Part shown: in pieces, positions 1 to 64,000 of the stretch
How the letters are laid out: each line of letters opens with the position of its first letter
How positions within the stretch are numbered: the stretch's first letter is position 1
Source of the DNA: Lysobacter arenosi
GTDB taxonomy: Bacteria > Pseudomonadota > Gammaproteobacteria > Xanthomonadales > Xanthomonadaceae
Length of the DNA: 64,000 nucleotides
Assembly (NCBI RefSeq): GCF_016613475.2
Contig: NZ_CP071517.1
Location: forward strand, 1,736,001 to 1,800,000
Direction of reading: 5' to 3'
Translations under genes and position numbers: made by a program
Notes under the pieces: generated by a model
Seen by the model: the letters and a program-made list of their open reading frames with translations, nothing else
Databases searched by the model: none
Told to the model about the DNA's origin: nothing

Positions 1-1641
1 GGTGTGCTCGCCATCGCGAAGCACCTGCACGCCGTTGACGAACACGTCGCTGACGCCGGTGGCGTACTGCTGCGGCTTGGCGAAGGTGGCATTGTCGCGG
101 ATCGCGGCCGGATCGAACACCGCGATATCGGCGAAACAGCCGACCGTGAGGCAACCGCGATCCTTGAGCTTCCAGTTGCGCGCGGGCAGGCCGGTCAGGC
201 GGAACACCGCCTGCTCCAGCGGCATCAGCTTTTGCTCGCGCACGTAGTGGCCAAGGAAGCGGGCGAAGTTGCCATAGGCGCGCGGGTGCGTGCTGGACTT
301 GAGGAACACGCCTTCCGGCGCCGAGGACTCGGCGTCCGAGCCCAGGCTCACCCACGGCTGGCGCAGGCCCAGTTCGACGTTGTCCTCGCTCATCAGGAAG
401 TAGGCGGTGTCGACCCGGTAATCGTCCTCGACGATCAGGTCGACAACCGTGTCCTCGGCGCTGGTACCACGACGCTTGGCGACTTCCGCCAGGGTCAGGC
501 CGGTGAGCGGCTTGAGCTTGTCGCTCTTGAATCCGATGAACTGCACGCGTTCGGGCGAGCCGGCCTGCAGACGCAGGTTCTCCCACTTGCCATCGATGCG
601 CTTCATCTCGGCGATGATGCGTGCGCGCGTCGCCGGATCCTTCAGGCGACGGATCATCGCGTCGTGGCCACCGTCCTGCACCCACGGCGGCAGGCTCGCG
701 TCCAGCCCCGTCGCGCCGGCGGTGTAGGCGTACATGTTGGCGGCGATGTCGACGCCCTGCCCGCGCGCGCCGTCGATGCGCGAAATGGCTTCGGCCATCT
801 TCGGCCAGTTGCCCTGCCCGGCCGCCTTGAGGTGGTAGACCTCGACATGCTGGCCGGTGGCGCGGCCGATCGCGATCGTCTCGTCGAGCGCCTCGAGCAT
901 GCCGTTGGCTTCGCTGCGCATGTGCGCGACGTAACCGCCACCGCTTTCGGCGGCCGCCTGCGACAGCGCGATCAGCTCGTCGGTGCGCGCATAGAATCCC
1001 GGCGGGTAGATCAGCGAACCGCCGACACCGAGCGCCCCTTCGCGCATCGCCTGGCGGACCTGGTCCTGCATCCGTGCCAGCTGCTGCGCATCGGGCTGCA
1101 CATCGGCCTCACCCAGTTCGTGGATGCGCACCGTGGCGGCGCCGACGAACGAGGCGACGTTGGGCGTGATACCGCGGTGTTCCAGGTACTCCAGGTACTG
1201 GCCGAGCGTGGTCCACTCGATCGGATAGCGGATGTCGCCCTGCTGCTTGACGGCCTCGGTCTTCATCGCCGGCGTCAGCGGTCCCATCGACCAGCCTTCG
1301 CCGAAGATCTCCAGGGTTACGCCCTGGCGTGTGTCTGCCTGGCCGCGGCCATCGGCGATCAGCGATTCGGTCGCCCAGCTGAGCACGTTGATGAAGCCCG
1401 GCGTCACCGCCTGGCCACGCGCATCCACTTCCTTCGTCGCCTGCGCCGGCGCGCCCGGCGCCAGCAACGCCGCGATGCGGTCGCCGCGCACGGCGACATC
1501 GACACGCCGGGCCGGTGCACCGCTGCCGTCGAAGACCTGGCCGTTGCGGATCACCAGGTCGTAGTGCGGAACTTCCGGCGGAGCCGACCCGGTACAGGCA
1601 GTCAGCGCGATGGCGAGAGCGATTGCGGACGGACGCAGCAC
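1..1641 (-). CDS. D-aminoacylase-like amidohydrolase, 3' end cut by window edge
   Basis: Member of the N-acyl-D-amino-acid deacylase/amidohydrolase-3 family, which hydrolyses N-acyl-D-amino acids. The frame has no stop before base 1; the last visible residues (VNGVQVLRDGEHT) resemble the family's conserved C-terminus, so only some 20 residues are probably missing. It starts at GTG 1641 with GAGGAG at 1649-1654. The N-terminus is hydrophobic with a Cys (ALTACTG), suggesting a lipoprotein. Visible motifs include YVAHMRSE, YHLKAAG and LGSDAE. Oddity: the usual His-x-His/Asp metal pair after the first strand is replaced by PGFINVLSW, so the metal site may be altered. The gene begins 11 bases after the stop of the upstream serine hydrolase, so the two are probably translationally coupled. 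Confidence 0.85.
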   Translation of the reverse strand, partial: MLRPSAIALAIALTACTGSAPPEVPHYDLVIRNGQVFDGSGAPARRVDVAVRGDRIAALLAPGAPAQATKEVDARGQAVTPGFINVLSWATESLIADGRGQADTRQGVTLEIFGEGWSMGPLTPAMKTEAVKQQGDIRYPIEWTTLGQYLEYLEHRGITPNVASFVGAATVRIHELGEADVQPDAQQLARMQDQVRQAMREGALGVGGSLIYPPGFYARTDELIALSQAAAESGGGYVAHMRSEANGMLEALDETIAIGRATGQHVEVYHLKAAGQGNWPKMAEAISRIDGARGQGVDIAANMYAYTAGATGLDASLPPWVQDGGHDAMIRRLKDPATRARIIAEMKRIDGKWENLRLQAGSPERVQFIGFKSDKLKPLTGLTLAEVAKRRGTSAEDTVVDLIVEDDYRVDTAYFLMSEDNVELGLRQPWVSLGSDAESSAPEGVFLKSSTHPRAYGNFARFLGHYVREQKLMPLEQAVFRLTGLPARNWKLKDRGCLTVGCFADIAVFDPAAIRDNATFAKPQQYATGVSDVFVNGVQVLRDGEHT

Positions 1642-1652
1642 GGACAGTCTCC

Positions 1653-3668
1653 TCAGAGTTTCCAGCCAACCATGTTCCAGGACCACATCAGCACGGCGGC
1701 GAAGGCGAAGATCGCGACGGCGCCGGTGTGCCTCAGCTTGCGCCAGAAGCCCCAGGTGCGCGCCCGCCATGCCGGCCACAACTGCACGATGCACACCGCC
1801 GTCAGCAGCATGACCGGCAACGCCCACCACAACGCCAGCCGCAGCGGCAGGCCCGGATAGCTGAACATCAACGCATCGCCGCCCTGGACGATGCCGACGG
1901 CGGCGATGGCCAGCAGCACGGCCAGCACCAGCCAGGCCGCCGCGGTGATGTACAGCCATTGCGCGCTGCGCATCGCCGCCATCGCTTCGCCGTTGCGGCG
2001 CTTCCAGCGTCGCATCCAGGCGCCGGTGATGACGGCCAGCGCGGTCAGCGCCGCCAACACGATAAGTGCGATCAGCAGTTGCGAATCATCGAGCGTGCCG
2101 GCGCGGTCGTAGACATCGTGGCCACCGGGACTGACGAAACCGGTGACCGCACCGTCCTGGCCGACGAGGAAGGCCAGGCGCCCCGGACCCTGCAGGGCAC
2201 GGAACACATGCGGCTTCTCCTCAACCCAGCGCGAGCTTTCACCGCCTGCGGTCAGGGTCAGGTAGCCGTCGTCGGTGACAGCGACGGTGGCGGCACTGGC
2301 CAGCAGCAGTTTCTCGAAGCCGAGGAACGGGCGGCGTTCGCCCAGGTACTTGCCGGCGTAGACGAGGCCACGCGTGGCGAAGTCCTTCGGCGGCGCGGGC
2401 AGTGCGGCATCGCGGGCGCGCGGGAAGTAGCGCTGCAACAGCAATTGCGGCAGTTCCGCGGCCAGTCGCGCGCCGTTGTCGGTATTGGTCGAGACAAACA
2501 CGCCAAAACCCAGTTCCGGCACGGCCACCAGGTTGGAATGGAAATACAGCGTCGCCCCACCGTGCTCCAGGCTCTGCACCTGGCCGTAGCGCTTGCGGAA
2601 GAAACCGTAGGCGAAGCCGGTGGCATCGGGCGCGTTGCGGAACAGCGGTTCGCCTTCCAGGCGCGCGAAGGCCGCGGCCGGAATGATCTGGCGGCCATCG
2701 AGCTGGCCGCGATTGACCAGCATCGTCAGGTAGCGCGCCATGTCGGCGGCATTGCTGGAGACGCTGCCGGCCGGCGCGATCTGCGCGATGTACTCGAACG
2801 GCTCGCTGGTGTAGCCGCCGCCTTCGCGCTTGAAACCCTGTGACCACAGCCCCTGGAAGCGCGCATCGGCACTGCGCGCGTCGCCCTGTCCGAGCGGCTC
2901 GCGGAAGGTCGTCAACGGCATGCCCATCGGCTCGAACAGGTCGCGCTCGGCCAGCGCCTCGAACGGCACGTCGTTGACCCGCGCCAGCACGGCGCCGAGC
3001 AGCGCCAGCGAATAGTTCGAGTAGACCGCATGCGTGCCCGGCGCACGTACGCGCGCCGGCCGGTGATTGAGCAGGTAGTCATGCAGGCTCAGCGAACTTT
3101 CCGGCGCGCTGGCGAACAGGTGACCGAGTGCGGTGTCTTCGTAGCCGGCGCTGTGGGTGAGCAGGTGGCGCACCAGCACCGGCGGATAGCCGTCATCGGG
3201 CAGGCGCAGGTCGGCCGGCAGGTAATCGTTGACCGGCGCATCCAGCGACAGCTTGCCGGCGTCGATGAGCTTGAGCGCCTCCAGATAGGTGAAGGTCTTG
3301 GACACCGAACCGACGCGGAACAGCGTGCGCGCCGGATCGACATCGCGATGCGGCGACTGCGCGGCCATGCCGTAGCCGCGCAGCAGCAGCGGCCCCTGCT
3401 GATCGACCACCGCCACGGTGACGCCGGCGATGCCGAGGCGGCGCATGTAGCCTTCGATCACGCCGTCGACATAGGCCGACAGGTCGGCGGCATCGACCGC
3501 ACGCGGCGGTGGCGGCGCGAGTGCATCGACGGCCGTGTCTGGGGTATCGGCGGGAGCCGCGGGCAAGGCGACCTGGGGTGGAGCGGCGGCGGCATTCGCC
3601 ACAGCGACCGTGCCAATCGCCAGTGCCAGCGCGACGATCCGCGCCCAGTGCAAGCCAGTTGCCGCCAT
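1653..3668 (-). CDS. Serine hydrolase of the beta-lactamase/S12 family with C-terminal membrane segments
   Basis: 671 residues. An N-terminal signal-like segment (about 10-29) precedes a class C beta-lactamase-like/D-alanyl-D-alanine carboxypeptidase fold. The catalytic motifs are SxxK (S121-V-S-K124) and Y216-S-N218; HGGATLYFHS later in the chain probably takes the place of the KTG box. After about residue 500 come several hydrophobic stretches (LLIALIVLAALTALAV, WLYITAAAWLVLAVLLAIA and others) that would anchor the catalytic domain to the inner membrane. Its stop overlaps the ribosome binding site of the D-aminoacylase-like gene, so the pair probably acts on D-amino-acid peptides or amides in the periplasm. 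The substrate is inference. Confidence 0.9.
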   Translation of the reverse strand: MAATGLHWARIVALALAIGTVAVANAAAAPPQVALPAAPADTPDTAVDALAPPPPRAVDAADLSAYVDGVIEGYMRRLGIAGVTVAVVDQQGPLLLRGYGMAAQSPHRDVDPARTLFRVGSVSKTFTYLEALKLIDAGKLSLDAPVNDYLPADLRLPDDGYPPVLVRHLLTHSAGYEDTALGHLFASAPESSLSLHDYLLNHRPARVRAPGTHAVYSNYSLALLGAVLARVNDVPFEALAERDLFEPMGMPLTTFREPLGQGDARSADARFQGLWSQGFKREGGGYTSEPFEYIAQIAPAGSVSSNAADMARYLTMLVNRGQLDGRQIIPAAAFARLEGEPLFRNAPDATGFAYGFFRKRYGQVQSLEHGGATLYFHSNLVAVPELGFGVFVSTNTDNGARLAAELPQLLLQRYFPRARDAALPAPPKDFATRGLVYAGKYLGERRPFLGFEKLLLASAATVAVTDDGYLTLTAGGESSRWVEEKPHVFRALQGPGRLAFLVGQDGAVTGFVSPGGHDVYDRAGTLDDSQLLIALIVLAALTALAVITGAWMRRWKRRNGEAMAAMRSAQWLYITAAAWLVLAVLLAIAAVGIVQGGDALMFSYPGLPLRLALWWALPVMLLTAVCIVQLWPAWRARTWGFWRKLRHTGAVAIFAFAAVLMWSWNMVGWKL

Positions 3669-3735
3669 CGACGCACCCCTCCCCAGGAGAAGCGCCGATT
3701 AAAGCATGGGCGTGGGGAGCAAGGGCAAAGTCGGA

Positions 3736-3763
3736 ATGGATCCCGGCGTTCGCCGGGATGACG
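3736..3763. repeat. REP-like palindrome (GTCATCCCGGCG family)
   Basis: One copy of a short dispersed palindrome, in the orientation ATGGATCCCGGCGTTCGCC...GGGATGACG. It lies between the serine hydrolase promoter region and the slyD terminator. The same unit recurs near 13.3, 15.8, 19.0 and 45.3 kb. Confidence 0.85.
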
Positions 3764-3800
3764 TGACAGGGCTGATGAGATGCGGGCCTGCCGGCGGCGC

Positions 3801-3832
3801 AAACGAAAACGGCCCGCTTTCGCGGGCCGTCA
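3801..3832 (-). terminator. Rho-independent terminator of slyD
   Basis: Read on the minus strand, GGCCCGC-GAAA-GCGGGCC is a perfect GC-rich stem followed by a T-rich stretch (GTTTTCGTTT). It lies about 25 bases past the slyD stop and is the clearest intrinsic terminator in the window. Confidence 0.9.
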
Positions 3833-3855
3833 GTTCGCTGAAAGGAGGTCAGCGA

Positions 3856-4335
3856 TCAGTGCTGATGACCACCTTCACCGTGGACATGGCCGTGCTCGAC
3901 TTCTTCGGCCGAAGCTTCACGCACTTCCACGATCTCAATGGCGAAGTGCAGATCCTTGCCGGCCATCGGATGGTTGAGATCGACGTCGACCACGCTCATG
4001 CCGACCTTCTGGATCGTGACGGCGCGCGGACCAAAGTTGGTCGGCAGCACGGCCTGCATGCCCGGCTCCAGGCGCGCACCCTGGAAATGCTTCTTCGGCA
4101 CGCGCTGGGTCAGGCCCTCGCGACGCTCGCCGTAGGCATCGACCGCAGCGACGTCGACTTCGAACTTGTCGCCGGCGACATGGCCTTCCATCGCCTTCTC
4201 CAGGCCCGGGATGATGTTGCCGTGGCCGATCAGGATCGCCAGCGGCTCGCGGCCTTCCGAACTTTCAAGCGTCTCCTGGCCCTGCTCGGAGACGGAGTAA
4301 TGGAAAAGGACGACGCGATCTTTCTCGATGTTCAT
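3856..4335 (-). CDS. slyD: FKBP-type peptidyl-prolyl isomerase SlyD
   Basis: 159 residues. The FKBP domain has the inserted-flap organisation of SlyD: an N-terminal VVLFHYSVSEQGQ strand, then LIGHGNIIPGLEKAMEGHVAGD, and the insert rich in Gly and charged residues. The protein catalyses prolyl isomerisation and acts as a cytoplasmic chaperone. The C-terminus ends in a histidine-rich tail (EHGHVHGEGGHQH), as in metal-binding SlyD. I chose ATG 4335 because MNIEKDR begins the conserved domain; the frame is open further upstream but has no family similarity there. It is divergent from an NlpC/P60 gene and followed by a strong terminator. Confidence 0.95.
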   Translation of the reverse strand: MNIEKDRVVLFHYSVSEQGQETLESSEGREPLAILIGHGNIIPGLEKAMEGHVAGDKFEVDVAAVDAYGERREGLTQRVPKKHFQGARLEPGMQAVLPTNFGPRAVTIQKVGMSVVDVDLNHPMAGKDLHFAIEIVEVREASAEEVEHGHVHGEGGHQH

Positions 4336-4430
4336 TGCAGGGGGCTCGAAATGGAATGCTGCCGCCGATACGGCAGCTGGGGGCGGCGACGGCTTGACCG
4401 TCGGCAACATGAACGGCCAAGCTAACGGCC

Positions 4431-4985
4431 GTGACGAAAGCGCCGCATTATCCCGGCAAGACCGCCCCCGCGCCACTGCGCGGAGCGCGCACCATTTCCC
4501 TCGCGGTGCTCTGCCTGGCCCTCGCCGCCTGCGGTGGCAGCCAGCAGACCGTACGCCAGTCGCGGCCACCGGCCCGGGCGTGGCCTGCGGTCCAGCCCGC
4601 CGATCCGGCCGCCGCCAATGCGGTGCTGATGCGGGCGATCAGCCTGGTCGGCACGCCCTACCGGTACGGCGGCAACACGCCGGAAAGCGGCTTCGACTGC
4701 AGCGGGCTGGTCAACTATGTCTACCGCGACATGCTCGACCTGCGCCTGCCGCGGACTTCGCGCGACCTGGCCAGCTTCCAAGGCCCGAAGATCGTCCCCG
4801 ACCGCCTCGCCGCCGGCGACCTGGTGTTCTTTGGCCAAGGCGGCAACGTCAGTCACGTCGGCATATATGTAGGCGAAGGCCGCTTTGTGCATGCGCCCAG
4901 CACCGGCGGAACCGTCCGCCTGGACACACTGGACGGCAGCTACTGGCGGGACCACTACAGCGGAGCCAAGCGTGTGCTGAACTAG
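4431..4985 (+). CDS. NlpC/P60 family lipoprotein hydrolase
   Basis: 184 residues, GTG start. The N-terminus carries a lipoprotein signal ending ALAACGGS. The NlpC/P60 papain-like domain follows: catalytic Cys in GFDCSGLVNYVYRD, catalytic His in VSHVGIYVGEGRFVHAP, and the usual GTPYRYGG lead-in. Such enzymes cleave peptide cross-links in peptidoglycan, typically D-gamma-glutamyl-diaminopimelate bonds, from the periplasm. A second NlpC/P60 gene follows in the same direction, with a catalytic domain closely similar in sequence, suggesting a tandem duplication. Confidence 0.93.
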   Translation: MTKAPHYPGKTAPAPLRGARTISLAVLCLALAACGGSQQTVRQSRPPARAWPAVQPADPAAANAVLMRAISLVGTPYRYGGNTPESGFDCSGLVNYVYRDMLDLRLPRTSRDLASFQGPKIVPDRLAAGDLVFFGQGGNVSHVGIYVGEGRFVHAPSTGGTVRLDTLDGSYWRDHYSGAKRVLN

Positions 4986-5140
4986 GTGGTTCAGTAATTT
5001 TAATGAACGGGGACTTGGACTTAGCAGTGGCACGAATTGTGACCATCCACAGTCCGCTTAATGACTTTTTAACGAAAAATGAACCCAATCCAAGGGTTTG
5101 GCAGGCATGATCCCCCGGTCGACGACTTCGTGATGACCGC

Positions 5141-5825
5141 GTGACGCTCAACCCGCCCCGCTCCGGCCAAGCCGCCGTAACCTTCCGCCGCCCCTTCCGG
5201 GCGGGCGTCCAATTCTTCCTCGCTGCCATGCTGGCCGTGCTGGCTGTGCCGGCGTTCGCCCAGCAGGTGCCGTCCTCGTCGCTGGCCGCTGACTCGGCCG
5301 ACGCACCGGCCCCGACCACCAGCAACATGCTGCCCGAAGCGATGGGCCTGTCCGATCGCGCCCTGCTGCTGGCCACCGACCTCAACCGCCTGTTCGCCCC
5401 CGGGTGCCATCGACGCTGCCGCGTCCGTGCCGCCGGCGCAGCAAGGCAAGATCGCCACCGTTCTGCAGCGCGCGATGGCCCTGCTTGGCACCCCGTACCG
5501 CTGGGGCGGCACCGATCCGAACAAGGGCTTCGATTGCAGCGGCCTGGTCGGCTACGTGTTCCGCAACGCCCTGGGCATCGACCTGCCGCGCGTCTCGCGC
5601 GAAATGGCCAAGAGCGGCGAGCTGGTCACCGACCGCGCCAAGCTCAACGCCGGCGACCTGGTGTTCTTCGGCCGTCGCGGCCGCGTCGACCATGTCGGCA
5701 TCTACGTCGGCGAAGGCCGCTTCGTGCACGCTCCGAGCCGCGGCAAGGACGTCCAGGTGTCGAGCATGGACACCGGCTACTGGAGCGCGAAGTTCATGCA
5801 GGCACGCCGCCTCGACGGCATCTGA
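5141..5825 (+). pseudogene. Second NlpC/P60 hydrolase, split by a one-base frameshift
   Basis: The first part (from GTG 5141) encodes a signal peptide (FFLAAMLAVLAVPAFAQQ) and linker. The NlpC/P60 domain continues in another frame up to 5825, with Cys in GFDCSGLVGYVF and His in VDHVGIYVGEGRFVHAP. The break falls in a run of five C at 5397-5401. Removing one C gives the smooth reading LFAPGAIDAAASVPPAQQ and one continuous protein of 227 residues. Both halves look otherwise intact, so this is either a very recent mutation or a homopolymer sequencing error. An internal GTG at 5427 could express the catalytic domain without its signal peptide. The start is uncertain because no clear ribosome binding site precedes 5141. 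Confidence 0.85.
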
Positions 5826-5849
5826 GCGACGCGACAGCGCGCTTGCCGA

Positions 5850-5877
5850 AAGGCCGCCCCCAGGGCGGCCTTTTTCG
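5850..5877 (+). terminator. Rho-independent terminator
   Basis: AGGCCGCCC-CCA-GGGCGGCCT followed by TTTTTCG, 25 bases after the NlpC/P60 stop. The T tract ends at the stop codon of the convergent thioesterase gene. Confidence 0.9.
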
Positions 5878-5879
5878 TC

Positions 5880-6380
5880 TCAGACTTCCTGCGCCACCTG
5901 GCTCAGCTCGTTCATCGTCGCCTCGATGCCCTTGCTCAGGTCCATCACCTTGAGCGCGTACTCGCCCAGGTGCCGGTCGACGTCGGTGAGCGGCGTCCAC
6001 GGCGGCACCGGCGTGGGCTTGCCGTCGACACCGTCCAGCGCGACGAAGACGATCACGCAGTGCGTGCACAACCGGTCGCACTCCGGGCCATCCATCGGAT
6101 CGCGCGCCTTCACGTCGACCGCGAAATGCATGCTGGTCGTGCCGGTGTGCACCAGCTTGGTGTGCACCGTGACCATGTCGGAAATGCGGATCGGCGCGAC
6201 GAAGCGGATACCGCCCACGGCCACCGTCACGCTGTAGGTCCCGGCCCAGCCGACCGCCGCCGCATACCCGGCCTGGTCGATCCACTTCATCACCACGCCA
6301 CCGTGGACCTTGCCGCCGTAATTGACGTCGGACGGCTCGGCGAGGAAACGCAGGTTCAGTTCACGCTGTCTACCGCTCAT
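5880..6380 (-). CDS. Acyl-CoA thioesterase (hotdog fold, YciA-like)
   Basis: 166 residues, the usual length for a single-hotdog acyl-CoA hydrolase. The family motif is present in DVNYGGKVHGGVVMKWIDQAGY, followed by the strand VGGIRFVAPIRISDMVTV and TGTTSMHFAVDVKA, all typical of YciA/BACH-type enzymes that hydrolyse acyl-CoA to free acid and CoA in the cytoplasm. It is convergent with the NlpC/P60 gene. The next gene on this strand, the FMN reductase, ends 36 bases upstream, so they may be co-transcribed. Confidence 0.9.
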   Translation of the reverse strand: MSGRQRELNLRFLAEPSDVNYGGKVHGGVVMKWIDQAGYAAAVGWAGTYSVTVAVGGIRFVAPIRISDMVTVHTKLVHTGTTSMHFAVDVKARDPMDGPECDRLCTHCVIVFVALDGVDGKPTPVPPWTPLTDVDRHLGEYALKVMDLSKGIEATMNELSQVAQEV

Positions 6381-6416
6381 GGCTGGGCTCCGCTGTGGGA
6401 TGCGTGGCTTTGAAGA

Positions 6417-7001
6417 TCAGGCGAGGGTCGCCCGCACGTGGCGCACTACGGCATTGGCCACGCCGTGCACACCGTTCCTGAGTCGATCGTCGTTGAGGAT
6501 GCCGTAATCGGGCAGCTTGTCGGCGGCCTGACCAACGGCGACCTGCTGCGGCACCACCAGCAGGCCAAGTTTTGCAAGCGCATCACGCAACACCAGCAGA
6601 GAACGCAGTCCGCCGAGCGGACCGGGCGACGCCGACACGATGCCGGCGACCTTGTCCTGGAACAACGCGACACCGGACCCGCCGGCGTCGGTCGGCCGCG
6701 AGATCCAGTCGAGCGTGTTCTTCACCAGCGCCGGCATCGAACCGTTGTACTCCGGCGTGCTGATCAGCAGCCCGTCGTGGCTGGCCATCAGCGCCTGCAA
6801 CTGACGCACCGCATCGGGCATGCCCGCCGCCTCGATGTCGCCGTCGTAGACCGGCAGCGAATAGTCGCGCAGCTCGATCAGCGTCACCTCCGCCCCGGCA
6901 GTGCGCGCGCCCTCGACCAGGACATGGATCAGGCGCCGGTTGTAGGAGCCCTGGCGCAGGCTTCCGGCAAAGGCGAGCAAACGGGGAACAGCAGCAGGCA
7001 T
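6417..7001 (-). CDS. NADPH-dependent FMN reductase family protein
   Basis: 194 residues with a flavodoxin-like fold. FAGSLRQGSYNRRLI is the phosphate-binding loop and STPEYNGSMPALVKNTLDWISRP is the classic signature of the NADPH:FMN/azo/chromate reductase family (YieF/ChrR-like). Such proteins reduce FMN, quinones or azo compounds in the cytoplasm. I chose ATG 7001, which is preceded by GGAGCCAGGA; the frame stays open upstream without recognisable homology. Confidence 0.92.
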   Translation of the reverse strand: MPAAVPRLLAFAGSLRQGSYNRRLIHVLVEGARTAGAEVTLIELRDYSLPVYDGDIEAAGMPDAVRQLQALMASHDGLLISTPEYNGSMPALVKNTLDWISRPTDAGGSGVALFQDKVAGIVSASPGPLGGLRSLLVLRDALAKLGLLVVPQQVAVGQAADKLPDYGILNDDRLRNGVHGVANAVVRHVRATLA

Positions 7002-7127
7002 TCCTGGCTCCGTGGTGCGTGGATCGGCGGAGGGACGATTATGCGCGGCACGCGTGAGCTTGCGGCATGGCCGCGCCCGGGCGATCCTCGCGCCCAGGGA
7101 ATCGAGCAGGCAATCGAGGACGACATC

Positions 7128-7550
7128 ATGGGGCGGACGATCCTGGGCATGCTGGTCGGCGTGGCAGTCGCAGTAGCGATGATCATGCTGGTGGAAATGC
7201 TTGGCCACTCGGCCTGGCCGCCACCGCCGGGGCTGGACATCACCGATCCGGCCAACGAGGCCGCCTTCGCCGCCTTCGTCGCGCAGATGCCGCTCGGCGC
7301 CAAGCTCATGGTGCTGCTGGCCTGGCTGCTGGGCACGTTCACCGGCGCCCTGGTCGGGGCGAAGATCGCCCGCCACCAGACCGCCGCCGCGCTGCTGGTC
7401 GCGCTGGTGGTGATGTCCGGCGTACTCGGCATGATCCTCAAGATCCCGCACCCGGGCTGGCTGTCGGTGTGCGGCCTGGTGCTGCCGATCCCGGTGGCCT
7501 TGCTGGCGGTGCGATTGGTGTACCGGCGCAACACGCTGCCGAAGGTGTAG
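7128..7550 (+). CDS. Small four-helix membrane protein of unknown function
   Basis: 140 residues. ATG 7128 is chosen because GAGG lies about 8 bases upstream and the protein then begins with a membrane helix (ILGMLVGVAVAVAMIMLVEM). Three more hydrophobic segments follow (LMVLLAWLLGTFTGALVGA, ALLVALVVMSGVLGMIL, LSVCGLVLPIPVALLAV). The pattern resembles small conserved membrane proteins common in this family, but I do not recognise a function. It is divergent from the FMN reductase and 89 bases upstream of the metallo-beta-lactamase. Confidence 0.75.
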   Translation: MGRTILGMLVGVAVAVAMIMLVEMLGHSAWPPPPGLDITDPANEAAFAAFVAQMPLGAKLMVLLAWLLGTFTGALVGAKIARHQTAAALLVALVVMSGVLGMILKIPHPGWLSVCGLVLPIPVALLAVRLVYRRNTLPKV

Positions 7551-7639
7551 GCGACAACCAGACACAACGGGTGAACACCGGCACATATCGGCCGCATCAA
7601 AATCGCCGAAACTGTGCGCCCCCTCGTGAGCCGTTGCCG

Positions 7640-8530
7640 ATGCCCATGCCGCGCGTTTCCGCTGTCGCCTCCCTGCTGCTGATCGCAATCGCCTCGCCTG
7701 CGGCCGCAGCGCCGCCGCGGAAAGCGGAACCGGCCTTGCCGCAATTGAAGGCCTATGAAACCAAGGAGGAATGGCGGCAACCGGTGCCACCGTTCCGCAT
7801 CGGCGACCACACCTGGTACGTCGGCACGGCCGGCCTGAGCGCGTTGCTGGTAAAGACCGACGCCGGCGCCGTGCTGATCGACGGCGGCATGCCGCAGGCC
7901 GCGGACATGATCCTGGCGCGCATGCGCGAACTCGGCGTGGCGCCATCGGACCTCAAGTACATCCTGCACAGCCACGCCCACGCCGACCACTCCGGTCCAC
8001 TTGCCGCGATCCAGCGCGCGACCGGCGCCCGCGTGGTCAGCAATGCCGAATCGGACGCCCTGCTCGCCCGCGGCGGCAGCGCGGACCTGCATTTCGGTGA
8101 CGAGATCCAGTTTCCGCCGCTGCGCGCCGACCGCCTGGTCCTCGACGACGAGGTGCTGGAACTGGGCGGCATGCGCTTCACCGTGCACTTCACGCCGGGT
8201 CATACCCCGGGCAGCATGAGCTGGACCTGGGACGACACGCGCAACCGCAAGCCGTTGCGCATCGCCTACGTCGACAGCCTGTCGGCACCGGGCTATCACC
8301 TGGCCAGCAATCCGCGCTACCCGCACATCGTCGACGACTACCGTCGCAGCGTGGATGCCGTGCGCGCGTTGCCCTGCGACGTGCTGATCACGCCACACCC
8401 CGACGCCAGCGGCTGGACACCTGCCAACACCAGCGCGCCGCATCCGCAGCCGATGACCTGCGCGGACTACGCAACGCGTGCCGCGGCCCGGCTCGATGAG
8501 CAGCTCAAGGCCGAAGAGGCGAAACACTGA
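7640..8530 (+). CDS. Subclass B3 metallo-beta-lactamase, L1-like
   Basis: 296 residues with a signal peptide (VASLLLIAIASPAAAAP). All zinc ligands of the B3 class are visible: H112-x-H114-x-D116-H117 in HAHADH, H188 in GHTPGS, and H253 in TPHPDAS. Stretches such as LLARGGSADLHFGD, YVDSLSAPGYHL and NPRYPHIVDDYRRS match the Stenotrophomonas L1 enzyme from memory. Serine stands in DSLSAPGY where other classes carry a cysteine ligand, as in B3 enzymes. The expected activity is hydrolysis of penicillins, cephalosporins and carbapenems in the periplasm. It overlaps the following Nudix gene by one base (TGATG). A second ATG at 7646 is possible. Confidence 0.95.
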   Translation: MPMPRVSAVASLLLIAIASPAAAAPPRKAEPALPQLKAYETKEEWRQPVPPFRIGDHTWYVGTAGLSALLVKTDAGAVLIDGGMPQAADMILARMRELGVAPSDLKYILHSHAHADHSGPLAAIQRATGARVVSNAESDALLARGGSADLHFGDEIQFPPLRADRLVLDDEVLELGGMRFTVHFTPGHTPGSMSWTWDDTRNRKPLRIAYVDSLSAPGYHLASNPRYPHIVDDYRRSVDAVRALPCDVLITPHPDASGWTPANTSAPHPQPMTCADYATRAAARLDEQLKAEEAKH

Positions 8531-9018
8531 TGCCGTACACGCCGATCGTGGCCACCCTGGGCTACGTCCTCTCGCCCGACGGAAGTCATGTGCTGATGGT
8601 CCATCGCAATGCGCGCCCGGACGATCACCAGCTAGGCAAGTACAACGGCCTGGGCGGCAAACTCGAACCGCTCGAGGATGTCGTCGCCGGCATGCGCCGC
8701 GAGATCCACGAAGAGGCCGGCATCGACTGCGAGGAACTGCAACTGCGCGGCACGATCAGCTGGCCCGGATTCGGCAAGCACGGCGAGGATTGGCTGGGCT
8801 TCGTGTTTGTGATCACCCGCTTCAGCGGCACGCCGCACGCGAGCAACCCGGAAGGCACGCTGGAATGGGTGCCGCTGGACCGGCTGGACGAACTGCCGAT
8901 GTGGGAAGGCGACCGCAACTTCCTGCCGCTGGTGTTCGATGACGATGCACGCTCGTTCCATGGCGTGATGCCTTACCGCGATGGCCGCATGGTGTCGTGG
9001 TCGTATTCGCGGGTCTGA
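8530..9018 (+). CDS. Nudix hydrolase (8-oxo-dGTP diphosphatase type)
   Basis: 162 residues. The full Nudix box G-x5-E-x7-REUxEExGU is present at residues 43-65 (G43...E49...R57-E-I-H-E61-E62-A-G64-I). The MVHRNARPDDHQLGKYNGLGGK lead-in resembles MutT/MTH1-like 8-oxo-dGTP diphosphatases. These hydrolyse oxidised nucleotides to monophosphates in the cytoplasm. Its ATG shares one base with the stop of the metallo-beta-lactamase, implying translational coupling of two functionally unrelated products. Confidence 0.92.
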   Translation: MPYTPIVATLGYVLSPDGSHVLMVHRNARPDDHQLGKYNGLGGKLEPLEDVVAGMRREIHEEAGIDCEELQLRGTISWPGFGKHGEDWLGFVFVITRFSGTPHASNPEGTLEWVPLDRLDELPMWEGDRNFLPLVFDDDARSFHGVMPYRDGRMVSWSYSRV

Positions 9019-9023
9019 ACCCC

Positions 9024-9578
9024 ATGCCGACACGAGCATTGCCGGTGTTGATTGCGCTGCTGGCCACCGGCTGCGCAACCGCGCCGCTGCCAGCAAGCGT
9101 CGAGGTCGCATCGCACTCCGGCCAGGTCGGCATGCGCGATATCAGCGCCGTCATCGCGCCGACGACGCGGATGCAGCTGGCCGACAACGAATCGTTCCTG
9201 ATGCCGCTCGACGACAGCGCCAACGCCACGCCGGCGTATCCGGATGCGCTGCTGGCGCAACGCCTGCCGGCGCAGATCGTGTGCATGCGCGTCAGCGTCG
9301 ATCGCGACGGCGCCGTCACCTCGTCGGCGCCGATGGTGAAGATGCCCGAATGCCCCGGCCCTGAGCTGGTCAATGCGGCATTCTTCGGCGCGGCAGCCAA
9401 GGCCGTCGCCGGCTGGCGATTCGATCCTGCGCTGCGCTGCGTGTTCCCCGATGCGAAGACCAGGGAGAACACGATTGCCAGCTGTGGCGGATTCCAGGCG
9501 ATTCCCGAAGCGGTCAGCCTGACCTACCGTTTCGTCTTCGAGCAGAAGGACGGCCGCGGCAGCGTGCGCGTGCTTTAG
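9024..9578 (+). CDS. Lipoprotein with TonB C-terminal-like domain
   Basis: 184 residues. The N-terminus is a lipoprotein-type signal (PVLIALLATGCATAP). The region from about 75 onward (YPDALLAQRLPAQIVCMRVSVDRDGAVTS, then AAAKAVAGWRFDPALR) resembles the TonB C-terminal fold found in many periplasmic proteins of this family. It starts 5 bases after the Nudix stop and so belongs to the same transcription unit as the metallo-beta-lactamase. No specific function can be given. A short CGCCC-TGCC-GGGCG stem just after the stop separates it from the convergent symporter. Confidence 0.75.
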   Translation: MPTRALPVLIALLATGCATAPLPASVEVASHSGQVGMRDISAVIAPTTRMQLADNESFLMPLDDSANATPAYPDALLAQRLPAQIVCMRVSVDRDGAVTSSAPMVKMPECPGPELVNAAFFGAAAKAVAGWRFDPALRCVFPDAKTRENTIASCGGFQAIPEAVSLTYRFVFEQKDGRGSVRVL

Positions 9579-9599
9579 CGCCCTGCCGGGCGGGCAATC

Positions 9600-10886
9600 T
9601 CAAATACGCCCGATCTCGGCCCGCTCGCCCTCGGCGATGCCCAGGTTGCTCGAAGCGGCCTCGTAGACCTCGCGGTCGAGCATGCCGGTCTCCTTGGCCA
9701 CCAGCACCGGCACCAGCATCTGTCCGGTGACGTTGGTCATCGTGCGCATCATGTCGAGCACGCGGTCGATCGCGACCAGGTAACCGATGCCTTCCAGCGG
9801 CAGGCCGGCCGCCGACAGCACCAGGGTCACCATCACGATCGCCGTGCCCGGCACGCCGGCGGTGCCGAAGCTGCCCAGCACCGAAGCGATGAGGATGGTG
9901 AAGTACTGGCCCGGTTCCAGGTGCAGGCCGAAATACTGCGCGACGAACAACGACGTCAGCGCCGGATAGATCGCACCGCAGCCGTCCATCTTGATGCTCG
10001 CGCCCAGCGGCACGGCGAATGCGGCGTAGTCCTTGTCGACGCCCAGGTTGTGCGTCACCGAGCGGATTGCCGCCGGCATCGCCGCGAAGCTCGACGATGC
10101 CACGAACGCCACCTGCATGCCCGGCGCCGCGCCGCGGAAGAACTTCAGCGGGTTGAGCCCATGCACCAGCAGCAGGCTGCCGTAGACGAAGACGATGTGC
10201 AGCGCGCACGCCAGGTACAGCGCGAACACGAACGTGCCCAGCGGCAGCAGCTTTTCGAAACCGTAAGCGCCGACCAGCGAAGCGATCAGGCCGAACGTGC
10301 CCAGCGGGGTCAGCTCGAGCACGAAGCGGGTGACCTGCACCATCGTGTCGCTGGCCTCGGCGGCGAGCTTGCGCAGGGTCGCGGTGCGCTCGCCGAGCTT
10401 GACCAGGGCGAAGCCGACCAGGCCGGCGAACACGATCACCTGCAGGATCTTGCCGTCGCTCAACGCCTTGAACGGATTGGTCGGGATGACGTCGAGCAGC
10501 ACCTGCGTCGCCGACGGCACTTCGCGCACGGTGTAGTCCGGCGCCACCGTCAGCCCGGCCAGGCCGTGACCGGGTTGCAGCAACCAGCCGACCGAAAGGC
10601 CGACGCCGACCGCCAATGCCGCGGTGATCGCGAACCAGACGAACGTGCGCCCGCCCAGCGCGGCGACGGACTTCTGACCGTGCAGGCTGCTGATGGCGTT
10701 CATCACCGCGAAGAACACCAGCGGCACCGCGATCATCTTGATGCCGTTGACGTAGATCGTGCCGAGCGGGCCGAACCAGGTTTCGGCGGAATGGCCGAAC
10801 AGCCAGCCGGCGAGCGCACCCAGCACGAATCCGGCCAGCACGCGCTGCCAGAACGGGATGCGGAGCCAGGCCGAAACCACCTTCAT
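9600..10886 (-). CDS. Dicarboxylate/amino acid:cation symporter (DAACS/GltP family)
   Basis: 428 residues, about eight hydrophobic helices. The diagnostic re-entrant loop motifs are present: the serine-rich SSSFAAMPAAI and ASIKMDGCGAIYPA, corresponding to the conserved NMDGT segment. Such secondary transporters import glutamate, aspartate or C4-dicarboxylates with protons or sodium across the inner membrane. The start is ATG 10886. It is divergent from the alkaline phosphatase lipoprotein gene. Confidence 0.92.
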   Translation of the reverse strand: MKVVSAWLRIPFWQRVLAGFVLGALAGWLFGHSAETWFGPLGTIYVNGIKMIAVPLVFFAVMNAISSLHGQKSVAALGGRTFVWFAITAALAVGVGLSVGWLLQPGHGLAGLTVAPDYTVREVPSATQVLLDVIPTNPFKALSDGKILQVIVFAGLVGFALVKLGERTATLRKLAAEASDTMVQVTRFVLELTPLGTFGLIASLVGAYGFEKLLPLGTFVFALYLACALHIVFVYGSLLLVHGLNPLKFFRGAAPGMQVAFVASSSFAAMPAAIRSVTHNLGVDKDYAAFAVPLGASIKMDGCGAIYPALTSLFVAQYFGLHLEPGQYFTILIASVLGSFGTAGVPGTAIVMVTLVLSAAGLPLEGIGYLVAIDRVLDMMRTMTNVTGQMLVPVLVAKETGMLDREVYEAASSNLGIAEGERAEIGRI

Positions 10887-11032
10887 CGGGACCGTCGCTT
10901 TGCTTTACCTGTCGGATTTGCACGATATCCCAGCCGGAACTGGGCTGCGACCCCGTGAGTGCAACGCCGGTGTCCCAGCACTGCAATAACGCACTGCATA
11001 ATCGCGGTTTCGCCTGCCGATACCCCTGCCCG

Positions 11033-12727
11033 ATGTCCCGACTGCCGCACGCTTGCTTTGCCCTCGCCGCCACCCTGCTGGCCAGCGCCTGCACCAGCCA
11101 GGGCGTGCGCCCGGCCTCTGCAGGCACCGCGCTGGCTGTCGACGTGCCCGTCATCGCGCACCCGAAGGATGAGACGCCTGCCTGGTGGTTCCGCGACGGC
11201 GCAGCACAGGCCGCACAGCGTGGCGCCATGTCGGGCAAGGCGAAGAACGTGATCCTGTTCGTCGGCGACGGCATGAGCCTGACCACGGTTGCCGCCGCGC
11301 GCATCCTCGACGGCCAGCGCAAGGGCGGCCCCGGCGAGGACAACCGGCTGAGCTGGGAGCGCTTCCCCGCCACCGCGTTGAGCAAGACCTACAACACCGA
11401 CTCGCAGACGCCCGACTCGGCCGGCACCATGAGTGCCATGGCCACCGGCGTGAAGACGCGCGCCGGCGTGCTCAGCATCGGCCAGCAGGCGGCGCGCCGG
11501 AATTGCGCGGAAGCCCTGCAGGCACCGATCCTGACGTTGTGGGAACTGGCCGCGAGCCAGGGCCTGGGTACCGGCGTGGTCACCACCACCCGCGTCACCC
11601 ACGCCACGCCGGGCGCGACCTTTACCCACTCGGCCGAAAGAAACTGGGAAAACGACGTCGATCTGCCCGACGAGGCGAAGGCTGCCGGCTGCATCGACAT
11701 CGCGCGCCAGCTGGTCGAAACGCCGTACGGCAACGGACCGGACGTGCTGATGGGCGGCGGCCGCGGCGAGTTCATGACTGCCCAGCAGTCCGATCCGGAG
11801 TACGACGACAAGGTTGGCCAGCGCCTCGACGGCCGCGACCTGATCGCGCAGTGGAAGCAGCGCCATCCCGACGGCACCTATGTCTGGAATGCGCAGCAGT
11901 TCGCCGCCGCGCCGAAGCAGGGTCCGCTGCTTGGACTGTTCGAGTACGACCACATGCAGTTCTCGCACGACCGCCCGAAGGACGGCGCCGGCGAGCCGAC
12001 GCTGGCGGAGATGACCCGCGCCGCGATCACGCGCCTGCAGCACAACAGCAACGGTTACGTGCTGCTGGTCGAAGGCGGCCGCATCGACCACGCCAACCAC
12101 TACGGCAATGCCTATCGCGCGCTCACCGACACCATTGCCCTGAGCGAAGCGGTGCAAGCTGCGGCTGAGGCAACGTCGGCCGACGACACGCTGATCCTGG
12201 TCACGGCCGACCACTCGCACACGCTGAGCTTCGTCGGCTACCCGGTGCGCGGCAATCCGATCCTCGGCAAGGTCCGTGGCGCAAGCGGCGAGGAAGGCGA
12301 GAACGGCGACTACGCCATCGACGCACTCGGCCTGCCTTACGCCACGTTGAGCTACAGCAATGGTCCCGGCTATGTCGGCGCGAGCGCGCAGCAGGCCGAG
12401 GGCCCGAAGAAATTCCTGCACTCGGTCAGCGGCGTGCAGATCCCCAAGCGCGGCCGCCCCGACCTGCGCAATGTCGACACCCAGGACCCGGACTACCTGC
12501 AGGAAGCGCTGATGCCGATGAGCGCCGAATCGCACGGCGGCGATGACGTCGGCATCTGGGCACGCGGCCCTGGCAGCGAGGCGGTGCGCGGCAGCGTCGA
12601 GCAGAACACGATCTTCCACTTCATGCTGCAGGCGATGCCGAAGCTGCGCGACGGCCTGTGCAAGGCCGGCGACTGCGACGGCAACGGCGTGCCGGTGACG
12701 CTGCCGGACCCGGCGAAGTTCCGCTGA
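11033..12727 (+). CDS. Alkaline phosphatase lipoprotein (PhoA superfamily)
   Basis: 564 residues. A lipoprotein signal ends at C20 (LLASACTS). Active-site elements are visible: metal-binding D79 in ILFVGDGMS, nucleophile S129 in TPDSAGTMSAMATG, metal ligands in VEGGRIDHANHYGN and TADHSHTLSFVG. It hydrolyses phosphomonoesters at the cell envelope to release phosphate. The frame is open upstream, but ATG 11033 gives the only sensible signal peptide. A perfect 13-bp hairpin follows the stop. Confidence 0.93.
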   Translation: MSRLPHACFALAATLLASACTSQGVRPASAGTALAVDVPVIAHPKDETPAWWFRDGAAQAAQRGAMSGKAKNVILFVGDGMSLTTVAAARILDGQRKGGPGEDNRLSWERFPATALSKTYNTDSQTPDSAGTMSAMATGVKTRAGVLSIGQQAARRNCAEALQAPILTLWELAASQGLGTGVVTTTRVTHATPGATFTHSAERNWENDVDLPDEAKAAGCIDIARQLVETPYGNGPDVLMGGGRGEFMTAQQSDPEYDDKVGQRLDGRDLIAQWKQRHPDGTYVWNAQQFAAAPKQGPLLGLFEYDHMQFSHDRPKDGAGEPTLAEMTRAAITRLQHNSNGYVLLVEGGRIDHANHYGNAYRALTDTIALSEAVQAAAEATSADDTLILVTADHSHTLSFVGYPVRGNPILGKVRGASGEEGENGDYAIDALGLPYATLSYSNGPGYVGASAQQAEGPKKFLHSVSGVQIPKRGRPDLRNVDTQDPDYLQEALMPMSAESHGGDDVGIWARGPGSEAVRGSVEQNTIFHFMLQAMPKLRDGLCKAGDCDGNGVPVTLPDPAKFR

Positions 12728-12756
12728 GGGTCCGAGACCCAGCGTCGCGACACCCC

Positions 12757-12787
12757 ACACCGTTCGTCCGCTCAGGACGAACGGTGT
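12757..12787. terminator. Perfect 13-bp hairpin between convergent genes
   Basis: The arms ACACCGTTCGTCC and GGACGAACGGTGT pair without mismatch around a GCTCA loop, with an outer CCCC/GGGG extension. It sits between the ends of the alkaline phosphatase and the convergent HemJ/CopD-like gene, so it could stop transcription from both sides. No U tract is present, so the mechanism is inferred. Confidence 0.7.
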
Positions 12788-12799
12788 TGAGGGGACTGA

Positions 12800-13219
12800 T
12801 CAGAACGGCTTGGCGATCACCAGGTACACGATCGCCACCAGCAGCAGCACCGGCAGCTCGTTGAACCAGCGCAGCGCCTTCGACGAAGGCAGCGCCTTGC
12901 CTGCTTCCACGCCCTTGAGCCAGCGCCCGCTGACGATGAAGTACGCCAGCATCACCGCGACCAGCGCGAGCTTGGCATGCAGCCAGCCGCCGCTAATCTT
13001 GAAGTGCAGCCACAGCGTCAGGCCGAGCACGAAGGCGAGGCCGAACATGATGTGGCCGAAGCGGTAGAGGCGCTTGCCCATCAGCACCAGGCGCGCGCGC
13101 ACGGCCGCGTCGTCGCCGGCTTCGGCGAGGTTGACCAGGATCCGCGGCAGGTAGAACACCCCGCCCATCCAGGCCATCACGAAAACGAGGTGCGCGGTCT
13201 TGGTCCAGAGATAGGCCAT
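12800..13219 (-). CDS. HemJ/CopD-like integral membrane protein (UPF0093 type)
   Basis: 139 residues, four hydrophobic helices. The pattern MAYLWTKTAHLVFVMAWMGGVFYLPRI, with an early His and the FYLPR motif, plus GGWLHAKLALVAVM with a conserved Lys, matches the HemJ/UPF0093 family. HemJ oxidises protoporphyrinogen IX in bacteria lacking HemG/HemY; the related CopD family handles copper. The size and motifs favour HemJ-like, but function cannot be separated from CopD by sequence alone. It is convergent with the alkaline phosphatase. Confidence 0.75.
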   Translation of the reverse strand: MAYLWTKTAHLVFVMAWMGGVFYLPRILVNLAEAGDDAAVRARLVLMGKRLYRFGHIMFGLAFVLGLTLWLHFKISGGWLHAKLALVAVMLAYFIVSGRWLKGVEAGKALPSSKALRWFNELPVLLLVAIVYLVIAKPF

Positions 13220-13276
13220 TGGGTTCTGCTCCGAAATGCGGGCAATAGGATGGCATACCTGCCCGTCCTCCCATGA

Positions 13277-13375
13277 CCGTCATCGCGGCGAACGCCGGGA
13301 CATCCTCCTCAACGTCATCGCGGCGAATGCCGGGACATCCTCCTCAACGTCATCCCGGCGAACGCCGGGATCCAT
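13277..13375. repeat. Three REP-like units in tandem
   Basis: Three copies of the GTCAT(C)GCGGCGAACGCCGGGA-type unit start at about 13278, 13314 and 13349, spaced 35-36 bases apart, separated by CATCCTCCTCAAC spacers. The first two units share the GTCATCGCGGCG variant and the same spacer, so they arose by local duplication. They lie just upstream of the methyltransferase gene. Confidence 0.85.
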
Positions 13376-13436
13376 CTGCCTCTGCGCTGATCGATTACGA
13401 TGCCCCGTCCCGCGCCGGCCGCAATCGATCGATCCG

Positions 13437-14045
13437 ATGAGCAAGCAGTACGACCAGAGCTACTTCGACCGCTGGTACCGCAAGGGCGCCAGCAAGGACC
13501 ACGCCGTCGGCAGTGGTGCGCGGCTGGCGCGCAAGGTCGCACTGGCCGTGGCCACCGCCGAGTACCACCTGGAGCGGCCGATCCGCAGCGTGCTCGACAT
13601 CGGTTGCGGCGAAGGCGCCTGGCGCGCACCGCTGCTGAAGCTGCGGCCGAAGCTGCAATACCTGGGTTTCGACAGCAGCGAATATGCGATCGCCCGCTAC
13701 GGCGCGCGCCGCAACCTGCATCTGGCGCGTTTCAGTGACTTCCAGCACCTGCGTCCGTGCCCGCCGGTGGACCTGCTGGTGTGCAGCGACGTGATGCATT
13801 ACCTGGACACGCGCGAACTCGATCGCGGCCTGCCGGCATTGGCCGAGCTGTGCGGCGGCGTCGCCTTCCTGGAAACCTTCACCCGCGAAGACGAGACCGA
13901 CGGCGACAACCACGAGTTCAAGCAGCGGCCGGCGCGCTTCTATCGCCAGCGCTTCCAGGCACTCGGCCTGACCGCACTGGGTTCGCACCTGTGGCTGGCC
14001 CCTGCCCTTGCAGAGCGTCTGGTCGCCCTCGAACATCCCGGTTGA
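13437..14045 (+). CDS. Class I SAM-dependent methyltransferase
   Basis: 202 residues. SVLDIGCGEGAWRAPLL is SAM-binding motif I, LQYLGFDSSEYAI is motif II, and VDLLVCSDVMHYLD is motif III, all in order. The N-terminus (QYDQSYFDRWYRKG) resembles the entry to small-molecule methyltransferases of the methyltransf_11/25 type. The substrate is unknown. ATG 13437 is chosen because the upstream open frame runs through the REP cluster and has no coding character. Confidence 0.88.
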   Translation: MSKQYDQSYFDRWYRKGASKDHAVGSGARLARKVALAVATAEYHLERPIRSVLDIGCGEGAWRAPLLKLRPKLQYLGFDSSEYAIARYGARRNLHLARFSDFQHLRPCPPVDLLVCSDVMHYLDTRELDRGLPALAELCGGVAFLETFTREDETDGDNHEFKQRPARFYRQRFQALGLTALGSHLWLAPALAERLVALEHPG

Positions 14046-14129
14046 GCGCAAAAGCCCAATTCAGTTTCAAGCCCCGCCGATCCCTTATGCTGCGACGCAG
14101 CAAACCGCCAACCTGACCGGATTCGACGA

Positions 14130-15422
14130 ATGCTCTATCAGATGCACGAGCTTGGGCGCGCCTGGATGGCCCCGATGACGTACTGGGCCGAAGCCAGCGC
14201 CAAGATCTTCGGTGCCAACGGCGGATGGTTGTCGTCGTTGCCGGGCGCGGCGCAGGCCGCCGCCGGCTACGAACTGATGTACCGGATCGGCAAGGACTAC
14301 GAGAAGCCCGAGTTCGGCATCCACTCGGTCGACATCGACGGCGTGGCCTACCCCGTCGTCGAGCGCGAGATGCTGCGCAAGCCGTTCTGCCGGCTGCTGC
14401 GCTTCAAGCGCTACGCCGACGATGCCGGCAATCTGCGCGATCTCAAGGACGACCCGCCGGTGCTGGTTGTCGCGCCGCTGTCGGGCCACCACGCCACGCT
14501 GCTGCGCGATACCGTGCGCACGCTGCTGCGCGACCACAAGGTCTACATCACCGACTGGGTCGATGCGCGCATGGTGCCGACCAGCGACGGCGAGTTCTCG
14601 CTCGACGACTACGTCGCGTACGTCGAGGAATTCATCCGCCACATCGGCGCCAAGTCGCTGCATGTGATCAGCGTCTGCCAGCCGACCGTGCCGGTGCTGG
14701 CCGCGGTGTCGCTGATGGCCGCGCGTAGCGAGGACACGCCGCGTTCGCTGGTGATGATGGGCGGCCCGATCGACACCCGCCAGAACCCGACCAAGGTCAA
14801 CGACCTGGCCACCGACAAGCCGCTGGCGTGGTTCGAGAACAACCTGATCCACCACGTGCCGCAGAACTATCCGGGGCACGGCCGCCGCGTCTATCCGGGC
14901 TTCCTGCAGCACGTCGGCTTCGTGGCGATGAACCCCGAGCGCCACTTCACCTCGCACTGGGACTTCTACCAGGACCTGGTCAAGGGCGACCTCGACGATG
15001 CCGCCGCGCATCGCCGCTTCTACGACGAGTACAACGCCGTGCTCGACATGCCGGCCGAGTACTACCTGCAGACGGTGCGCATCGTGTTCCAGGAACACCT
15101 GCTGCCGCGGGGCCTGTGGGAGGTGCGTGGCGAGCGCGTCGATCCTTCGCGCATCCACGGCACCGCCCTGCTGACGATCGAAGGTGAGCTGGACGACATC
15201 TCCGGCCAGGGCCAGACCCGCGCCGCGCACACGCTGTGCACGGGCGTGTCGGAAGCCGACCGGGAGCACCTGACCGTCAAGGGCGCCGGCCATTACGGCA
15301 TCTTCAGCGGCCGCCGCTGGCGCACTCAGGTGTATCCGCAGGTACGGGATTTCATCGCCCGTTATGCGGGCTCTGCTGAAATTCCGGTCGAATCGACCGT
15401 GGATGCACCGGCCAAGCCTTGA
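14130..15422 (+). CDS. phaZ: Intracellular polyhydroxybutyrate depolymerase
   Basis: 430 residues, the usual length of the PHB_depoly_PhaZ family. The N-terminal segment MLYQMHELGRAWMAPMTYWAEA is characteristic. The alpha/beta-hydrolase core has a cysteine nucleophile box, C183 in HVISVCQPTVPVL, instead of serine. It breaks down stored poly(3-hydroxybutyrate) granules in the cytoplasm to supply acetyl-CoA under starvation. No PHA synthase or phasin gene is in the window. A ribosome binding site is not obvious. Confidence 0.92.
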   Translation: MLYQMHELGRAWMAPMTYWAEASAKIFGANGGWLSSLPGAAQAAAGYELMYRIGKDYEKPEFGIHSVDIDGVAYPVVEREMLRKPFCRLLRFKRYADDAGNLRDLKDDPPVLVVAPLSGHHATLLRDTVRTLLRDHKVYITDWVDARMVPTSDGEFSLDDYVAYVEEFIRHIGAKSLHVISVCQPTVPVLAAVSLMAARSEDTPRSLVMMGGPIDTRQNPTKVNDLATDKPLAWFENNLIHHVPQNYPGHGRRVYPGFLQHVGFVAMNPERHFTSHWDFYQDLVKGDLDDAAAHRRFYDEYNAVLDMPAEYYLQTVRIVFQEHLLPRGLWEVRGERVDPSRIHGTALLTIEGELDDISGQGQTRAAHTLCTGVSEADREHLTVKGAGHYGIFSGRRWRTQVYPQVRDFIARYAGSAEIPVESTVDAPAKP

Positions 15423-15480
15423 TTCAAGGGCGCTTCGCCCAGATCACGAAGGTATCCCAAGCCGAGCAAAGGAACCTTCG

Positions 15481-15759
15481 ATGGATTGTCCTGTCTGCCG
15501 CGACGTGAAACTGGCGATGACCGATCGCCAGGGCATCGAGATCGATTACTGCCCGCAATGCCGCGGCGTCTGGCTTGACCGCGGCGAGCTCGACAAGCTC
15601 ATCGAGCGCGCCACCGCTGACGGCAGCCGTCAGCCGGCGCAGCGACCGCAGCATGGCCCGCCGCCGTCGCCGTACCAGTCGCGCGATTCACACGGCGGCT
15701 ATTCCGAGCACCGGCACAAGAAGAAGAAAAACCTGCTGGGCGAGCTGTTCGACTTCTGA
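15481..15759 (+). CDS. Small zinc-ribbon protein (TFIIB-type zinc finger)
   Basis: 92 residues. Two CxxC knuckles (MDCPVCRDV and YCPQCRGVWLDRGELDKLIERA) form the zf-TFIIB domain found in a widespread bacterial family. The middle is a Pro/Gln/His-rich linker and the C-terminus is basic, then acidic-aromatic (HRHKKKKNLLGELFDF). ATG 15481 follows AAAGGA. The biological role of these proteins is not established. It lies 58 bases after phaZ and could be read with it. Confidence 0.88.
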   Translation: MDCPVCRDVKLAMTDRQGIEIDYCPQCRGVWLDRGELDKLIERATADGSRQPAQRPQHGPPPSPYQSRDSHGGYSEHRHKKKKNLLGELFDF

Positions 15760-15770
15760 GCCTCCCTCAC

Positions 15771-15830
15771 CGTCATCCCGGCGTACGCCGGGATCACTTT
15801 GACTGTCATCCCGGCGTACGCCGGGATCCA
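15771..15830. repeat. Two REP-like units
   Basis: Two direct copies of GTCATCCCGGCGTACGCC followed by GGGATC, at 15771-15796 and 15804-15830, between two convergent genes. Both carry the GCGTACGCC variant at the palindrome centre, so they probably duplicated locally. Confidence 0.87.
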
Positions 15831-15843
15831 GGGGCCGTCGCGC

Positions 15844-16770
15844 TCAGTTGTACTGCGCCGTCTTGACCAGCATGTGCTTGGCCAGCAACCCGTGCATCTG
15901 GCCGAACAGGCGCACCAGGTGCATCGTCGCGAACAGCAGCAGCACGCCGCCCACTATCGTCAGCGGCCACAGCCACGGCTCGGCCGCGCCGAACACCATG
16001 ATGTCGTCGACATACAGGTGCGAGCCAAACCCGAGCAGCAGCGCGATCGGCGCCGCGATCATCGACAGCGATACCGTCAGTCCGGCTACGGTCACGACGA
16101 AGTAGAGGATGCCCAGCGGCAGCATCATCAGGAAGTAGAGCTGCGTGGCCCAGGTGCGCGGATCGATGAAGAGGTCCTTGATGCGCTCCAGCAACGGCTG
16201 CCCGCGGGTGCCGTAGAGCGGCCGGCGCGGCATGCGCTCGCCGAGCATGGTCTCGACGATGCGGCCCTCGACCAGCGACAGCATCTTCACCGAGCCGAAG
16301 TACAGGATTACGAACGGAATGCCGATGATCAGCACGCCCAGGCCGGCCGACAGCGAGATGCCCGTGACCACCCAGGTGAAATAGAAGATGCCGGTGGCCA
16401 GCGACAGCAGCATGTAGAACAGCGCGCCGTACGTGCGCGGCTCGGCGATCACGCCGAAGAACTGGCCAAGCAGCGACTTGCGCGGCGGCGGCGCCGGCGG
16501 GCGCAGCGCGGTCTGCACCTTGACCTCGGTGTCGCGGTAGATGTCGGCAACTTCGTCCGGGGCGCCGTAACTGCTGGCGACGGCGACGATGACATCGGCC
16601 TCGGACTTGCCGGGGTTCTCCGCCAGTTCCGAGCGCAGGTATTCCTCGGCGTCGTACAGCGCGTCCTGCACCAGCGCCGGATCGGCGCCGGCCAGTGAGC
16701 GACGCAGGTGTTCCAGGTATTCGGGGATGGTGCTCGGCAGGCCGGCAGTGCTGGAGTTGAACGCGTTCAT
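15844..16770 (-). CDS. Membrane sensor-domain protein downstream of PadR (HAAS/DUF1700-like)
   Basis: 308 residues. The first 80 residues form a short helical domain (YLEHLRRSLAGADPALVQDALYDAEEYLRSEL) like the HAAS/DUF1700 domain usually encoded beside PadR regulators. About four to six membrane segments follow (ALFYMLLSLATGIFYFTWVVTG, ISLSAGLGVLIIGIPFVILYFG, FLMMLPLGILYFVVTVAGL, WLWPLTIVGGVLLLFAT), corresponding to the putative sensor domain. It overlaps the PadR stop by 4 bases (ATGA), so the two are made together. The ligand is unknown. Confidence 0.85.
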   Translation of the reverse strand: MNAFNSSTAGLPSTIPEYLEHLRRSLAGADPALVQDALYDAEEYLRSELAENPGKSEADVIVAVASSYGAPDEVADIYRDTEVKVQTALRPPAPPPRKSLLGQFFGVIAEPRTYGALFYMLLSLATGIFYFTWVVTGISLSAGLGVLIIGIPFVILYFGSVKMLSLVEGRIVETMLGERMPRRPLYGTRGQPLLERIKDLFIDPRTWATQLYFLMMLPLGILYFVVTVAGLTVSLSMIAAPIALLLGFGSHLYVDDIMVFGAAEPWLWPLTIVGGVLLLFATMHLVRLFGQMHGLLAKHMLVKTAQYN

Positions 16771-17132
16771 TTGTCAGGTCCTTCAAGGACGGTATCGACG
16801 GAATCACGGGTGGCGCGCCAGGCGGTGATCCATTCGTGCAGGACCGCACGGCCGGCTTCGGTGATCTGGTAGTAACGACGCGGCGGACCCGACATCGACG
16901 GTTCGACGTGACTGTCGAGCAGGCCGGCAGCACCGAGGTTGCGCAGCACCGGATACAGCGCGCTCTGCTTGCCGCTGAGCACGCCCTCCCCGGTCCGCTC
17001 CAGGCGCTTGGCGATCTGGTAGCCGTACATCGGCTCGCTCGCCGCGGCCAGGACCGCCAGCAGCACCAGCGACACGGTGCCGGCACTGAGCTCCTTCTGG
17101 AATTTGCGCAGCTGGCTGTCGAGGTCGGTCAT
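16767..17132 (-). CDS. PadR family transcriptional regulator
   Basis: 121 residues, a PadR winged helix with a short C-terminal helix. MYGYQIAKRLERTGEGVLSGKQSALYPVLRNLGAAGLLDSHVEPSMSGPPRRYYQITEAGR contains the recognition helix and wing typical of the family. Such repressors usually control the adjacent membrane-protein gene and themselves. The gene is directly followed (4-base overlap) by the membrane sensor gene. A candidate operator lies at 17199-17214, 67 bases upstream of its start. Confidence 0.93.
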   Translation of the reverse strand: MTDLDSQLRKFQKELSAGTVSLVLLAVLAAASEPMYGYQIAKRLERTGEGVLSGKQSALYPVLRNLGAAGLLDSHVEPSMSGPPRRYYQITEAGRAVLHEWITAWRATRDSVDTVLEGPDK

Positions 17133-17198
17133 GGCACTGGGTCCACGGAGTCTTGGCGGGCGGGGGTCCCGCTATGCTGATGGCAACACTACTATCAA

Positions 17199-17214
17199 GT
17201 TCTATATACAGAAC
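17199..17214. promoter_or_regulatory. Candidate PadR operator upstream of the padR-like gene
   Basis: GTTCT-ATATAC-AGAAC is an inverted repeat in a locally AT-rich patch within otherwise GC-rich DNA; one flanking position extends it to near 7-bp arms. It lies between the PadR start and the H1-like gene, where an autoregulatory site would be expected. PadR proteins bind such AT-centred dyads. The assignment is inference. Confidence 0.5.
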
Positions 17215-17329
17215 CTGCCATTAGTCATGACCCCGTCGGAGGGCTGGTCATGGCCTTGCCGCCCCTTCGACCACGTCCCTGTTATCAAGGCCTTGCGCCG
17301 CACTCCAGGCGGCGAGGAGGAGGATCGCG

Positions 17330-17767
17330 ATGCCACGGGGTGACAAATCCGCCTATACCGACAAGCAGAAGCGCCAGGCCGAACACATCGAAGACAGCGA
17401 ACGCGAGCGCGGCATGCCCGAAGAGGATGCCGAGCGCATCGCCTGGGCGACGGTCAACAAGCAGGACGGCGGTGGCAAGAAGTCCGGCTCGGGCCGCAAG
17501 AGTGCGAAGAAGGCCACCAAGAAAGCGACGAAGAAGACTGCCGCCAGGAAGGCAACGAAGAAGGCCACCAGGAAGGTTGCGAAGAAGGCGACGAAGAAGA
17601 CCGTCGCCAGGAAGACAACCAAGAAGACCGCGAGGAAGGCAACAAAGAAGGTCGCGAAGAAGGTCGCGAAGAAGGCAACGAAGAAAGCTGCAAAGAAGAC
17701 CGCGCGAAAGACAGTACGCAAGCGGACGGCCAGCCGGCGCGCCGGTTCGAACGGCGCATCATCCTGA
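17330..17767 (+). CDS. Lys/Ala/Thr-rich histone H1-like protein
   Basis: 145 residues. The N-terminal third (residues 1-45) is a charged helical segment (YTDKQKRQAEHIEDSERERGMPEEDAERIAW). The rest is a low-complexity tail built of KKATKK, ARKATK and KVAKKA units, like eukaryotic histone H1 tails and bacterial H1-like DNA-binding proteins. It is expected to bind nucleic acid through charge. ATG 17330 has a strong GAGGAGGAGG ribosome binding site, arguing for good expression. Databases often label the N-terminal segment a plasmid stabilisation protein, which I would not take as function. Confidence 0.85.
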   Translation: MPRGDKSAYTDKQKRQAEHIEDSERERGMPEEDAERIAWATVNKQDGGGKKSGSGRKSAKKATKKATKKTAARKATKKATRKVAKKATKKTVARKTTKKTARKATKKVAKKVAKKATKKAAKKTARKTVRKRTASRRAGSNGASS

Positions 17768-17885
17768 CCGAGCGCGGCATAGTCCGGCAGTCGTTCTGAC
17801 CACCGGCGTTCCGGCGCGGCTGAAAGGGCTGGCCGCGACGCAGGGGCTGGGCCAGAATCTGCCTGTTCATCTCAGGGGGTAAGTC

Positions 17886-18962
17886 GTGTCGAAGTCATGC
17901 CTGTCGCATCAACGCCTGTCCAGGGCACGCAACTGGTCGTTCGCCCTGCTCTCGTCGGCGTTGCTGCTGGCGGTCTCCGCAGCCGGCGCCGCAACTCCCA
18001 AACCGGCCGCTCCCCAGCCGGCCGCTCCCCAACCGGCCGCACCCGAGCCGGCCGCTGCCGCGCCCAAGCCGCGCTCGATGCAGGAAATCCTGGATGCGTC
18101 CGCACCGTCGGACTGGCGCGTCCCGGACCCGAAGAACACGCTTTACCTTGATCTCGACAGCGGCCAGGTCGTGATCGAACTGGCGCCGGCATTCGCACCG
18201 GCGCACGTGGCAAACATCCGCGCCATGGCCAAGAACGGCTACTGGAACGGGATGAGCATCAACCGTTCGCAGGACAACTTCGTCGTGCAGTGGGGCGACC
18301 CGGCCGAGGAAGACAAGGACCGCAAGCCGATGGGCCGCGGCACCAAGCCCAAGCTGCCGGCGGAGTTCGCGCGCAAGTCCGATGGCCTGCCGTTCGATCG
18401 CCTGCCCGATGCCGATGGCTGGGCACCGCAGGTCGGCTTCTCCAACGGCTTCCCGGCCGGTCGCGATCCGGCGACCAACACCGCCTGGATGGCGCACTGC
18501 TATGGCGCCGTCGGTGCCGGTCGCGATGTCGCCGCCGATTCCAGCAACGCCACCGAGCTGTATGTCGTCACCGGCCAGTCGCCGCGCCAGCTCGATCGCA
18601 ACATCACCCTCGTCGGTCGCGTGATCAAGGGCATGGAGTTGCTGTCGGTGCTGCCGCGCGGTACCGGCCCGCTGGGCTTCTACGAGCAGCCTTCGCAGCG
18701 CACGCCGATCCGCTCGGTGCGCCTGGCCGCCGATGTGCCGAAGAAGGACCGCGTCGCGATCGAAGTGCTGCGCACCGACACGCCGCTGTTCACCGACCTG
18801 GTCGAGTCGCGCCGCAACCGCCGCGACGAGTGGTACAAGCACATGGCCGGCCACATCGACCTGTGCAACGTGCCGCTGCCCACGCGCGCACCGCCGCCGA
18901 AGCCGGTGAAGCCGGCGACTGCGCCGAAGTCGAAGGCCAAGCCGAAGACGAAGAAGCGCTGA
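17886..18962 (+). CDS. Periplasmic peptidyl-prolyl cis-trans isomerase, cyclophilin type
   Basis: 358 residues, GTG start with a purine-rich AGGGGG upstream. A signal peptide ([20 protein letters not shown]) is followed by a proline/alanine linker with a PAAPQ repeat. The cyclophilin domain then starts ([44 protein letters not shown]) and includes FVVQWGDP. The C-terminus is a Lys/Pro-rich basic tail. The domain is longer than in PpiA, with an extended region after the core. It would assist folding of exported proteins. Confidence 0.88.
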
Positions 18963-18970
18963 AAGATGCC

Positions 18971-18998
18971 GTCATCCCGGCGCACGCCGGGATGACGG
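18971..18998. repeat. REP-like palindrome between convergent genes
   Basis: One copy, GTCATCCCGGCGCACGCC followed by GGGATGACGG, directly after the cyclophilin stop and just before the end of the convergent speG. The symmetric ends (GTCATCCC/GGGATGAC) make it a nearly perfect hairpin that could also stop transcription. Confidence 0.85.
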
Positions 18999-19000
18999 GA

Positions 19001-19564
19001 TCATGGCGCGGTTCGCACCTGACTGGGTTCGCGATTCAGTGCCTCGTCCTGGAACAGGCACATCCGCACCACGTCGTGGTAGCGGCCGTCGCTGAAGAAC
19101 TCGTCGATCAGCACGCCCTCGCGGCGGAAGCCTGCTTCGTCGTAGATTTTGATCGCGCGCTCGTTGTCGACGTCGACCAGCAGATAGAGCTTGTACAGAT
19201 TCAGCACGCGAAAGGCGTAGTTGATCGCCAGCCGCGTCGCCTCGCGTGCATAGCCGTGGTTCTGCTGCTCGGGCGAGATCATGATCAGGAACTCGGCACG
19301 GCGGTGCAGGTGGTCGATCTCGACCAGTTCGACCAGGCCGACGCGTTCATGCGCGCCATCCTCGACGATGAAGCGGCGTTCGGACTGATCGTGGATGTGC
19401 TTGCGGTACAGCTCCTCAAGCTCGACGAACGATTCGTACGGCTCCTCGAACCAGTAGCCCATCACGCTGCGGTTGTTGTTGAGCACATGGACGAAATGCA
19501 GGTCGCCACGCTCCAGTGGCCGCAGGGTGACGCCGGTCGGTGGGGTTCGGGTGTCTGTATCCAT
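19001..19564 (-). CDS. speG: Spermidine N1-acetyltransferase SpeG
   Basis: 187 residues, GNAT fold. Segments [54 protein letters not shown] and [21 protein letters not shown] agree closely with E. coli SpeG from memory. The enzyme transfers acetyl groups from acetyl-CoA to spermidine or spermine, relieving polyamine toxicity. It is monocistronic here: the cyclophilin gene converges on it and the next gene diverges. Confidence 0.95.
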
Positions 19565-19678
19565 GGCGGCAACCCTACTCCATCACCGTGACACCACGGC
19601 GTGTAGCCGGCGCGCCATCACGCGGTCTTATCCCGCCGGTCAATAGCCTCGTATGGCCCCATCCCAAAGGCCCCTGCC

Positions 19679-19972
19679 ATGCCCTTGATGCGTCTACGAG
19701 TGACCGGCAGCGACGACAGCGTCCGCGCCATCAGCAACCTCCTCACCAGCCTCGACGGCATCGAACACATCGAGGAGGTGGACGACCTGATGTCGCACCT
19801 GGACGACGACGATTCGAGTTCGGCCGGCCTCGTCGATGACCAGGGACCGGGGCAGCACGCCCTGGAGATCGAGGCTCCCAACCTGGCCACCGCGGCGCGG
19901 GTGCGCGACGCGGTCGAGGCGCTGGCCTTCGATCTCGACGTGCTGGTGGAGTTCGATACCGAAGAGGACTGA
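19679..19972 (+). CDS. Small acidic conserved hypothetical protein
   Basis: 97 residues, strongly acidic, with clusters such as SHLDDDDSSS and VEFDTEED. The pattern MPLMRLRVTGSDDSVRAISNLLTSLDGIEHIEEVDD, then HALEIEAPNLATAARVRDAVEALA, suggests a beta-alpha-beta, ferredoxin-like small fold. I do not recognise a function. It stands alone, divergent from speG, and its stop codon lies inside a long hairpin. A second start at 19688 is possible. Confidence 0.75.
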   Translation: MPLMRLRVTGSDDSVRAISNLLTSLDGIEHIEEVDDLMSHLDDDDSSSAGLVDDQGPGQHALEIEAPNLATAARVRDAVEALAFDLDVLVEFDTEED

Positions 19973-19988
19973 CCCCTCCGGTATCGAA
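19952..19988. terminator. Hairpin spanning the stop codon, between convergent genes
   Basis: The arms TTCGATACCG (19952-19961) and CGGTATCGAA (19979-19988) are perfectly complementary, with further partial pairing (AGAGG/CCCCT) towards the loop. The stop codon of the acidic protein sits in the loop, and the convergent DUF2785 gene ends 3 bases beyond. It is probably a shared terminator, although no U tract follows. Confidence 0.6.
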
Positions 19989-19990
19989 TG

Positions 19991-20878
19991 TCAGGGCAGT
20001 GCCTTGAGCGCCGCGGTCACACCCGGCAGCAGCGTCTTGACGCGCGGGTCCGTGGACAGATCGGCCTCGACGTAGACCGCTTCCAGGAACGCGCTCAGAT
20101 CATGCCGGCGCCCGAGCCAGGCGCTGTCGCGCCATGCCAGCGCCGGATCGCCGAGCCGCGGCAGCATCGCAGCGAACCAGGCCGTCCACGCCGCCTCGTC
20201 GCGGACGCCGCGTTGCGCCGCATACACCAGCGGCGCCGCCATCCGCTGCGGCTCGCCGAAGATGTAGGCGTGGCCGCTGGCGGGAACCACCTGCACCGCG
20301 ATGGCATCGACGATGCGGTTCAACTGCGGCCCGTCCAGGGCCGGATTCAGGCTCAGCTGCATCAGCCAGTCGGCGCCGTGGGCGACACCGTGGCGCCAGC
20401 CGACGTCGGCCTCGAAGCCGCGATAGTCACGCACCGACGTGAAGTACGTCGCAGCGCGCACCACGATCGTCGCCCGCTCCGCCGGCGTCATCCATGGCGT
20501 GGTGCGGTCGGTGCGCGCCACTTCGGCCAGCACCAGTGCCGCGAACGGCCAGCGCACGCCATCGGGATCGGGCTCGGACAGCATCGCGTACAGGCGCTCG
20601 CGCATCGGCCGCAATGTTTCCGGTGCCAGCTCGCCCTTGCGCATCCACGCCGCCAGTCCCTCGTAGGCGATGCCGTCGCGCACTTGCGGATTGGTTTCGC
20701 CTAGGCAGTCCAGCAGTGCCAGAGCCAGGGACGCGCGCTCGCCGGGATCGGCGACCACGAACTGTGAATGCTTCAGCGCTTGGAGCTTCTCCACGCTCCA
20801 GCCGTCGGGTGGGCACGTGCCTGCCATTGCCGGCGTCGATGCAAGCAGCAGCGTCAATGCCAGAACCATGGTGCGCAT
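19991..20878 (-). CDS. DUF2785 family exported protein
   Basis: 295 residues with a signal peptide (MVLALTLLLASTPAMAG). The rest is mostly helical. The DUF2785 signature DVGWRHGVAHGADWLMQLSLNP is clear, preceded by FTSVRDYRGFEADV. The family is common in Xanthomonads but has no known reaction. It begins one base after the stop of the DUF4349 gene, so they form an operon. Confidence 0.88.
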   Translation of the reverse strand: MRTMVLALTLLLASTPAMAGTCPPDGWSVEKLQALKHSQFVVADPGERASLALALLDCLGETNPQVRDGIAYEGLAAWMRKGELAPETLRPMRERLYAMLSEPDPDGVRWPFAALVLAEVARTDRTTPWMTPAERATIVVRAATYFTSVRDYRGFEADVGWRHGVAHGADWLMQLSLNPALDGPQLNRIVDAIAVQVVPASGHAYIFGEPQRMAAPLVYAAQRGVRDEAAWTAWFAAMLPRLGDPALAWRDSAWLGRRHDLSAFLEAVYVEADLSTDPRVKTLLPGVTAALKALP

Positions 20879-20879
20879 G

Positions 20880-21665
20880 TCAGCGCCCTCCTCGTCGGCG
20901 CAGGCGCCGCCACAACCACACCGCCACCAGCACCACCAGTCCCAGCGGAATCAGGAACGCCGCGGCGCGGATCGTCCATGCAGTGCCCATCGCCAGGGTC
21001 TCGCCGAAATCCCGCAGGGCCTGGCCGATTTCGCTGCGACCGCTCTGCCCGGCCGGCGGCAGGAACGAGATGGTGAGCTTCTGCGTGTCGATGCGCATGC
21101 GGTGCTGCGCGCCTTCCTGCTCGGCCGCCTGCAACTGCGCCTCGACCTCGGCAAGCTGCCGCGAGAGCGCGATCATGTCGGCGACGGCAAGATCGCGTCG
21201 CTGCTGGAACGCCTGGAGCTGGGTGCGCTCATTCTGCAATCGCTGGCGCTGGAGGTCGTTGTCGCGCACGGCCACGGCCAAGTCCTCGGCGTGCGTGCGG
21301 CGATGGCCGATTTCGCCGTCCTTGCCGGCCAGGCTGATCAGCGGCTCGACGCCGGCCGGCACCACGCGCACGGTCAGGCTGGCGCTGCGCGTGTCGCCGG
21401 CCTGCTGGTCGACATCGAGCACGGTGCAGTCACCGACGCGCTGCTGGCTGCACGCATCGCGCACGGTCTGAAGCCGCTGCGGAATCTGCCCGGCGTCCAG
21501 CCAGACGACGACACTGTGTTCGTAGGCCAGCATCGAGCCGGCGCGGTTGGCGGTGGCCTGCGCGGGCGCCGAACCGCCGGCATCCATGCCGCTGCGCTTT
21601 TCGCTGCAACCCGCCAACGCCACCAGTACCGCCAGCATGGCAGGCACTACAAAGCTGATGCGCAT
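20880..21665 (-). CDS. DUF4349 lipoprotein with coiled coil and C-terminal membrane helix
   Basis: 261 residues from ATG 21665, which follows AGAGGGGCGGGA; an earlier ATG at 21686 is possible. A lipoprotein signal (VALAGCS) precedes a beta-rich domain, a long Gln/Glu/Arg coiled coil (NDLQRQRLQNERTQLQAFQQRRDL, then LSRQLAEVEAQLQAAEQE) and a final membrane helix with a basic end (LIPLGLVVLVAVWLWRRLRRRGG). This layout defines DUF4349. A lipid anchor plus a transmembrane end could tether it at two points of the envelope. No function is known. Confidence 0.88.
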   Translation of the reverse strand: MRISFVVPAMLAVLVALAGCSEKRSGMDAGGSAPAQATANRAGSMLAYEHSVVVWLDAGQIPQRLQTVRDACSQQRVGDCTVLDVDQQAGDTRSASLTVRVVPAGVEPLISLAGKDGEIGHRRTHAEDLAVAVRDNDLQRQRLQNERTQLQAFQQRRDLAVADMIALSRQLAEVEAQLQAAEQEGAQHRMRIDTQKLTISFLPPAGQSGRSEIGQALRDFGETLAMGTAWTIRAAAFLIPLGLVVLVAVWLWRRLRRRGGR

Positions 21666-21797
21666 TCCCGCCCCTCTTGAAGTCAACGGTCGCGACTATG
21701 CCACGAGCGGACCAGTGTCGGACGGGGCTTCAGCCCGGAGCGACGGCAACAGGCCTATCATCGGCGCATGCCGGCGCGACCGCCGGCAGACGACCGA

Positions 21798-24053
21798 ATG
21801 CAGATGACCGACAACAAGCCCATCGACCCGTACGAAAAGCCCGCCGGTGGCTGGGATGCACTGAAGAGTTCCTGGCAGGCCCTGCGCGAGCAGCAGGTGG
21901 TGGTCAAGGGTGCCAGCACATTGCTGCGCGCCAATCAGCCGCGCGGCTTCGACTGCCCGGGTTGCGCCTGGCCGGACCGCAATGTGCATTCGACGTTCGA
22001 GTTCTGCGAGAACGGCGTCAAGGCGGTCGCCAACGAGGCGACGTCCAAGCGGGTGACGCGCGAGTTCTTCGCCGCGAACAGCGTCAGCGAACTGGCGCAG
22101 TGGGAGGATCGCCTGCTCGAAGCGGAGGGTCGCCTGACCGAGCCGATGGTCTACGACGCCGGCAGTGACCATTACCGCCCGATCGACTGGGACGGCGCGT
22201 TCGCGATGGTGGCTGACGCCCTCAATGCCTTGCCGTCACCCGACGAGGCGATCTTCTACACCTCCGGCCGCACCTCCAACGAGGCGGCGTTCCTCTACCA
22301 GCTGTTCGTGCGCGAGTACGGCACCAACAACCTGCCCGACTGCTCGAACATGTGCCACGAGGCGTCGGGCGTGGCGCTGACCGAGCAGCTGGGCAGCGGC
22401 AAGGGCTCGGTCACGCTGGAGGATTTCGAGCTCGCCGATGCGATCTTCATCTTCGGCCAGAATCCCGGCACCAATCATCCGCGCATGCTCGGCGAGCTGC
22501 GCACGGCGGCGCGCCGCGGCTGCCGCATCGTCGTGTTCAATCCGCTGCGGGAACGCGGACTGGAACGTTTCGCCAACCCGCAGTCGCCGGCCGACATGCT
22601 TGGCGGCAGCGGCACGCGCATCGCTTCGGAGTACTACCAGCCACGCATCGGCGGCGATCTCGCGGTGGCGACGGCGCTGGCCAAGGTGGTGGTCGAACGC
22701 GGCGCGGTCGATGCCGACTTCATCGCCGCCCATACCAGCGGCTTCGATCAGTTCGCGTCGTCGCTGCGCGCCACGGCCTGGGACACGCTGGAACGCGAGT
22801 CGGGCCTGACCCGCGCCGAACTCGAACACGCCGCGCAGACCTACATCGACAGCCCGGCGACGATCCTGTGCTGGGGCATGGGCATCACCCAGCATGCACG
22901 CAGCGTCGCCACCATCCAGATGCTGGCCAACCTGCTGCTGCTGCGCGGAAACATCGGCCGGCCCGGCGCGGGCCCCTGCCCGGTGCGCGGCCATTCCAAC
23001 GTGCAAGGTGATCGCACGATGGGCATCTACGAGCAGCCGTCGCCGGCGTTCCTCGATCGTCTCGGCGCCGAGTTCGACTTCCAGCCGCCGCGCGCGCACG
23101 GCCACGACACCATCGCCGCGATCGAGGCCATGCATGACGGGCGTGCCGGTGTGTTCTTCGCCATGGGCGGCAACTTCGCCGCGGCCACGCCCGACAGCGC
23201 GCGCGTCATCGAGGCGCTGCGCCGCTGCCAGCTCACCGTGCACGTCAGCACCAAGCTCAACCGCTCGCACCTGGTGCACGGGCGACAGGCGCTGATCCTG
23301 CCGTGCCTGGGGCGCACCGAGATCGACCTGCAGGCCTCGGGCCCGCAGGCGGTGACCGTTGAGGACTCGATGAGCATGGTGCACCTGTCGTCGGGCATGA
23401 ACCCGCCGGCCTCGGATCAGTTGCTGTCGGAGCCGGCGATCGTCGCGCGCCTGGCCGCGGCGACGCTGCCGCAAAGCCGCACGCCGTGGTTGTGGCTGGT
23501 GGAAGACTACGACCGCATCCGTGATCGCATCGCCCGCGTCATCGACGGCTTCACCGATTTCAATTCGCGCGTGCGCGCCTCGGGCGGATTCCACCTGCGC
23601 CATCCCGGGCGCGAGCGGGAATTTCCGACCGCCAGCGGCAAGGCGACGTTCCATGCCCATCCGCTGCTGTCGGCGGATGAATCGCGGGACGGCAAGTTGT
23701 TCACCCTGATGACCATCCGCTCGCACGACCAGTACAACACCACCGTCTATGGTCTCGATGACCGCTACCGCGGCGTGCACGGCCTGCGCCGCGTGTGCTT
23801 CATCAACGCCGCCGACCTGCGCCGCCTTGGCTTCCAGGACGGCGAGCTGGTCGACATCACCTCGGTGTGGTCCGACGGCGAGCGCACGGTGAGCGGGTTC
23901 CGCCTGGTCGAGTACGACATCCCCGAAGGCTGCCTGGCCAGCTATTTCCCCGAGACCAACGCACTGGTTCCGCTCGACCACCATGCCGAACGCGCGCGCA
24001 CGCCGGCGTCGAAGTCGATCCCGGTGCGGCTGGGTCGGAGCGTGGCGGCATGA
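21798..24053 (+). CDS. FdhF/YdeP-like molybdopterin oxidoreductase
   Basis: About 751 residues. The N-terminus has the CPGCAWPD motif (C53, C56 from this start) typical of the YdeP/FdhF-like branch, followed by the molybdopterin domains: TSGRTSNEAAFLYQLF, DCSNMCHEASG, IFGQNPGTNHPRML, NIGRPGAGPCPVRGHSNVQG, and the C-terminal dinucleotide-binding domain (LMTIRSHDQYNTTVYG). It is expected to hold bis-MGD. The true substrate of this branch is not firmly known; E. coli YdeP is linked to acid resistance. FdhD encoded two genes downstream supports sulfurated molybdenum. The start could also be 21768 or 21804; none has a clear ribosome binding site. Confidence 0.88.
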   Translation: MQMTDNKPIDPYEKPAGGWDALKSSWQALREQQVVVKGASTLLRANQPRGFDCPGCAWPDRNVHSTFEFCENGVKAVANEATSKRVTREFFAANSVSELAQWEDRLLEAEGRLTEPMVYDAGSDHYRPIDWDGAFAMVADALNALPSPDEAIFYTSGRTSNEAAFLYQLFVREYGTNNLPDCSNMCHEASGVALTEQLGSGKGSVTLEDFELADAIFIFGQNPGTNHPRMLGELRTAARRGCRIVVFNPLRERGLERFANPQSPADMLGGSGTRIASEYYQPRIGGDLAVATALAKVVVERGAVDADFIAAHTSGFDQFASSLRATAWDTLERESGLTRAELEHAAQTYIDSPATILCWGMGITQHARSVATIQMLANLLLLRGNIGRPGAGPCPVRGHSNVQGDRTMGIYEQPSPAFLDRLGAEFDFQPPRAHGHDTIAAIEAMHDGRAGVFFAMGGNFAAATPDSARVIEALRRCQLTVHVSTKLNRSHLVHGRQALILPCLGRTEIDLQASGPQAVTVEDSMSMVHLSSGMNPPASDQLLSEPAIVARLAAATLPQSRTPWLWLVEDYDRIRDRIARVIDGFTDFNSRVRASGGFHLRHPGREREFPTASGKATFHAHPLLSADESRDGKLFTLMTIRSHDQYNTTVYGLDDRYRGVHGLRRVCFINAADLRRLGFQDGELVDITSVWSDGERTVSGFRLVEYDIPEGCLASYFPETNALVPLDHHAERARTPASKSIPVRLGRSVAA

Positions 24054-24077
24054 GCGCGCTGTCATGAGCACGCTGTC

Positions 24078-24314
24078 ATGAGTGAGGATTCAGCGCTGGC
24101 GCTGCTGCATCTGCTCGCGCAGGAAGACGGGCAATCGATCCACCGCGTCGCCAAGCGCCTTGGCCTAGGCCTGAGCGAACTGCAGCGGCTGCTGTCGGCA
24201 CTGGGAAGCGATCCGCGTTTCGATGGCCTCGACCTGGTCGAGCAACGCGAGGACGGCGATCGCACCGTGTTGTGGCTCACTTCGCGCGGACGGCAGCTGT
24301 GCGGGACCACATGA
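24078..24314 (+). CDS. Small winged-helix-like protein between the molybdoenzyme and fdhD
   Basis: 78 residues. The sequence SEDSALALLHLLAQEDGQSIHRVAKRLGLGLSELQRLLSALGSD, then LVEQREDGDRTVLWLTSRGRQLC, reads as helix-turn-helix plus wing, resembling the DNA-binding half of MarR/IclR-type regulators without a ligand domain. It overlaps fdhD by 4 bases (ATGA) and follows the molybdoenzyme by 24 bases, so all three are one unit. It may regulate the operon or be a specific partner; I cannot decide from sequence. Just upstream is a small duplicated TGTCATGAGC. Confidence 0.8.
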   Translation: MSEDSALALLHLLAQEDGQSIHRVAKRLGLGLSELQRLLSALGSDPRFDGLDLVEQREDGDRTVLWLTSRGRQLCGTT

Positions 24315-25117
24315 GCGAAGCATTGAGCGAGGTGCAGGCGCTGCGCCTGCACGGCGACGCGCGCTTGCAGCACGACGACCGCGTGATCGTCGAGGCACCG
24401 GTGGCGTTGCTCTACAACGGCGAACCGTTCGTGGTGATGATGGCCACGCCCGAATCGCTGCCGGACTTCGCCCTCGGCTTTGCCCTGAGCGAAGGCATCG
24501 TCGCCAGCCCCGACGAGTTCCGCCTGGTCGATGTGGTGCGCCATGACGAAGGCATCGCCTTGCACGCCGCGATTCCGCAGGCGCGCTTCGACGCCCTGCA
24601 GGATCGGCGGCGTGGTCTGGAAGGCCGCAGCGGCTGCGGCTTGTGCGGCGTCGAATCGTTGCAGGCCGCGCTGCGTCCGGTGCCGCGCGTGGCCGCGCCG
24701 ACGCCGGTCCGTGCGGCGGTGATCCATGCCGCGCTGGCCGCCCTTGCCGGGCAGCAGCCGCTCAACACGCACAGCGGCGGTGTGCATGCCGCGGGTTTCG
24801 CCCATGACGGCGGGCTGCTGGTGCGCGAAGACGTCGGCCGGCACAACGCGCTCGACAAGCTGATCGGCGCAATGGCGGCACAGGCGCCACCGCTGCGCGC
24901 GCAGGACGGATTCCTGGTCATCACCTCGCGTGCGTCGTACGAGATCGTGCACAAGGCCGCAACCGCGGGCATGGCCATGGTGGTGGCCATCTCGGCCCCG
25001 ACCGACCTGGCCATCCGCACCGCCGAAGCCGCCGGCATCACCCTGGCAGCGTTCGCCCGCGGCGGGCAGCTCAACGTCTACGCCCACCCTGACGGCATCG
25101 CCGCCGCCGGCGACTGA
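24311..25117 (+). CDS. fdhD: Formate dehydrogenase accessory sulfurtransferase FdhD
   Basis: 268 residues. The CxxC sulfur-transfer motif is at C109-G-L-C112 in EGRSGCGLCGVESL. The later signatures GGVHAAGF, VREDVGRHNALDKLIG and ITSRASYEIVHKAA are diagnostic of FdhD. It passes sulfur from a cysteine desulfurase to the Mo-bis-MGD cofactor of formate dehydrogenases and relatives. The ATGA overlap with the small winged-helix gene shows coupling, and the molybdoenzyme at the head of the operon is the likely client. Confidence 0.95.
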   Translation: MSEALSEVQALRLHGDARLQHDDRVIVEAPVALLYNGEPFVVMMATPESLPDFALGFALSEGIVASPDEFRLVDVVRHDEGIALHAAIPQARFDALQDRRRGLEGRSGCGLCGVESLQAALRPVPRVAAPTPVRAAVIHAALAALAGQQPLNTHSGGVHAAGFAHDGGLLVREDVGRHNALDKLIGAMAAQAPPLRAQDGFLVITSRASYEIVHKAATAGMAMVVAISAPTDLAIRTAEAAGITLAAFARGGQLNVYAHPDGIAAAGD

Positions 25118-25251
25118 CACGCCGGGAGGCCGCTTGCGACAGATTCGGCAAGGCAACCGGCGGCCCGACTCAACCAACGACCCATGCGGGCGACGCGCCG
25201 CTGGCGATATCCTGTGGAGATCGCGGCCTGCCGCCTGTTCCGAGACCTGCC

Positions 25252-27078
25252 ATGCGTTCGTTGCGCCCCACCCTCCTCGCCGTCGCCGTGCTCAGCGCGA
25301 CCCTCGCCGCCTGCCAGCCGCAGACCCCGCCGGCACCGGCCGACACCGCCGCCACGGCACCTGCCGCCCCGGCCTCCGATGCCGCCACCGACGCCCGCTT
25401 CGCCGAGATCTCGCAGCGCTGGCTCGACGGCTGGCTGCAGCTCAACCCGATCGCCGCGACCCAGATCGGCAAGCACGACTACGACAGCGAGGTCGATGAC
25501 CTCAGCGCGGCCGGCCGGACCAAGCTCGTCGACTTCAGCAAGAAGCTGCTGACCGAGCTCGACGCGATCGACACCACCAAGCTCTCGCGCGAGAACCAGA
25601 TCGACGCATCGATCCTGCGCAACCAGATCCGCGGCGACATCTGGGGCGTCGAGACGCTGCAGAGCTGGGCCTGGGATCCGCAGGTCTACAGCGGCCTGGC
25701 CGGCGGCGCGATCTACAACCTGATGGCGCGCGACTTCGCGCCGATGCCGCAGCGGCTGAAGTCGGCCACCGCGCGCATGCAGAAGATCCCGGGGATCTAC
25801 GCGCAGATGCGCGAGAACCTCGACCCGGCACGCGTGCCGTCGATCCACGCCGAGACCGTCGCCAAGCAGAACGCCGGCGTGCTCAGCCTGATCGACACCT
25901 TCATCGTCCCCAACGCCGACCAGCTCAAGGGCGAGGATCGCAAGCAGCTCGACGCCGCCGTCGCCGGCCTGCGCAAGGCCGTGGCGGAGCAGCAGACCTG
26001 GCTCGACAAGACCCTGGTGCCGAACGCCAAGGGTGACTTCCGCATCGGCCAGACCCTGTACGACGAGAAGCTGCAGTTCTCGCTGAACTCCTCGCTGTCG
26101 CGCGCGGAGATCAAGCAGCGCGCCGAGTCCGAACTCAAGCGCGTGCGCGGCGAGATGTACGCCATCGCCCAGAACGTGCTCAAGGACAAGCCCAACGCAC
26201 CGGAGCTGCCGGCCAATCCGACCCCGGACCAGCAGCAGAAAGCGATCGAGGCCGCGCTCGAGCTGGCCTACGCCGACAAGCCGGCACGCAACGAAGTGGT
26301 CGATTTCGCCAAGAAGACCCTCGCCGACGCGACCGACTTCACCCGCAAGCACGACCTGGTCACCGTGCCCAACGACCCGGTCAAGATCATCCTGATGCCG
26401 GAGTTCCAGCGCGGCGTCGCGGTGGCCTATTGCGATTCGCCGGGTCCGCTCGACAAGGGCCTGGACACCTACTACGCGATCTCGCCGATTCCGGACGACT
26501 GGGACGACAAGCAGGCCGACTCGTTCCTGCGCGAATACAACAGCCGCATGATCCACCTGCTGTCGATCCACGAAGCGATGCCGGGCCACTACCTGGAAGG
26601 CGCGCACTCGGCCAAGTCGCATTCGACCCTGCGTTCGGTGCTGCGCTCGGGCCTGTTCGCCGAGGGCTGGGCGGTCTACACCGAGGACATGATGGCCGAC
26701 GCCGGTTACCTGGATAACGACCCGCTGTTCCGCCTGGTGCAGCTGAAGTTCTACCTGCGCACGATCGCCAACGCGATCCTCGACCAGGGCGTGCACGTGG
26801 ACAACTGGAGCCGCGAGCAGGCGATGGAGCTGATGACCAAGCAGGCCTTCCAGCAGGAGCGTGAAGCGTCCGGCAAGTGGGTGCGCGCGCAGCTGACCTC
26901 GGCGCAGCTGCCGACGTACTTCGTCGGCGCGCAGGAGCACTTCGACATGCGCAAGGCAGTTGAGGCCAAGCTGGGCGACAAGTTCAACGCCAAGGCCTAC
27001 CACGACCAGGTGCTGTCGTACGGCGCGCCGCCGGTGCGCTTCGTCCGCGAGATGATGCTGGACGAACCGATCAAGTAA
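25252..27078 (+). CDS. DUF885 metallopeptidase-like lipoprotein
   Basis: 608 residues. A lipoprotein signal (AVLSATLAACQPQ) and an Ala/Pro/Thr linker precede the all-helical DUF885 domain. The likely zinc site is H440-E-A-M-P-G-H446 in SIHEAMPGHYLEGAHS, with a downstream Glu in FAEGWAVYTEDMM, as in HExxH-type carboxypeptidase folds. The family is widespread in Xanthomonads, and exported peptidase activity is predicted rather than proven. ATG 25252 gives the only good signal peptide. A 10-bp hairpin follows the stop. Confidence 0.9.
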   Translation: MRSLRPTLLAVAVLSATLAACQPQTPPAPADTAATAPAAPASDAATDARFAEISQRWLDGWLQLNPIAATQIGKHDYDSEVDDLSAAGRTKLVDFSKKLLTELDAIDTTKLSRENQIDASILRNQIRGDIWGVETLQSWAWDPQVYSGLAGGAIYNLMARDFAPMPQRLKSATARMQKIPGIYAQMRENLDPARVPSIHAETVAKQNAGVLSLIDTFIVPNADQLKGEDRKQLDAAVAGLRKAVAEQQTWLDKTLVPNAKGDFRIGQTLYDEKLQFSLNSSLSRAEIKQRAESELKRVRGEMYAIAQNVLKDKPNAPELPANPTPDQQQKAIEAALELAYADKPARNEVVDFAKKTLADATDFTRKHDLVTVPNDPVKIILMPEFQRGVAVAYCDSPGPLDKGLDTYYAISPIPDDWDDKQADSFLREYNSRMIHLLSIHEAMPGHYLEGAHSAKSHSTLRSVLRSGLFAEGWAVYTEDMMADAGYLDNDPLFRLVQLKFYLRTIANAILDQGVHVDNWSREQAMELMTKQAFQQEREASGKWVRAQLTSAQLPTYFVGAQEHFDMRKAVEAKLGDKFNAKAYHDQVLSYGAPPVRFVREMMLDEPIK

Positions 27079-27088
27079 CGATGCACCA

Positions 27089-27114
27089 CCCCTCTCCCGA
27101 CTGCGGGAGAGGGG
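27089..27114. repeat. CCCCTCTCCC hairpin repeat
   Basis: CCCCTCTCCC-GACTGC-GGGAGAGGGG is a perfect 10-bp stem just after the DUF885 stop. A related hairpin occurs at 43745-43769. This motif class is dispersed in Xanthomonad genomes and may act as a terminator or mRNA 3'-end stabiliser. Confidence 0.75.
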
Positions 27115-27137
27115 CTTCATCCAACGAGGAACCCGCC

Positions 27138-27554
27138 ATGTCCCCCGGCAGCACGGTCATTCCCACCCTGGTCTACCGCGACGCACCCAAGGCCATCGAC
27201 TGGCTGTGCGACGCATTCGGCTTCCAGCGCCAGGCGGTCCACGCCGACGGCGATGTAATCCTCCACGCGCAGCTCGTGCACGGCAGCGGCATGATCATGC
27301 TCGGCTCGGCCAACAAGGACGGCGAGTGGTCGCGGCTGATGATTCACCCCGATGAAACCGGCCAGCGCGCGACCCAGAGCATCTGCGTGATCGTCAGCGA
27401 CGCGGACGCCCACTACGCGCAGGCAACCAGAGCCGGCGCACCAGTCGTGATCGATATCGCCGATCAGCCCTACGGTGGCCGCGGCTACGCCTGCCGCGAC
27501 CTCGAAGGCCACCTGTGGTGGTTCGGCACCTACGACCCATGGAAGGACGCCTGA
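27138..27554 (+). CDS. VOC-family protein (glyoxalase/bleomycin-resistance fold)
   Basis: 138 residues. ATG 27138 follows GAGGA. The paired beta-alpha-beta-beta-beta pattern is visible: TVIPTLVYRDAPKAIDWLCDAFGFQ opens the first module, and QSICVIVSDADAHYAQATRAGAPVV opens the second. It ends with YACRDLEGHLWWFGTYDPW, the PhnB-like C-terminus. The metal ligand and substrate cannot be named. The stop is 3 bases before the next start, so it is in an operon with the DUF72 gene. Confidence 0.88.
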   Translation: MSPGSTVIPTLVYRDAPKAIDWLCDAFGFQRQAVHADGDVILHAQLVHGSGMIMLGSANKDGEWSRLMIHPDETGQRATQSICVIVSDADAHYAQATRAGAPVVIDIADQPYGGRGYACRDLEGHLWWFGTYDPWKDA

Positions 27555-27557
27555 GCG

Positions 27558-28379
27558 ATGGACGAATTCGGTAGCGGCCCGAAACCGGTCGACGGTATCC
27601 GCGTCGGCGTCGGCGGCTGGACCTACGTGCCCTGGCGCAGCAACTTCTACCCCAAGGGCCTGGTGCAGCGGCGCGAGCTCGAGTACGCCAGCCGCCATCT
27701 CAGCGCGATCGAGGTCAACGGCACCTACTACGGCTCGCAGAAACCGGCGACGTACGCGAAGTGGGCAGCGGAGACGCCGGACGGTTTCCTTTTCTCGGCC
27801 AAGGCGCCGATGCGGATCATGCAGTCGAAAACGCTGGCGAAGACCGGTCCGCAAATCGAGGACTTTGTCGGTGGCATCGCCTCGCTGGGTGATCGCCTCG
27901 GCCCGATCGTCTGGCAGTTCGACCAGGGGCCGCCGTTGCAGCGCGACACGTTCGCGCAGTTCCTCGCGCTGCTTCCCAACGAAGTCGAAGGCCGGCGACT
28001 GCGCCACGTGATCGACGTGCGCGACCATGCCTTCGTCGACCAGGACTACGTGGCGTTGCTGCGCCAGCACAACATGGCCGGCGTCTTCACCGATTCGTCC
28101 GAGCACCCGTCCTTCGCCGACGTCACCGCGGACTTCGTCTACGCGCGCCTGATGCAGACGCGCAGCGACATCGCCGATGGCTATCCCGACGACGAACTCG
28201 ACCGCTGGGCAGCGCGTGCTCGCGAATGGTCGCAAGGCGGGCAGCCGGCCGACCTGCCCTATCTTGCGGCGCAACATGCCGACGGCGGGAAGCGTGACGT
28301 GTTCGTTTATTTCATCAGCGCAGCTAAGGAGCGCAACCCGGCGGCGGCGATGGCGCTGCTGCGGCGCCTGGGCGCCTGA
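27558..28379 (+). CDS. DUF72 family protein
   Basis: 273 residues. The DUF72 TIM-barrel-like pattern is clear: RVGVGGWTYVPWRSNFYPKG, LSAIEVNGTYYGSQKPATYAKWAAETPDGFLFSAKAP, LGPIVWQFDQGPP, and HVIDVRDHAFVD. The family (E. coli YecE type) is widespread with no established reaction. It follows the VOC gene by 3 bases. Confidence 0.9.
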   Translation: MDEFGSGPKPVDGIRVGVGGWTYVPWRSNFYPKGLVQRRELEYASRHLSAIEVNGTYYGSQKPATYAKWAAETPDGFLFSAKAPMRIMQSKTLAKTGPQIEDFVGGIASLGDRLGPIVWQFDQGPPLQRDTFAQFLALLPNEVEGRRLRHVIDVRDHAFVDQDYVALLRQHNMAGVFTDSSEHPSFADVTADFVYARLMQTRSDIADGYPDDELDRWAARAREWSQGGQPADLPYLAAQHADGGKRDVFVYFISAAKERNPAAAMALLRRLGA

Positions 28380-28493
28380 CGACACTCGGCTCGGCGCAGC
28401 GAGCACTCGCTCCATGCCCATCGGCACTGTCGTACGCGCCGCATCGACCGTATCAACGGCACAATCTCCGTTCACCCCGGAAGAGATCACGCC

Positions 28494-29462
28494 ATGGCCA
28501 ACCGTCGCGAGTTCATCTCCACCGCCACCCTGACCGCCGCGGGCATCGCCCTGGCGCCGCTGGTGGCTTGCAGCCAGGAAAAGCCGGCCGCCAGCGCTGC
28601 CGCGCCTGCGTCGGCAGCAGCCAAACCGTTCAAGGGCCCGTTGCTGACACGGGCGGTCCCCGCCACCGGCGAAAAGATCCCGGTGATCGGCATGGGCACG
28701 TCCGGCAGCTTCGAAGTCGGTACCGATGCCGGCGGCCGCGCGCCGCTGCGTGAAGTGCTCGATACCTTCGTCAATGCCGGCGGATCGCTGATCGATACCG
28801 CACCGACCTACTCCACCGCCGAAGACGTCCTCGGCGACCTGATCGCCGACGCCAAGGCGAGGCAGAAGCTCTTCATCGCCACCAAGTTGTCGGGCGTGAG
28901 CGGGCGCGAGGAAGGCCTGGCCCAGTTCAACGATTCGCTGCGCCGGCTCAAGACCGACAAGGTCGAGTTGCTGCAGGTCCACAACCTGCGCGATACCGCC
29001 GCGCAGATAGCACTCGCGCGCGAACTCAAGCAGCAGGGCAAGACGCGCTACGTCGGCCTCACCCACTACCGCGAGGACGGCCAGGCGCAGCTCGCCGACG
29101 AGATGCGCCAGTTCAAGCCCGACTGGGTGCAGATCAACTACTCGCCGGTGTCACGCGGCGCCGAAAAAACGATCTTTCCGTTGGCAAAGGAACTGGGCAT
29201 CGCGGTGATGATCAACCGCGCCTTCGAGGACGGCCGGCTGATCTCGCAGATGCGCGACAAGCCGCTGCCACCGTGGGCGGCCGAAGTCGGCGCCGACTCC
29301 TGGGCGCAGCTGATCCTGAAGTACGTGCTCAGCCAGCCGGAAGTGACGGTGGTGATCCCGGCCACCTCGAAGGCCCGGCACCAGCTCGACAACCTCAAGG
29401 CGGGCACGGGCCAACTGCTCGATGCAAAGCAACGCGACGCGCTCGTCGCGGCGCTGGCCTGA
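28494..29462 (+). CDS. Tat-exported aldo/keto reductase
   Basis: 322 residues. The N-terminus is a twin-arginine signal (ANRREFISTATLTAAGIALAP) with a downstream Cys, so it may also be lipid-anchored. The AKR catalytic tetrad can be traced: D and Y in SLIDTAPTYSTAEDV, K in LFIATKLSG and H in ELLQVHNLRD. It would reduce carbonyl compounds in the periplasm, which is unusual because NADPH is not normally available there. Tat export of folded cofactor-bound enzyme may explain this. The MFS gene follows closely. Confidence 0.88.
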   Translation: MANRREFISTATLTAAGIALAPLVACSQEKPAASAAAPASAAAKPFKGPLLTRAVPATGEKIPVIGMGTSGSFEVGTDAGGRAPLREVLDTFVNAGGSLIDTAPTYSTAEDVLGDLIADAKARQKLFIATKLSGVSGREEGLAQFNDSLRRLKTDKVELLQVHNLRDTAAQIALARELKQQGKTRYVGLTHYREDGQAQLADEMRQFKPDWVQINYSPVSRGAEKTIFPLAKELGIAVMINRAFEDGRLISQMRDKPLPPWAAEVGADSWAQLILKYVLSQPEVTVVIPATSKARHQLDNLKAGTGQLLDAKQRDALVAALA

Positions 29463-29471
29463 CCGGTGCCC

Positions 29472-30797
29472 ATGGCGAACTGGTCGCACAAGATCGCGTC
29501 CCTCTTCGGCGTGACCGAAGAGGAGGCGCCCCCGGTACTGGCCGGCGCCCTGGTGTTCTTCCTGCTGTTCGCCGGCTACTTCATGCTGCGGCCGGTGCGC
29601 GAGACGATGGGCGTCGCCGGTGGCGTCGACAACCTGCAATGGCTGTTCACCGGCACCTTCGTCGCCACGCTGGCGGTGATGCCGCTGTTCGGCTGGATCG
29701 CGGCGAAGGTGAAGCGGCGCCACATCCTGCCGTGGACCTTTGGCTTCTTCGCCGCCAACCTGGCGCTGTTCGCGGTGTGCTTCCAGCTCGATCCGGAGAA
29801 CCTGTGGATCGCGCGCACCTTCTACATCTGGATCTCGGTGTTCAACCTGATCGCGGTGTCGGTGGTGTGGAGCGTGTGCGTGGACCTGTTCCCGACCTCG
29901 CAGGCCAAGCGCGTCTTCGCGCTGATGGCGTCCGGCGCGAGCCTGGGCGGCCTGGTCGGGCCATTGCTCGGCATCGCGCTGGTCGAGCTGATCGGCCATG
30001 CCGGCCTGCTGTGGCTGGCGGCGACACTGCTGATTGCCGCGATCTTCGCTGCCCGGCGCCTGCAACGCTGGCGCGATGCGCATCCGGTGCGGGAGGAACT
30101 GACCGCCGGCGCACGTGCGCGTCCGCTCGGCGGCAGCCCGCTCGCGGGCATCACCACCGTGATGCGCTCGCCGTACCTGCTCGGCATCTCCGCGTTCGTG
30201 CTGCTGTTGGCCAGCGTCAGCACCTTCCTCTACTTCGAGCAGGCGCGGCTGATCGAGCTGCGTTTCCCCGATCGCGCCGACCAGACCCAAGTGTTCGGGA
30301 TGATCGATGTGATCGTGCAGAGCCTGACGATCGCCTCGCAGCTGTTCCTCACCGGGCGGCTCGTGCAGCGACTGGGACTGGGCGTGCTGCTGGTGGCGGT
30401 GCCGATGGTGACCATGCTCGGCTTCCTGTGGCTGGCGATGGCGCCGACCTTCGCTGTCCTGGCGGTGGTGATGGTGGTGCGCCGCTTCGGCGAGTACGCC
30501 TTCGTCAGGCCGGGCCGCGAGATGCTGTTCACCGTCGTCCCGACCGAAGCCAAGTACAAGGCCAAGAGCTTCATCGACTCGGTGGTCTATCGCGGCGCCG
30601 ATGCCGTCAGCGGCTGGGCCAAGACCTTCGTCGACATGCTGGCGCAGCAGCCGGCGATCGCCGCGCTGGTGGGCGCGGCCATCGCGTTGACCTGGGCGGT
30701 GACTGGCGCGGGGTTGGCGCGGGCTCAGTCGCGCATCGCCGACCAGCTGGAAACCCAGCTGGAAACGGAGCCCGCCGCCGCGAACCGCTCCGTCTAA
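29472..30797 (+). CDS. MFS-type transporter, NTP/NDP-exchange-like
   Basis: 441 residues, about twelve hydrophobic helices. The N-terminal region (VLAGALVFFLLFAGYFMLRPVRETMG) and DLFPTSQAKRVFALMASGASLGGLVGP resemble the bacterial MFS branch related to NTP/NDP exchangers. The transport substrate is unknown, and the nucleotide-exchange label is a family name only. A GTG at 29466 is the alternative start. Its stop overlaps the stop of the convergent cyclase gene by 4 bases. Confidence 0.85.
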   Translation: MANWSHKIASLFGVTEEEAPPVLAGALVFFLLFAGYFMLRPVRETMGVAGGVDNLQWLFTGTFVATLAVMPLFGWIAAKVKRRHILPWTFGFFAANLALFAVCFQLDPENLWIARTFYIWISVFNLIAVSVVWSVCVDLFPTSQAKRVFALMASGASLGGLVGPLLGIALVELIGHAGLLWLAATLLIAAIFAARRLQRWRDAHPVREELTAGARARPLGGSPLAGITTVMRSPYLLGISAFVLLLASVSTFLYFEQARLIELRFPDRADQTQVFGMIDVIVQSLTIASQLFLTGRLVQRLGLGVLLVAVPMVTMLGFLWLAMAPTFAVLAVVMVVRRFGEYAFVRPGREMLFTVVPTEAKYKAKSFIDSVVYRGADAVSGWAKTFVDMLAQQPAIAALVGAAIALTWAVTGAGLARAQSRIADQLETQLETEPAAANRSV

Positions 30798-31681
30798 CCC
30801 AGGCGCGCCATCGCCCGCACCGGGAACGTGCCGGCGCCCTTCACCTTCGGCGGGATCGCGCTGAAGGCGAAGCCTTCATCCGGCAGCGCGGCCAGGTTGC
30901 ACAGGTGCTCGACGATCAGGATCTCGGCGCCGAGGAGCGTCGAATGCACCGGGCGTTCGCCGCCGCGGGTGTCGTCGATGTTCATCGAGTCGATGCCGAC
31001 CAGGGCGACGCCGCACTCACGCAGGTAAGCGGCCGTGTCCTCGGTCAGGAACGGGTGCTCGATCGCGTAGCCCGGCTCGCGCCAGTAGGCATCCCAGCCG
31101 GTGTGGACGAGCACGGCACGACCGCGCAGTTCCTTGTCGCGGAACCATGAGGCATCGATCGCGCGGACTTCGCGATGGTCGGCGTGGATGACGATGCCGT
31201 CGAGGTCGGCGAACGCCGCAATCCCGACCTGCGACAGGTCGTGGCCATGCGCGTAGCGGTGCGACGGACAGTCGATGTAGGTGCCGGTGTTGGCGACGAT
31301 CTCGATCCTGGCGATCTGGAACTCGGTACCGGCCGCGTACTTCGCGCGCGACTGCTCGCGGCTGAGGAAGTCGCAGATGCGCGCGGCGGGGAGACCGGGA
31401 TAGGTGACCAGGCCGTCCTCGATGACGTGGCTGAGGTCGACGTAGGTGCGCCCTTTCTCGGCGCCTCCGGCCTTGCGCTTGTGCGGCTCGGTGATGATCT
31501 TCTTGTTGAGGATGCGCGCCGGGCCGACCATCAGCAGGCGCAGGTCGCGCACGATGTAGTCGACCAGCTCCGCATCGGCGATGTCGTCACCGTCGATGTC
31601 CAGGCGGAAGTCCTGGCCCTGGATGCCGCCGCCGTTGGTGAACTCGAAGTCGAAGTCGAAAACGACGCGCTTGTCGGTCAT
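30794..31681 (-). CDS. Cyclase family protein (kynurenine formamidase-like)
   Basis: 295 residues. The metal-binding signature of the cyclase/KynB family is NTGTYIDCPSHRYAHGHDLSQ, with YVDLSHVIEDGLVTYPGLP at the front and VLVHTGWDAYW, then LVGIDSMNIDD later. The members hydrolyse amides or lactones, for example N-formylkynurenine. An N-terminal extension of about 80 residues, not typical of KynB, precedes the motif. It starts 4 bases after the stop of the EamA transporter, so the two form an operon. Confidence 0.87.
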   Translation of the reverse strand: MTDKRVVFDFDFEFTNGGGIQGQDFRLDIDGDDIADAELVDYIVRDLRLLMVGPARILNKKIITEPHKRKAGGAEKGRTYVDLSHVIEDGLVTYPGLPAARICDFLSREQSRAKYAAGTEFQIARIEIVANTGTYIDCPSHRYAHGHDLSQVGIAAFADLDGIVIHADHREVRAIDASWFRDKELRGRAVLVHTGWDAYWREPGYAIEHPFLTEDTAAYLRECGVALVGIDSMNIDDTRGGERPVHSTLLGAEILIVEHLCNLAALPDEGFAFSAIPPKVKGAGTFPVRAMARLG

Positions 31682-31685
31682 GTCG

Positions 31686-32582
31686 TCACTTTCCAGCCCG
31701 CTGGCTCAGCGCCACGCTGCCCAGGATCATCACGCCGGCGATGCCCATCTTCAAGGTCAGCGGCTCGTCCAGCAGCAGCCACGCCCAGGCCACGCCGAAC
31801 ACCGGAATCAGGTAGGTCACCGTCGAGGCGCGACCTGCGCCGATCCGGGCGATCAGGCGGTAGTACATGACGAACGCCAGGCCGGTGCAGAGCACACCGA
31901 GCATGCCGGCCGACAACCAGGACTTCATCGCAACCGCATGCGTCGGCCAGTTCGCGACCGCGAACGGCAAGGTCAGCAGTGCCGCCACGCCGAGAGTGGC
32001 CGAGGCCACCGCTGCCGGCGGAAGCCCGGTCAGGTGGCGACGCACCAGGTTGATGCCGACGCCGTACAGGAACGAAGCGCCCGCACCGGCGGCCACGGCC
32101 CAGCCGATGCTCGCGCCTGCCGTCTTGTCGCTGGCCAGCACGATCACGCCGACGAAACCGGCGACCAGCGCGATCGCACGGCGCGCACCGATCTTCTCGC
32201 CGAAGAACAGGAAGCCGACGAGCGCGGTGAACAGCACCGTCATCGCATTGGTGATCGCGCCCACGCCGGCCGGCGCGGTCTTGGCGGCCCACGCAAAGAG
32301 CATGAACGGCAGCGCCGAATTCAGCGCACCGATGATCGCCAGCTTCGGCCACAGCTTCGCCGGGAACTGCGCGCGGGCACGCCACAGGAACGGCAGCAGC
32401 ACGAGCGAGCCCAGTGCAAGACGAACCTCGACCAGCGCCATCGCGCCGAAATCAGGAGCGGCCACGCGCATGAACAGGAACGAGGCGCCCCAGATGGCGC
32501 CGAGCAGGCACAGTTCCAGCGGCGTGAACCAACCGCGTTCGTGCGTATCGGAAAGACTGGAAGTCGATGCAACGCTGGTCAT
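31686..32582 (-). CDS. EamA/DMT-family transporter
   Basis: 298 residues with ten hydrophobic helices in two EamA repeats: LELCLLGAIWGASFLFMRVAAPDFGAMALVEVRLALG in the first, GWAVAAGAGASFLYGVGINL in the second. The C-terminal VFGVAWAWLLLDEPLTLKMGIAGVMILGSVAL is typical. The family exports amino acids, metabolites or drugs. ATG 32582 has GAGG 7 bases upstream. The cyclase gene lies directly downstream, so the two may handle the same metabolite. Confidence 0.92.
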   Translation of the reverse strand: MTSVASTSSLSDTHERGWFTPLELCLLGAIWGASFLFMRVAAPDFGAMALVEVRLALGSLVLLPFLWRARAQFPAKLWPKLAIIGALNSALPFMLFAWAAKTAPAGVGAITNAMTVLFTALVGFLFFGEKIGARRAIALVAGFVGVIVLASDKTAGASIGWAVAAGAGASFLYGVGINLVRRHLTGLPPAAVASATLGVAALLTLPFAVANWPTHAVAMKSWLSAGMLGVLCTGLAFVMYYRLIARIGAGRASTVTYLIPVFGVAWAWLLLDEPLTLKMGIAGVMILGSVALSQRAGK

Positions 32583-32653
32583 GCCAAACCTCTTTTGAGG
32601 ACGTACTCGTGGGGGAGGACGTATGCGGAACGACAGTCGACGCTCGGGCGTAG

Positions 32654-33055
32654 TCAGCCCTGCGTCGGGTGATAGCAATGCGTGATGGATTCCGAACTAC
32701 CGCCTGCGGCGAGGAAGGCGGCGTAGCCAAGGTTCACTCCGATCAGGCGTACACCGCTTTCGGTATGCGGGCGATGCCGGCTGTCGGGAGCGAAGTACAC
32801 GTACGTTCCGTCGCCGTGGCGGACGTCTCCCTCGATGACCTCGCCGCTGATCACGTAGTACGACTCACCGGTCTCGTGGTGGTCCAGCACCGGCCACTGC
32901 GCGCCGGGCGCCATGTCCACCACCCACATGCGCAGGCCGGGGCCGGCGGGCAGGTCGCGGCGCAGGCAGCCGGGGCCGACCTCGACTGCCGGGACCGCCT
33001 CGATCGGCAGCGCCTGCATCGTCAATTGCGGGCTGATTTCGTGCAGATGGCCCAT
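32654..33055 (-). CDS. Cupin-fold protein
   Basis: 133 residues. The two cupin motifs are visible: DHHETGESYYVISGEVIEGD (motif 1, with HH and E) and YFAPDSRHRPHTESGVRLIGVNL (motif 2). ATG 33055 has AGGAG 7 bases upstream. It is divergent from a LysR-family regulator that probably controls it, with a perfect inverted repeat between them. The substrate is unknown. Confidence 0.87.
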   Translation of the reverse strand: MGHLHEISPQLTMQALPIEAVPAVEVGPGCLRRDLPAGPGLRMWVVDMAPGAQWPVLDHHETGESYYVISGEVIEGDVRHGDGTYVYFAPDSRHRPHTESGVRLIGVNLGYAAFLAAGGSSESITHCYHPTQG

Positions 33056-33102
33056 TCGTCCGCTCCTGCGGTCGGGCGCCAAGGGAGGCGCCCATCGACT
33101 AA

Positions 33103-33118
33103 TCTGGCTCTTGCCAGA
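33103..33118. promoter_or_regulatory. Candidate operator between the cupin gene and the LysR gene
   Basis: TCTGGC-TCTT-GCCAGA is a perfect inverted repeat in the 141-base divergent intergenic region, 48 bases from the cupin start and 79 bases from the LysR start. A second perfect repeat, GGGCGCC/GGCGCCC, lies at 33074-33093, nearer the cupin gene. A dyad at this position is where a LysR-type protein would be expected to bind. The assignment is inference. Confidence 0.5.
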
Positions 33119-33196
33119 CCGACATTCTGATTACCTGTACGTCCTGCACAAGCGCATACTTTGGCTGTCAGACACAAACCAGATTTGAGGCTCGAC

Positions 33197-34081
33197 ATGG
33201 CACTGCGCGCGGACTGGCTGCCGGCCCTGACGGCATTCGAATCGGCGGCCCGGCACCAGAACTTCGCCCACGCCGCCGAGGAGCTGCACCTGACCGCCAG
33301 CGCGGTCAGTCACCACGTACGCAAGCTCGAGTCGCGGCTGGGCGTGGCCCTGTTCCAGCGCCATGCGCGCGGAGTGGCCCTGACCGCCGACGGCCGCAAG
33401 CTGGCCGACGCCGCCGGCAGCGCCCTGGCCGACGTCGATGGCGTGCTGCGCAGCCTGCGCTCGGGGCGCGAGGACCACGACCGCATCCGCTTCACCACCC
33501 TGCACTCGCTCACCTACACCTGGCTGACTCCGCGCCTGCCCGAGTTCACCCAGGCGCACCCCAACCTGCGCCTGAGCATCGACACCGAGGTCGCACTGAC
33601 CCGCTTCGACGAACCCGGCCCGGATTTCGGCATCCGCCATGGACCAGGCCACTGGCCGGGACTGACCGCGCATTTCCTGATGGACGAAGGACTGCTGCCC
33701 GTGGTCTCGCCGAACTTTCCGGGAATCGACCAGATCCGGGAGCCGGCCGACGTCGCCAGGCAGCCGCTGATCTCCGACCACTCGCGGCAAGGCTGGCACG
33801 ACTGGTTCCGCGCCGCCGGCGTGCACGGCGCAAAGTTCGACGAACGCCTGACCTACACCGACAGCACCGGGGCGATGAACGCCGCCGTGTTCGGGATGGG
33901 CATCGCGCTCGCACGCTCGCGCATCGTCACCCCCTACCTCGAGAGCGGACGCCTGCAGCGGCTGCCGGTGCCGACGGTGAAGGCGCGCTGGGGCTACTAC
34001 GTGGTCTACCCCTCGCACCGGCGCCTGCGCGCGGCGGCGCAGACGTTTGTCGACTGGTTGCTGGCGCTGCCGAAGGATTGA
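33197..34081 (+). CDS. LysR-family transcriptional regulator (GcvA-like)
   Basis: 294 residues. The N-terminal winged helix is ALTAFESAARHQNFAHAAEELHLTASAVSHHVRKLESRLGVALFQRHARGVALTADG, then the periplasmic-binding-protein-like effector domain (FTTLHSLTYTWLTPRLPEFTQAHPNLRL). ATG 33197 follows GAGG; a TTG at 33161 in frame is less likely. Divergence from the cupin gene suggests that gene as its target. Confidence 0.92.
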   Translation: MALRADWLPALTAFESAARHQNFAHAAEELHLTASAVSHHVRKLESRLGVALFQRHARGVALTADGRKLADAAGSALADVDGVLRSLRSGREDHDRIRFTTLHSLTYTWLTPRLPEFTQAHPNLRLSIDTEVALTRFDEPGPDFGIRHGPGHWPGLTAHFLMDEGLLPVVSPNFPGIDQIREPADVARQPLISDHSRQGWHDWFRAAGVHGAKFDERLTYTDSTGAMNAAVFGMGIALARSRIVTPYLESGRLQRLPVPTVKARWGYYVVYPSHRRLRAAAQTFVDWLLALPKD

Positions 34082-34399
34082 CGCAGGTCTCCACCCTGGC
34101 GAGTGACCGCCTTCGCGGGAATGACGGCTTTCGAACGAAGACCGTGCAATGAACTGCCGGAGCGTCGTCCGCCGGGTCGGGGATTGCGTAGCAGTGGGCC
34201 ATGGATGGCCCACGCCCCGCCTTCGGACAGGATGTCCGAACGAAGGGGCGGAGCAATCCCCGGCCCGGCGGACGACGCCGCCACCGCAGCAGGAACCCCA
34301 CAGCGCAAAAAATTCCGGAAGCGAGTGTCGATCCCGCCCGTTCCCGTTCGTCATCCAGACAAGAGCCCCACTCCGGCGGCTCCAAGGCAGGAGACGACG
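34082..34399. other. Gene-free 318-base stretch holding a palindromic element
   Basis: No credible gene lies between the LysR gene and the first YCII gene. The first 50 bases carry a degraded REP-like fragment (CGCGGGAATGACGGC). The central 117 bases are the cloverleaf element listed separately. The last 120 bases contain a short A-rich patch (GCGCAAAAAATTCC at about 34304) that could be part of the promoter of the YCII/ECF cluster, and end with the AGGAG ribosome binding site. Confidence 0.7.
34162..34278. repeat. 117-bp cloverleaf-like palindromic element (possible MITE)
   Basis: The outer arms at 34162-34187 and 34253-34278 are 26 bases each and complementary at 25 of 26 positions. Between them sit two more hairpins: 34194-34213 (GTGGGCCAT-GG-ATGGCCCAC, a perfect 9-bp stem) and 34222-34240 (TTCGGACA-GGA-TGTCCGAA, a perfect 8-bp stem), the second extended by a GCCCC/GGGGC pair. 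The whole would fold into a three-way junction as DNA or RNA. It looks like a mobile non-coding repeat or a composite REP, but no target duplication is clear. Confidence 0.85.
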
Positions 34400-34831
34400 A
34401 TGCGCTTCATGGTGATAGTCCGCGCCACCGCGGAATCGGAAACCGGCGTAATGCCGAGCGAAGAACTGCTCACGCAGATGGGCAACTACAACGAAGAACT
34501 GGTCAAGGCCGGCATCATGGTCGGCGGCGAAGGCCTGCACCCGAGCAGCAAGGGCGCACGAGTGCGCTTCAGCGGCAAGCAGCGCAACGTCGTCGACGGC
34601 CCGTTCGCCGAGACCAAGGAACTCATCGCCGGCTACTGGCTGTTCGAGACCGGCTCACTGGCCGAAGCGATCGAATGGGTCAAGCGCGCACCCAACCTGT
34701 TCGAAGGCGAAGACAACGGCGAAGTCGAGATCCGCCAGGTCTACGAGACCGAGGACTTCGGCCCCGAACTCACCCCCGAACTGCGCGCCCAGGAAGACCG
34801 CCTGCGCGACCAGCTCGGCGAACGCCGCTGA
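34400..34831 (+). CDS. YCII-family protein with DGPF motif (1)
   Basis: 143 residues. The YCII/DGPF signature is intact: RFMVIVRATAESE opens the ferredoxin-like fold and D66-G-P-F69 stands in NVVDGPFAETKELIAGYWLFE. ATG 34400 has AGGAG upstream. DGPF proteins are the standard genomic partners of ECF42 sigma factors, and one such factor is encoded 2 kb downstream. Their biochemical role is not established. Confidence 0.92.
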   Translation: MRFMVIVRATAESETGVMPSEELLTQMGNYNEELVKAGIMVGGEGLHPSSKGARVRFSGKQRNVVDGPFAETKELIAGYWLFETGSLAEAIEWVKRAPNLFEGEDNGEVEIRQVYETEDFGPELTPELRAQEDRLRDQLGERR

Positions 34832-34862
34832 ACCCCGACCTCATCCGCCAACAGGACGTCCC

Positions 34863-35276
34863 ATGAAGATCAACGCCTACCTCACCTTCAACGGCAACTG
34901 CGAAGCCGCGATGCGCTTCTACGCGCAGGCACTCGGCGGCACCCTCGACCCCATCACCACGTTCGGCGACAGCCCGGCCTGCGATCACGTACCGGCCGAC
35001 CACCGAAACAAGATCATGCACGCGCGCCTGCACGTCGGCGACCAGGTGCTGATGGCATCGGACGGCATGCCGACCGACACCTACGACGGCGTCAAGGGTT
35101 GCGCGATCGCGCTCAACGTCGATTCCGTCGCCGAAGCCGAGCGCGCGTTCAAGGCACTGTCCGAGAACGGGACCGTATGCATGCCGCTCGACAAGACCTT
35201 CTGGGCAGTCAGCTTCGGCATGCTGATCGACCAGTTCGGTGTGTCGTGGATGGTCAACTGCGAACGCGAGGCCTGA
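34863..35276 (+). CDS. VOC-family protein, PhnB-like
   Basis: 137 residues. MKINAYLTFNGNCEAAMRFYAQALGGTLDPI is the PhnB-type opening, and KIMHARLHVGDQVLMASD gives the second strand set. The end, FGMLIDQFGVSWMVNCE, closes the second module. It is in the YCII/ECF42 cluster, 31 bases after the first YCII gene and 5 bases before the next VOC gene. Metal or substrate is not predictable. Confidence 0.9.
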   Translation: MKINAYLTFNGNCEAAMRFYAQALGGTLDPITTFGDSPACDHVPADHRNKIMHARLHVGDQVLMASDGMPTDTYDGVKGCAIALNVDSVAEAERAFKALSENGTVCMPLDKTFWAVSFGMLIDQFGVSWMVNCEREA

Positions 35277-35281
35277 TCGCC

Positions 35282-35689
35282 ATGGCCAGCCAGATCTTCC
35301 TCAACCTCCCGGTCAAGGACCTCGACCGCTCGGTCGACTTCTTCGAAAAGCTCGGTTACTCGTTCAACCCGGACTTCACCAACGAAATGGGCGCCTGCAT
35401 GGTCGTCTCCGACGACATCCACGTCATGCTGCTGACCGAAGCGTTCTTCCAGACCTTCACCCGCAAACCCGTGCACGATGCAACCAAGGCCACCGAGGCC
35501 ATCGTTTGCCTGACCCTGGACAGCAGCAACGACGTCGATGCGATCGTCGCCAAGGCCGTGGCCGCCGGCGCCAAAACCCACTTCGATGCCAGCGACCAGG
35601 GCTTTATGTATGGCCATGGCTTCGAGGACCTGGACGGACACCTATGGGAGTACGTCCACATGAAACCCGATGCGGTACCCAACCGCTGA
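35282..35689 (+). CDS. VOC-family protein, lactoylglutathione-lyase-like
   Basis: 135 residues. QIFLNLPVKDLDRSVDFFEKLGYSFNPDFTNEMGACMVVSDDIHVMLL shows the first glyoxalase module, and AIVCLTLDSSNDVDAIVAKAVAAGAK with GFMYGHGFEDLDGHLWEYVHM the second, the latter with conserved H/E metal-ligand positions. It follows the PhnB-like gene by 5 bases and precedes the second YCII gene by 38. Confidence 0.9.
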   Translation: MASQIFLNLPVKDLDRSVDFFEKLGYSFNPDFTNEMGACMVVSDDIHVMLLTEAFFQTFTRKPVHDATKATEAIVCLTLDSSNDVDAIVAKAVAAGAKTHFDASDQGFMYGHGFEDLDGHLWEYVHMKPDAVPNR

Positions 35690-35727
35690 CCTGCCATGAC
35701 CGCACAGTCCACCACGGAGATGCCACC

Positions 35728-36156
35728 ATGCGCTTCATGATGCTGATGATCCCCAAGGGCTATGAATCCGCCGCGCCCGGCACGTTGCCCGAAGCCGACG
35801 CCGTCGCGACGATGATGAAATACAACGAGTCCCTGCACAAAGCCGGCGTGCTGCTGGCACTGGACGGACTGCACCCGCCGTCGATGGGTGCGCGCGTGAG
35901 TTTCACCGATGGCAAGCCGCAGGTTACCGACGGCCCCTTCAGCGAAGCCAGGGAAGTGCTCGGCGGCTACTGGATGATCCAGGTGAAGTCGCGCGAGGAA
36001 GCCATCGCCTGGGCCTCGCGTTGCCCGGCCGCGAACAACGAAGTCATCGAGATCCGGCAAGTGATGGAACTGGCCGACTTCCCGGCCGACGTATGCAACG
36101 CCGCCGCCGGTCTGCAGGACATGCAGCAGCAAGCCGGCTCGACACCCAAACACTGA
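35728..36156 (+). CDS. YCII-family protein with DGPF motif (2)
   Basis: 142 residues. RFMMLMIPKGYESAAPG and D68-G-P-F71 in QVTDGPFSEAREVLGGYWMIQVKS mark it as a paralogue of the first YCII gene of this cluster, with closely similar layout (about 143 residues, motif at the same place). A duplication followed by divergence is likely. The C-terminus is Gln/Met-rich (LQDMQQQAG). Confidence 0.92.
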   Translation: MRFMMLMIPKGYESAAPGTLPEADAVATMMKYNESLHKAGVLLALDGLHPPSMGARVSFTDGKPQVTDGPFSEAREVLGGYWMIQVKSREEAIAWASRCPAANNEVIEIRQVMELADFPADVCNAAAGLQDMQQQAGSTPKH

Positions 36157-36184
36157 TCTATAAACCCAAGGAACGGAGTCACGA

Positions 36185-36745
36185 ATGCTCAAGTTCATCG
36201 CCGTCGCCGTCGTCGTACTGATCGCGGCCGTCCTCATCTTCGCCGCCACCCGGCCGGACACGTTCCGCGTCGAACGCCACATCCACATCCAGGCATCGCC
36301 GGAACAGGTGTTCGCGCAGATCAACGACTTCAACCGCTGGCGGTCCTGGTCGCCGTACGAGAAGCTCGACCCGCAGATGCAGCGCGAGATTGGCGGTGCC
36401 GCACAGGGCACCGGCGCCACCTACCGTTGGGACGGCAACAACAAGGCCGGAGCCGGACGGATGGAGATCGTGCAATCGGTGCCCTCCTCGCGGATCGAGG
36501 TCCAGCTCGACTTCACCCGGCCAATGCAGGCGCGCAGCGCCGCGCAGTTCACCATCGTGCCGCAGGGCAATGGCAGCGACGTGACCTGGGCGATGAATGG
36601 CGACATGCCGTATGTCTCCAAGGTGTTCAGCGTGTTCGTGAACATGGATCGCATGATCGGCAAGGCCTTCGAGGAAGGGCTCGGCAACCTCAAGCGCCTG
36701 AGCGAGCACGACGGTGCCGCGACACCCCGCCTGGAAGGCGCGTGA
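36185..36745 (+). CDS. SRPBCC-family protein with N-terminal membrane helix
   Basis: 186 residues. Residues 1-22 are a membrane helix (FIAVAVVVLIAAVLIFAAT). The rest is the START/SRPBCC fold: ERHIHIQASPEQVFAQINDFNRWRSWSPYEKLDPQMQ and MNGDMPYVSKVFSVFVNMDRMIGKAFEEGLGNLKRLSE, typical of polyketide-cyclase-like lipid or hydrophobe binders. It lies between the second YCII gene and the ECF42 sigma gene and so belongs to that module. Confidence 0.88.
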   Translation: MLKFIAVAVVVLIAAVLIFAATRPDTFRVERHIHIQASPEQVFAQINDFNRWRSWSPYEKLDPQMQREIGGAAQGTGATYRWDGNNKAGAGRMEIVQSVPSSRIEVQLDFTRPMQARSAAQFTIVPQGNGSDVTWAMNGDMPYVSKVFSVFVNMDRMIGKAFEEGLGNLKRLSEHDGAATPRLEGA

Positions 36746-36797
36746 TGCCACTTCGAGCACTTGCAACGGTACAACGTCGGTGGTGTGATCGGTCGCC

Positions 36798-38078
36798 ATG
36801 ACGGCGACCGACATCCACCGCAGCATCGATGCCGTATGGCGCATCGAATCGGCCAAGCTGATCGCGACGCTCGCGCGCATGGTGCGCGACGTCGGCCTGG
36901 CCGAGGAGCTGGCGCAGGACGCGCTGGTCGCGGCACTGGAGCGCTGGCCGGAGACCGGCGTTCCCGACCAGCCCGGCGCCTGGCTCATGGCCACGGCCAA
37001 GCATCGTGCGATCGACCGCCTGCGCCGCAGCAAACTGCTGCAGCGCAAGCACGAGGAACTCGCGCGCGAACTTGAGGCCGAACAGGAAAGCGCCGATGAC
37101 GCGCACCTGGACAAGCTCGACGACCCGATCGGCGATGACCTGCTGCGACTGGTGTTCACCGCGTGCCATCCGGTGCTGTCCACGCCCGCGCAGGTGGCAT
37201 TGACCCTGCGCCTGCTCGGCGGCCTGAGCACCGACGAGATCGCGCGTGCGTTCCTGGTGCCGGAGCCGACGATCGCCCAGCGCATCGTCCGCGCCAAGCG
37301 CACGCTGGCCGACAAGCAAGTGCCCTACGAAGTCCCGCGTGGCGAGGAACTGGCGCAGCGCCTGTCGTCGGTGCTGGCGGTGATCTACCTGATCTTCAAC
37401 GAAGGCTATGCCGCCACTGCCGGCGACGACTGGATGCGCCCCGGTTTGTGCGAGGACGCGCTGCGCCTGGGCCGAATCCTCGCCGGGCTGGTGCCGAACG
37501 AGCCGGAAGTGCACGGCCTGGTCGCGCTGATGGAAATCCAGGCCTCACGCTCGGCCGCGCGCGTGAACGGAAACGGTGAGCCGGTGCTGCTGCTCGAACA
37601 GAACCGCGCCCGCTGGGACCAGCTGCTGATCCACCGCGGGCTGGCAGCGCTGGAGCGAGCGGAGAAGCTCGGCTCGGTGCGCAATCCCACACGTGGCCCG
37701 TACACGCTGCAAGCGGCGATCGCGGCCTGCCATGCGCGCGCGTTGACCGCCGAGGAGACCGACTGGGCCAGCATCGTCGGCCTCTACGGCGCGCTGGCGC
37801 AGCAGGTGCCCTCGCCGGTGGTCGAGCTCAACCGCGCGGTGGCGCTGTCGATGCTGTTCGGACCTGCCGCCGGCCTGGCCGTGGTCGACGGGCTGACCGG
37901 CGACCCGCTGCTGAAGGATTACCACCTGCTGCCGAGCGTGCGCGGCGATCTGCTGCGCAAGCTTGGTCGCTTCGGCGAGGCGCGCGAGGAGTTCGAGCGC
38001 GCCGCGGGCATGACCCGCAACGCGCGCGAACAGGCGCTGCTTCGGCAGCGCGCGGCCGAGTGCCTGGCCGAAGGTTGA
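36798..38078 (+). CDS. ECF42-type RNA polymerase sigma factor with long C-terminal extension
   Basis: 426 residues, twice the size of a normal ECF factor. Region 2 is at about 15-80 (KLIATLARMVRDVGLAEELAQDALVAALERWPETGVPDQPGAWLMATAKHRAIDRLRR) and region 4 at about 130-170 (LTLRLLGGLSTDEIARAFLVPEPTIAQRIVRAKRTL). From about 185 on, the DUF6596 and TPR-like extension characteristic of ECF42 follows (SVLAVIYLIFNEGYAA, then helical repeats to the end). ECF42 factors are reported to be controlled by this extension rather than by an anti-sigma factor; consistently, none is encoded nearby. The targets are probably the upstream YCII/VOC genes. Confidence 0.93.
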   Translation: MTATDIHRSIDAVWRIESAKLIATLARMVRDVGLAEELAQDALVAALERWPETGVPDQPGAWLMATAKHRAIDRLRRSKLLQRKHEELARELEAEQESADDAHLDKLDDPIGDDLLRLVFTACHPVLSTPAQVALTLRLLGGLSTDEIARAFLVPEPTIAQRIVRAKRTLADKQVPYEVPRGEELAQRLSSVLAVIYLIFNEGYAATAGDDWMRPGLCEDALRLGRILAGLVPNEPEVHGLVALMEIQASRSAARVNGNGEPVLLLEQNRARWDQLLIHRGLAALERAEKLGSVRNPTRGPYTLQAAIAACHARALTAEETDWASIVGLYGALAQQVPSPVVELNRAVALSMLFGPAAGLAVVDGLTGDPLLKDYHLLPSVRGDLLRKLGRFGEAREEFERAAGMTRNAREQALLRQRAAECLAEG

Positions 38079-38081
38079 GCT

Positions 38082-38444
38082 TCAGAGCGAAACGATAGGC
38101 TTGAAGCCGCCCCAGAACATGCGCTTGCCGTCGAACGGCGCGTTCTTGGGATTCATCATGTCGGCCAGGCGCGGGTCGTTCATCACCTGCTTGTTGATCT
38201 TGTCGCGTTGTGCGCGCGACTTGTAGGTGATCCACGAGAACACCACGACCTCGTTGGCCTTGAGCTTCACCGCCTGCGGGAACGAGGTGAGCTTGCCGGG
38301 CTGGACGTCGTCGGCGACGCACTCGTTGACCTCCAGCGCACCGTATTCGCGCCAGATCTTCCCGGCCTTGCGCGCCATCGCGCGGTAAGCCGCCAGGTTC
38401 TTCTTCGGCAGCGGCAACACATATCCATCGACGTAGAAAGCCAT
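38082..38444 (-). CDS. DUF1428 family protein
   Basis: 120 residues. AFYVDGYVLPLPKKNLAAYRAMARKAGKIWREYGALEVNEC and VVFSWITYKSRAQRDKINKQVMNDPRL are the family's clear hallmarks. ATG 38444 has GAAGGAGC upstream. It is convergent with the ECF42 gene with only 3 bases between stops. DUF1428 genes often occur in the same clusters as ECF42 and DGPF proteins, so it probably belongs to the module functionally. Confidence 0.92.
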   Translation of the reverse strand: MAFYVDGYVLPLPKKNLAAYRAMARKAGKIWREYGALEVNECVADDVQPGKLTSFPQAVKLKANEVVVFSWITYKSRAQRDKINKQVMNDPRLADMMNPKNAPFDGKRMFWGGFKPIVSL

Positions 38445-38529
38445 CGTTTGCTCCTTCTTCATGGGGCGACCGTGAAGTCGCATGATCCGGCACCGGCTGT
38501 TAGCGGGCCGGCAAGAAACGATCAGCAGG

Positions 38530-39153
38530 TCACGGCGCCTGCGCCTTGTCCGCCTGTGCCTGCGCTTCCTGCACCGCTTCAACTTGAATCCGCAGCGTCA
38601 CGTTCATGTCGAAGCCATAGTCCTTGCCGGCGTCGATGCCGAACTCGTCGCGGCGGAACGTGCCCAGCGCATCGGCGCCGCACAGTTCGCGCTTGTGCAG
38701 CGGATGCGGGATGCACTTGAAGCGGTCGATGGTCAGGTCCAGCGGCCGCGTCACGCCGCGCAGGGTCAGTTCGCCCTTGACGCGCGTGGGTGCGCCGTCG
38801 CGAAAATCGGCCAGGCGCCCTTTGTAGACCGCCTTCGGAAATTTGACCGCATCGAGCAGGTCGGCTTCACGCGCCTTGTCGTTCATCACGTCCAGGCCGT
38901 AATCGACGCTGGCGGTATCGATCGTGACTTCCACCGTGCCGGTGCCCGCGCTCTTGTCGAGCGAGATCTCGCCCTGGCTGGAGTTGAACTTGCCACGCCA
39001 CACCGACACGCCCATGTGGTCGGCTTCGAAGCTCGGGAAGGTGTGGGCCGGGTCGATCTCGTAGCGGACGGGCTTGGCGCTGGCGACCGCGGCCAGCGCA
39101 AGCAGGGTCGCGGCCAGGGCGAGGCGGGCGAAAACAGGATGCTGGAATGACAT
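38530..39153 (-). CDS. YceI-family periplasmic protein
   Basis: 207 residues. A signal peptide (LALAATLLALAAVASA) precedes the lipocalin-like YceI barrel: RYEIDPAHTFPSFEADHMGVSVWRGKFN, then GTVEVTIDTASVDYGLDVMND and GELTLRGVTRPLDLTIDR. The family binds polyisoprenoid or other hydrophobic molecules in the periplasm. The last 15 residues are an Ala/Gln-rich tail. The DUF1428 gene follows on the same strand after 85 bases. Confidence 0.92.
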   Translation of the reverse strand: MSFQHPVFARLALAATLLALAAVASAKPVRYEIDPAHTFPSFEADHMGVSVWRGKFNSSQGEISLDKSAGTGTVEVTIDTASVDYGLDVMNDKAREADLLDAVKFPKAVYKGRLADFRDGAPTRVKGELTLRGVTRPLDLTIDRFKCIPHPLHKRELCGADALGTFRRDEFGIDAGKDYGFDMNVTLRIQVEAVQEAQAQADKAQAP

Positions 39154-39274
39154 GACAGGGTTCCGGGGTTGGATGGGATGCCGGCGGTCTGCGGACTATC
39201 CGCAATGGCGGCCTTCACTGTCATGACGAACGGGCCCGGGCCAAATCGACATCGCCGCAGCGGGCCGCGGATTG

Positions 39275-39616
39275 CTATTTGCGGCGCTTGGACGGGGTCT
39301 TGCGCAGGGCGGCTGCGTAGGCGAGTTCCGCCCAGGGTTTCATCGCCTGCGCCGATTCCATGGCCGATTCCGGGACGGACCAGTAGCTCATCCGGATCGG
39401 CAGCTGCTGCCCGCGGTAGACGTAGGGCTCGCTGCCCGCGGCTTCGAAATGCAGGCGGGTCTCGTTGTCGGCCTTCAGGTACAGGGCTTCCTCGATGACC
39501 ACGCCGATCAGCGCGCCGTCGAGATACACGCCATGGCCGCCGAACATGGCACGCGTCGTCACCCGGCCCATGCCGTCGAGCAGGTCGTGGAGATGGGCGA
39601 TGAGGGCATTGCTCAT
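39275..39616 (-). CDS. TfoX/Sxy N-terminal-domain protein
   Basis: 113 residues. LIAHLHDLLDGMGRVTTRAMFGGHGVYLDGALIGVVIEEALYLKADNETRLHFEA is the TfoX N-terminal domain; the C-terminal HhH-like TfoX domain is missing, as in many stand-alone relatives. In Haemophilus, TfoX/Sxy switches on competence genes; in short relatives this role is not proven. It is divergent from the EamA transporter. ATG 39616 lacks a strong ribosome binding site. Confidence 0.88.
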   Translation of the reverse strand: MSNALIAHLHDLLDGMGRVTTRAMFGGHGVYLDGALIGVVIEEALYLKADNETRLHFEAAGSEPYVYRGQQLPIRMSYWSVPESAMESAQAMKPWAELAYAAALRKTPSKRRK

Positions 39617-39764
39617 GGACGTGCGATCGCGGTGGCTCCGGCCGCTCCCAGTCTGCACCCACCGTGGCGCCTCGTCTCGCCCTGTTTCGCCCGTCGCCGC
39701 CAACTGGCAACTGCGGCGACAATAGGCCCCCTCGCCGCCACCGACCCACAGCGACCACAGCCGC

Positions 39765-40706
39765 ATGAACCCGACCAGCAAGGCGCAACTGCAAATCCAT
39801 TTCTGCGTGCTGCTGTGGGGCTTCACCGCGATCCTCGGCAAGCTGATCACGTTGCCGGCGCTGCCGCTGGTGTGGTGGCGGATGCTGATCGTGGTCGCCG
39901 CGCTGGCACTGCTGCCGCGGGTGTGGCGCGGGCTACGGGCGATGTCGCCGCGGCTGATGCTGGCCTATGCCGGCATCGGCGCGCTGGTGGCCCTGCACTG
40001 GCTGACCTTCTACGGCGCGATCAAGCTCTCCAACGCTTCGGTCGGCGCCACTTGCATGGCGCTGGGCACGGTGTTCGTGGCGATGATCGAGCCGTGGCTG
40101 ACGCGCACGCGATTCTCCAAGCGCGAGCTGGCGCTGGGCCTGATGGTGCTGCCGGGCGTGGTGCTGGTGGTCGGCGGCGTGCCGGCGGGAATGCGCGTGG
40201 GCATTGCCGTGGGCGCGATCTCGGCGCTGCTGGTGGCGCTGTTCGGCTCGCTCAACAAGCGCCTGGTCGAACACGGCGATCCGCTCACCGTGACCGCATT
40301 GGAACTGGGCGCGGGCACGCTCACGCTGACCCTGCTGGCGCCGTTGATGCCGCTGCTGTTCCCGGCCTTCGCCGGGCCGCTGCTGGTGGTGCCCAGCGGC
40401 CACGACATCGCCCTGCTGCTGGGCCTGGCGCTGGCCTGCACACTGTTGCCGTTCACGCTGTCGCTGGTGGCGTTGCGCCACATGAGCGCATTCGCGCAGC
40501 AGCTGGCGGTGAACCTGGAGCCGGTCTACGCGATCGTGCTGGCGGCGCTGCTGCTGGGTGAACAGCGGGAACTGACCACGACCTTTTACGTCGGCGTGGT
40601 CATCATCCTGGCTGCGGTGTTCGTACACCCGCTGCTGGGCAAGCCCAGGCGCCTGCAGCATCCGGAAGTCCTCGGGACCGCCGAGGCCAAGGGCGCGGCC
40701 GACTGA
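39765..40706 (+). CDS. EamA/DMT-family transporter
   Basis: 313 residues with ten hydrophobic helices in two EamA halves (LQIHFCVLLWGFTAILGKLI, then VGIAVGAISALLVALFGSLNKRLVEHGD; ending LAVNLEPVYAIVLAALLLGEQREL). The pattern matches a DMT exporter close to YddG-like families. The C-terminal tail (PRRLQHPEVLGTAEAKGAAD) is cytoplasmic. The substrate is unknown. Confidence 0.92.
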   Translation: MNPTSKAQLQIHFCVLLWGFTAILGKLITLPALPLVWWRMLIVVAALALLPRVWRGLRAMSPRLMLAYAGIGALVALHWLTFYGAIKLSNASVGATCMALGTVFVAMIEPWLTRTRFSKRELALGLMVLPGVVLVVGGVPAGMRVGIAVGAISALLVALFGSLNKRLVEHGDPLTVTALELGAGTLTLTLLAPLMPLLFPAFAGPLLVVPSGHDIALLLGLALACTLLPFTLSLVALRHMSAFAQQLAVNLEPVYAIVLAALLLGEQRELTTTFYVGVVIILAAVFVHPLLGKPRRLQHPEVLGTAEAKGAAD

Positions 40707-40783
40707 GCGGCCGGTTGGCGCGGCTTCCGCCGCGACAGGCGTTTTGTGGCAGGCTTACCGCCATCACCCCTTGCAGGTTGCGC

Positions 40784-42427
40784 ATGTACCTCGAGCACTA
40801 CGGCCTGACCGAGCCGCCGTTCTCGATCACGCCGGACCCGCGTTTCGTGTTCCTCAGCGAGCGCCACCGCGATGCGCTCGCGCACCTGTTGTTCGGCATC
40901 GGCCAGGGCGGCGGCGGCGGTTTCGTCCAGCTCACCGGCGAAGTCGGCACCGGCAAGACCACGTTGTGCCGCCTGCTGCTGGAACAGATTCCCGAGACCA
41001 CGCGCGTGGCGCTGGTGCTCAACCCGCGCGTGACCCCGGTCGAGCTGCTGGAGACGATCTGCGAGGAGCTGCACCTCGACCTCGACGGGATCCACGCGCA
41101 AGGTGCCGGCGGCAGCATCAAGGCGCTCGTCGACGCCCTCAACGCCTACCTGCTCGAAGCCTACGCGCAGGGCCTGCGCGTGGTGCTGATCATCGACGAG
41201 GCGCAGAACCTGTCGGTCGATGCACTCGAACAGGTGCGCCTGCTGACCAACCTGGAAACACCGACGCAGAAGCTGTTGCAGATCGTGCTGCTGGCCCAGC
41301 CCGAACTGCGCACGATCCTCGCCCGCGACGAACTGCGCCAGCTCGCCCAGCGCATCACCGCGCGCTACCACCTCACCCCGCTCGACGCCGCCGAAACCGG
41401 CGAATACCTGCGCCACCGTTTTCGCGTCGCCGGTGGCCAGCATTTCCCGTTCAATGCCGCCGCGGTCCGGCGCATCCATGCCCATTCCGGCGGTGTGCCA
41501 CGGCTGATCAACAACATCGCCGAACGCAGCCTGCTGGCCGGCTATGCCCACGATGCCAGCGTCATCGATGCGCGCTGGGTCGATCGCGCCGCGGCCGAAG
41601 TGCTGCCCGCACGCTCGCGGAAATGGTGGCCGCCCCGGGCAATCGTGACCGTGCCGCTTGCCGTCGCCGCGATCGCCCTGCTCGCCCTCGCGCTGACGCT
41701 GTGGTGGCCGCGCGCACCGGCACTGTCACCCGCTACCGCGTCGACACCGGTCGCGTCCGTGGTCGCGAAGCCGGCCGCGCGTACCGTGCAGCCCGCACTG
41801 GACGCGACCGCTGTCTCCGCGCGCCTGGACGCTTCCGCGATCCCGGCAACCGCCGCCTGGAGCAAGTTGCTGGCGCGCTGGCAGTTGCCGTCGGGCGCGA
41901 ATGAAGCCGCCGTGGCCGCAACCTGCCCGCCGGTGCTGGCCGCCGGCGTGTACTGCCTGCGCGGGCACACCACCCTCGATGCGCTGATCGCGCAGGATCG
42001 TCCGGCACTGCTGCGCCTGCGCCACGATGGCAACGAGACCTGGGCGCTGCTGGAAGGCGCGGACGCGCGACAGGCGCGCCTGCGACTGGGCGACGACAGC
42101 GTCGCCGTCGACCGGATCGCCCTGCAGCAGCTCTGGGACGGCGAGCATGCCGCGCTGTGGCGCGCCCCGGCGTTCCTTGCGGACACGCCACGCCTTGGCA
42201 GCCAGGGCGCCGCCACCGACTGGGTGCGCACGCGGCTGCAGCCGCGCTACCTGCCGGCGCAACCCGGTGCGGTCGTCTTCGACGCTGCGATGCAGCAGGC
42301 GGTGCGCCAGTTCCAGCGCGATCGCGGCCTCGACAGCGATGGACTGGTTGGCCCGGCGACCCTGCTGGCACTGGCCGCGAACGACGGCGACGGCCCGCAC
42401 CTGACCACGCCCGAAGGCGGGAACTAG
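40784..42427 (+). CDS. gspA: GspA/ExeA-like AAA ATPase with C39-like and peptidoglycan-binding regions
   Basis: 547 residues. P-loop at about 52-59 (TGEVGTGKTT) and Walker B (RVVLIIDEAQNL) sit in an AAA_22 domain. A single membrane helix (VTVPLAVAAIALLALALTLWW) follows, then a C39-peptidase-like fold and a C-terminal peptidoglycan-binding domain (QAVRQFQRDRGLDSDGLVGPATLLAL). In Aeromonas, ExeA with ExeB opens peptidoglycan so that the type II secretin can assemble. Here only GspB follows; no other type II genes are in the window. Confidence 0.9.
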   Translation: MYLEHYGLTEPPFSITPDPRFVFLSERHRDALAHLLFGIGQGGGGGFVQLTGEVGTGKTTLCRLLLEQIPETTRVALVLNPRVTPVELLETICEELHLDLDGIHAQGAGGSIKALVDALNAYLLEAYAQGLRVVLIIDEAQNLSVDALEQVRLLTNLETPTQKLLQIVLLAQPELRTILARDELRQLAQRITARYHLTPLDAAETGEYLRHRFRVAGGQHFPFNAAAVRRIHAHSGGVPRLINNIAERSLLAGYAHDASVIDARWVDRAAAEVLPARSRKWWPPRAIVTVPLAVAAIALLALALTLWWPRAPALSPATASTPVASVVAKPAARTVQPALDATAVSARLDASAIPATAAWSKLLARWQLPSGANEAAVAATCPPVLAAGVYCLRGHTTLDALIAQDRPALLRLRHDGNETWALLEGADARQARLRLGDDSVAVDRIALQQLWDGEHAALWRAPAFLADTPRLGSQGAATDWVRTRLQPRYLPAQPGAVVFDAAMQQAVRQFQRDRGLDSDGLVGPATLLALAANDGDGPHLTTPEGGN

Positions 42428-42432
42428 ATCCG

Positions 42433-43212
42433 ATGTCGCTGATCCTCGACGCCCTGCGCAAATCCGAAGCCGAACGCCGCCGTGGCCAGGCACCGGACCT
42501 GTATGCCGAGCTGCCACCCCTGGTTCCGCGCGCGGCTGCGCGCCGCCCGGCTTGGCCGTGGTGGCTGGCCGGTGGATTGGCCGTGCTGGCCACGCTGTGG
42601 ATGCTGCGCGATGTCCAATCCCTGGCCGGAGCGACAACAGCGCCGGCCGCCGATGCGGCCGCGCCGATTGCCGCTCCACAGCCGGAAACCGCGCCTGTGG
42701 CGATCGCTGCCCAGGCGCCCATCGCGATGCCCACAGCCGTTCCGCCGGCAATGCCGGCCACCACCACCGCCGTGATCGCACCGGCACCGGTCCCCATCGC
42801 CGATGCAGCGGTCCGTGAACCGGCGATGCCGGCGGCGACCACCACCGCCGAGCCACCATTGGCCGCTTCGGAACCCGTGACCGAGCCCGTGCTGGCGCCC
42901 CCGCAACCATCACCCGTGCAGGTGGCCAGCGCGAGCCCGCCGCCGGCCACCGCAGCGCCTGTTGCCGCGCCGGCGACCGCCCCCGCGCCGCTGCGCCTGG
43001 CCGACCTGTCGGCCGGCGAGCGCGAACAGCTGCCGGCGCTGAAGATCAGCATGCACATGTGGGGTCCGACCCCGGACCAGCGTTTCGCCATCATCGATGG
43101 CGCCCGGGTCGGCCAGGGCGACCGCGTCGGCGATGCGGTGGTCGAGGAGATCGGCGCAGACAGCGTCGTCCTCAGCTGGCATGGCCAGCGGCTGGCATTG
43201 CCGATCCGCTGA
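42433..43212 (+). CDS. gspB: GspB-like type II secretion assembly protein
   Basis: 259 residues. MSLILDALRKSEAERRRGQAPDLYAE is the standard GspB N-terminus, followed by one membrane helix (WPWWLAGGLAVLATLWML), a very long Ala/Pro linker to about residue 195, and the C-terminal GspB domain (LPALKISMHMWGPTPDQRFAIIDGARVGQGD, then VVLSWHGQRLALPI). It starts 5 bases after the gspA stop. The partner ATPase is adjacent, as in exeAB. Confidence 0.92.
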   Translation: MSLILDALRKSEAERRRGQAPDLYAELPPLVPRAAARRPAWPWWLAGGLAVLATLWMLRDVQSLAGATTAPAADAAAPIAAPQPETAPVAIAAQAPIAMPTAVPPAMPATTTAVIAPAPVPIADAAVREPAMPAATTTAEPPLAASEPVTEPVLAPPQPSPVQVASASPPPATAAPVAAPATAPAPLRLADLSAGEREQLPALKISMHMWGPTPDQRFAIIDGARVGQGDRVGDAVVEEIGADSVVLSWHGQRLALPIR

Positions 43213-43338
43213 TCCGCCGGCGCGTTGCAGTTGCGCCGGAGCCCGCGCTGGCGTGACCATCAGCGGGTCGCGGCTCTACCGGTCCTGCTCCGTACGATTC
43301 GATCCACCCAACCATCCAGCCAGCAAAGGGGTTCCGCC

Positions 43339-43734
43339 ATGAACAGCAGCACCCAGCAAGACATCGGCAAGCTGATCCTGCGTCTCGCAGTGGGCGTACT
43401 GGTTTTCCTGCATGGCATCAGCAAGCTGGAAGGTGGCCTCGACGGCATCGTCAAGATGGTCGAGACGCAGGGCTTCCCTGGCTCGTTCGCCTACGGCGTG
43501 CTGATCGGCGAAGTACTGGCGCCGCTGCTGATCATCACCGGCTTCTTCTCGCGCATCGGCGGCATCCTGGTCGTGATCAACATGCTGTTCGCGCTCTACC
43601 TGGTGCACCTGGGCGACCTGGGCAGGCTCAACGAACAGGGCGGCTGGGCGATCGAACTGCAGATCATGTTCCTGTCCACGGCCGCGGCGGTCGCGCTGCT
43701 CGGGCCGGGCAAGTACGCGTTCAACCAGCGCTGA
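43339..43734 (+). CDS. DoxX-family membrane protein
   Basis: 131 residues with four hydrophobic helices (LRLAVGVLVFLHGISKLEGGLDGI, FAYGVLIGEVLAPLLIITGFF, ILVVINMLFALYLV, LQIMFLSTAAAVALLGPG). LHGISKL and the overall pattern match DoxX/SURF4-like proteins, linked in other bacteria to thiosulfate:quinone reduction or redox homeostasis. ATG 43339 has AAAGGGG upstream. A CCCCTCTCC hairpin follows the stop. Confidence 0.9.
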   Translation: MNSSTQQDIGKLILRLAVGVLVFLHGISKLEGGLDGIVKMVETQGFPGSFAYGVLIGEVLAPLLIITGFFSRIGGILVVINMLFALYLVHLGDLGRLNEQGGWAIELQIMFLSTAAAVALLGPGKYAFNQR

Positions 43735-43744
43735 GCTGACCGTG

Positions 43745-43769
43745 CCCCTCTCCCGCTTGCGGAGAGGGG
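43745..43769. repeat. CCCCTCTCC hairpin repeat between convergent genes
   Basis: CCCCTCTCC-CGCTTGC-GGAGAGGGG is a perfect 9-bp stem, a second member of the hairpin family also seen at 27089-27114. It stands between the stops of doxX-like and dbpA, where a shared terminator is expected; no U tract follows. Confidence 0.75.
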
Positions 43770-43794
43770 TTGGAGCAAGGGCAACGCGCGCCGG

Positions 43795-45183
43795 TCACAT
43801 CCGGCTGACGCGGAACTTGCGTCCCTTGATCTTGCCTTCGCGCAGCCGCGCCAACGCCGGCGCGGCCTGCGCACGCGCCACGGCGACATACGAGCGCGTG
43901 GCGAACACATCGATCTTGCCGACCGCATCGGCCTTGAGACCGGCATCGCCGGTGAGCGCACCGAGGATGTCGCCCGGACGCAGCTTGTCGGTACGTCCGG
44001 CATCGATGCGCAGCGTCACCATCGCGGCGGCCGGCACGCCGGAGGCCTTGCCGGCCAGCGGCGTGGCCTTGTACCAGATCAACGGCAGACCCTGGCGCTC
44101 CTCGATCTGGCTCGCGCGCGCCTGTTCGCGCGGTCCGCACAGGCTCAGCGCCATGCCCTCGTTGCCGGCACGACCGGTGCGGCCGATGCGATGCACGTAG
44201 ATGTCCGGATCCGGCGGCATGTCGTAGTTGACGACCATCGCCAGTTCCTTGACGTCGAGCCCGCGCGCAGCGACGTCGCTGGCCACCAGCACCGTGCAGC
44301 TGCGGTTGGCAAAGCGCACGAGCACTTCGTCGCGGTCGCGTTGTTCCATGTCGCCATGCAGCGCCAACGCGGTGAAACCGTAGTGCGCCAGCGAGGCGGC
44401 GACCTCGTCGACATCGCGGCGCATGTTGCAGAACACCACGCATGATTCGGGCTTGTACTGCAGCAGCAGCGCCGCCAGCAGCGGCGTCTTCTTGGTCTGC
44501 TCGGCCTCGTAGAAGCGCTGGTCGATCGCGACATGCTGCTCGTCGCCTTCGACCGTCACTTCCATCGGCTCGCGCAGCAGGCCGCGGCTGATCTCGCGCA
44601 CCGCTTCGGGGAAGGTCGCCGAGAACAGCAGGCCCTGGCGCGACTTCGGCGTCTTGCCGACGATCTCGCGGATCGGTTCCTCGAAGCCCATGTCGAGCAT
44701 CCGGTCGGCTTCGTCGAACACCAGCGTGCGCAGTGCCGACAGGTTCAGCGCGCGCTTGCGCAGCAGTTCCTGGATGCGGCCCGGCGTGCCGACCACGACG
44801 TGCGGCGCGTGCTCCAGCGAGGCCAGCTGCGGCCCCAGCGGCATGCCGCCGCACAGGATCGACAGCTTCAGGTTGGGAATGGCGAAGGCGAGCTTGCGCA
44901 GCTGCTTGCCGACCTGGTCGGCCAGTTCGCGGGTCGGGCACAGCACCAGCGCCTGGGTGGCGCCCTGGGCCGGGTCGAGGCGGTGCAGCAGGCCCAGGCC
45001 GAAGGCCGCGGTCTTGCCGCTGCCGGTCGGCGCCTGCGCGATCAGGTCGCGGCCGGCGAGGATCGCCGGCAGGCTGCCGGCCTGCACCGGCGTCATCTTC
45101 GTGTAGCCCAGCGCCTGGACGCCCTGCTGCAGGGCCGGGTCCAGGGTCAGGGAGGCGAAATCGTGGGAAAGCGGTTCGTTCAT
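43795..45183 (-). CDS. dbpA: ATP-dependent RNA helicase DbpA
   Basis: 462 residues. All DEAD-box motifs are in place: Q motif (GYTKMTPVQAGSLPAILAGRDLIAQ), A-P-T-G-S-G-K-T at 51-58, D157-E-A-D160, SAT in LLFSATFP, ARGLD, and HRIGRTGRAG. The C-terminal DbpA RNA-binding domain is present (TLRIDAGRTDKLRPGDILGALTG, ending GRKFRVSRM), which binds hairpin 92 of 23S rRNA. It acts in 50S subunit assembly. ATG 45183 is the start; the frame runs upstream through a REP cluster without coding signal. Confidence 0.95.
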   Translation of the reverse strand: MNEPLSHDFASLTLDPALQQGVQALGYTKMTPVQAGSLPAILAGRDLIAQAPTGSGKTAAFGLGLLHRLDPAQGATQALVLCPTRELADQVGKQLRKLAFAIPNLKLSILCGGMPLGPQLASLEHAPHVVVGTPGRIQELLRKRALNLSALRTLVFDEADRMLDMGFEEPIREIVGKTPKSRQGLLFSATFPEAVREISRGLLREPMEVTVEGDEQHVAIDQRFYEAEQTKKTPLLAALLLQYKPESCVVFCNMRRDVDEVAASLAHYGFTALALHGDMEQRDRDEVLVRFANRSCTVLVASDVAARGLDVKELAMVVNYDMPPDPDIYVHRIGRTGRAGNEGMALSLCGPREQARASQIEERQGLPLIWYKATPLAGKASGVPAAAMVTLRIDAGRTDKLRPGDILGALTGDAGLKADAVGKIDVFATRSYVAVARAQAAPALARLREGKIKGRKFRVSRM

Positions 45184-45230
45184 GCCGCCATGATCGCAGC
45201 TATCGGCCGAGCACGGACTCGGTGAAGCCA

Positions 45231-45363
45231 CGTCATCCGGGCGGACGCCGGGATCCATCTCGTCCGTCATCCCGGCGAACGCCGGGATCCAGGCCGGCAG
45301 AGCAACAGCAAAATGGATCCCGGCGTTCGCCGGGATGACGGTGAGGGCTACGCCGGGATGACG
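45231..45363. repeat. REP-like cluster with direct and inverted units
   Basis: At least four units of the GTCATCCCGGCG family: 45231-45256, 45265-45291, an inverted copy at 45313-45340 and a truncated one at 45348-45363. The second and third face each other and could form a large stem. The cluster fills the space between dbpA and a divergent membrane-protein gene. It is the largest such cluster in the window. Confidence 0.88.
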
Positions 45364-45414
45364 GGCAGGCCCTATGCTGCCGCCATCGGCCCTCGGCCTG
45401 CCGGGACGCAGTGC

Positions 45415-45993
45415 ATGACCACCGACCCGCTGTTCACGCACATCCGCATCGTGCTCGGCATCGTCCTCGGCCTGGGCCTGACCACGCTGCTCAAGGGCAT
45501 GGCCCGCTTCGTCCAGCACCCCGGCCGCGATCACATCTACTGGGTGCACATGGGCTGGGCGATCTCCATGTTCATCCTGCTCGTGCATTTCTGGTGGTGG
45601 GAGTTCGGGCTCAGCCACGTCCATCCGTGGAGCTTCGTCGCCTACGCCTTCCTGATCCTGTACGTGGTGGTGCTGTTCCTGCTGTGCACGCTGCTGTTCC
45701 CCGACGACCTGGCCGAGTACACCGGCTGGCACGACTACTTCCAGTCCCGCCGCGGCTGGTTCTTCGGGATCATGGCGGTGCTGTACCTGATCGACTTCGG
45801 CGACACCCTGATCAAGGGCCACGACTACTACCGCCGATTCAACGTCGAATACCCGATCCGCAACGTGGCGATGATCGGCCTGTGCCTGATCGCGATGAAG
45901 GTGCGCTCGGAGACCTTCCACCGCTGCTTCGTCGTCGCCGCGATCGTCTACGAGCTGAGCTGGATCTACCGCCTGTACGACTACCTGGACTAA
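45415..45993 (+). CDS. Six-helix membrane protein of unknown function
   Basis: 192 residues. Hydrophobic helices are IRIVLGIVLGLGLTTLLKG, YWVHMGWAISMFILLVHFWWWE, PWSFVAYAFLILYVVVLFLLC, WFFGIMAVLYLIDFGDTLI, NVAMIGLCLIAMKV and FVVAAIVYELSWIYRL. Conserved-looking HFWWWEF and LIDFGD motifs suggest a defined family, but I do not recognise a function. ATG 45415 is the first start clear of the REP cluster. Confidence 0.78.
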   Translation: MTTDPLFTHIRIVLGIVLGLGLTTLLKGMARFVQHPGRDHIYWVHMGWAISMFILLVHFWWWEFGLSHVHPWSFVAYAFLILYVVVLFLLCTLLFPDDLAEYTGWHDYFQSRRGWFFGIMAVLYLIDFGDTLIKGHDYYRRFNVEYPIRNVAMIGLCLIAMKVRSETFHRCFVVAAIVYELSWIYRLYDYLD

Positions 45994-46054
45994 GGACCGA
46001 GGCGCCGGCTGTGACGATTCGCCCCTGCCTGCGAATCACGGGTTCGACCAGGCA

Positions 46055-46585
46055 ATGGACGCATTCGCAATGGAGTACACCGCCATCATGACGGCCGACA
46101 CAAGGCAGCAGTTCGAGGCCCTGCTCCAGGCTCACCGCGGCATCGTCTTCAAGGTCGCCGCGACCTATGCCAGCCATGCCGAAGACCGCGCCGACCTCGC
46201 CCAGGACATTGCCGCGCAGCTATGGCGCGCGTTCCCGGGCTACGACCCGCAGCGCCCGTTCCCGACCTGGATGTACCGGATCGCGCTGAACGTGGCGATT
46301 TCGTGGCTGCGCGGCGAAGGCCAGCGCCGCCGTCGCACCGTCTCGCTCGACGACAGCCTCCACGACCTGCCCGACGAGCAAGGCATCGATGTCGAAGCGC
46401 GGCAGCGACTGGACGTGTTGCAGCGCTTCATCGCCGCACTCGATCCGATGCACCGCGCCCTGCTCCTGCTCTACCTCGAGGACCGCAGCTATCGCGAGAT
46501 CGCCGAGATCCTTGGCATCAGCGAAACCAACGTGGCCACCCGCATCAGCCGGCTCAAGCAGCGCATCCGCCAGGACGTGGCATGA
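46055..46585 (+). CDS. ECF-type RNA polymerase sigma factor
   Basis: 176 residues. Region 2 (FEALLQAHRGIVFKVAATYASHAEDRADLAQDIAAQLWRAFPGYDPQRPFPTWMYRIALNVAISWLR) and region 4 (LDPMHRALLLLYLEDRSYREIAEILGISETNVATRISRLKQRIRQ) are complete, with standard ECF size. Starts at 46070 or 46088 are also possible. The downstream gene (30-base gap) encodes a membrane protein whose N-terminus resembles ECF partner proteins, so the two may form a sigma/anti-sigma pair. Confidence 0.92.
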   Translation: MDAFAMEYTAIMTADTRQQFEALLQAHRGIVFKVAATYASHAEDRADLAQDIAAQLWRAFPGYDPQRPFPTWMYRIALNVAISWLRGEGQRRRRTVSLDDSLHDLPDEQGIDVEARQRLDVLQRFIAALDPMHRALLLLYLEDRSYREIAEILGISETNVATRISRLKQRIRQDVA

Positions 46586-46615
46586 GCACGGTGCCCGCAA
46601 TCGCAAGGAACGACC

Positions 46616-47266
46616 ATGGAACTCGATGAACTCAAACTCGCCTGGCAGACCCTGGACCGCCGCCTGGAGCAGCAGACCGCGCTGAACCTGCAACTGCTTA
46701 CCGAAACGCGCATCGACAAGGTCCGCTCGCGACTGCGGCCGCTGTGGTTCGGCCAGGTGATCCAGCTGATCGTCGGCGTGCTGCTGACGGTGACGTTCGC
46801 CAACTTCTGGATAGCCAACGCCGGCTCACCGGCGCTGCTCGCCAGCGGCCTGCTGATGCATGCCTGGAGCGTGGCGCTGATCATCTCGGCGGTGATGGAG
46901 CTGCTGCTGATCACCCGGATCGACTACGCCGGGCCGGTGCTGACGATCCAGAAATCACTGGCGCAGTTGCGGCTGTGGCGCACGCGGGTGTCGCCGTGGC
47001 TGGGATTGCCGTTCTGGCTGCTGTGGATGCCGCTGATGGCGATCGCGTTCAAGCAGCTGTTCGGCGCGCAGATGCACGCCAGCGTCTATTACATCGGCAT
47101 TCCGATCGGCATCGTCGGCATGCTGGCGACGGTGTGGTTCCACTTCTGGGCGCATCGCCCCGAGCGCCGTCATATCGGCGAGGCGATCGATGCCGGCAGT
47201 GCCGGGCGCAGCGTCACGCGCGCCCAGCAGTATCTAGACGAGATCGCGCAGTTCGGGAAGGAATGA
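46616..47266 (+). CDS. Membrane protein paired with ECF sigma factor, possible anti-sigma
   Basis: 216 residues. The cytoplasmic N-terminus ELDELKLAWQTLDRRLEQQTALNLQLLTETRID is helical and of the kind often seen in partners of ECF factors. Four membrane helices follow (IQLIVGVLLTVTFANFWIANA, LLASGLLMHAWSVALIISAVMELLLI, WLGLPFWLLWMPLMAIAF, YYIGIPIGIVGMLATVWFHFW). There is no zinc HxxxCxxC anti-sigma motif. Its role as an anti-sigma factor is inferred from position only. Confidence 0.78.
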   Translation: MELDELKLAWQTLDRRLEQQTALNLQLLTETRIDKVRSRLRPLWFGQVIQLIVGVLLTVTFANFWIANAGSPALLASGLLMHAWSVALIISAVMELLLITRIDYAGPVLTIQKSLAQLRLWRTRVSPWLGLPFWLLWMPLMAIAFKQLFGAQMHASVYYIGIPIGIVGMLATVWFHFWAHRPERRHIGEAIDAGSAGRSVTRAQQYLDEIAQFGKE

Positions 47267-47289
47267 CCGGGCAGGAACGACCTGCCCGG
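47267..47289. terminator. Hairpin between convergent genes
   Basis: CCGGGCAGG-AACGA-CCTGCCCGG is a perfect 9-bp stem starting with the base after the sigma-partner stop codon. It lies 14 bases before the end of the convergent desaturase gene. No U tract follows, so intrinsic termination is uncertain. Confidence 0.6.
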
Positions 47290-47302
47290 CAAACGCGGGC
47301 GG

Positions 47303-48406
47303 TCAGGCCCTGGCGCGCTGCGGGAAGCCGACCATGCGCTGGGTTTCCTCGCACCACAGCTTGAGGCGGGCGCTGCGCAGGCTGGTCCACATCGTCAGTC
47401 GCGGCGCGGCCTGCAGCAGCGGGCTCGACTCGAACGCTTCGCGCAGGCGGTAGTTCGGAATGCGGCTGGCGAGATGGTGGATGTGGTGGTAACCGATGTT
47501 GCCGGTGAACCAGTGCACGACCCGCGGCAGGTCGAAGTAGGAACTGCCGGCCACCGCGGCGCGACCGGAATCCCAGTCTTCGCGGCGGGCCCAGTAGGCC
47601 TCTTCGAAGGTGTGCTGCACATAGAACAGCCACACGCCCACGGCACCGGCCACCAGCACCACCGGCATGTGCACCATCAGCACGGTGTGCCAGCCGATGC
47701 TGAAGCCCAGCGCCAGGAACGCCACCAGCAGCATCAGGTTGTTGAGCAGCACGCTGGCCCATTCCTTCTTCCAGGTGAAGGGAAGATCGAACGGGAAACG
47801 GTGCTTGATCACGAACTGGTAGAACGGACCGATGCCCAGCAGCACCGGCGTGCTGCGGTACAGGCGGTAGCCCAGGCGGCGAATGCGCGGCAGCGCGCGG
47901 TACTCGGCGACGGTGAGCGTGTCGATGTCGCCCATCTCGCGGCGGTCGAGGTTGCCCGAGGTGCCGTGGTGCACGGCATGGGTCTTCTTCCAGTAGCCGT
48001 ACGGGAACAGCGTCACCAGTCCCAGGCAGCGGCCGACGATGTCGTTGGCGCGCTGGCTGGCGAAGAACGAACCGTGCCCGCAGTCGTGCTGGATGATGAA
48101 CATGCGCACGTACAGGCCCGCCGCCGGCAGCACCAGCAGCAGCGTCCAGCCGAAGCCCCAGCCGTCGACCACGCTCCAGGCCATCACTGCCCACAACGCA
48201 AGGAATGGAACCAGGGTGTTGATCAGTTGCCACACGGCGCGGCCGAGGTGCGGGCGGGCGAAGCGGGCGCAAAGCTGGCGAAGGGTTGCGGCGGTGGGTG
48301 ACGCGGAGGCTGTGGCGCTCAAGGCACTTCTCGGTGTGGACGATGCATTGTGGGTGCGCGCCATGACAGCCACAATGACGTGCGCATGCGTATGGTCATC
48401 GGTCAT
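47303..48406 (-). CDS. Membrane fatty acid desaturase (omega-6/DesA type)
   Basis: 367 residues. The three histidine boxes are H107-D-C-G-H111 ([12 protein letters not shown]), H143-A-V-H-H147 ([15 protein letters not shown]) and the C-terminal [19 protein letters not shown], diagnostic for di-iron acyl-lipid or acyl-CoA desaturases. Hydrophobic segments lie before and between them. It introduces double bonds into membrane fatty acids, often in response to cold. The start could instead be ATG 48364; neither has a good ribosome binding site. Confidence 0.92.
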
Positions 48407-48505
48407 GCTCCGAACTGCGACCGCGACTGCAGTGGCGACCCCGCCTGGCGGGTACCCACGCGCCCGCTCGCCAGCGCGACCGCTCCTACGCTAGGCTGCG
48501 GCCCC

Positions 48506-48757
48506 ATGAACGCCTGGTATGTCTATCTGCTGGAATGCCGCGACGGCAGCCTGTACACGGGCATCACCACCGACGTTGCGCGCCGTTATGCCGAGCATGA
48601 AGCCGGCAAGGGCGCCCGATATACCCGAGCACGACCGCCGGTTCGCCTGCTCGCGCAATTCCCCTACCCCGATCGCGCAACCGCCAGCCGGGCCGAATAC
48701 GCCATCAAACAGCTGCGCCCGGAGCAGAAACGCGCGCTCTGCGCCGGTGCCCCATAA
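48506..48757 (+). CDS. GIY-YIG domain protein (UPF0213-like)
   Basis: 83 residues. [40 protein letters not shown] is the GIY-YIG module with catalytic Tyr and Arg, and the end matches short YhbQ/UPF0213 proteins. These stand-alone domains are predicted nucleases of DNA or RNA. It starts at ATG 48506 and lies upstream of a small S4 gene. Confidence 0.9.
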
Positions 48758-48821
48758 CCGCCAGCCATTGCGCAACGCCGGCGGCGCTGCGACCCTGACC
48801 GCCCTTCCCCGCGCCATCGCC

Positions 48822-49043
48822 ATGCAACAGATCGAATTCGAACTCGACCGCGACCACGTCGAACTCAACCAGCTGCTCAAGCTGGTCGGGCTGTGCGACA
48901 GCGGCGGCGCCGGCAAGGCGATCGTCGCCAGCGGCGCGGTCAGCGTCGACGGCGCGGTCGAACTGCGCAAGACCTGCAAGATCCACGCCGGCCAGGTCGT
49001 AACGATCGAAGACGTCGAGATCCATGTAATCCACGCCGCTTGA
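48822..49043 (+). CDS. S4-domain RNA-binding protein (YbcJ-like)
   Basis: 73 residues. ELNQLLKLVGLCDSGGAGKAIVASGAVSVDGAVELRKTCKIHAGQVVTIED is a complete S4 domain of the YbcJ/RlbA type. It would bind structured RNA. ATG 48822 is the first start giving the domain alone. It follows the GIY-YIG gene by 64 bases in the same direction, and its stop lies 12 bases from a convergent membrane-protein gene. Confidence 0.9.
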   Translation: MQQIEFELDRDHVELNQLLKLVGLCDSGGAGKAIVASGAVSVDGAVELRKTCKIHAGQVVTIEDVEIHVIHAA

Positions 49044-49055
49044 AGGCGGGCGCGC

Positions 49056-50204
49056 TCACGCCAGCGCCGAGAATATTTTCCCCAGCAGCTCCTTCAACGG
49101 CATCCTCATCAGGATGACCGGCAGCAGCGGCAACGCCGCCGCGAGCGCGAACTGGGTCAACAGGAAACGCTGCAGCGGAATCGTCCCCATCTGCTTGACC
49201 GTGGCGTAGACCCCGGTCAGGTCGCACAACGCCGACGAGTCGCCGGCTTCGAGGATGGGCGAGGCACCGCCGCGGGCGCGCCCGAGCCATCGCTGTTCAA
49301 AGCCTTCCGAGCAGTCGGTACCCAGCGCGCCGTAGGCCAGCAGGCTGTTGCGCTTGAGCGCCGCCAGCCGTGGCACCAGCAGCAGCAGCGGCGCCACCAT
49401 CAGCGCCACGCCCATCACGACCCAGCCGGCCATGATGAAACGCAGGCTCTTGAGCTCGGCACCGTAGTACTGGACGTCCAGCGCCAGCGTGCCGGCCAGC
49501 GAGATGCCACCGACCAGCGGCAGCACCAGGAATGCAGTCTGCGCATAACCCAGGAACGCCAGCCCGCCACGGCCGTCGGGATGGGCGGCATGCAGGTCCA
49601 GGTTGAAGCGCGAGAAACGCAGCAGCAGGAGCGTCCACAGCGCCAGGCGCCAGAACCACAACAGCACGAGGAAGCGGATGACCGGCATCGCCACCCATTG
49701 CAGCCAGATCGCAGCAAAGCTCATCTCGCTGGCACTGCCTTTCCAATCGGTGACGTTGTCCAGCAGGCCCAGCACCGGGATCGCGTACGAGGCAATGATG
49801 GACAGCGCGAACAGCACCAGCTCAGGCGTGTTGGCATCGCGCCAGCGCCGCATCTGCGCCAGCACTTCTTCAAAGCGGTCGCGGTCGGTGGCATCGACCA
49901 GGTCCTGCAGGTGCTTGATCGCGCGCCACAGGCGTTCGTCGGCCATCGGTGCCGCCAGCACGAGCAGCGGTACGGCGATCAGGAACCGCGCCCAGATCGA
50001 ATAGTCATGCAGCAATGGAATGGTGACGCCGTCGACGAGCGTGCCATCGCGCGCCGCGGCCACCACCATCGGCACCAGGATGATCAGGACGAGCACGACG
50101 GCCACCAGCGGCGCGAGCTTGCGCTGGGCGCGGCTGAGACCGCTGATCCTGGAAACGCGGTACACCAGGCCGCCACGCAGCAAGGAATAACGCAGATCAC
50201 TCAT
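49056..50204 (-). CDS. Multi-pass membrane protein of unknown function
   Basis: 382 residues, about six to eight hydrophobic segments. The first is LAPLVAVVLVLIILVPMVVAA, followed by FLIAVPLLVLAAPM, LVLFALSIIASYAIPVLGLL, FLVLLWFWRLALWTLLLLRF, TAFLVLPLVGGISLAG, FIMAGWVVMGVALMVAPLLLLVP. A soluble stretch with SEGFEQRWLGRARGGA precedes the final helix. I do not recognise the family. ATG 50204 has GGAGGG upstream. The next gene on this strand encodes a ClpP-fold lipoprotein and ends about 118 bases upstream, so the pair may be linked. Confidence 0.75.
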   Translation of the reverse strand: MSDLRYSLLRGGLVYRVSRISGLSRAQRKLAPLVAVVLVLIILVPMVVAAARDGTLVDGVTIPLLHDYSIWARFLIAVPLLVLAAPMADERLWRAIKHLQDLVDATDRDRFEEVLAQMRRWRDANTPELVLFALSIIASYAIPVLGLLDNVTDWKGSASEMSFAAIWLQWVAMPVIRFLVLLWFWRLALWTLLLLRFSRFNLDLHAAHPDGRGGLAFLGYAQTAFLVLPLVGGISLAGTLALDVQYYGAELKSLRFIMAGWVVMGVALMVAPLLLLVPRLAALKRNSLLAYGALGTDCSEGFEQRWLGRARGGASPILEAGDSSALCDLTGVYATVKQMGTIPLQRFLLTQFALAAALPLLPVILMRMPLKELLGKIFSALA

Positions 50205-50321
50205 CGCCGAGCCCTCCGGCGCGTCCGGTATGCGCGCCGGGGCATCGTGCCGTGGGTGATGTGATGGCCGGCTCACGTGGCCGCCGGCACGGCCCATTCG
50301 ATCAGGCGTGCGCGGCTGCGA

Positions 50322-51494
50322 TCAGCTCTCGCCTGCCTTCGGCTTGGGCGACTGCTGCGACACGCCGTCAGGCTTGCTGGCGCCCGGGACCAGCGCCGTC
50401 CCCGGATCGAACTCCGACAGCGGGCTCTCCGCCGGGCAGGCCTGGTCGGGGAAGCCGTAATCCTTGCGCAGGTTGAGACCGCAGGTATTGAGCGCGTCCA
50501 GGTCGGTGTTGGGCGTCTTGCAGCGCTTGTCGAAGGCACGCACGAACGAATCGCGGCGGCTGACGAAGTCCTCGCCGCACTTGCGCATCAGACGCAGGCG
50601 GTCGAGGTCGTCCTGGGCCGGATTGACGCCGTCCAGTCCGTACAACTCCAGCTCCTCGACCGTGAGCAGGCGCAGGCCGCGGTTGGGCACGGCCATCATC
50701 AGGTCGGCGACCGCGGTCGCCGCGCCGTTGCGCTCGAGGTAGTCACGCACGCGCTCGTACACCACGCGCAGCTCGGCATTGAGCTCCGCGCGCGTGGTCG
50801 CGGTCGAACTCATGCGGATGATGCGATGGATGCCGACCTGGCCGGCGATCATGCGGGTGTCGCCGGCGCTGAGGATGAACACGCAGGCGCTGTGGCAGAT
50901 CGCGCCCTCGCGCACCCAGATCGTCCAGCGCGACTCGGCGATGAAATCGCCGGCCTTGATCGCATCCTCGACCTGGCCACCGGCCGAGTCGACGTCGAGC
51001 ACGCGCTTGTGGATGCCCAGTTCGTTGGCGACATGGGTGACGCGTTCGACCAGCGAGCCGAATTCGGCGGTGATCTTGCCCTTGTAGCGCAGGCGCGCGA
51101 CGCCGCGCTCCACGCACGGCTGCAGCGCTTCGCGCAGGCCGGCCTGGTCGAACTTCGCCAGCACGTTGCCGTCGCCCAGCGCGGCGTAGTCCAGCTCGCA
51201 ACTGATCGATGCCTCGCCCGAAGTCAGCTCCAGCGTCGACCAGTCGATCGGCGCTTCCTCGCTGCTGGCCTTGGCCGTTTCACGCACGCTGGTCTTGGCC
51301 TTGCGCGGCGAAGTCGCCGGCTCGGCCGGGACCGGGGGCACCTTGACCGGCGCGGTGCTGATCGCACCGCCTTCCTGCGGGCTGTTCACCTCTTCGATGA
51401 CCATGCCCGAGTGGGTCGCCGGCTCGGCCTGCTGGCAGGCGGCCAGCGCGAGGCACAACAGCAACGGCCAGGAGTGCGTGATGATCTGTCGCAA
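50322..51494 (-). CDS. ClpP-fold periplasmic lipoprotein (COG3904-like), TTG start
   Basis: 390 residues. The start is TTG 51494; it gives a lipoprotein signal (HSWPLLLCLALAACQQ), and no ATG or GTG lies in frame before the mature part. The ClpP/crotonase-like domain has LDVDSAGGQVEDAIKAGDFI, then CHSACVFILSAG with a candidate Ser nucleophile, and GIHRI with a candidate His, as in COG3904 predicted periplasmic proteins. A Lys/Glu-rich linker (residues 60-85) precedes it. A membrane-protein gene lies downstream in the same direction. The substrate is unknown. Confidence 0.82.
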   Translation of the reverse strand: MRQIITHSWPLLLCLALAACQQAEPATHSGMVIEEVNSPQEGGAISTAPVKVPPVPAEPATSPRKAKTSVRETAKASSEEAPIDWSTLELTSGEASISCELDYAALGDGNVLAKFDQAGLREALQPCVERGVARLRYKGKITAEFGSLVERVTHVANELGIHKRVLDVDSAGGQVEDAIKAGDFIAESRWTIWVREGAICHSACVFILSAGDTRMIAGQVGIHRIIRMSSTATTRAELNAELRVVYERVRDYLERNGAATAVADLMMAVPNRGLRLLTVEELELYGLDGVNPAQDDLDRLRLMRKCGEDFVSRRDSFVRAFDKRCKTPNTDLDALNTCGLNLRKDYGFPDQACPAESPLSEFDPGTALVPGASKPDGVSQQSPKPKAGES

Positions 51495-51634
51495 GGAAAT
51501 CCCGCTTAGTGTTCAGTCAATGAATGCGCGCCCGCAGCGCACGTATACACAAGGATACGATGCGCGGGCTGACTGTCGGCCTAGTGTGGCACCAGGCACA
51601 TGCGGAGCGACATTGGCGGGCCTCGAAGGCCCGG

Positions 51635-53320
51635 CTACGGCTGGACTCCCTGCGGCAGCGGGACGACGGCGCCGTCACGCCCGCCCATCCGACTGGACAT
51701 CCCCTGGCGCAGCACCTGTTGCGGCGTCATCTGCGAGGCCACGAACGGCAATCCGAGCACCACCGTCTCGATGACGAAGATCTCGCCATCGAAATCGACC
51801 AGGTACACCTGGCCGCTGCTGTCGGCATTGATGCTGACGATGTTGGTGAGCGCACCTGCGTCGGGGGTGAAGTCGCCGTTGCGCAAGGTGAACTCGTTCG
51901 CCTGCAGCGTCGTGCCCGGCACCAGCCGCGAGATCGGCAGCGACCAGATATTGGGACGCACGAAGTCGGCGAAAATGTACTCGCCGATCAGCGACTCGAC
52001 TGCGCCGCGATAGACCAGGCCACCGGTCACCGACAAGCCGTTGACCGGTCCGGTGCCGTGCGAGTACTGCGCCACCGGCGGCGTCAGTCCCGTGGTCGGC
52101 CCGCCGCGGAACGGCACGGTGCCCTCGAGGATCGGCCAGCCGAAGTTGGCGCCGCCGTCACTGGGCCGCATCAGGTCGATCTCCTCGATCGCGCCCTGGC
52201 CGACATCGCCGATCAGCAGGTTGCCGGTTTGCGGGTCGAAGTTGTTGCGGAATGGATTGCGCAGCCCGTACGCCCAGACTTCGGGCGCGCCGCCGGAAGT
52301 GATGAACGGATTGCCTGCGGGGATCGCGTAGTCGCGGTCGGGCTCGGAGGGGAATGCGTCGCTGGCCGGGTTCACGCGCAGGATCTTGCCCAGCAGCGTG
52401 TTGGTGTTCTGGCCGTTGTTATCCGGGTCGCCGCTACCGCCGCCATCGCCGGTGGCGATGTAGAGCATGCCGTCCGGACCGAAGCCGATCCAGCCGCCGT
52501 TGTGGTTGTTGCGCGGGTGTGGCACGCGCAGGATGGCGTCGCCGCTGGTCGGGTCGGCGCGGTTGAGGTCACCGGCAACGGTTTGGTAGCGCCGCACTTC
52601 CAGCGTCCCGTCGGGCGCAGTCACGAAGATGTAGAAGCGGCCGCTGGTGAAGAAATCCGGCGCCGTCGCGAAGCCCAGCAGGCCACGCTCGCCGTCGATC
52701 GAGATGGTTCCGGCGATGTCGAGGAACGGCGCGGCCGTGATCGCACCGTTTGCGGTCATGATGCGGATGCGGCCCTCGCGTTCGACCACGAACAGGCGTC
52801 CGCTGCTGTCGGGCACCGGCGCCAGGAAGATCGGGAAGTTCAGTCCGCTGGCGACCCGCCGCACCCGGAATGCAGCGCCGCGCACATCGGTGACGGTGAC
52901 CGACAGCGCCTGCGTCACGCTGGCGATTCCGTCGCTGGCGGCGAGGGTCACCAGGTAGACATTGTCGCCATTGGCGTCGACGGGGTTCTCGAAGTCCGGC
53001 GCGGTGACGAATGACAGTCCGCCTTGCGCGGTGATGCGCAAGCGCGCCTGGTCGGCGCCGCCAGCGAGCGAGAACGTGATGGGATTTGAATCGGCGTCGC
53101 TAGCGGTGGCCGTGTAGAAGACCGACGTGGTGTCTTCGGGAACGGTCGCAGTAGCGCCCGACGTGAACACCGGTGGCCGGTTTGCCGGCGTGGCCGGCGG
53201 CGCGACAACGGCGCGCGGACTGCCGCCACCGCCGCCACAGGCAGTCAGCAGGGCGACAAGAATTGCAACCAGGGCCGGGGCAAGCCACGCCCGCAATGCA
53301 CGTCGTCCGCTCTGCACCAT
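51635..53320 (-). CDS. PQQ-dependent sugar dehydrogenase-like protein with cadherin-type domain
   Basis: 561 residues. A lipoprotein signal (VAILVALLTACGGGGG) precedes a cadherin-like domain (NRPPVFTSGATATVPEDTTSVFYTATASDADSNPITFSL) up to about 140. A six-bladed propeller of the glucose/sorbosone dehydrogenase type follows: FLAPVPDSSGRLFVVEREGRIRI, LLGFATAPDFFTSGRFYIFVTAPDG, NHNGGWIGFGPDGMLYIATGDGGG, EVWAYGLRNPFRNNFD. It would oxidise sugars in the periplasm with PQQ. ATG 53320 has GGAGGAG upstream. Confidence 0.9.
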   Translation of the reverse strand: MVQSGRRALRAWLAPALVAILVALLTACGGGGGSPRAVVAPPATPANRPPVFTSGATATVPEDTTSVFYTATASDADSNPITFSLAGGADQARLRITAQGGLSFVTAPDFENPVDANGDNVYLVTLAASDGIASVTQALSVTVTDVRGAAFRVRRVASGLNFPIFLAPVPDSSGRLFVVEREGRIRIMTANGAITAAPFLDIAGTISIDGERGLLGFATAPDFFTSGRFYIFVTAPDGTLEVRRYQTVAGDLNRADPTSGDAILRVPHPRNNHNGGWIGFGPDGMLYIATGDGGGSGDPDNNGQNTNTLLGKILRVNPASDAFPSEPDRDYAIPAGNPFITSGGAPEVWAYGLRNPFRNNFDPQTGNLLIGDVGQGAIEEIDLMRPSDGGANFGWPILEGTVPFRGGPTTGLTPPVAQYSHGTGPVNGLSVTGGLVYRGAVESLIGEYIFADFVRPNIWSLPISRLVPGTTLQANEFTLRNGDFTPDAGALTNIVSINADSSGQVYLVDFDGEIFVIETVVLGLPFVASQMTPQQVLRQGMSSRMGGRDGAVVPLPQGVQP

Positions 53321-53589
53321 TGCGCTGCTCCTCCGTGTCCCCGCGAAGGACCGCGATGGTCCGAGGCGGTCCCGCGCCGAAGAGGCTGGCAGAACTCGTG
53401 CCGCCCGGGCGTGAAGAGGCACGTCACGGCTGCCGGACGGTCGCCTCCTCCGACCCGCGGTCCAGGCGCCGTTTTTCCCGCCGCATCGCGTTTGACGGAT
53501 GGGTGCGCCGGGATCCGCGCATTGACCTGATCTGAACCCGACCCGGCGCAGGCTGCGCCGGTCGCGTGTGATCCATACCGGAGACCGCC

Positions 53590-54909
53590 ATGAGCCCCCA
53601 GGTTTCGCGCCGCCAGTTCCTGGCAATTCCCGCTGCAGTCGGCGCCGCCGCGCTCCTTCCCGCCGGCCTGCTTGGCGCGCTGGCGCGCGAAACGCCCGCC
53701 CTGCCCGACCTGTCGGACTGGACCAGGGTGCGCGCCCAGTTCGTCCTCGATCCGGCCTACGCCCATTTCGCCAGCTTCTTCATCGCCAGCCACCCGGCGC
53801 CGGTGCGCGAGGCGATCGAGGCCTACCGCCGCTCCATCGACCAGAACCCGTTCCTGGTCGTCGAGCAGGGCCTGTTCGAGGACGAGGCGCACAACGTCCC
53901 GCTGCAGGTGCAAAAGACCATTGCCGCCTATCTCGGCGGCCAGCCCGACCAGGTCTGCCTCACCCGCAGCACGACCGAAAGCCTCGCGCTGGTCTACCAC
54001 GGCCTTCCGCTCAAGTCCGGCGACGACGTTCTCACCACCGTCCACGACCACTACTCGCACCACGAGTCGATCCGCCTGGCTTGCGAGCGCAGTGGCGCGG
54101 GCATGCGCAAGATCACCTTGTTCGACGATTCGGCGAAGGCCAGCACCGACCAATTGATCGCGCGCCTGTTGAAGGGCGTGCAACCCAACACGCGCGTGGT
54201 CGGCCTGACCTGGGTGCACTCCAGCACCGGCATCCGCCTGCCGATTCGCCAACTCGCCGCCGCCCTCAAGGCAAAGCATCCGGACGTGCTGCTGGTGGTC
54301 GATGGCGTGCATGGCATCGGCGCGGCCGACGAGACCATCGCCACGATGGGTGCCGATTACTTCTGCGGCGGATGCCACAAGTGGATGTTCGCGCCGCGCG
54401 GCACGGCACTGGTCTGGGCCAATGCCGACAACTGGGCGCGCCTGCGTCCGACCATCCCGACTTTCAGCGAATGGGAGTCGTACAACGCCTGGGCAGAGAA
54501 CCGCGATCCGAAGACGCCCAGCAACGCCGCGCGCATGAGTCCTGGTGGTTTCCATGCCTTCGAGCATCAGTGGGCGATGGCCGCCGCGTTCCAGATGCAC
54601 CAGGCGATGGGACGGCAACGCGTCGCATCGCGCATTTCCAGCCTCAACGACCAGCTCAAGAAGAACCTCGCGCAGAACCGCAGGATCCGGATCCACACGC
54701 CGATGTCGGCGGACCTGTCGGCGGGACTGGTCGCGTTCGAGATCGAAGGCGTCAAGACCGAGGACGTGGTCAAGCGCCTGCTGGAGCGGAAGATCATCGC
54801 AAGCAGCAGTCCGTACGCCGTCAGCTACCCGCGCCTGGCACCAAGCCTGGTCAACACACCGGAGGAAGTGGACCGCGCCGCGCGCGCGGTCCATGAACTC
54901 GCTTCCTGA
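53590..54909 (+). CDS. Tat-exported class V aminotransferase-like PLP enzyme
   Basis: 439 residues. A twin-arginine signal (QVSRRQFLAIPAAVGAAALLPAG) precedes a class V aminotransferase fold. The PLP lysine is K264 in FCGGCHKWMFAPRGTALVW, and the conserved Asp is in VVDGVHGIGA. The closest relatives by pattern are isopenicillin-N-epimerase-like and cysteine-desulfurase-like proteins. A Tat-exported PLP enzyme is uncommon. It is convergent with another Tat-type gene (6-base gap between stops), an alpha/beta hydrolase. Confidence 0.9.
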   Translation: MSPQVSRRQFLAIPAAVGAAALLPAGLLGALARETPALPDLSDWTRVRAQFVLDPAYAHFASFFIASHPAPVREAIEAYRRSIDQNPFLVVEQGLFEDEAHNVPLQVQKTIAAYLGGQPDQVCLTRSTTESLALVYHGLPLKSGDDVLTTVHDHYSHHESIRLACERSGAGMRKITLFDDSAKASTDQLIARLLKGVQPNTRVVGLTWVHSSTGIRLPIRQLAAALKAKHPDVLLVVDGVHGIGAADETIATMGADYFCGGCHKWMFAPRGTALVWANADNWARLRPTIPTFSEWESYNAWAENRDPKTPSNAARMSPGGFHAFEHQWAMAAAFQMHQAMGRQRVASRISSLNDQLKKNLAQNRRIRIHTPMSADLSAGLVAFEIEGVKTEDVVKRLLERKIIASSSPYAVSYPRLAPSLVNTPEEVDRAARAVHELAS

Positions 54910-54915
54910 TGCGGG

Positions 54916-55920
54916 CTAGACACCCCACAGCGCGCGCGCTTCCTCGGCAATGACGTCCGGGAATTCTTCCGGGAAGAACAGCTTCGCGCCATCGATGCGG
55001 CGCACGCCGCGCGAATTGCCAAAGCTGCGATCCAGATGCTCGGCGCCGCGCTCGGAGAAGATGCTGTCGCCGGTGCCCCAGATGATCCGCGTCGGTCCTT
55101 CGAAGCGTGCCAGATCCGGGCCGATGCCTTGCAGCCAGTTGCGGTCAAGGCCGATCGCGTAGGCGTGGGTGCGGTCGGCGTTGCGGACCAGCGGACCGAG
55201 GTAGGTGTCGACGGCCTCGTCGGTGGGATGGGACGGATAGGTGAACGTCTGTCCGCCCAGCCCTTGCGGCGAGCGCGCCAGCGCCTTGTCGGCCAGCCAC
55301 GGCGCCAGCCATTCCTGGACGAACCTGCCCTGCCTGGCCAACTCCAGCACCGGTAGCAGCGCCGGCGGCGGACATTCGATCTCCGAGTCGCAGTTGGTCA
55401 GCAGCAGCGTGCGCACCCGCTGCGGATAGCGTGCAAGGAACAGCTGCGCTGCCTGGCCGCCGCTGTCGTTGGCGATCACATCGACGCTGTCGATGCCGAG
55501 GCGATCGAGCAGGTCGGCCAGCATCGCCACCTGCGCATCGGGCGCCACGCTCTGGCCGGGCGCGACCTCGGTATTGCCCAGGCCGAGGAAGTCCGGCGCG
55601 ATGCAGCGGCGGTACGGCGACAGTCGCTGCAACGCGCCACGCCACTGGTACCCGTTGAGCGGGAATCCGTGCAGGAACAACGCAGCCTCGCCGCTGCCGC
55701 GTTCGGCATAGGCGATGTTGCCGAACGGCGTCTTGATGAAGCGGCTGGCAGCGCGGAACGCCGCCGCGGCGATGGCATCTTCGCCGCCGGCCGCGACCGT
55801 AGCCGAAGAAGCGCCGGGCCGTGCGGCCAATGCCGATGCAACTCCACCCAGCGCGCCTGCCGCCAGCGTGCCCATGGCCATCGAGAGGAACTGCCTGCGA
55901 AGCATGATCGTCATCTCCAC
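54916..55920 (-). CDS. Tat-type alpha/beta hydrolase, haloalkane-dehalogenase-like, altered His site
   Basis: 334 residues. The N-terminus has LRRQFLSMAMGTLAAGALGG, a Tat-like signal (a second Met starts at 55905). The alpha/beta core is clear: ALFLHGFPLNGYQWRGAL (oxyanion HG), CIAPDFLGLGNTE, DVIANDSGGQAAQLF. In the sm-x-nucleophile-x-sm box the nucleophile is D152 (dehalogenase-like) or, less likely, S153. RIIWGTGDSIF holds the acid loop. The usual C-terminal catalytic His region reads IDGAKLFFPEEFPD, with Lys313 where His is expected. It is divergent from an XRE-type regulator, with a palindrome between them. Confidence 0.85.
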   Translation of the reverse strand: MEMTIMLRRQFLSMAMGTLAAGALGGVASALAARPGASSATVAAGGEDAIAAAAFRAASRFIKTPFGNIAYAERGSGEAALFLHGFPLNGYQWRGALQRLSPYRRCIAPDFLGLGNTEVAPGQSVAPDAQVAMLADLLDRLGIDSVDVIANDSGGQAAQLFLARYPQRVRTLLLTNCDSEIECPPPALLPVLELARQGRFVQEWLAPWLADKALARSPQGLGGQTFTYPSHPTDEAVDTYLGPLVRNADRTHAYAIGLDRNWLQGIGPDLARFEGPTRIIWGTGDSIFSERGAEHLDRSFGNSRGVRRIDGAKLFFPEEFPDVIAEEARALWGV

Positions 55921-55983
55921 GGGGCCGATCCCCGCCTGTGTGGCAAATGATTCGCCTGGCAGGGCATGCGATCAACGAAGTCA

Positions 55984-56005
55984 CAGGTCATGACGTCATG
56001 ACCTG
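55984..56005. promoter_or_regulatory. Perfect 22-bp palindrome, candidate operator
   Basis: The half is CAGGTCATGAC, mirrored exactly, giving a 22-base perfect dyad. A third half-site GAGGTCATGG lies at 56007-56016. It lies in the divergent region between the alpha/beta hydrolase (64 bases away) and the XRE/MmyB regulator start (44 bases away). The position and symmetry strongly suggest a binding site for that regulator. It also argues that the regulator starts at 56049, not further upstream. Confidence 0.8.
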
Positions 56006-56048
56006 CGAGGTCATGGAACTGTGCGCGACCCGGTCGTATCCTGCGGCC

Positions 56049-56867
56049 GTGAACAACCTTTCCCACCCGCTGTCCCGCCCGCAGCTGGGCGCCCTGCTGC
56101 GCGAATGGCGCGCGGCGCGGCGCCTGAGCCAGCTCGACCTGGCGCTCGATGCCGGCATCTCGCCGCGCCACCTCAGCTGCATCGAAACCGGCAAGGCGCA
56201 GCCCAGCCGCGATGTGGTCACGCGCCTGGCCGATGCGCTCGACATGCCGTTGCGCGAACGCAATGCGCTGCTGGTCGCGGCCGGGTTCGCACCGCGCTAT
56301 CCGGAAACCGCGCTGGCGACGCCGGAGCTTGCCCAGGTCCGCCGCGCGATCGAGTTCATCCTCGCCCAGCAGGAGCCCTACCCCGCCTTCGTCCTCAATC
56401 GCCGCTGGGACGTGCTGATGGCCAATGACGCCGCGTTGCGCGTCAACGGTTACGTGATGCACGGCCGTGCCAGCGCGCACCGCAACATGATCCGGCAGAT
56501 CTTCGATCCGGCCGACCTGCGCGCGGCGGTGGCGAACTGGGAAGAAGTGGCCGGCGACCTGATCCACCATCTCCATGCCGAAGTGGCGGCCGCGCCGTCG
56601 GACCTGGAAGCGCGCGCACTGCTCGATGACGTACTGGCCTACCCCGGCGTTCCTGCCCGCTGGCGCAGGCGCGACCTCGATACCGCGCCGGCGCCGCTGC
56701 TGACGACCGTACTGCAGCGCGACGACCGGCAACTGCGCTTCTTCTCGACCATCACCGCGTTCGGCACGCCGCGTGACGTGACCCTGGACGAGCTGCGCAT
56801 CGAGTGCTGCTTCCCGGTAGACGAGGCGACCGTGCAGCTGTGTCGCGAACTGGCTGCGAACCTATAA
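56049..56867 (+). CDS. XRE-family regulator with MmyB-like ligand domain
   Basis: 272 residues from GTG 56049. The helix-turn-helix is at about 10-70 (LGALLREWRAARRLSQLDLALDAGISPRHLSCIETGKAQPSRDVVTRLADALDMPLRERNALLVAAGFAP), followed by the MmyB-like domain (PYPAFVLNRRWDVLMANDAAL, VNWEEVAGDLIHHLHAEV-type region, LRFFSTITAFGTPRDVTLDELRIECCFPVDE). This architecture is known in regulators of stress and metabolism that bind small molecules. The frame is open to 55938, but the palindrome would then be coding. It overlaps the convergent GNAT gene end by 6 bases. Confidence 0.9.
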   Translation: MNNLSHPLSRPQLGALLREWRAARRLSQLDLALDAGISPRHLSCIETGKAQPSRDVVTRLADALDMPLRERNALLVAAGFAPRYPETALATPELAQVRRAIEFILAQQEPYPAFVLNRRWDVLMANDAALRVNGYVMHGRASAHRNMIRQIFDPADLRAAVANWEEVAGDLIHHLHAEVAAAPSDLEARALLDDVLAYPGVPARWRRRDLDTAPAPLLTTVLQRDDRQLRFFSTITAFGTPRDVTLDELRIECCFPVDEATVQLCRELAANL

Positions 56868-57548
56868 GGGCGCGGCCCGGCGCAGCGACCAGAAGCCGAT
56901 GTCGCGGCGATCGCGATAACCGCCGCGCTCGTACAGCTGCTTGGCGCGATGGTTCTCGTGGGCGACATGCAGGAACGGGGTTCGTCCGCGATCGAGCACG
57001 TCGTTGCTCAGCCACGCCAGCAGGTGGCGCGCATAGCCGCGGCCGTTGAAGTCCGGATGCGTGCACACCGCGCTGATTTCCTGGAACTCGTCCATGCCCA
57101 TGCGCTCGCCGATGATGGCCGCCAGGCGCCCGTCCTGGTAGATGCCGAAGTAGCGGCCCAGGTCCATGGTGTGCGGACGGAAGTAGTGCGGATACACCAG
57201 CGCGGTGAGTTCGAGCACGTCCTGCCGGTGCGCCTCGCCCAGTTCCATGATCGGCGGTCCTTCCACCTCGGCCATGTGCTGCGGGCATTCCATCTGCGCC
57301 AGCATCGCCAGTTTGTCCAGGCGCCAGCCGTCGGCCACGGCCGGCGTCACGCCGAGCAGCAGCACGGTGTCGTCGGGCGGAACCAGTTGCGCCAGCGCCG
57401 CGCCGACATCGACGCCGTCGGCGGCAACGCCGAGGAACGGCGCCACCTGCGCCGGGTAGCGGGCTACATCACCGGTGCGGATTGCCAGGTCGCGATGGCG
57501 GCTGCGCAGCGATTCCCAGATCGGGTTGTCGAGGACATGGTCGGCCAT
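56862..57548 (-). CDS. GNAT-family N-acetyltransferase
   Basis: 228 residues. MADHVLDNPIWESLRSRHRDLAIRTGDVARYPAQVAPFLGVAADG is an N-terminal extension. The GNAT core begins at about 110 and has the acetyl-CoA-binding motif A in EISAVCTHPDFNGRGYARHLLAWL and the terminal FLHVAHENHRAKQLYERGGY. It matches N-acetyltransferases of the FR47-like/GCN5 family with two-domain layout. ATG 57548 is chosen; further upstream lies a tandem repeat. Confidence 0.88.
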   Translation of the reverse strand: MADHVLDNPIWESLRSRHRDLAIRTGDVARYPAQVAPFLGVAADGVDVGAALAQLVPPDDTVLLLGVTPAVADGWRLDKLAMLAQMECPQHMAEVEGPPIMELGEAHRQDVLELTALVYPHYFRPHTMDLGRYFGIYQDGRLAAIIGERMGMDEFQEISAVCTHPDFNGRGYARHLLAWLSNDVLDRGRTPFLHVAHENHRAKQLYERGGYRDRRDIGFWSLRRAAPL

Positions 57549-57549
57549 A

Positions 57550-57644
57550 CCCGGATGCAACCAGAGATCGACACGCCGGGCAAGACCGGCCAGTCCCGGA
57601 TGCAACCAGAGATCGACACGCCGGGCAAGACCGGCCAGTCCCGG
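57550..57644. repeat. 45-bp tandem duplication
   Basis: A 45-base unit beginning CCCGGATGCAACCAGAGATC occurs at 57550-57594 and again without mismatch at 57595-57639, followed by CCCGG of a third copy. It ends just upstream of the GNAT start and so probably lies in its leader. The identity shows a recent duplication. It is not a CRISPR array. Confidence 0.9.
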
Positions 57645-57664
57645 TCAGGTGCGACCTGCGTCAC

Positions 57665-58705
57665 TCATGACGAAATCACCGGTCTCCGGCGACCACCTCC
57701 GGCATCTCGCAGCGCGCTCCTGAACTGGGTGGCGTTGGTACCGCTCTTGGCGCGGAACGCGCGGGCGAAGCTGCAGGCATTGTCGAAACCGCAGGATTCG
57801 GCGATCTCGGTGATGTCCATCGAAGTCGTCTCGAGCAGGTCGTAGGCGCGCTCGATGCGCAGTCGCGAGGCCGCCGTCTGCACGCTCTCGCCGTAGAGCT
57901 CGTGGAACGACTTCGACAGGTACCACAGCGAGTAATTGCTGATGGCCATGATCTCGCTCATCCGCACCATCCGGTGGGCGTTGCCTTCCAGGTACAGGCG
58001 CGCGCGCTGCAGGCGGTTGAACAGGCGCCGCTTGCGCGTGCGCGAGTGCCCCGGGCAGTGGCCGAGCGCGGCGACGTGGCGGGCCTGCACCGCCGACATG
58101 TGCAGGATCAGCGGCCGCAGCGCCCGCACCAGGGTGCGGTCGGGAACGCGCTCGTGCGCCTGCAGCACGCGCACCGCGCCGTGCCAGAGCCGCAGCGCGA
58201 GGATGCGATCGCGCAACGTCATCGTGCCCTTGCCGACGAACAGGTAGGCATCCTGGAGCAGCGGCATCAGGTCGGCCGGAACGACCAGGGCCAGGGTCAG
58301 GCCGTTCTGGTCGGCCTGTACCTCCGGCGCCGAATCGGCGTCGAGGGCGATCCACGCCCCCGTACGCAGCCGGAACGTGCCCTCGGCCGCATGCACCTGG
58401 GCGCTGCCGCGGATCTGCATCCACAGCGAGAACGAGGGCCGCGTCAGCGCGATGCTGCCGAGCCTGGACACGGCGGCCCAGCACACCCGTGCCGGAGCAT
58501 CGGCACCAGCCACGGGGACGGCCGCGCTGATCTCGCGGAACTGGCCGTCATGGGCCCAGACCCGATGCGGTGACAGCGGCATTGTGGCGGCCGCGGGGAC
58601 CGGTCGCATGCCTGTGGCCGGTTCGGCGTATCGCGACGCCAGGGCATCGACCGGCAGGGTGGCTTGCATCGACAGCACTTGCATCGAAAGCCGCGAACTG
58701 GCCAT
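57665..58705 (-). CDS. AraC-family transcriptional regulator
   Basis: 346 residues. The first 200 residues form an AraC-type N-terminal ligand domain (RLGSIALTRPSFSLWMQIRGSAQVHAAEGTFRLRTGAWIALD), followed by the C-terminal two-HTH domain (YLEGNAHRMVRMSEIMAISNYSLWYLSKSFHELYGESVQTAASRLRIERAYDLLETTSMDITEIAESCGFDNACSFARAFRAKSG). It may act on nearby genes or elsewhere. A GATTTC-TTGCT-GAAATC dyad lies at 58772-58788, upstream of its start. Start ATG 58705 is the first Met. Confidence 0.92.
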   Translation of the reverse strand: MASSRLSMQVLSMQATLPVDALASRYAEPATGMRPVPAAATMPLSPHRVWAHDGQFREISAAVPVAGADAPARVCWAAVSRLGSIALTRPSFSLWMQIRGSAQVHAAEGTFRLRTGAWIALDADSAPEVQADQNGLTLALVVPADLMPLLQDAYLFVGKGTMTLRDRILALRLWHGAVRVLQAHERVPDRTLVRALRPLILHMSAVQARHVAALGHCPGHSRTRKRRLFNRLQRARLYLEGNAHRMVRMSEIMAISNYSLWYLSKSFHELYGESVQTAASRLRIERAYDLLETTSMDITEIAESCGFDNACSFARAFRAKSGTNATQFRSALRDAGGGRRRPVISS

Positions 58706-58771
58706 GGCACCTCTCCGTGTAGGGTGCCCTGATTTGCCGATTACGCGGTTCTGATGTCCTGTCGTTGCGCG

Positions 58772-58788
58772 GATTTCTTGCTGAAATC
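58772..58788. promoter_or_regulatory. Inverted repeat upstream of the AraC gene
   Basis: GATTTC-TTGCT-GAAATC, perfect 6-bp arms, flanked by GCG/GCG, about 67 bases before the AraC start and just after the CadC-like stop. It could be an AraC-type binding site or part of a terminator. The evidence is positional only. Confidence 0.35.
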
Positions 58789-58843
58789 GCGGTATCGGAT
58801 TCCTGATGAAGTTCCGAAACCCTTGCAGCGCCTCGCGCTGCGC

Positions 58844-61108
58844 TCAGCGCGCCGGTTCCGCGGGCAGTCGTGCCCAGCCGATGTCGCTGGCATCGCCGGT
58901 GCTGTAGGAGTAGTACAGCCAGCCGCTGCCGGGGTCGTAGCTGACTCCGGTCAGCTCGCCACCGCGCGGATCCAGGCACGGCCCGCTGCGGCTCCCGGCC
59001 GGCGCATCCACGGCGACCCAGCGCACGTTGCAGCCGTCGCCGGCGGCCACGATCCAGTTGCCGCGGTCAGACGTCACCAGCCGCCGGCTCTGCAGGTAGA
59101 ACCCGGCATTGGGAACGATCCGCGGCAGCGAGCCGCCGGGATCGGCATGCAGGTCGTCGAGCAGCTGCGGACCGTCCAGCGCCATCCCGGCCTGCCACAA
59201 CCCCCACGAAGCATTGCGGAAGAACACCACGCGCCGGCTCGCCGGATCGAAGCGCGCCAGGGCGACATCGTCGAGGGTCGCCAGTGGTTGCAGCTGTTCG
59301 CCGCTGCGCTGGTACAGGGTCAGCCCGAGCCGCCCGGCGCCGCGGTCGGATACCACCAACAGGCGACCAGGCTCGGCCAGGTAGGCACCGTACGTCGGCC
59401 GCCCCTGCGGCAGCACCAGCTTGCGCACCGCACCGGTGGCCGGAGTGATCTCGAACAGCGCCTCGTTGTCGCCATCGGCGCCGATCATCAGCACGGTCTT
59501 GCCATCGGCCGACCATGCGGCGGGATGGCGAGGGAACGGTATGAAGTTCTCGATGGGACGCAGCGAGGACGCACGCCCGATCTCGCCCGACCACAACCGC
59601 ACATCGCCGGTGCGATCGGAGACGAACACGATCTGCCGGCCATCGGGCGACACCGACGGCAGCAGTTCGCTGCCGGAGGACGGGAACACCTTCTCCGGCG
59701 CGGCGACCGCTTCGCCCTGCGCGGGAATGCGGACGCGGTACAACGACGTCGGCGTCTCCTCGATCACGAACGCGACCGACGCATCCTTCAATGCAACGCT
59801 CGGGAAGCGAGCGTTGCCGATGCCCAGCTCGGTGATCCGCCGCGACTGTACGTCCAGCCGCAGCAGCGACGGCTCCTGGCCCCGGTAGGCGGAGAAAACG
59901 ATCGACTTGCCATCGGGCGACCAGGCCAGGCCGTAGAGGTTCGATTCGATCCGGGTCAGCCGTTCGGGCTGTCCGCCGGCCGCCGGCACCAGCCACAGGT
60001 CACCGCGCGAGACGTTGCGCTGGAATGCGATCCAGCGCCCATCGGGGGAATACTTCGGCGCCAGGTCGAGATCGCTGGCGGCATGCGCGTAGTCGAGCTT
60101 GCGCGACGTGCCGGCCGCAAGGTCGAGCACCTCGATCGCGTTCACGCCGGGCTGACCGGCATTGCTGGCGCCGAACACCAGATGCTTTCCGTCCGGGTGC
60201 CAACCGAACATGCGCAGGCGATCACTTTCGCAATTCGCCACCGGGTGCGGCTCGCCGCCGGCCGACGCCATCAACATCAGGTGGCAACTGGAACCGGCAC
60301 CGGACTCACGACGAACACGGTAGAACGCGATCTGTCGGCCATCGGGCGACCATGCCGACATCAGGTCCTGCTCGCCCGCCACGGGATGGGTCAGCGCCCG
60401 CGGTTCGACCGGCGCCGTCGTCTGCAGCATCAGCTGCGTGCGCCCTTTACCGTCCACGTCGACATAGGCGCTGTACACGACCTGCGAACCGTCCGGCGAC
60501 AGACTCGGCGCGAACTCCGCTCCGGGCGCGGAGGTGATTTTCAGGAACGGCGGAGCGGCTTCGTCGCTACCACCGGCTACGCGCTGTGCGCGTTCGCGGT
60601 CGGCGCCGATCGCCAGCCACAAGGCGAGACCGAGTGCGGCCAGTGCCGCGACGGTGCCGATGATCCGCAGGGCCGGCCGCGCACGCGGACTGGCCGGCAT
60701 GGCAACTGGTTGCGCCGGAGGCGGCGTCTGCTCGACAGCCTCCGGGACATCCAGCCACTGCACCGGCGCCAGCAGGCGATAGCCGTGCTTGGCGATGGTC
60801 TCGATATAAGGCTCGTCGCTGCCGAACGCCTTGCGCAGCTGCGCCACCGCCTGGGTGACGACGTCGTCGCCGGGCAAGGTGTCGGGCCACACCGTCTCCA
60901 GCAGGGTTTCGCGACTGACGACCTTGCCGGCATGACCGATCAGCACGACCAGCAGGTCGATCGCCTTGAGACTCATCCGATGCGGCGCGCCATCGGCGGC
61001 AGCGGACGCCGGCGTGATCTCGCGCGCGGCGAGGTCGACCATGCTGTCGCCCACGCGAACGCGCTGGGAAGGCAACGACTGCAACAAGCTTTGATGCTGT
61101 TTGGGCAT
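58844..61108 (-). CDS. CadC-like membrane transcriptional regulator with PD40 beta-propeller
   Basis: 754 residues. An OmpR/CadC-type winged helix is at about 17-118 (DSMVDLAAREITP, LKAIDLLVVLIGHAGKVVSRETLLETVWPD, VVTQAVAQLRKAFGSDEPYIETIAKHGYRLL). One membrane helix is at about 147-167 (ALRIIGTVAALAALGLALWLAIG). The periplasmic part is built of WD40-like PD40 repeats with SPDGxxIxF elements (FAPSLSPDGSQVVYSAYVD, SAWSPDGRQIAFYR, KYSPDGRWIAFQR, AWSPDGKSIVFS, PSVSPDGRQIVFVSD), as in TolB. It would sense an envelope signal and act directly on DNA. The TonB-dependent receptor gene lies just upstream on the same strand. Confidence 0.93.
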   Translation of the reverse strand: MPKQHQSLLQSLPSQRVRVGDSMVDLAAREITPASAAADGAPHRMSLKAIDLLVVLIGHAGKVVSRETLLETVWPDTLPGDDVVTQAVAQLRKAFGSDEPYIETIAKHGYRLLAPVQWLDVPEAVEQTPPPAQPVAMPASPRARPALRIIGTVAALAALGLALWLAIGADRERAQRVAGGSDEAAPPFLKITSAPGAEFAPSLSPDGSQVVYSAYVDVDGKGRTQLMLQTTAPVEPRALTHPVAGEQDLMSAWSPDGRQIAFYRVRRESGAGSSCHLMLMASAGGEPHPVANCESDRLRMFGWHPDGKHLVFGASNAGQPGVNAIEVLDLAAGTSRKLDYAHAASDLDLAPKYSPDGRWIAFQRNVSRGDLWLVPAAGGQPERLTRIESNLYGLAWSPDGKSIVFSAYRGQEPSLLRLDVQSRRITELGIGNARFPSVALKDASVAFVIEETPTSLYRVRIPAQGEAVAAPEKVFPSSGSELLPSVSPDGRQIVFVSDRTGDVRLWSGEIGRASSLRPIENFIPFPRHPAAWSADGKTVLMIGADGDNEALFEITPATGAVRKLVLPQGRPTYGAYLAEPGRLLVVSDRGAGRLGLTLYQRSGEQLQPLATLDDVALARFDPASRRVVFFRNASWGLWQAGMALDGPQLLDDLHADPGGSLPRIVPNAGFYLQSRRLVTSDRGNWIVAAGDGCNVRWVAVDAPAGSRSGPCLDPRGGELTGVSYDPGSGWLYYSYSTGDASDIGWARLPAEPAR

Positions 61109-61274
61109 TGCGCGCCAGAACCGGTGTGAGCGACTCCTGGCAGGATTCTAGATCAACTTCGCCAGCGCCACTGGCGCAGGTCATGGTGGGCAACTCACGG
61201 CAGCGGGAAGGACGTGCGCCCTTCCCTGCCGCCGCGCCGGAGCGCGGTCCGTGTCCGGATGCATTTCGGTCCGG

Positions 61275-64000
61275 CTAGAACTTCTGTGAGTAGGTCATGT
61301 AGAAGAACCGTCCTCCGATCTCGTAGGCGGGGTCGATGCTGTTGGCGAAGGCGGTGATCGCGATTGGCGGGTCACGATCGAAGGCGTTGTTGACGCCGAG
61401 CGTGACCCTCGCGTTCCACGGCGCGTTCCAGTACACCGTCAGGTCGTGGTAGGTCGCACTGGGGATGTTGTTTTCCGGGCGCGCGGCGGGACCGTCGGGC
61501 GCCAGGTCCGGATCGTCGCCGTCGAGGTTGGTGAAACGGTTTGGATCCGAACACAGCCGCTCGATCTGCGCCGCCGGCACGTTCGGCGTGCCCACGCACA
61601 GCTCGTCCTGCGGCGAGTAGTAGCGCACGTACCAGGTCGCGCCGTAGTCGCCCTTGTCCCAGCGCGCCGACAGGTTGGAACGGATCCGCCAGTTGTTGGT
61701 GAAGGTCGAGCCGAAGTATTCGCCGACGTTGTTGCCGGACTCGCCGTTGAGCTGGTCCGGCGAGTACACACCATCGCCGTTGACGTCGATGAAAAGGTCG
61801 CTGGTGTAGGCCGTGTCCCAGACGAAGGCGAACTTGCCCCACGACGTCTCCGGCAGCCGGTAGCTGACCGTGAAGTCATAGCCCTCGGTATCGATCGTGC
61901 CGATGTTGCTCGGAATCGACAGCAGGTCGCTGACCTGTCCCGACGAAGTACGGCTGATCAGGGCGCAGGCCGCGTCGGTGCCGTTGCGATAGCAGTTGTC
62001 GAGGATCGCCTGCCCGGTCTGCAGGAAGATGGCGTCATCGATCTCGACCTGCCACCAGTCCAGCGAGATATCCAGGCCCTGGACGAAGCCCGGACTGTAG
62101 ACGAAGCCCAGCGTCTTCGACGTCGACAGCTCCGGTTGCAGGTCCGGGTTGCCACCGACGGTGATGCGGATCTGCGGATTGTTCTGGTTGTACTGCGGGA
62201 TGCCGGCGCATCCGGCCGGGATGTCGTTGTTGGGCGTGCCCTGCAGGCTGCCGGCACAGGGATCGGTGATCGCCGGGAACGAGTCGGCCTGGCCGGCGAA
62301 CAGTTCGGAGATCGACGGTGCACGGAAGCCTTCGGACCAGTTGCCGCGAATCATCAGGTCGTCGATCGGTTTCCAACGGAAGCCGAACTTGCTGTTGAGG
62401 GTGTCGCCGAAGTTGCTGTAGTCCGAGTAGCGCGTGGCCAGGCTGAAATCGAGCAGGCGCGCGAACGGCACGTCCGCCAGCACCGGAATCGCCAGCTCCA
62501 GGTACGCCTCGTCGAGCTTGTAGCCGCCACGCGTCGCGGTGCGCGCGTTGCCGGTGGTGTCGCCGGAATTGATCAGCCCGTCGGGTTCGTCGTAGCCGAA
62601 CTCGGTGCGGTGCTCCAGGCCGAAGGAGAACCCGAGCGCGCCACCAGGCAGGTCGAACAGGTCTCCGCCGACGTTGGCGTAGTAGGTCTTCTGCTTGTAG
62701 TAGAACTCGTCGTGGGCGGTGAAGGTCGCGTAATCGATCATGTCCTGGGTCAGCGTGCCCGCACCGCCGAGCAGGTTCATCGGCACGCAGCCATCGATGA
62801 CCGTGCTGGCGTCGCCGGGGACACTGACGCAGATCGGCGTGCCGGTGGCATCGATCATCGACGGGCCGATCGCATTGACCACCTTGCTGATCTGGAATAA
62901 CCCGTTGGTGGTGTTGTTGGCCTTGTTGTCGCCGTAGAAGTAACCGGCCTCCCAGTCGAAGAAGCGCTCGCCGATGTCGAACGTACCCTCGAATCCGCCG
63001 TCGAACGCGAATGTGCGCACGTCCTGGTTGAACGAGCGTCCACCGGTCTCCGCCATGCGCCGGAAGATCTCGTTGACGTCGCGGCCGTAGGGGTTGTAGA
63101 TGCTGTCGGCGCTGATGAACTCGGGGTCGCCGGAGCTGGCATCGAAGGCCAGCGGCACCGCCGCCAGCAACTGTTCCGATTTGCGCTGGTTGTAGGTGAT
63201 CGTGGTCCTGAAGCGGATCTCGTCGGTGATCTCCAGCGTGCCGCTTCCGAACAGCGAGACGCGCTCCTGCGGCGTGATCAGGTAGTTGTCGGGGGCGAAG
63301 TTGTAGTTGTCCGCCAGGCCCGCGTTGGGCCGGAATCCAAGTCCCACGCCCGGCGTCGGCACGAAGAAGCCGTAGTCGTCGTTGGGCTGGGTGAAGAACG
63401 GGCCCGGATCGTTCTCGTCGACCGGCGGGCGGAAGAACGAGAAGTTGCCATCCGGCGGCGAGAAGCTGCCACCGGTACCGGGAATGGCGCCGAACACCGG
63501 CACCGCCGATTGCGGCCGGTCGCCGGCCATGACCGGCTCCTCTTTCACGTAGCCGACACCGAGCATCGTCGACCAGCGATCCGACCTCGAACCGATCAGC
63601 ACGTCATAGGACTGGCGGAAGCCGTCGCCCTTGTCGTACTGGCCCAGGTAGGCATTGGCTTCGGCGCCGTCGAAGTCCTTGCGCAGGATCACGTTGACGA
63701 CGCCGGCGATCGCATCGGAGCCGTAGATGGTGGACGCGCCGTCCTTCAGCACTTCGATGCGTTCCACGGCCGCGGTCGGGATCGTGTTGAGATCGACCGC
63801 GCCGCCCAGTCCCGTGCCACCGACCCAGCGCCGGCCGTTGACCAGCACCAGCGTGCGATTGGAACCGAGGTTGCGCAGCGACACCCGCGTCTCGCCGTTG
63901 CCGGCATTGTTGAACGCGGAGTTGAGCGTGGAGCCGTTGGCGGTGATGTTCTGGATCACATCACCGATCGAGGTCAGGCCCTGCGCCTGGATCTCGTCGC
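61275..64000 (-). CDS. TonB-dependent receptor, N-terminus cut by window edge
   Basis: At least 908 residues are visible. The first visible part is the plug domain (DEIQAQGLTSIGDV, NAGNGETRVSLRNLGSNRTLVLVNGRRWVGG, TIPTAAVERIEVLKDGASTIYGSDAIAGVVNVILRKD); the rest is a 22-strand-type barrel ending in ARVTLGVNNAFDRDPP and YEIGGRFFYMTYSQKF, with terminal Phe as required for outer membrane insertion. The frame is open at base 64000 without a start, so signal peptide and part of the plug lie outside. Substrates may be sugars, peptides or siderophores; nothing nearby decides. The CadC-like gene follows after 166 bases. Confidence 0.95.
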   Translation of the reverse strand, partial: DEIQAQGLTSIGDVIQNITANGSTLNSAFNNAGNGETRVSLRNLGSNRTLVLVNGRRWVGGTGLGGAVDLNTIPTAAVERIEVLKDGASTIYGSDAIAGVVNVILRKDFDGAEANAYLGQYDKGDGFRQSYDVLIGSRSDRWSTMLGVGYVKEEPVMAGDRPQSAVPVFGAIPGTGGSFSPPDGNFSFFRPPVDENDPGPFFTQPNDDYGFFVPTPGVGLGFRPNAGLADNYNFAPDNYLITPQERVSLFGSGTLEITDEIRFRTTITYNQRKSEQLLAAVPLAFDASSGDPEFISADSIYNPYGRDVNEIFRRMAETGGRSFNQDVRTFAFDGGFEGTFDIGERFFDWEAGYFYGDNKANNTTNGLFQISKVVNAIGPSMIDATGTPICVSVPGDASTVIDGCVPMNLLGGAGTLTQDMIDYATFTAHDEFYYKQKTYYANVGGDLFDLPGGALGFSFGLEHRTEFGYDEPDGLINSGDTTGNARTATRGGYKLDEAYLELAIPVLADVPFARLLDFSLATRYSDYSNFGDTLNSKFGFRWKPIDDLMIRGNWSEGFRAPSISELFAGQADSFPAITDPCAGSLQGTPNNDIPAGCAGIPQYNQNNPQIRITVGGNPDLQPELSTSKTLGFVYSPGFVQGLDISLDWWQVEIDDAIFLQTGQAILDNCYRNGTDAACALISRTSSGQVSDLLSIPSNIGTIDTEGYDFTVSYRLPETSWGKFAFVWDTAYTSDLFIDVNGDGVYSPDQLNGESGNNVGEYFGSTFTNNWRIRSNLSARWDKGDYGATWYVRYYSPQDELCVGTPNVPAAQIERLCSDPNRFTNLDGDDPDLAPDGPAARPENNIPSATYHDLTVYWNAPWNARVTLGVNNAFDRDPPIAITAFANSIDPAYEIGGRFFYMTYSQKF

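Follow-up and report, generated by a model that had tools for sequence, protein, structure and literature searches.

A dispersed REP-like repeat of Lysobacter and related genera with a strand-polar closing stem and two conserved GGA loops, possibly an RsmA/CsrA-binding three-way junction

A frequent explanation of palindromes dispersed in bacterial genomes is selfish DNA that is moved by RAYT transposases. Among the described systems that come closest to the repeat reported here, the GTAG-type REPs and REPINs are short, dispersed, intergenic palindromes that occur as inverted pairs, carry compensatory changes, and are amplified within genomes (PMC3116915, PMC3733652; these and the papers below are cited for the available part of their text). 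The CGTC-type REPs, said in the available text to be without a dedicated transposase, are single short hairpins with a CGTC tag (PMC3733652). On the RNA side, the antagonist small RNAs of the Csr/Rsm system (RsmX/Y/Z and CsrB) contain several A(N)GGAX hairpins of mixed affinities resting on a C–G pair, and RsmZ, as far as that text describes it, comes from one gene that ends in a rho-independent terminator (PMC4005645). RsmU of Xanthomonas campestris, a member of the same bacterial family as Lysobacter, is a 3′UTR-derived RNA that sequesters RsmA, encoded at a single locus and said in the available text to be limited to Xanthomonas (PMC7694677).

The locus examined here lies in a window of 64,000 nucleotides (the whole stretch of Lysobacter arenosi DNA that was analysed) and belongs to a patchy, structure-conserved repeat family with covariation, polarity of the closing stem, and two conserved GGA loops. 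It resembles the GTAG REPs and REPINs in the properties listed above, but is a three-way junction of about 160 bp with free arms, G.U polarity, and GGA loops, and has no association with Y1/RAYT transposases. With the CGTC-type REPs, which often stand directly on its left, it shares the same intergenic mosaics, whereas structure and sequence differ. Several hairpins of the A(N)GGAX form are common to this repeat and the Csr/Rsm antagonists; unlike RsmZ, the repeat is dispersed, and terminator-like and promoter-like sites are absent at the window copy. The likeness to RsmU, drawn by description, lies in a predicted RsmA-binding RNA from gene 3′ regions, here in multiple copies.

Architecture of the window copy

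The gap of 318 bp that contains the palindrome is preceded by a LysR gene (33161–34081) and followed by a YCII-domain gene (from 34400), beyond which lie genes for a glyoxalase-like protein, a polyketide-cyclase-like protein, and a sigma factor with DUF6596. The outer inverted repeat recognized in the earlier note is borne out, with arms of 26 nt each (34162–34187 and 34253–34278; 96% complementary, 25/26) separated by a spacer of 65 nt and supported as the two halves of a closing stem by the inverted-repeat match, the fold, and covariation. Likewise, the 117 bases at 34162–34278 fold with the two inner hairpins into the three-way junction proposed there (as DNA, z = −11.2, with 0/200 shuffles matching its energy), and the predicted RNA fold of 34134–34300 is very stable (energy z = −8.5). 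The palindrome between these ends is real, but the conserved unit deduced from aligned copies measures about 160 bp (34136–34296), with an additional 26 nt on the left side and some 18 nt on the right.

All features are given on the + strand. The left module (34136–34161) has the consensus CGAAGACCgggCAATGAATTGCCGRA in aligned copies from the own genome (G000), a congener (G007), and L. prati, and forms a small hairpin. Inside the closing stem, hairpin 1 (34194–34213; stem GTGGGCC), assigned from the fold, loop counts, and the available text of PMC4005645, presents an ATGGAT hexaloop (34201–34206) of the ANGGAX type, with GGA at 34203–34205 and C34200–G34207 as the closing pair. The third helix (34214–34249) has the base GCCCC/GGGGC, in which 34214–34218 are paired with 34245–34249, and carries hairpin 2 (34222–34240; TTCGGACA/GGA/TGTCCGAA), whose AGGAU pentaloop (34229–34233) rests on the pair C34228–G34234 and is of the lower-affinity type in the available part of PMC4005645. 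The right module (34279–34296), also defined from aligned copies, has the family consensus CnnTCCGaAGnC and reads CGCCACCGCAGC... in the window copy. The GTAG that precedes hairpin 1 in the window copy is not a conserved tag, being GCAG in most L. prati copies and GGAG, GGAA, GTAA, or GGCA in other genera.

No promoter-like or terminator-like site, including a T-run terminator, was found in 34000–34450, and a scan of 33900–34700 against Rfam gave four matches only, all far below the gathering score. A degenerate CGTC-type REP (GCGGGAATGACGG half) at 34105–34126 adjoins the element on the left, and a similar layout is seen at many copies of G000 and L. prati.

Family extent and structure maintained under sequence change

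The own genome contains 24 full or nearly full copies (78–100% identity), plus fragments, and G007 contains 22. A role as a local or sigma-factor-specific boundary element, suggested earlier for the window copy, was therefore rejected, since copies occur throughout the genome and the orthologous LysR–YCII gap of G007 holds a remnant. BLAST searches of 12 genomes of the genus gave matches longer than 24 nt only in G000 and G007 (of the other 10 genomes, nine had none and one a 24-nt match), and this patchy distribution marks the repeat as dispensable. With a covariance model under strict filters, scored on at most 24 candidates per genome, so that copies per genome are at-least values, and with rough E-values, the family was found in 44/149 genomes and 21/54 genera sampled from the bacterial family; matches lean to the CATGGATG loop because the model was built from copies carrying it. 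A pattern scan, which itself requires CATGGATG, named as carriers L. prati (at least 55 copies), L. daejeonensis (G016), and L. ruishenii (G091); its three matches outside Lysobacter had no covariance-model match. Matches of the left-module pattern abut the element in 20/20 cases in G000 (18 full and two truncated) and in 13/16 in G007, where the other three are remnants with arm sequence, and on these counts it was rejected that the left module is an independent target repeat into which a core inserts. No description of this repeat was found in a literature search confined largely to papers outside subscription.

Relatives in other genera (in G014, G016, and G021) have the same junction and loops with other arms, each of which is self-complementary. 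In an alignment of 31 sequences over 46 pairs, 91.3% of the cells are paired and double changes occur at 34 pairs; in total, 282 cells are double-changed versus 89.9 in shuffles, a value attained by 0/500 shuffles. While the arms are largely conserved inside the subfamily of G000, G007, and L. prati, they are unrelated among genera and also among the copies of G016 and those of G091, in which each copy has its own closing stem of about 25 bp. Seven copies that are orthologous between L. daejeonensis and L. ruishenii (one duplicated row excluded) allow this change to be followed at the same sites: their closing stems comprise 168 pairs, of which 109 are unchanged, 31 differ on both sides and 16 on one side and are still paired, and 12 are unpaired in one species. 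The closing-stem arms thus turn over in place with pairing maintained. In a G014 subtype (L103, L106, and L115), the full CATGGATG loop is present in both hairpins.

The comparisons do not support a MITE with fixed ends, as the terminal repeats differ among genera and among the copies of G016 and G091, yet remain self-complementary; the search of relatives did yield many copies, but not identical outer ends across genera. The converse expectation, that the outer arms would be unrelated between genomes, was seen in part; nevertheless, arms are present and paired in the full-length matches, so that the inner hairpins are not independently recurring repeats, although truncated copies exist. The idea of a repeated element or a structured RNA is upheld, the element being repeated and structured and its RNA nature probable.

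Comparison of 26 G000 sites with G007 showed that eight match an element locus by both flanks and two more by one. At the window site, G007 has the left module and 12–13 nt of the arm, next to which stands the right module, an arrangement that looks like a deletion of the core; at L015/L182 (G000/G007), the REP and the element are entirely missing. Three remnants in G007 (L180, L194, and L361) retain the left module and the beginning of the left arm but have lost the hairpin core. Among the comparisons with G007 listed for 16 G000 sites, no target duplication is visible, and the junctions are obscured by intergenic turnover. Nine copies of L. prati have an identical 116-nt core and mostly different left modules, and at four of the seven orthologous G000/G007 pairs listed, hairpin 2 follows the genome's own type (the two copies of L024/L083 are of one type). 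Cores more uniform than their flanks, together with the genome-specific hairpin 2, point to conversion between copies. On the right flanks of some full copies of L. prati (L236, L207, L240, L252, and others), solo right-arm pieces (GGCCCGGCGGACGACGCC plus TTCGGAAG) are found downstream.

The same uniform cores, genome-own hairpin 2 types, and core-less G007 remnants would be expected if the repeat were a functionless palindrome, with arms made complementary by intra-palindrome template switching, cores homogenized by gene conversion, and copies deleted over time. This explanation appears improbable, as it accounts neither for GGA loops kept across genera with unrelated arms nor for an excess of G.U over A.C mismatches, absent from neighbouring REPs, that is described in the following section.

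Strand polarity and the GGA loops

Mismatches in the closing stem were counted on the drawn strand in 188 unique copies, obtained from 254 aligned matches (87+84+83) by removing rows shorter than 105 nt, identical sequences, and nine reverse-strand rows. They comprise 235 G.U and 18 A.C, and 23 of the 24 columns favour G.U, with one tie. Since the 188 copies are non-independent (G016 and G091 share orthologous copies), separate counts were made for distinct genome-position types (G.U 131 vs A.C 17) and for G016 and G091 alone (65 vs 8); without the pattern-scan loci, the values are 199 vs 15. If both DNA strands were of equal importance, G.U and A.C would be equal in number, and thus the drawn strand seems to be selected to fold. 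The polarity is absent from a control of 97 CGTC-type REPs of G000, G007, and L. prati (G.U 8 vs A.C 13), in which only stems with at least 5/7 Watson–Crick pairs were retained. Within the element, G.U also prevails where helix 3 begins, at its base (32 vs 9), no bias is present in hairpin 1 (5 vs 7), and the bias is reversed in hairpin 2 (13 vs 38), where 26 of the 38 A.C mismatches fall in two columns whose pairing is doubtful. The predicted stability of the drawn strand exceeds that of its complement in 163/187 copies. Such polarity fits RNA or one strand of DNA alike and does not separate the two.

The strand chosen independently by the G.U count is also the one that bears the GGA loops. 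Hairpin 1 reads CANGGA(T/C)G, with N being any of the four bases and mainly T, in 148/149 drawn-strand copies gathered with no motif filter, the sole exception being CATGCATG; this recount excludes the pattern-scan loci (L. prati and part of G016/G091), since that scan demands CATGGATG. With them included, ANGGAX on a C–G pair is found in 187/188 copies. In hairpin 2, most copies show C-[A GGA X]-G, and GGA is present in 180/188. According to the available text of PMC4005645, the high-affinity RsmE/CsrA consensus is an ANGGAX hexaloop that sits immediately on a stem, the RsmZ loops rest on a C–G pair, and loops without N (RsmZ SL3 and SL4) show weaker binding. The loops of the repeat match these published site types, hairpin 1 corresponding to the high-affinity ANGGAX and hairpin 2 to the lower-affinity AGGAX sites of RsmE/CsrA, and from their sequence the two look like candidate docking sites of the global RNA-binding regulator RsmA/CsrA. 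CsrA was found in 145/149 genomes of the bacterial family, including G000, and none of the four genomes without it is in the list of element carriers; this co-occurrence is uninformative because CsrA is near universal. Counting against the loop reading, RsmA binding by RsmU survives a change of its GGA motifs, as stated in the available part of PMC7694677.

Placement, spread, and possible function

Nearly all examined copies are intergenic, overlap with a gene predicted by a home-made codon score being found for 4/124 and 1/47 copies in two sets. The first set comprises 124 of 171 matches, the omitted ones being mostly second members of pairs and reverse-strand and repeated loci, and leaves unclassified the four overlapping a predicted gene and five at locus edges; in the second set of 47 copies, one has no left gene, and L005 was counted though it overlaps a predicted gene. 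The 161 classified copies lie between convergent (70), co-directional (81), and divergent (10) genes, so that gene 3′ ends are favoured. Between co-directional genes, 43 copies are in the sense and 38 in the antisense orientation, showing no transcription-strand bias. Such placement resembles that of REPs and does not favour a use of the repeat in one particular transcript sense. Neither GC skew of the genome pieces nor a dif-like pattern fixed the origin and terminus for an analysis of replication-strand bias.

The preference for 3′ ends, the few copies between divergent genes, and the very stable fold are what a bidirectional terminator or a stabilizer of mRNA 3′ ends serving convergent and tandem genes would display. 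We regard such a transcript-end element as unlikely; the T-run terminator is absent at the window copy, and a plain stabilizing stem needs neither conserved GGA loops nor a three-way junction.

The copies form mosaics with neighbour modules, often on the left, including CGTC-type REPs, GAGAGGGG-type repeats, and, in G000, a separate repeat of about 340 bp (GGAGGAGGTGGGGTGTA...GCGAAAGGAAGTGGT). In about nine G000 loci, the last precedes the element on its upstream side (L009, L012, L014, L016, L018, L019, and L020, at about 1130–1470, and partly L010 and L025), with no such extended repeat at the G007 loci. Close inverted pairs are also observed, mostly in the order (−) then (+) with the left modules facing each other, and commonly 55–300 bp apart (L269, L289, L293, L294, L317, and L320–L322; in L. 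prati, L243, L245, and L252); L326 (same strand) and L306 (opposite order) depart from this pattern. Carriage of a gene between paired copies was rejected, as no transposase was visible by eye in the one long interior examined, that of L318 (0.9 kb). In a search for the transposase family PF01797 (Y1/RAYT), members were found in 26/44 genomes with the element versus 66/105 others (p = 0.71), showing no association, and are lacking in 11/20 genomes with at least 10 listed copies, G000 and G007 among them. A RAYT-driven REP was rejected on the absence of PF01797 from G000 and the lack of association over the 149 genomes.

The main rival is a selfish single-stranded DNA element, similar to a REPIN or to the ends of IS200/IS605 elements, in which one strand would fold when exposed, for example on the lagging-strand template, and a transposase would read the hairpins. 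The REP-like placement (70/81/10), the tens of copies in some genomes, the inverted (−)(+) close pairs, and the G000 sites without a G007 counterpart are all in its favour, and REPIN hairpins too have compensatory changes (PMC3116915, available text). Against it are the missing association with Y1/RAYT, searched as PF01797, and ends that are not fixed across genera. Nor do we know of a DNA reader of ANGGAX loops. We consider this rival possible yet doubtful.

The explanation we prefer is a dispersed REP-like repeat, one strand of which, most likely as RNA, is selected to fold into an RsmA/CsrA-binding three-way junction; our confidence in it stands at one half, because the copies show no transcription-strand bias and the window copy has no promoter-like site. 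In the junction, the closing stem is long and free in sequence, and the two hairpins with GGA loops (ANGGAX and AGGAX) may together hold one RsmA (CsrA) dimer. Copies would be transcribed through read-through from adjacent genes and jointly provide an RsmA-binding sink, or act as local RsmA sites at 3′ ends, and the repeat would spread and become homogenized within genomes. We infer RNA rather than single-stranded DNA as the folding molecule, as well as the binding of RsmA and a sink or local regulatory role.

More speculative, and held only tentatively, is a genome-wide RsmA/CsrA sink, in which an RsmZ-like domain would be present as tens of self-amplifying 3′-end copies, and which in its boldest form would be SINE-like and spread via the folded RNA. 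Spread of this kind would account for the selection of one strand, for orientations that are random, and for cores more uniform than their flanks; if the sink exists, the level of free RsmA would be set jointly by the number of copies and by read-through of numerous operons.

The repeat thus represents a family without a RAYT link, in which structure is retained across genera while the letters turn over, the closing stem is strand-polar, and the loops are shaped like those to which a global regulator binds. Should RsmA bind, the Csr/Rsm network would include a mobile repeat, and repeats would be a place to look for the RsmA antagonists of Lysobacter.
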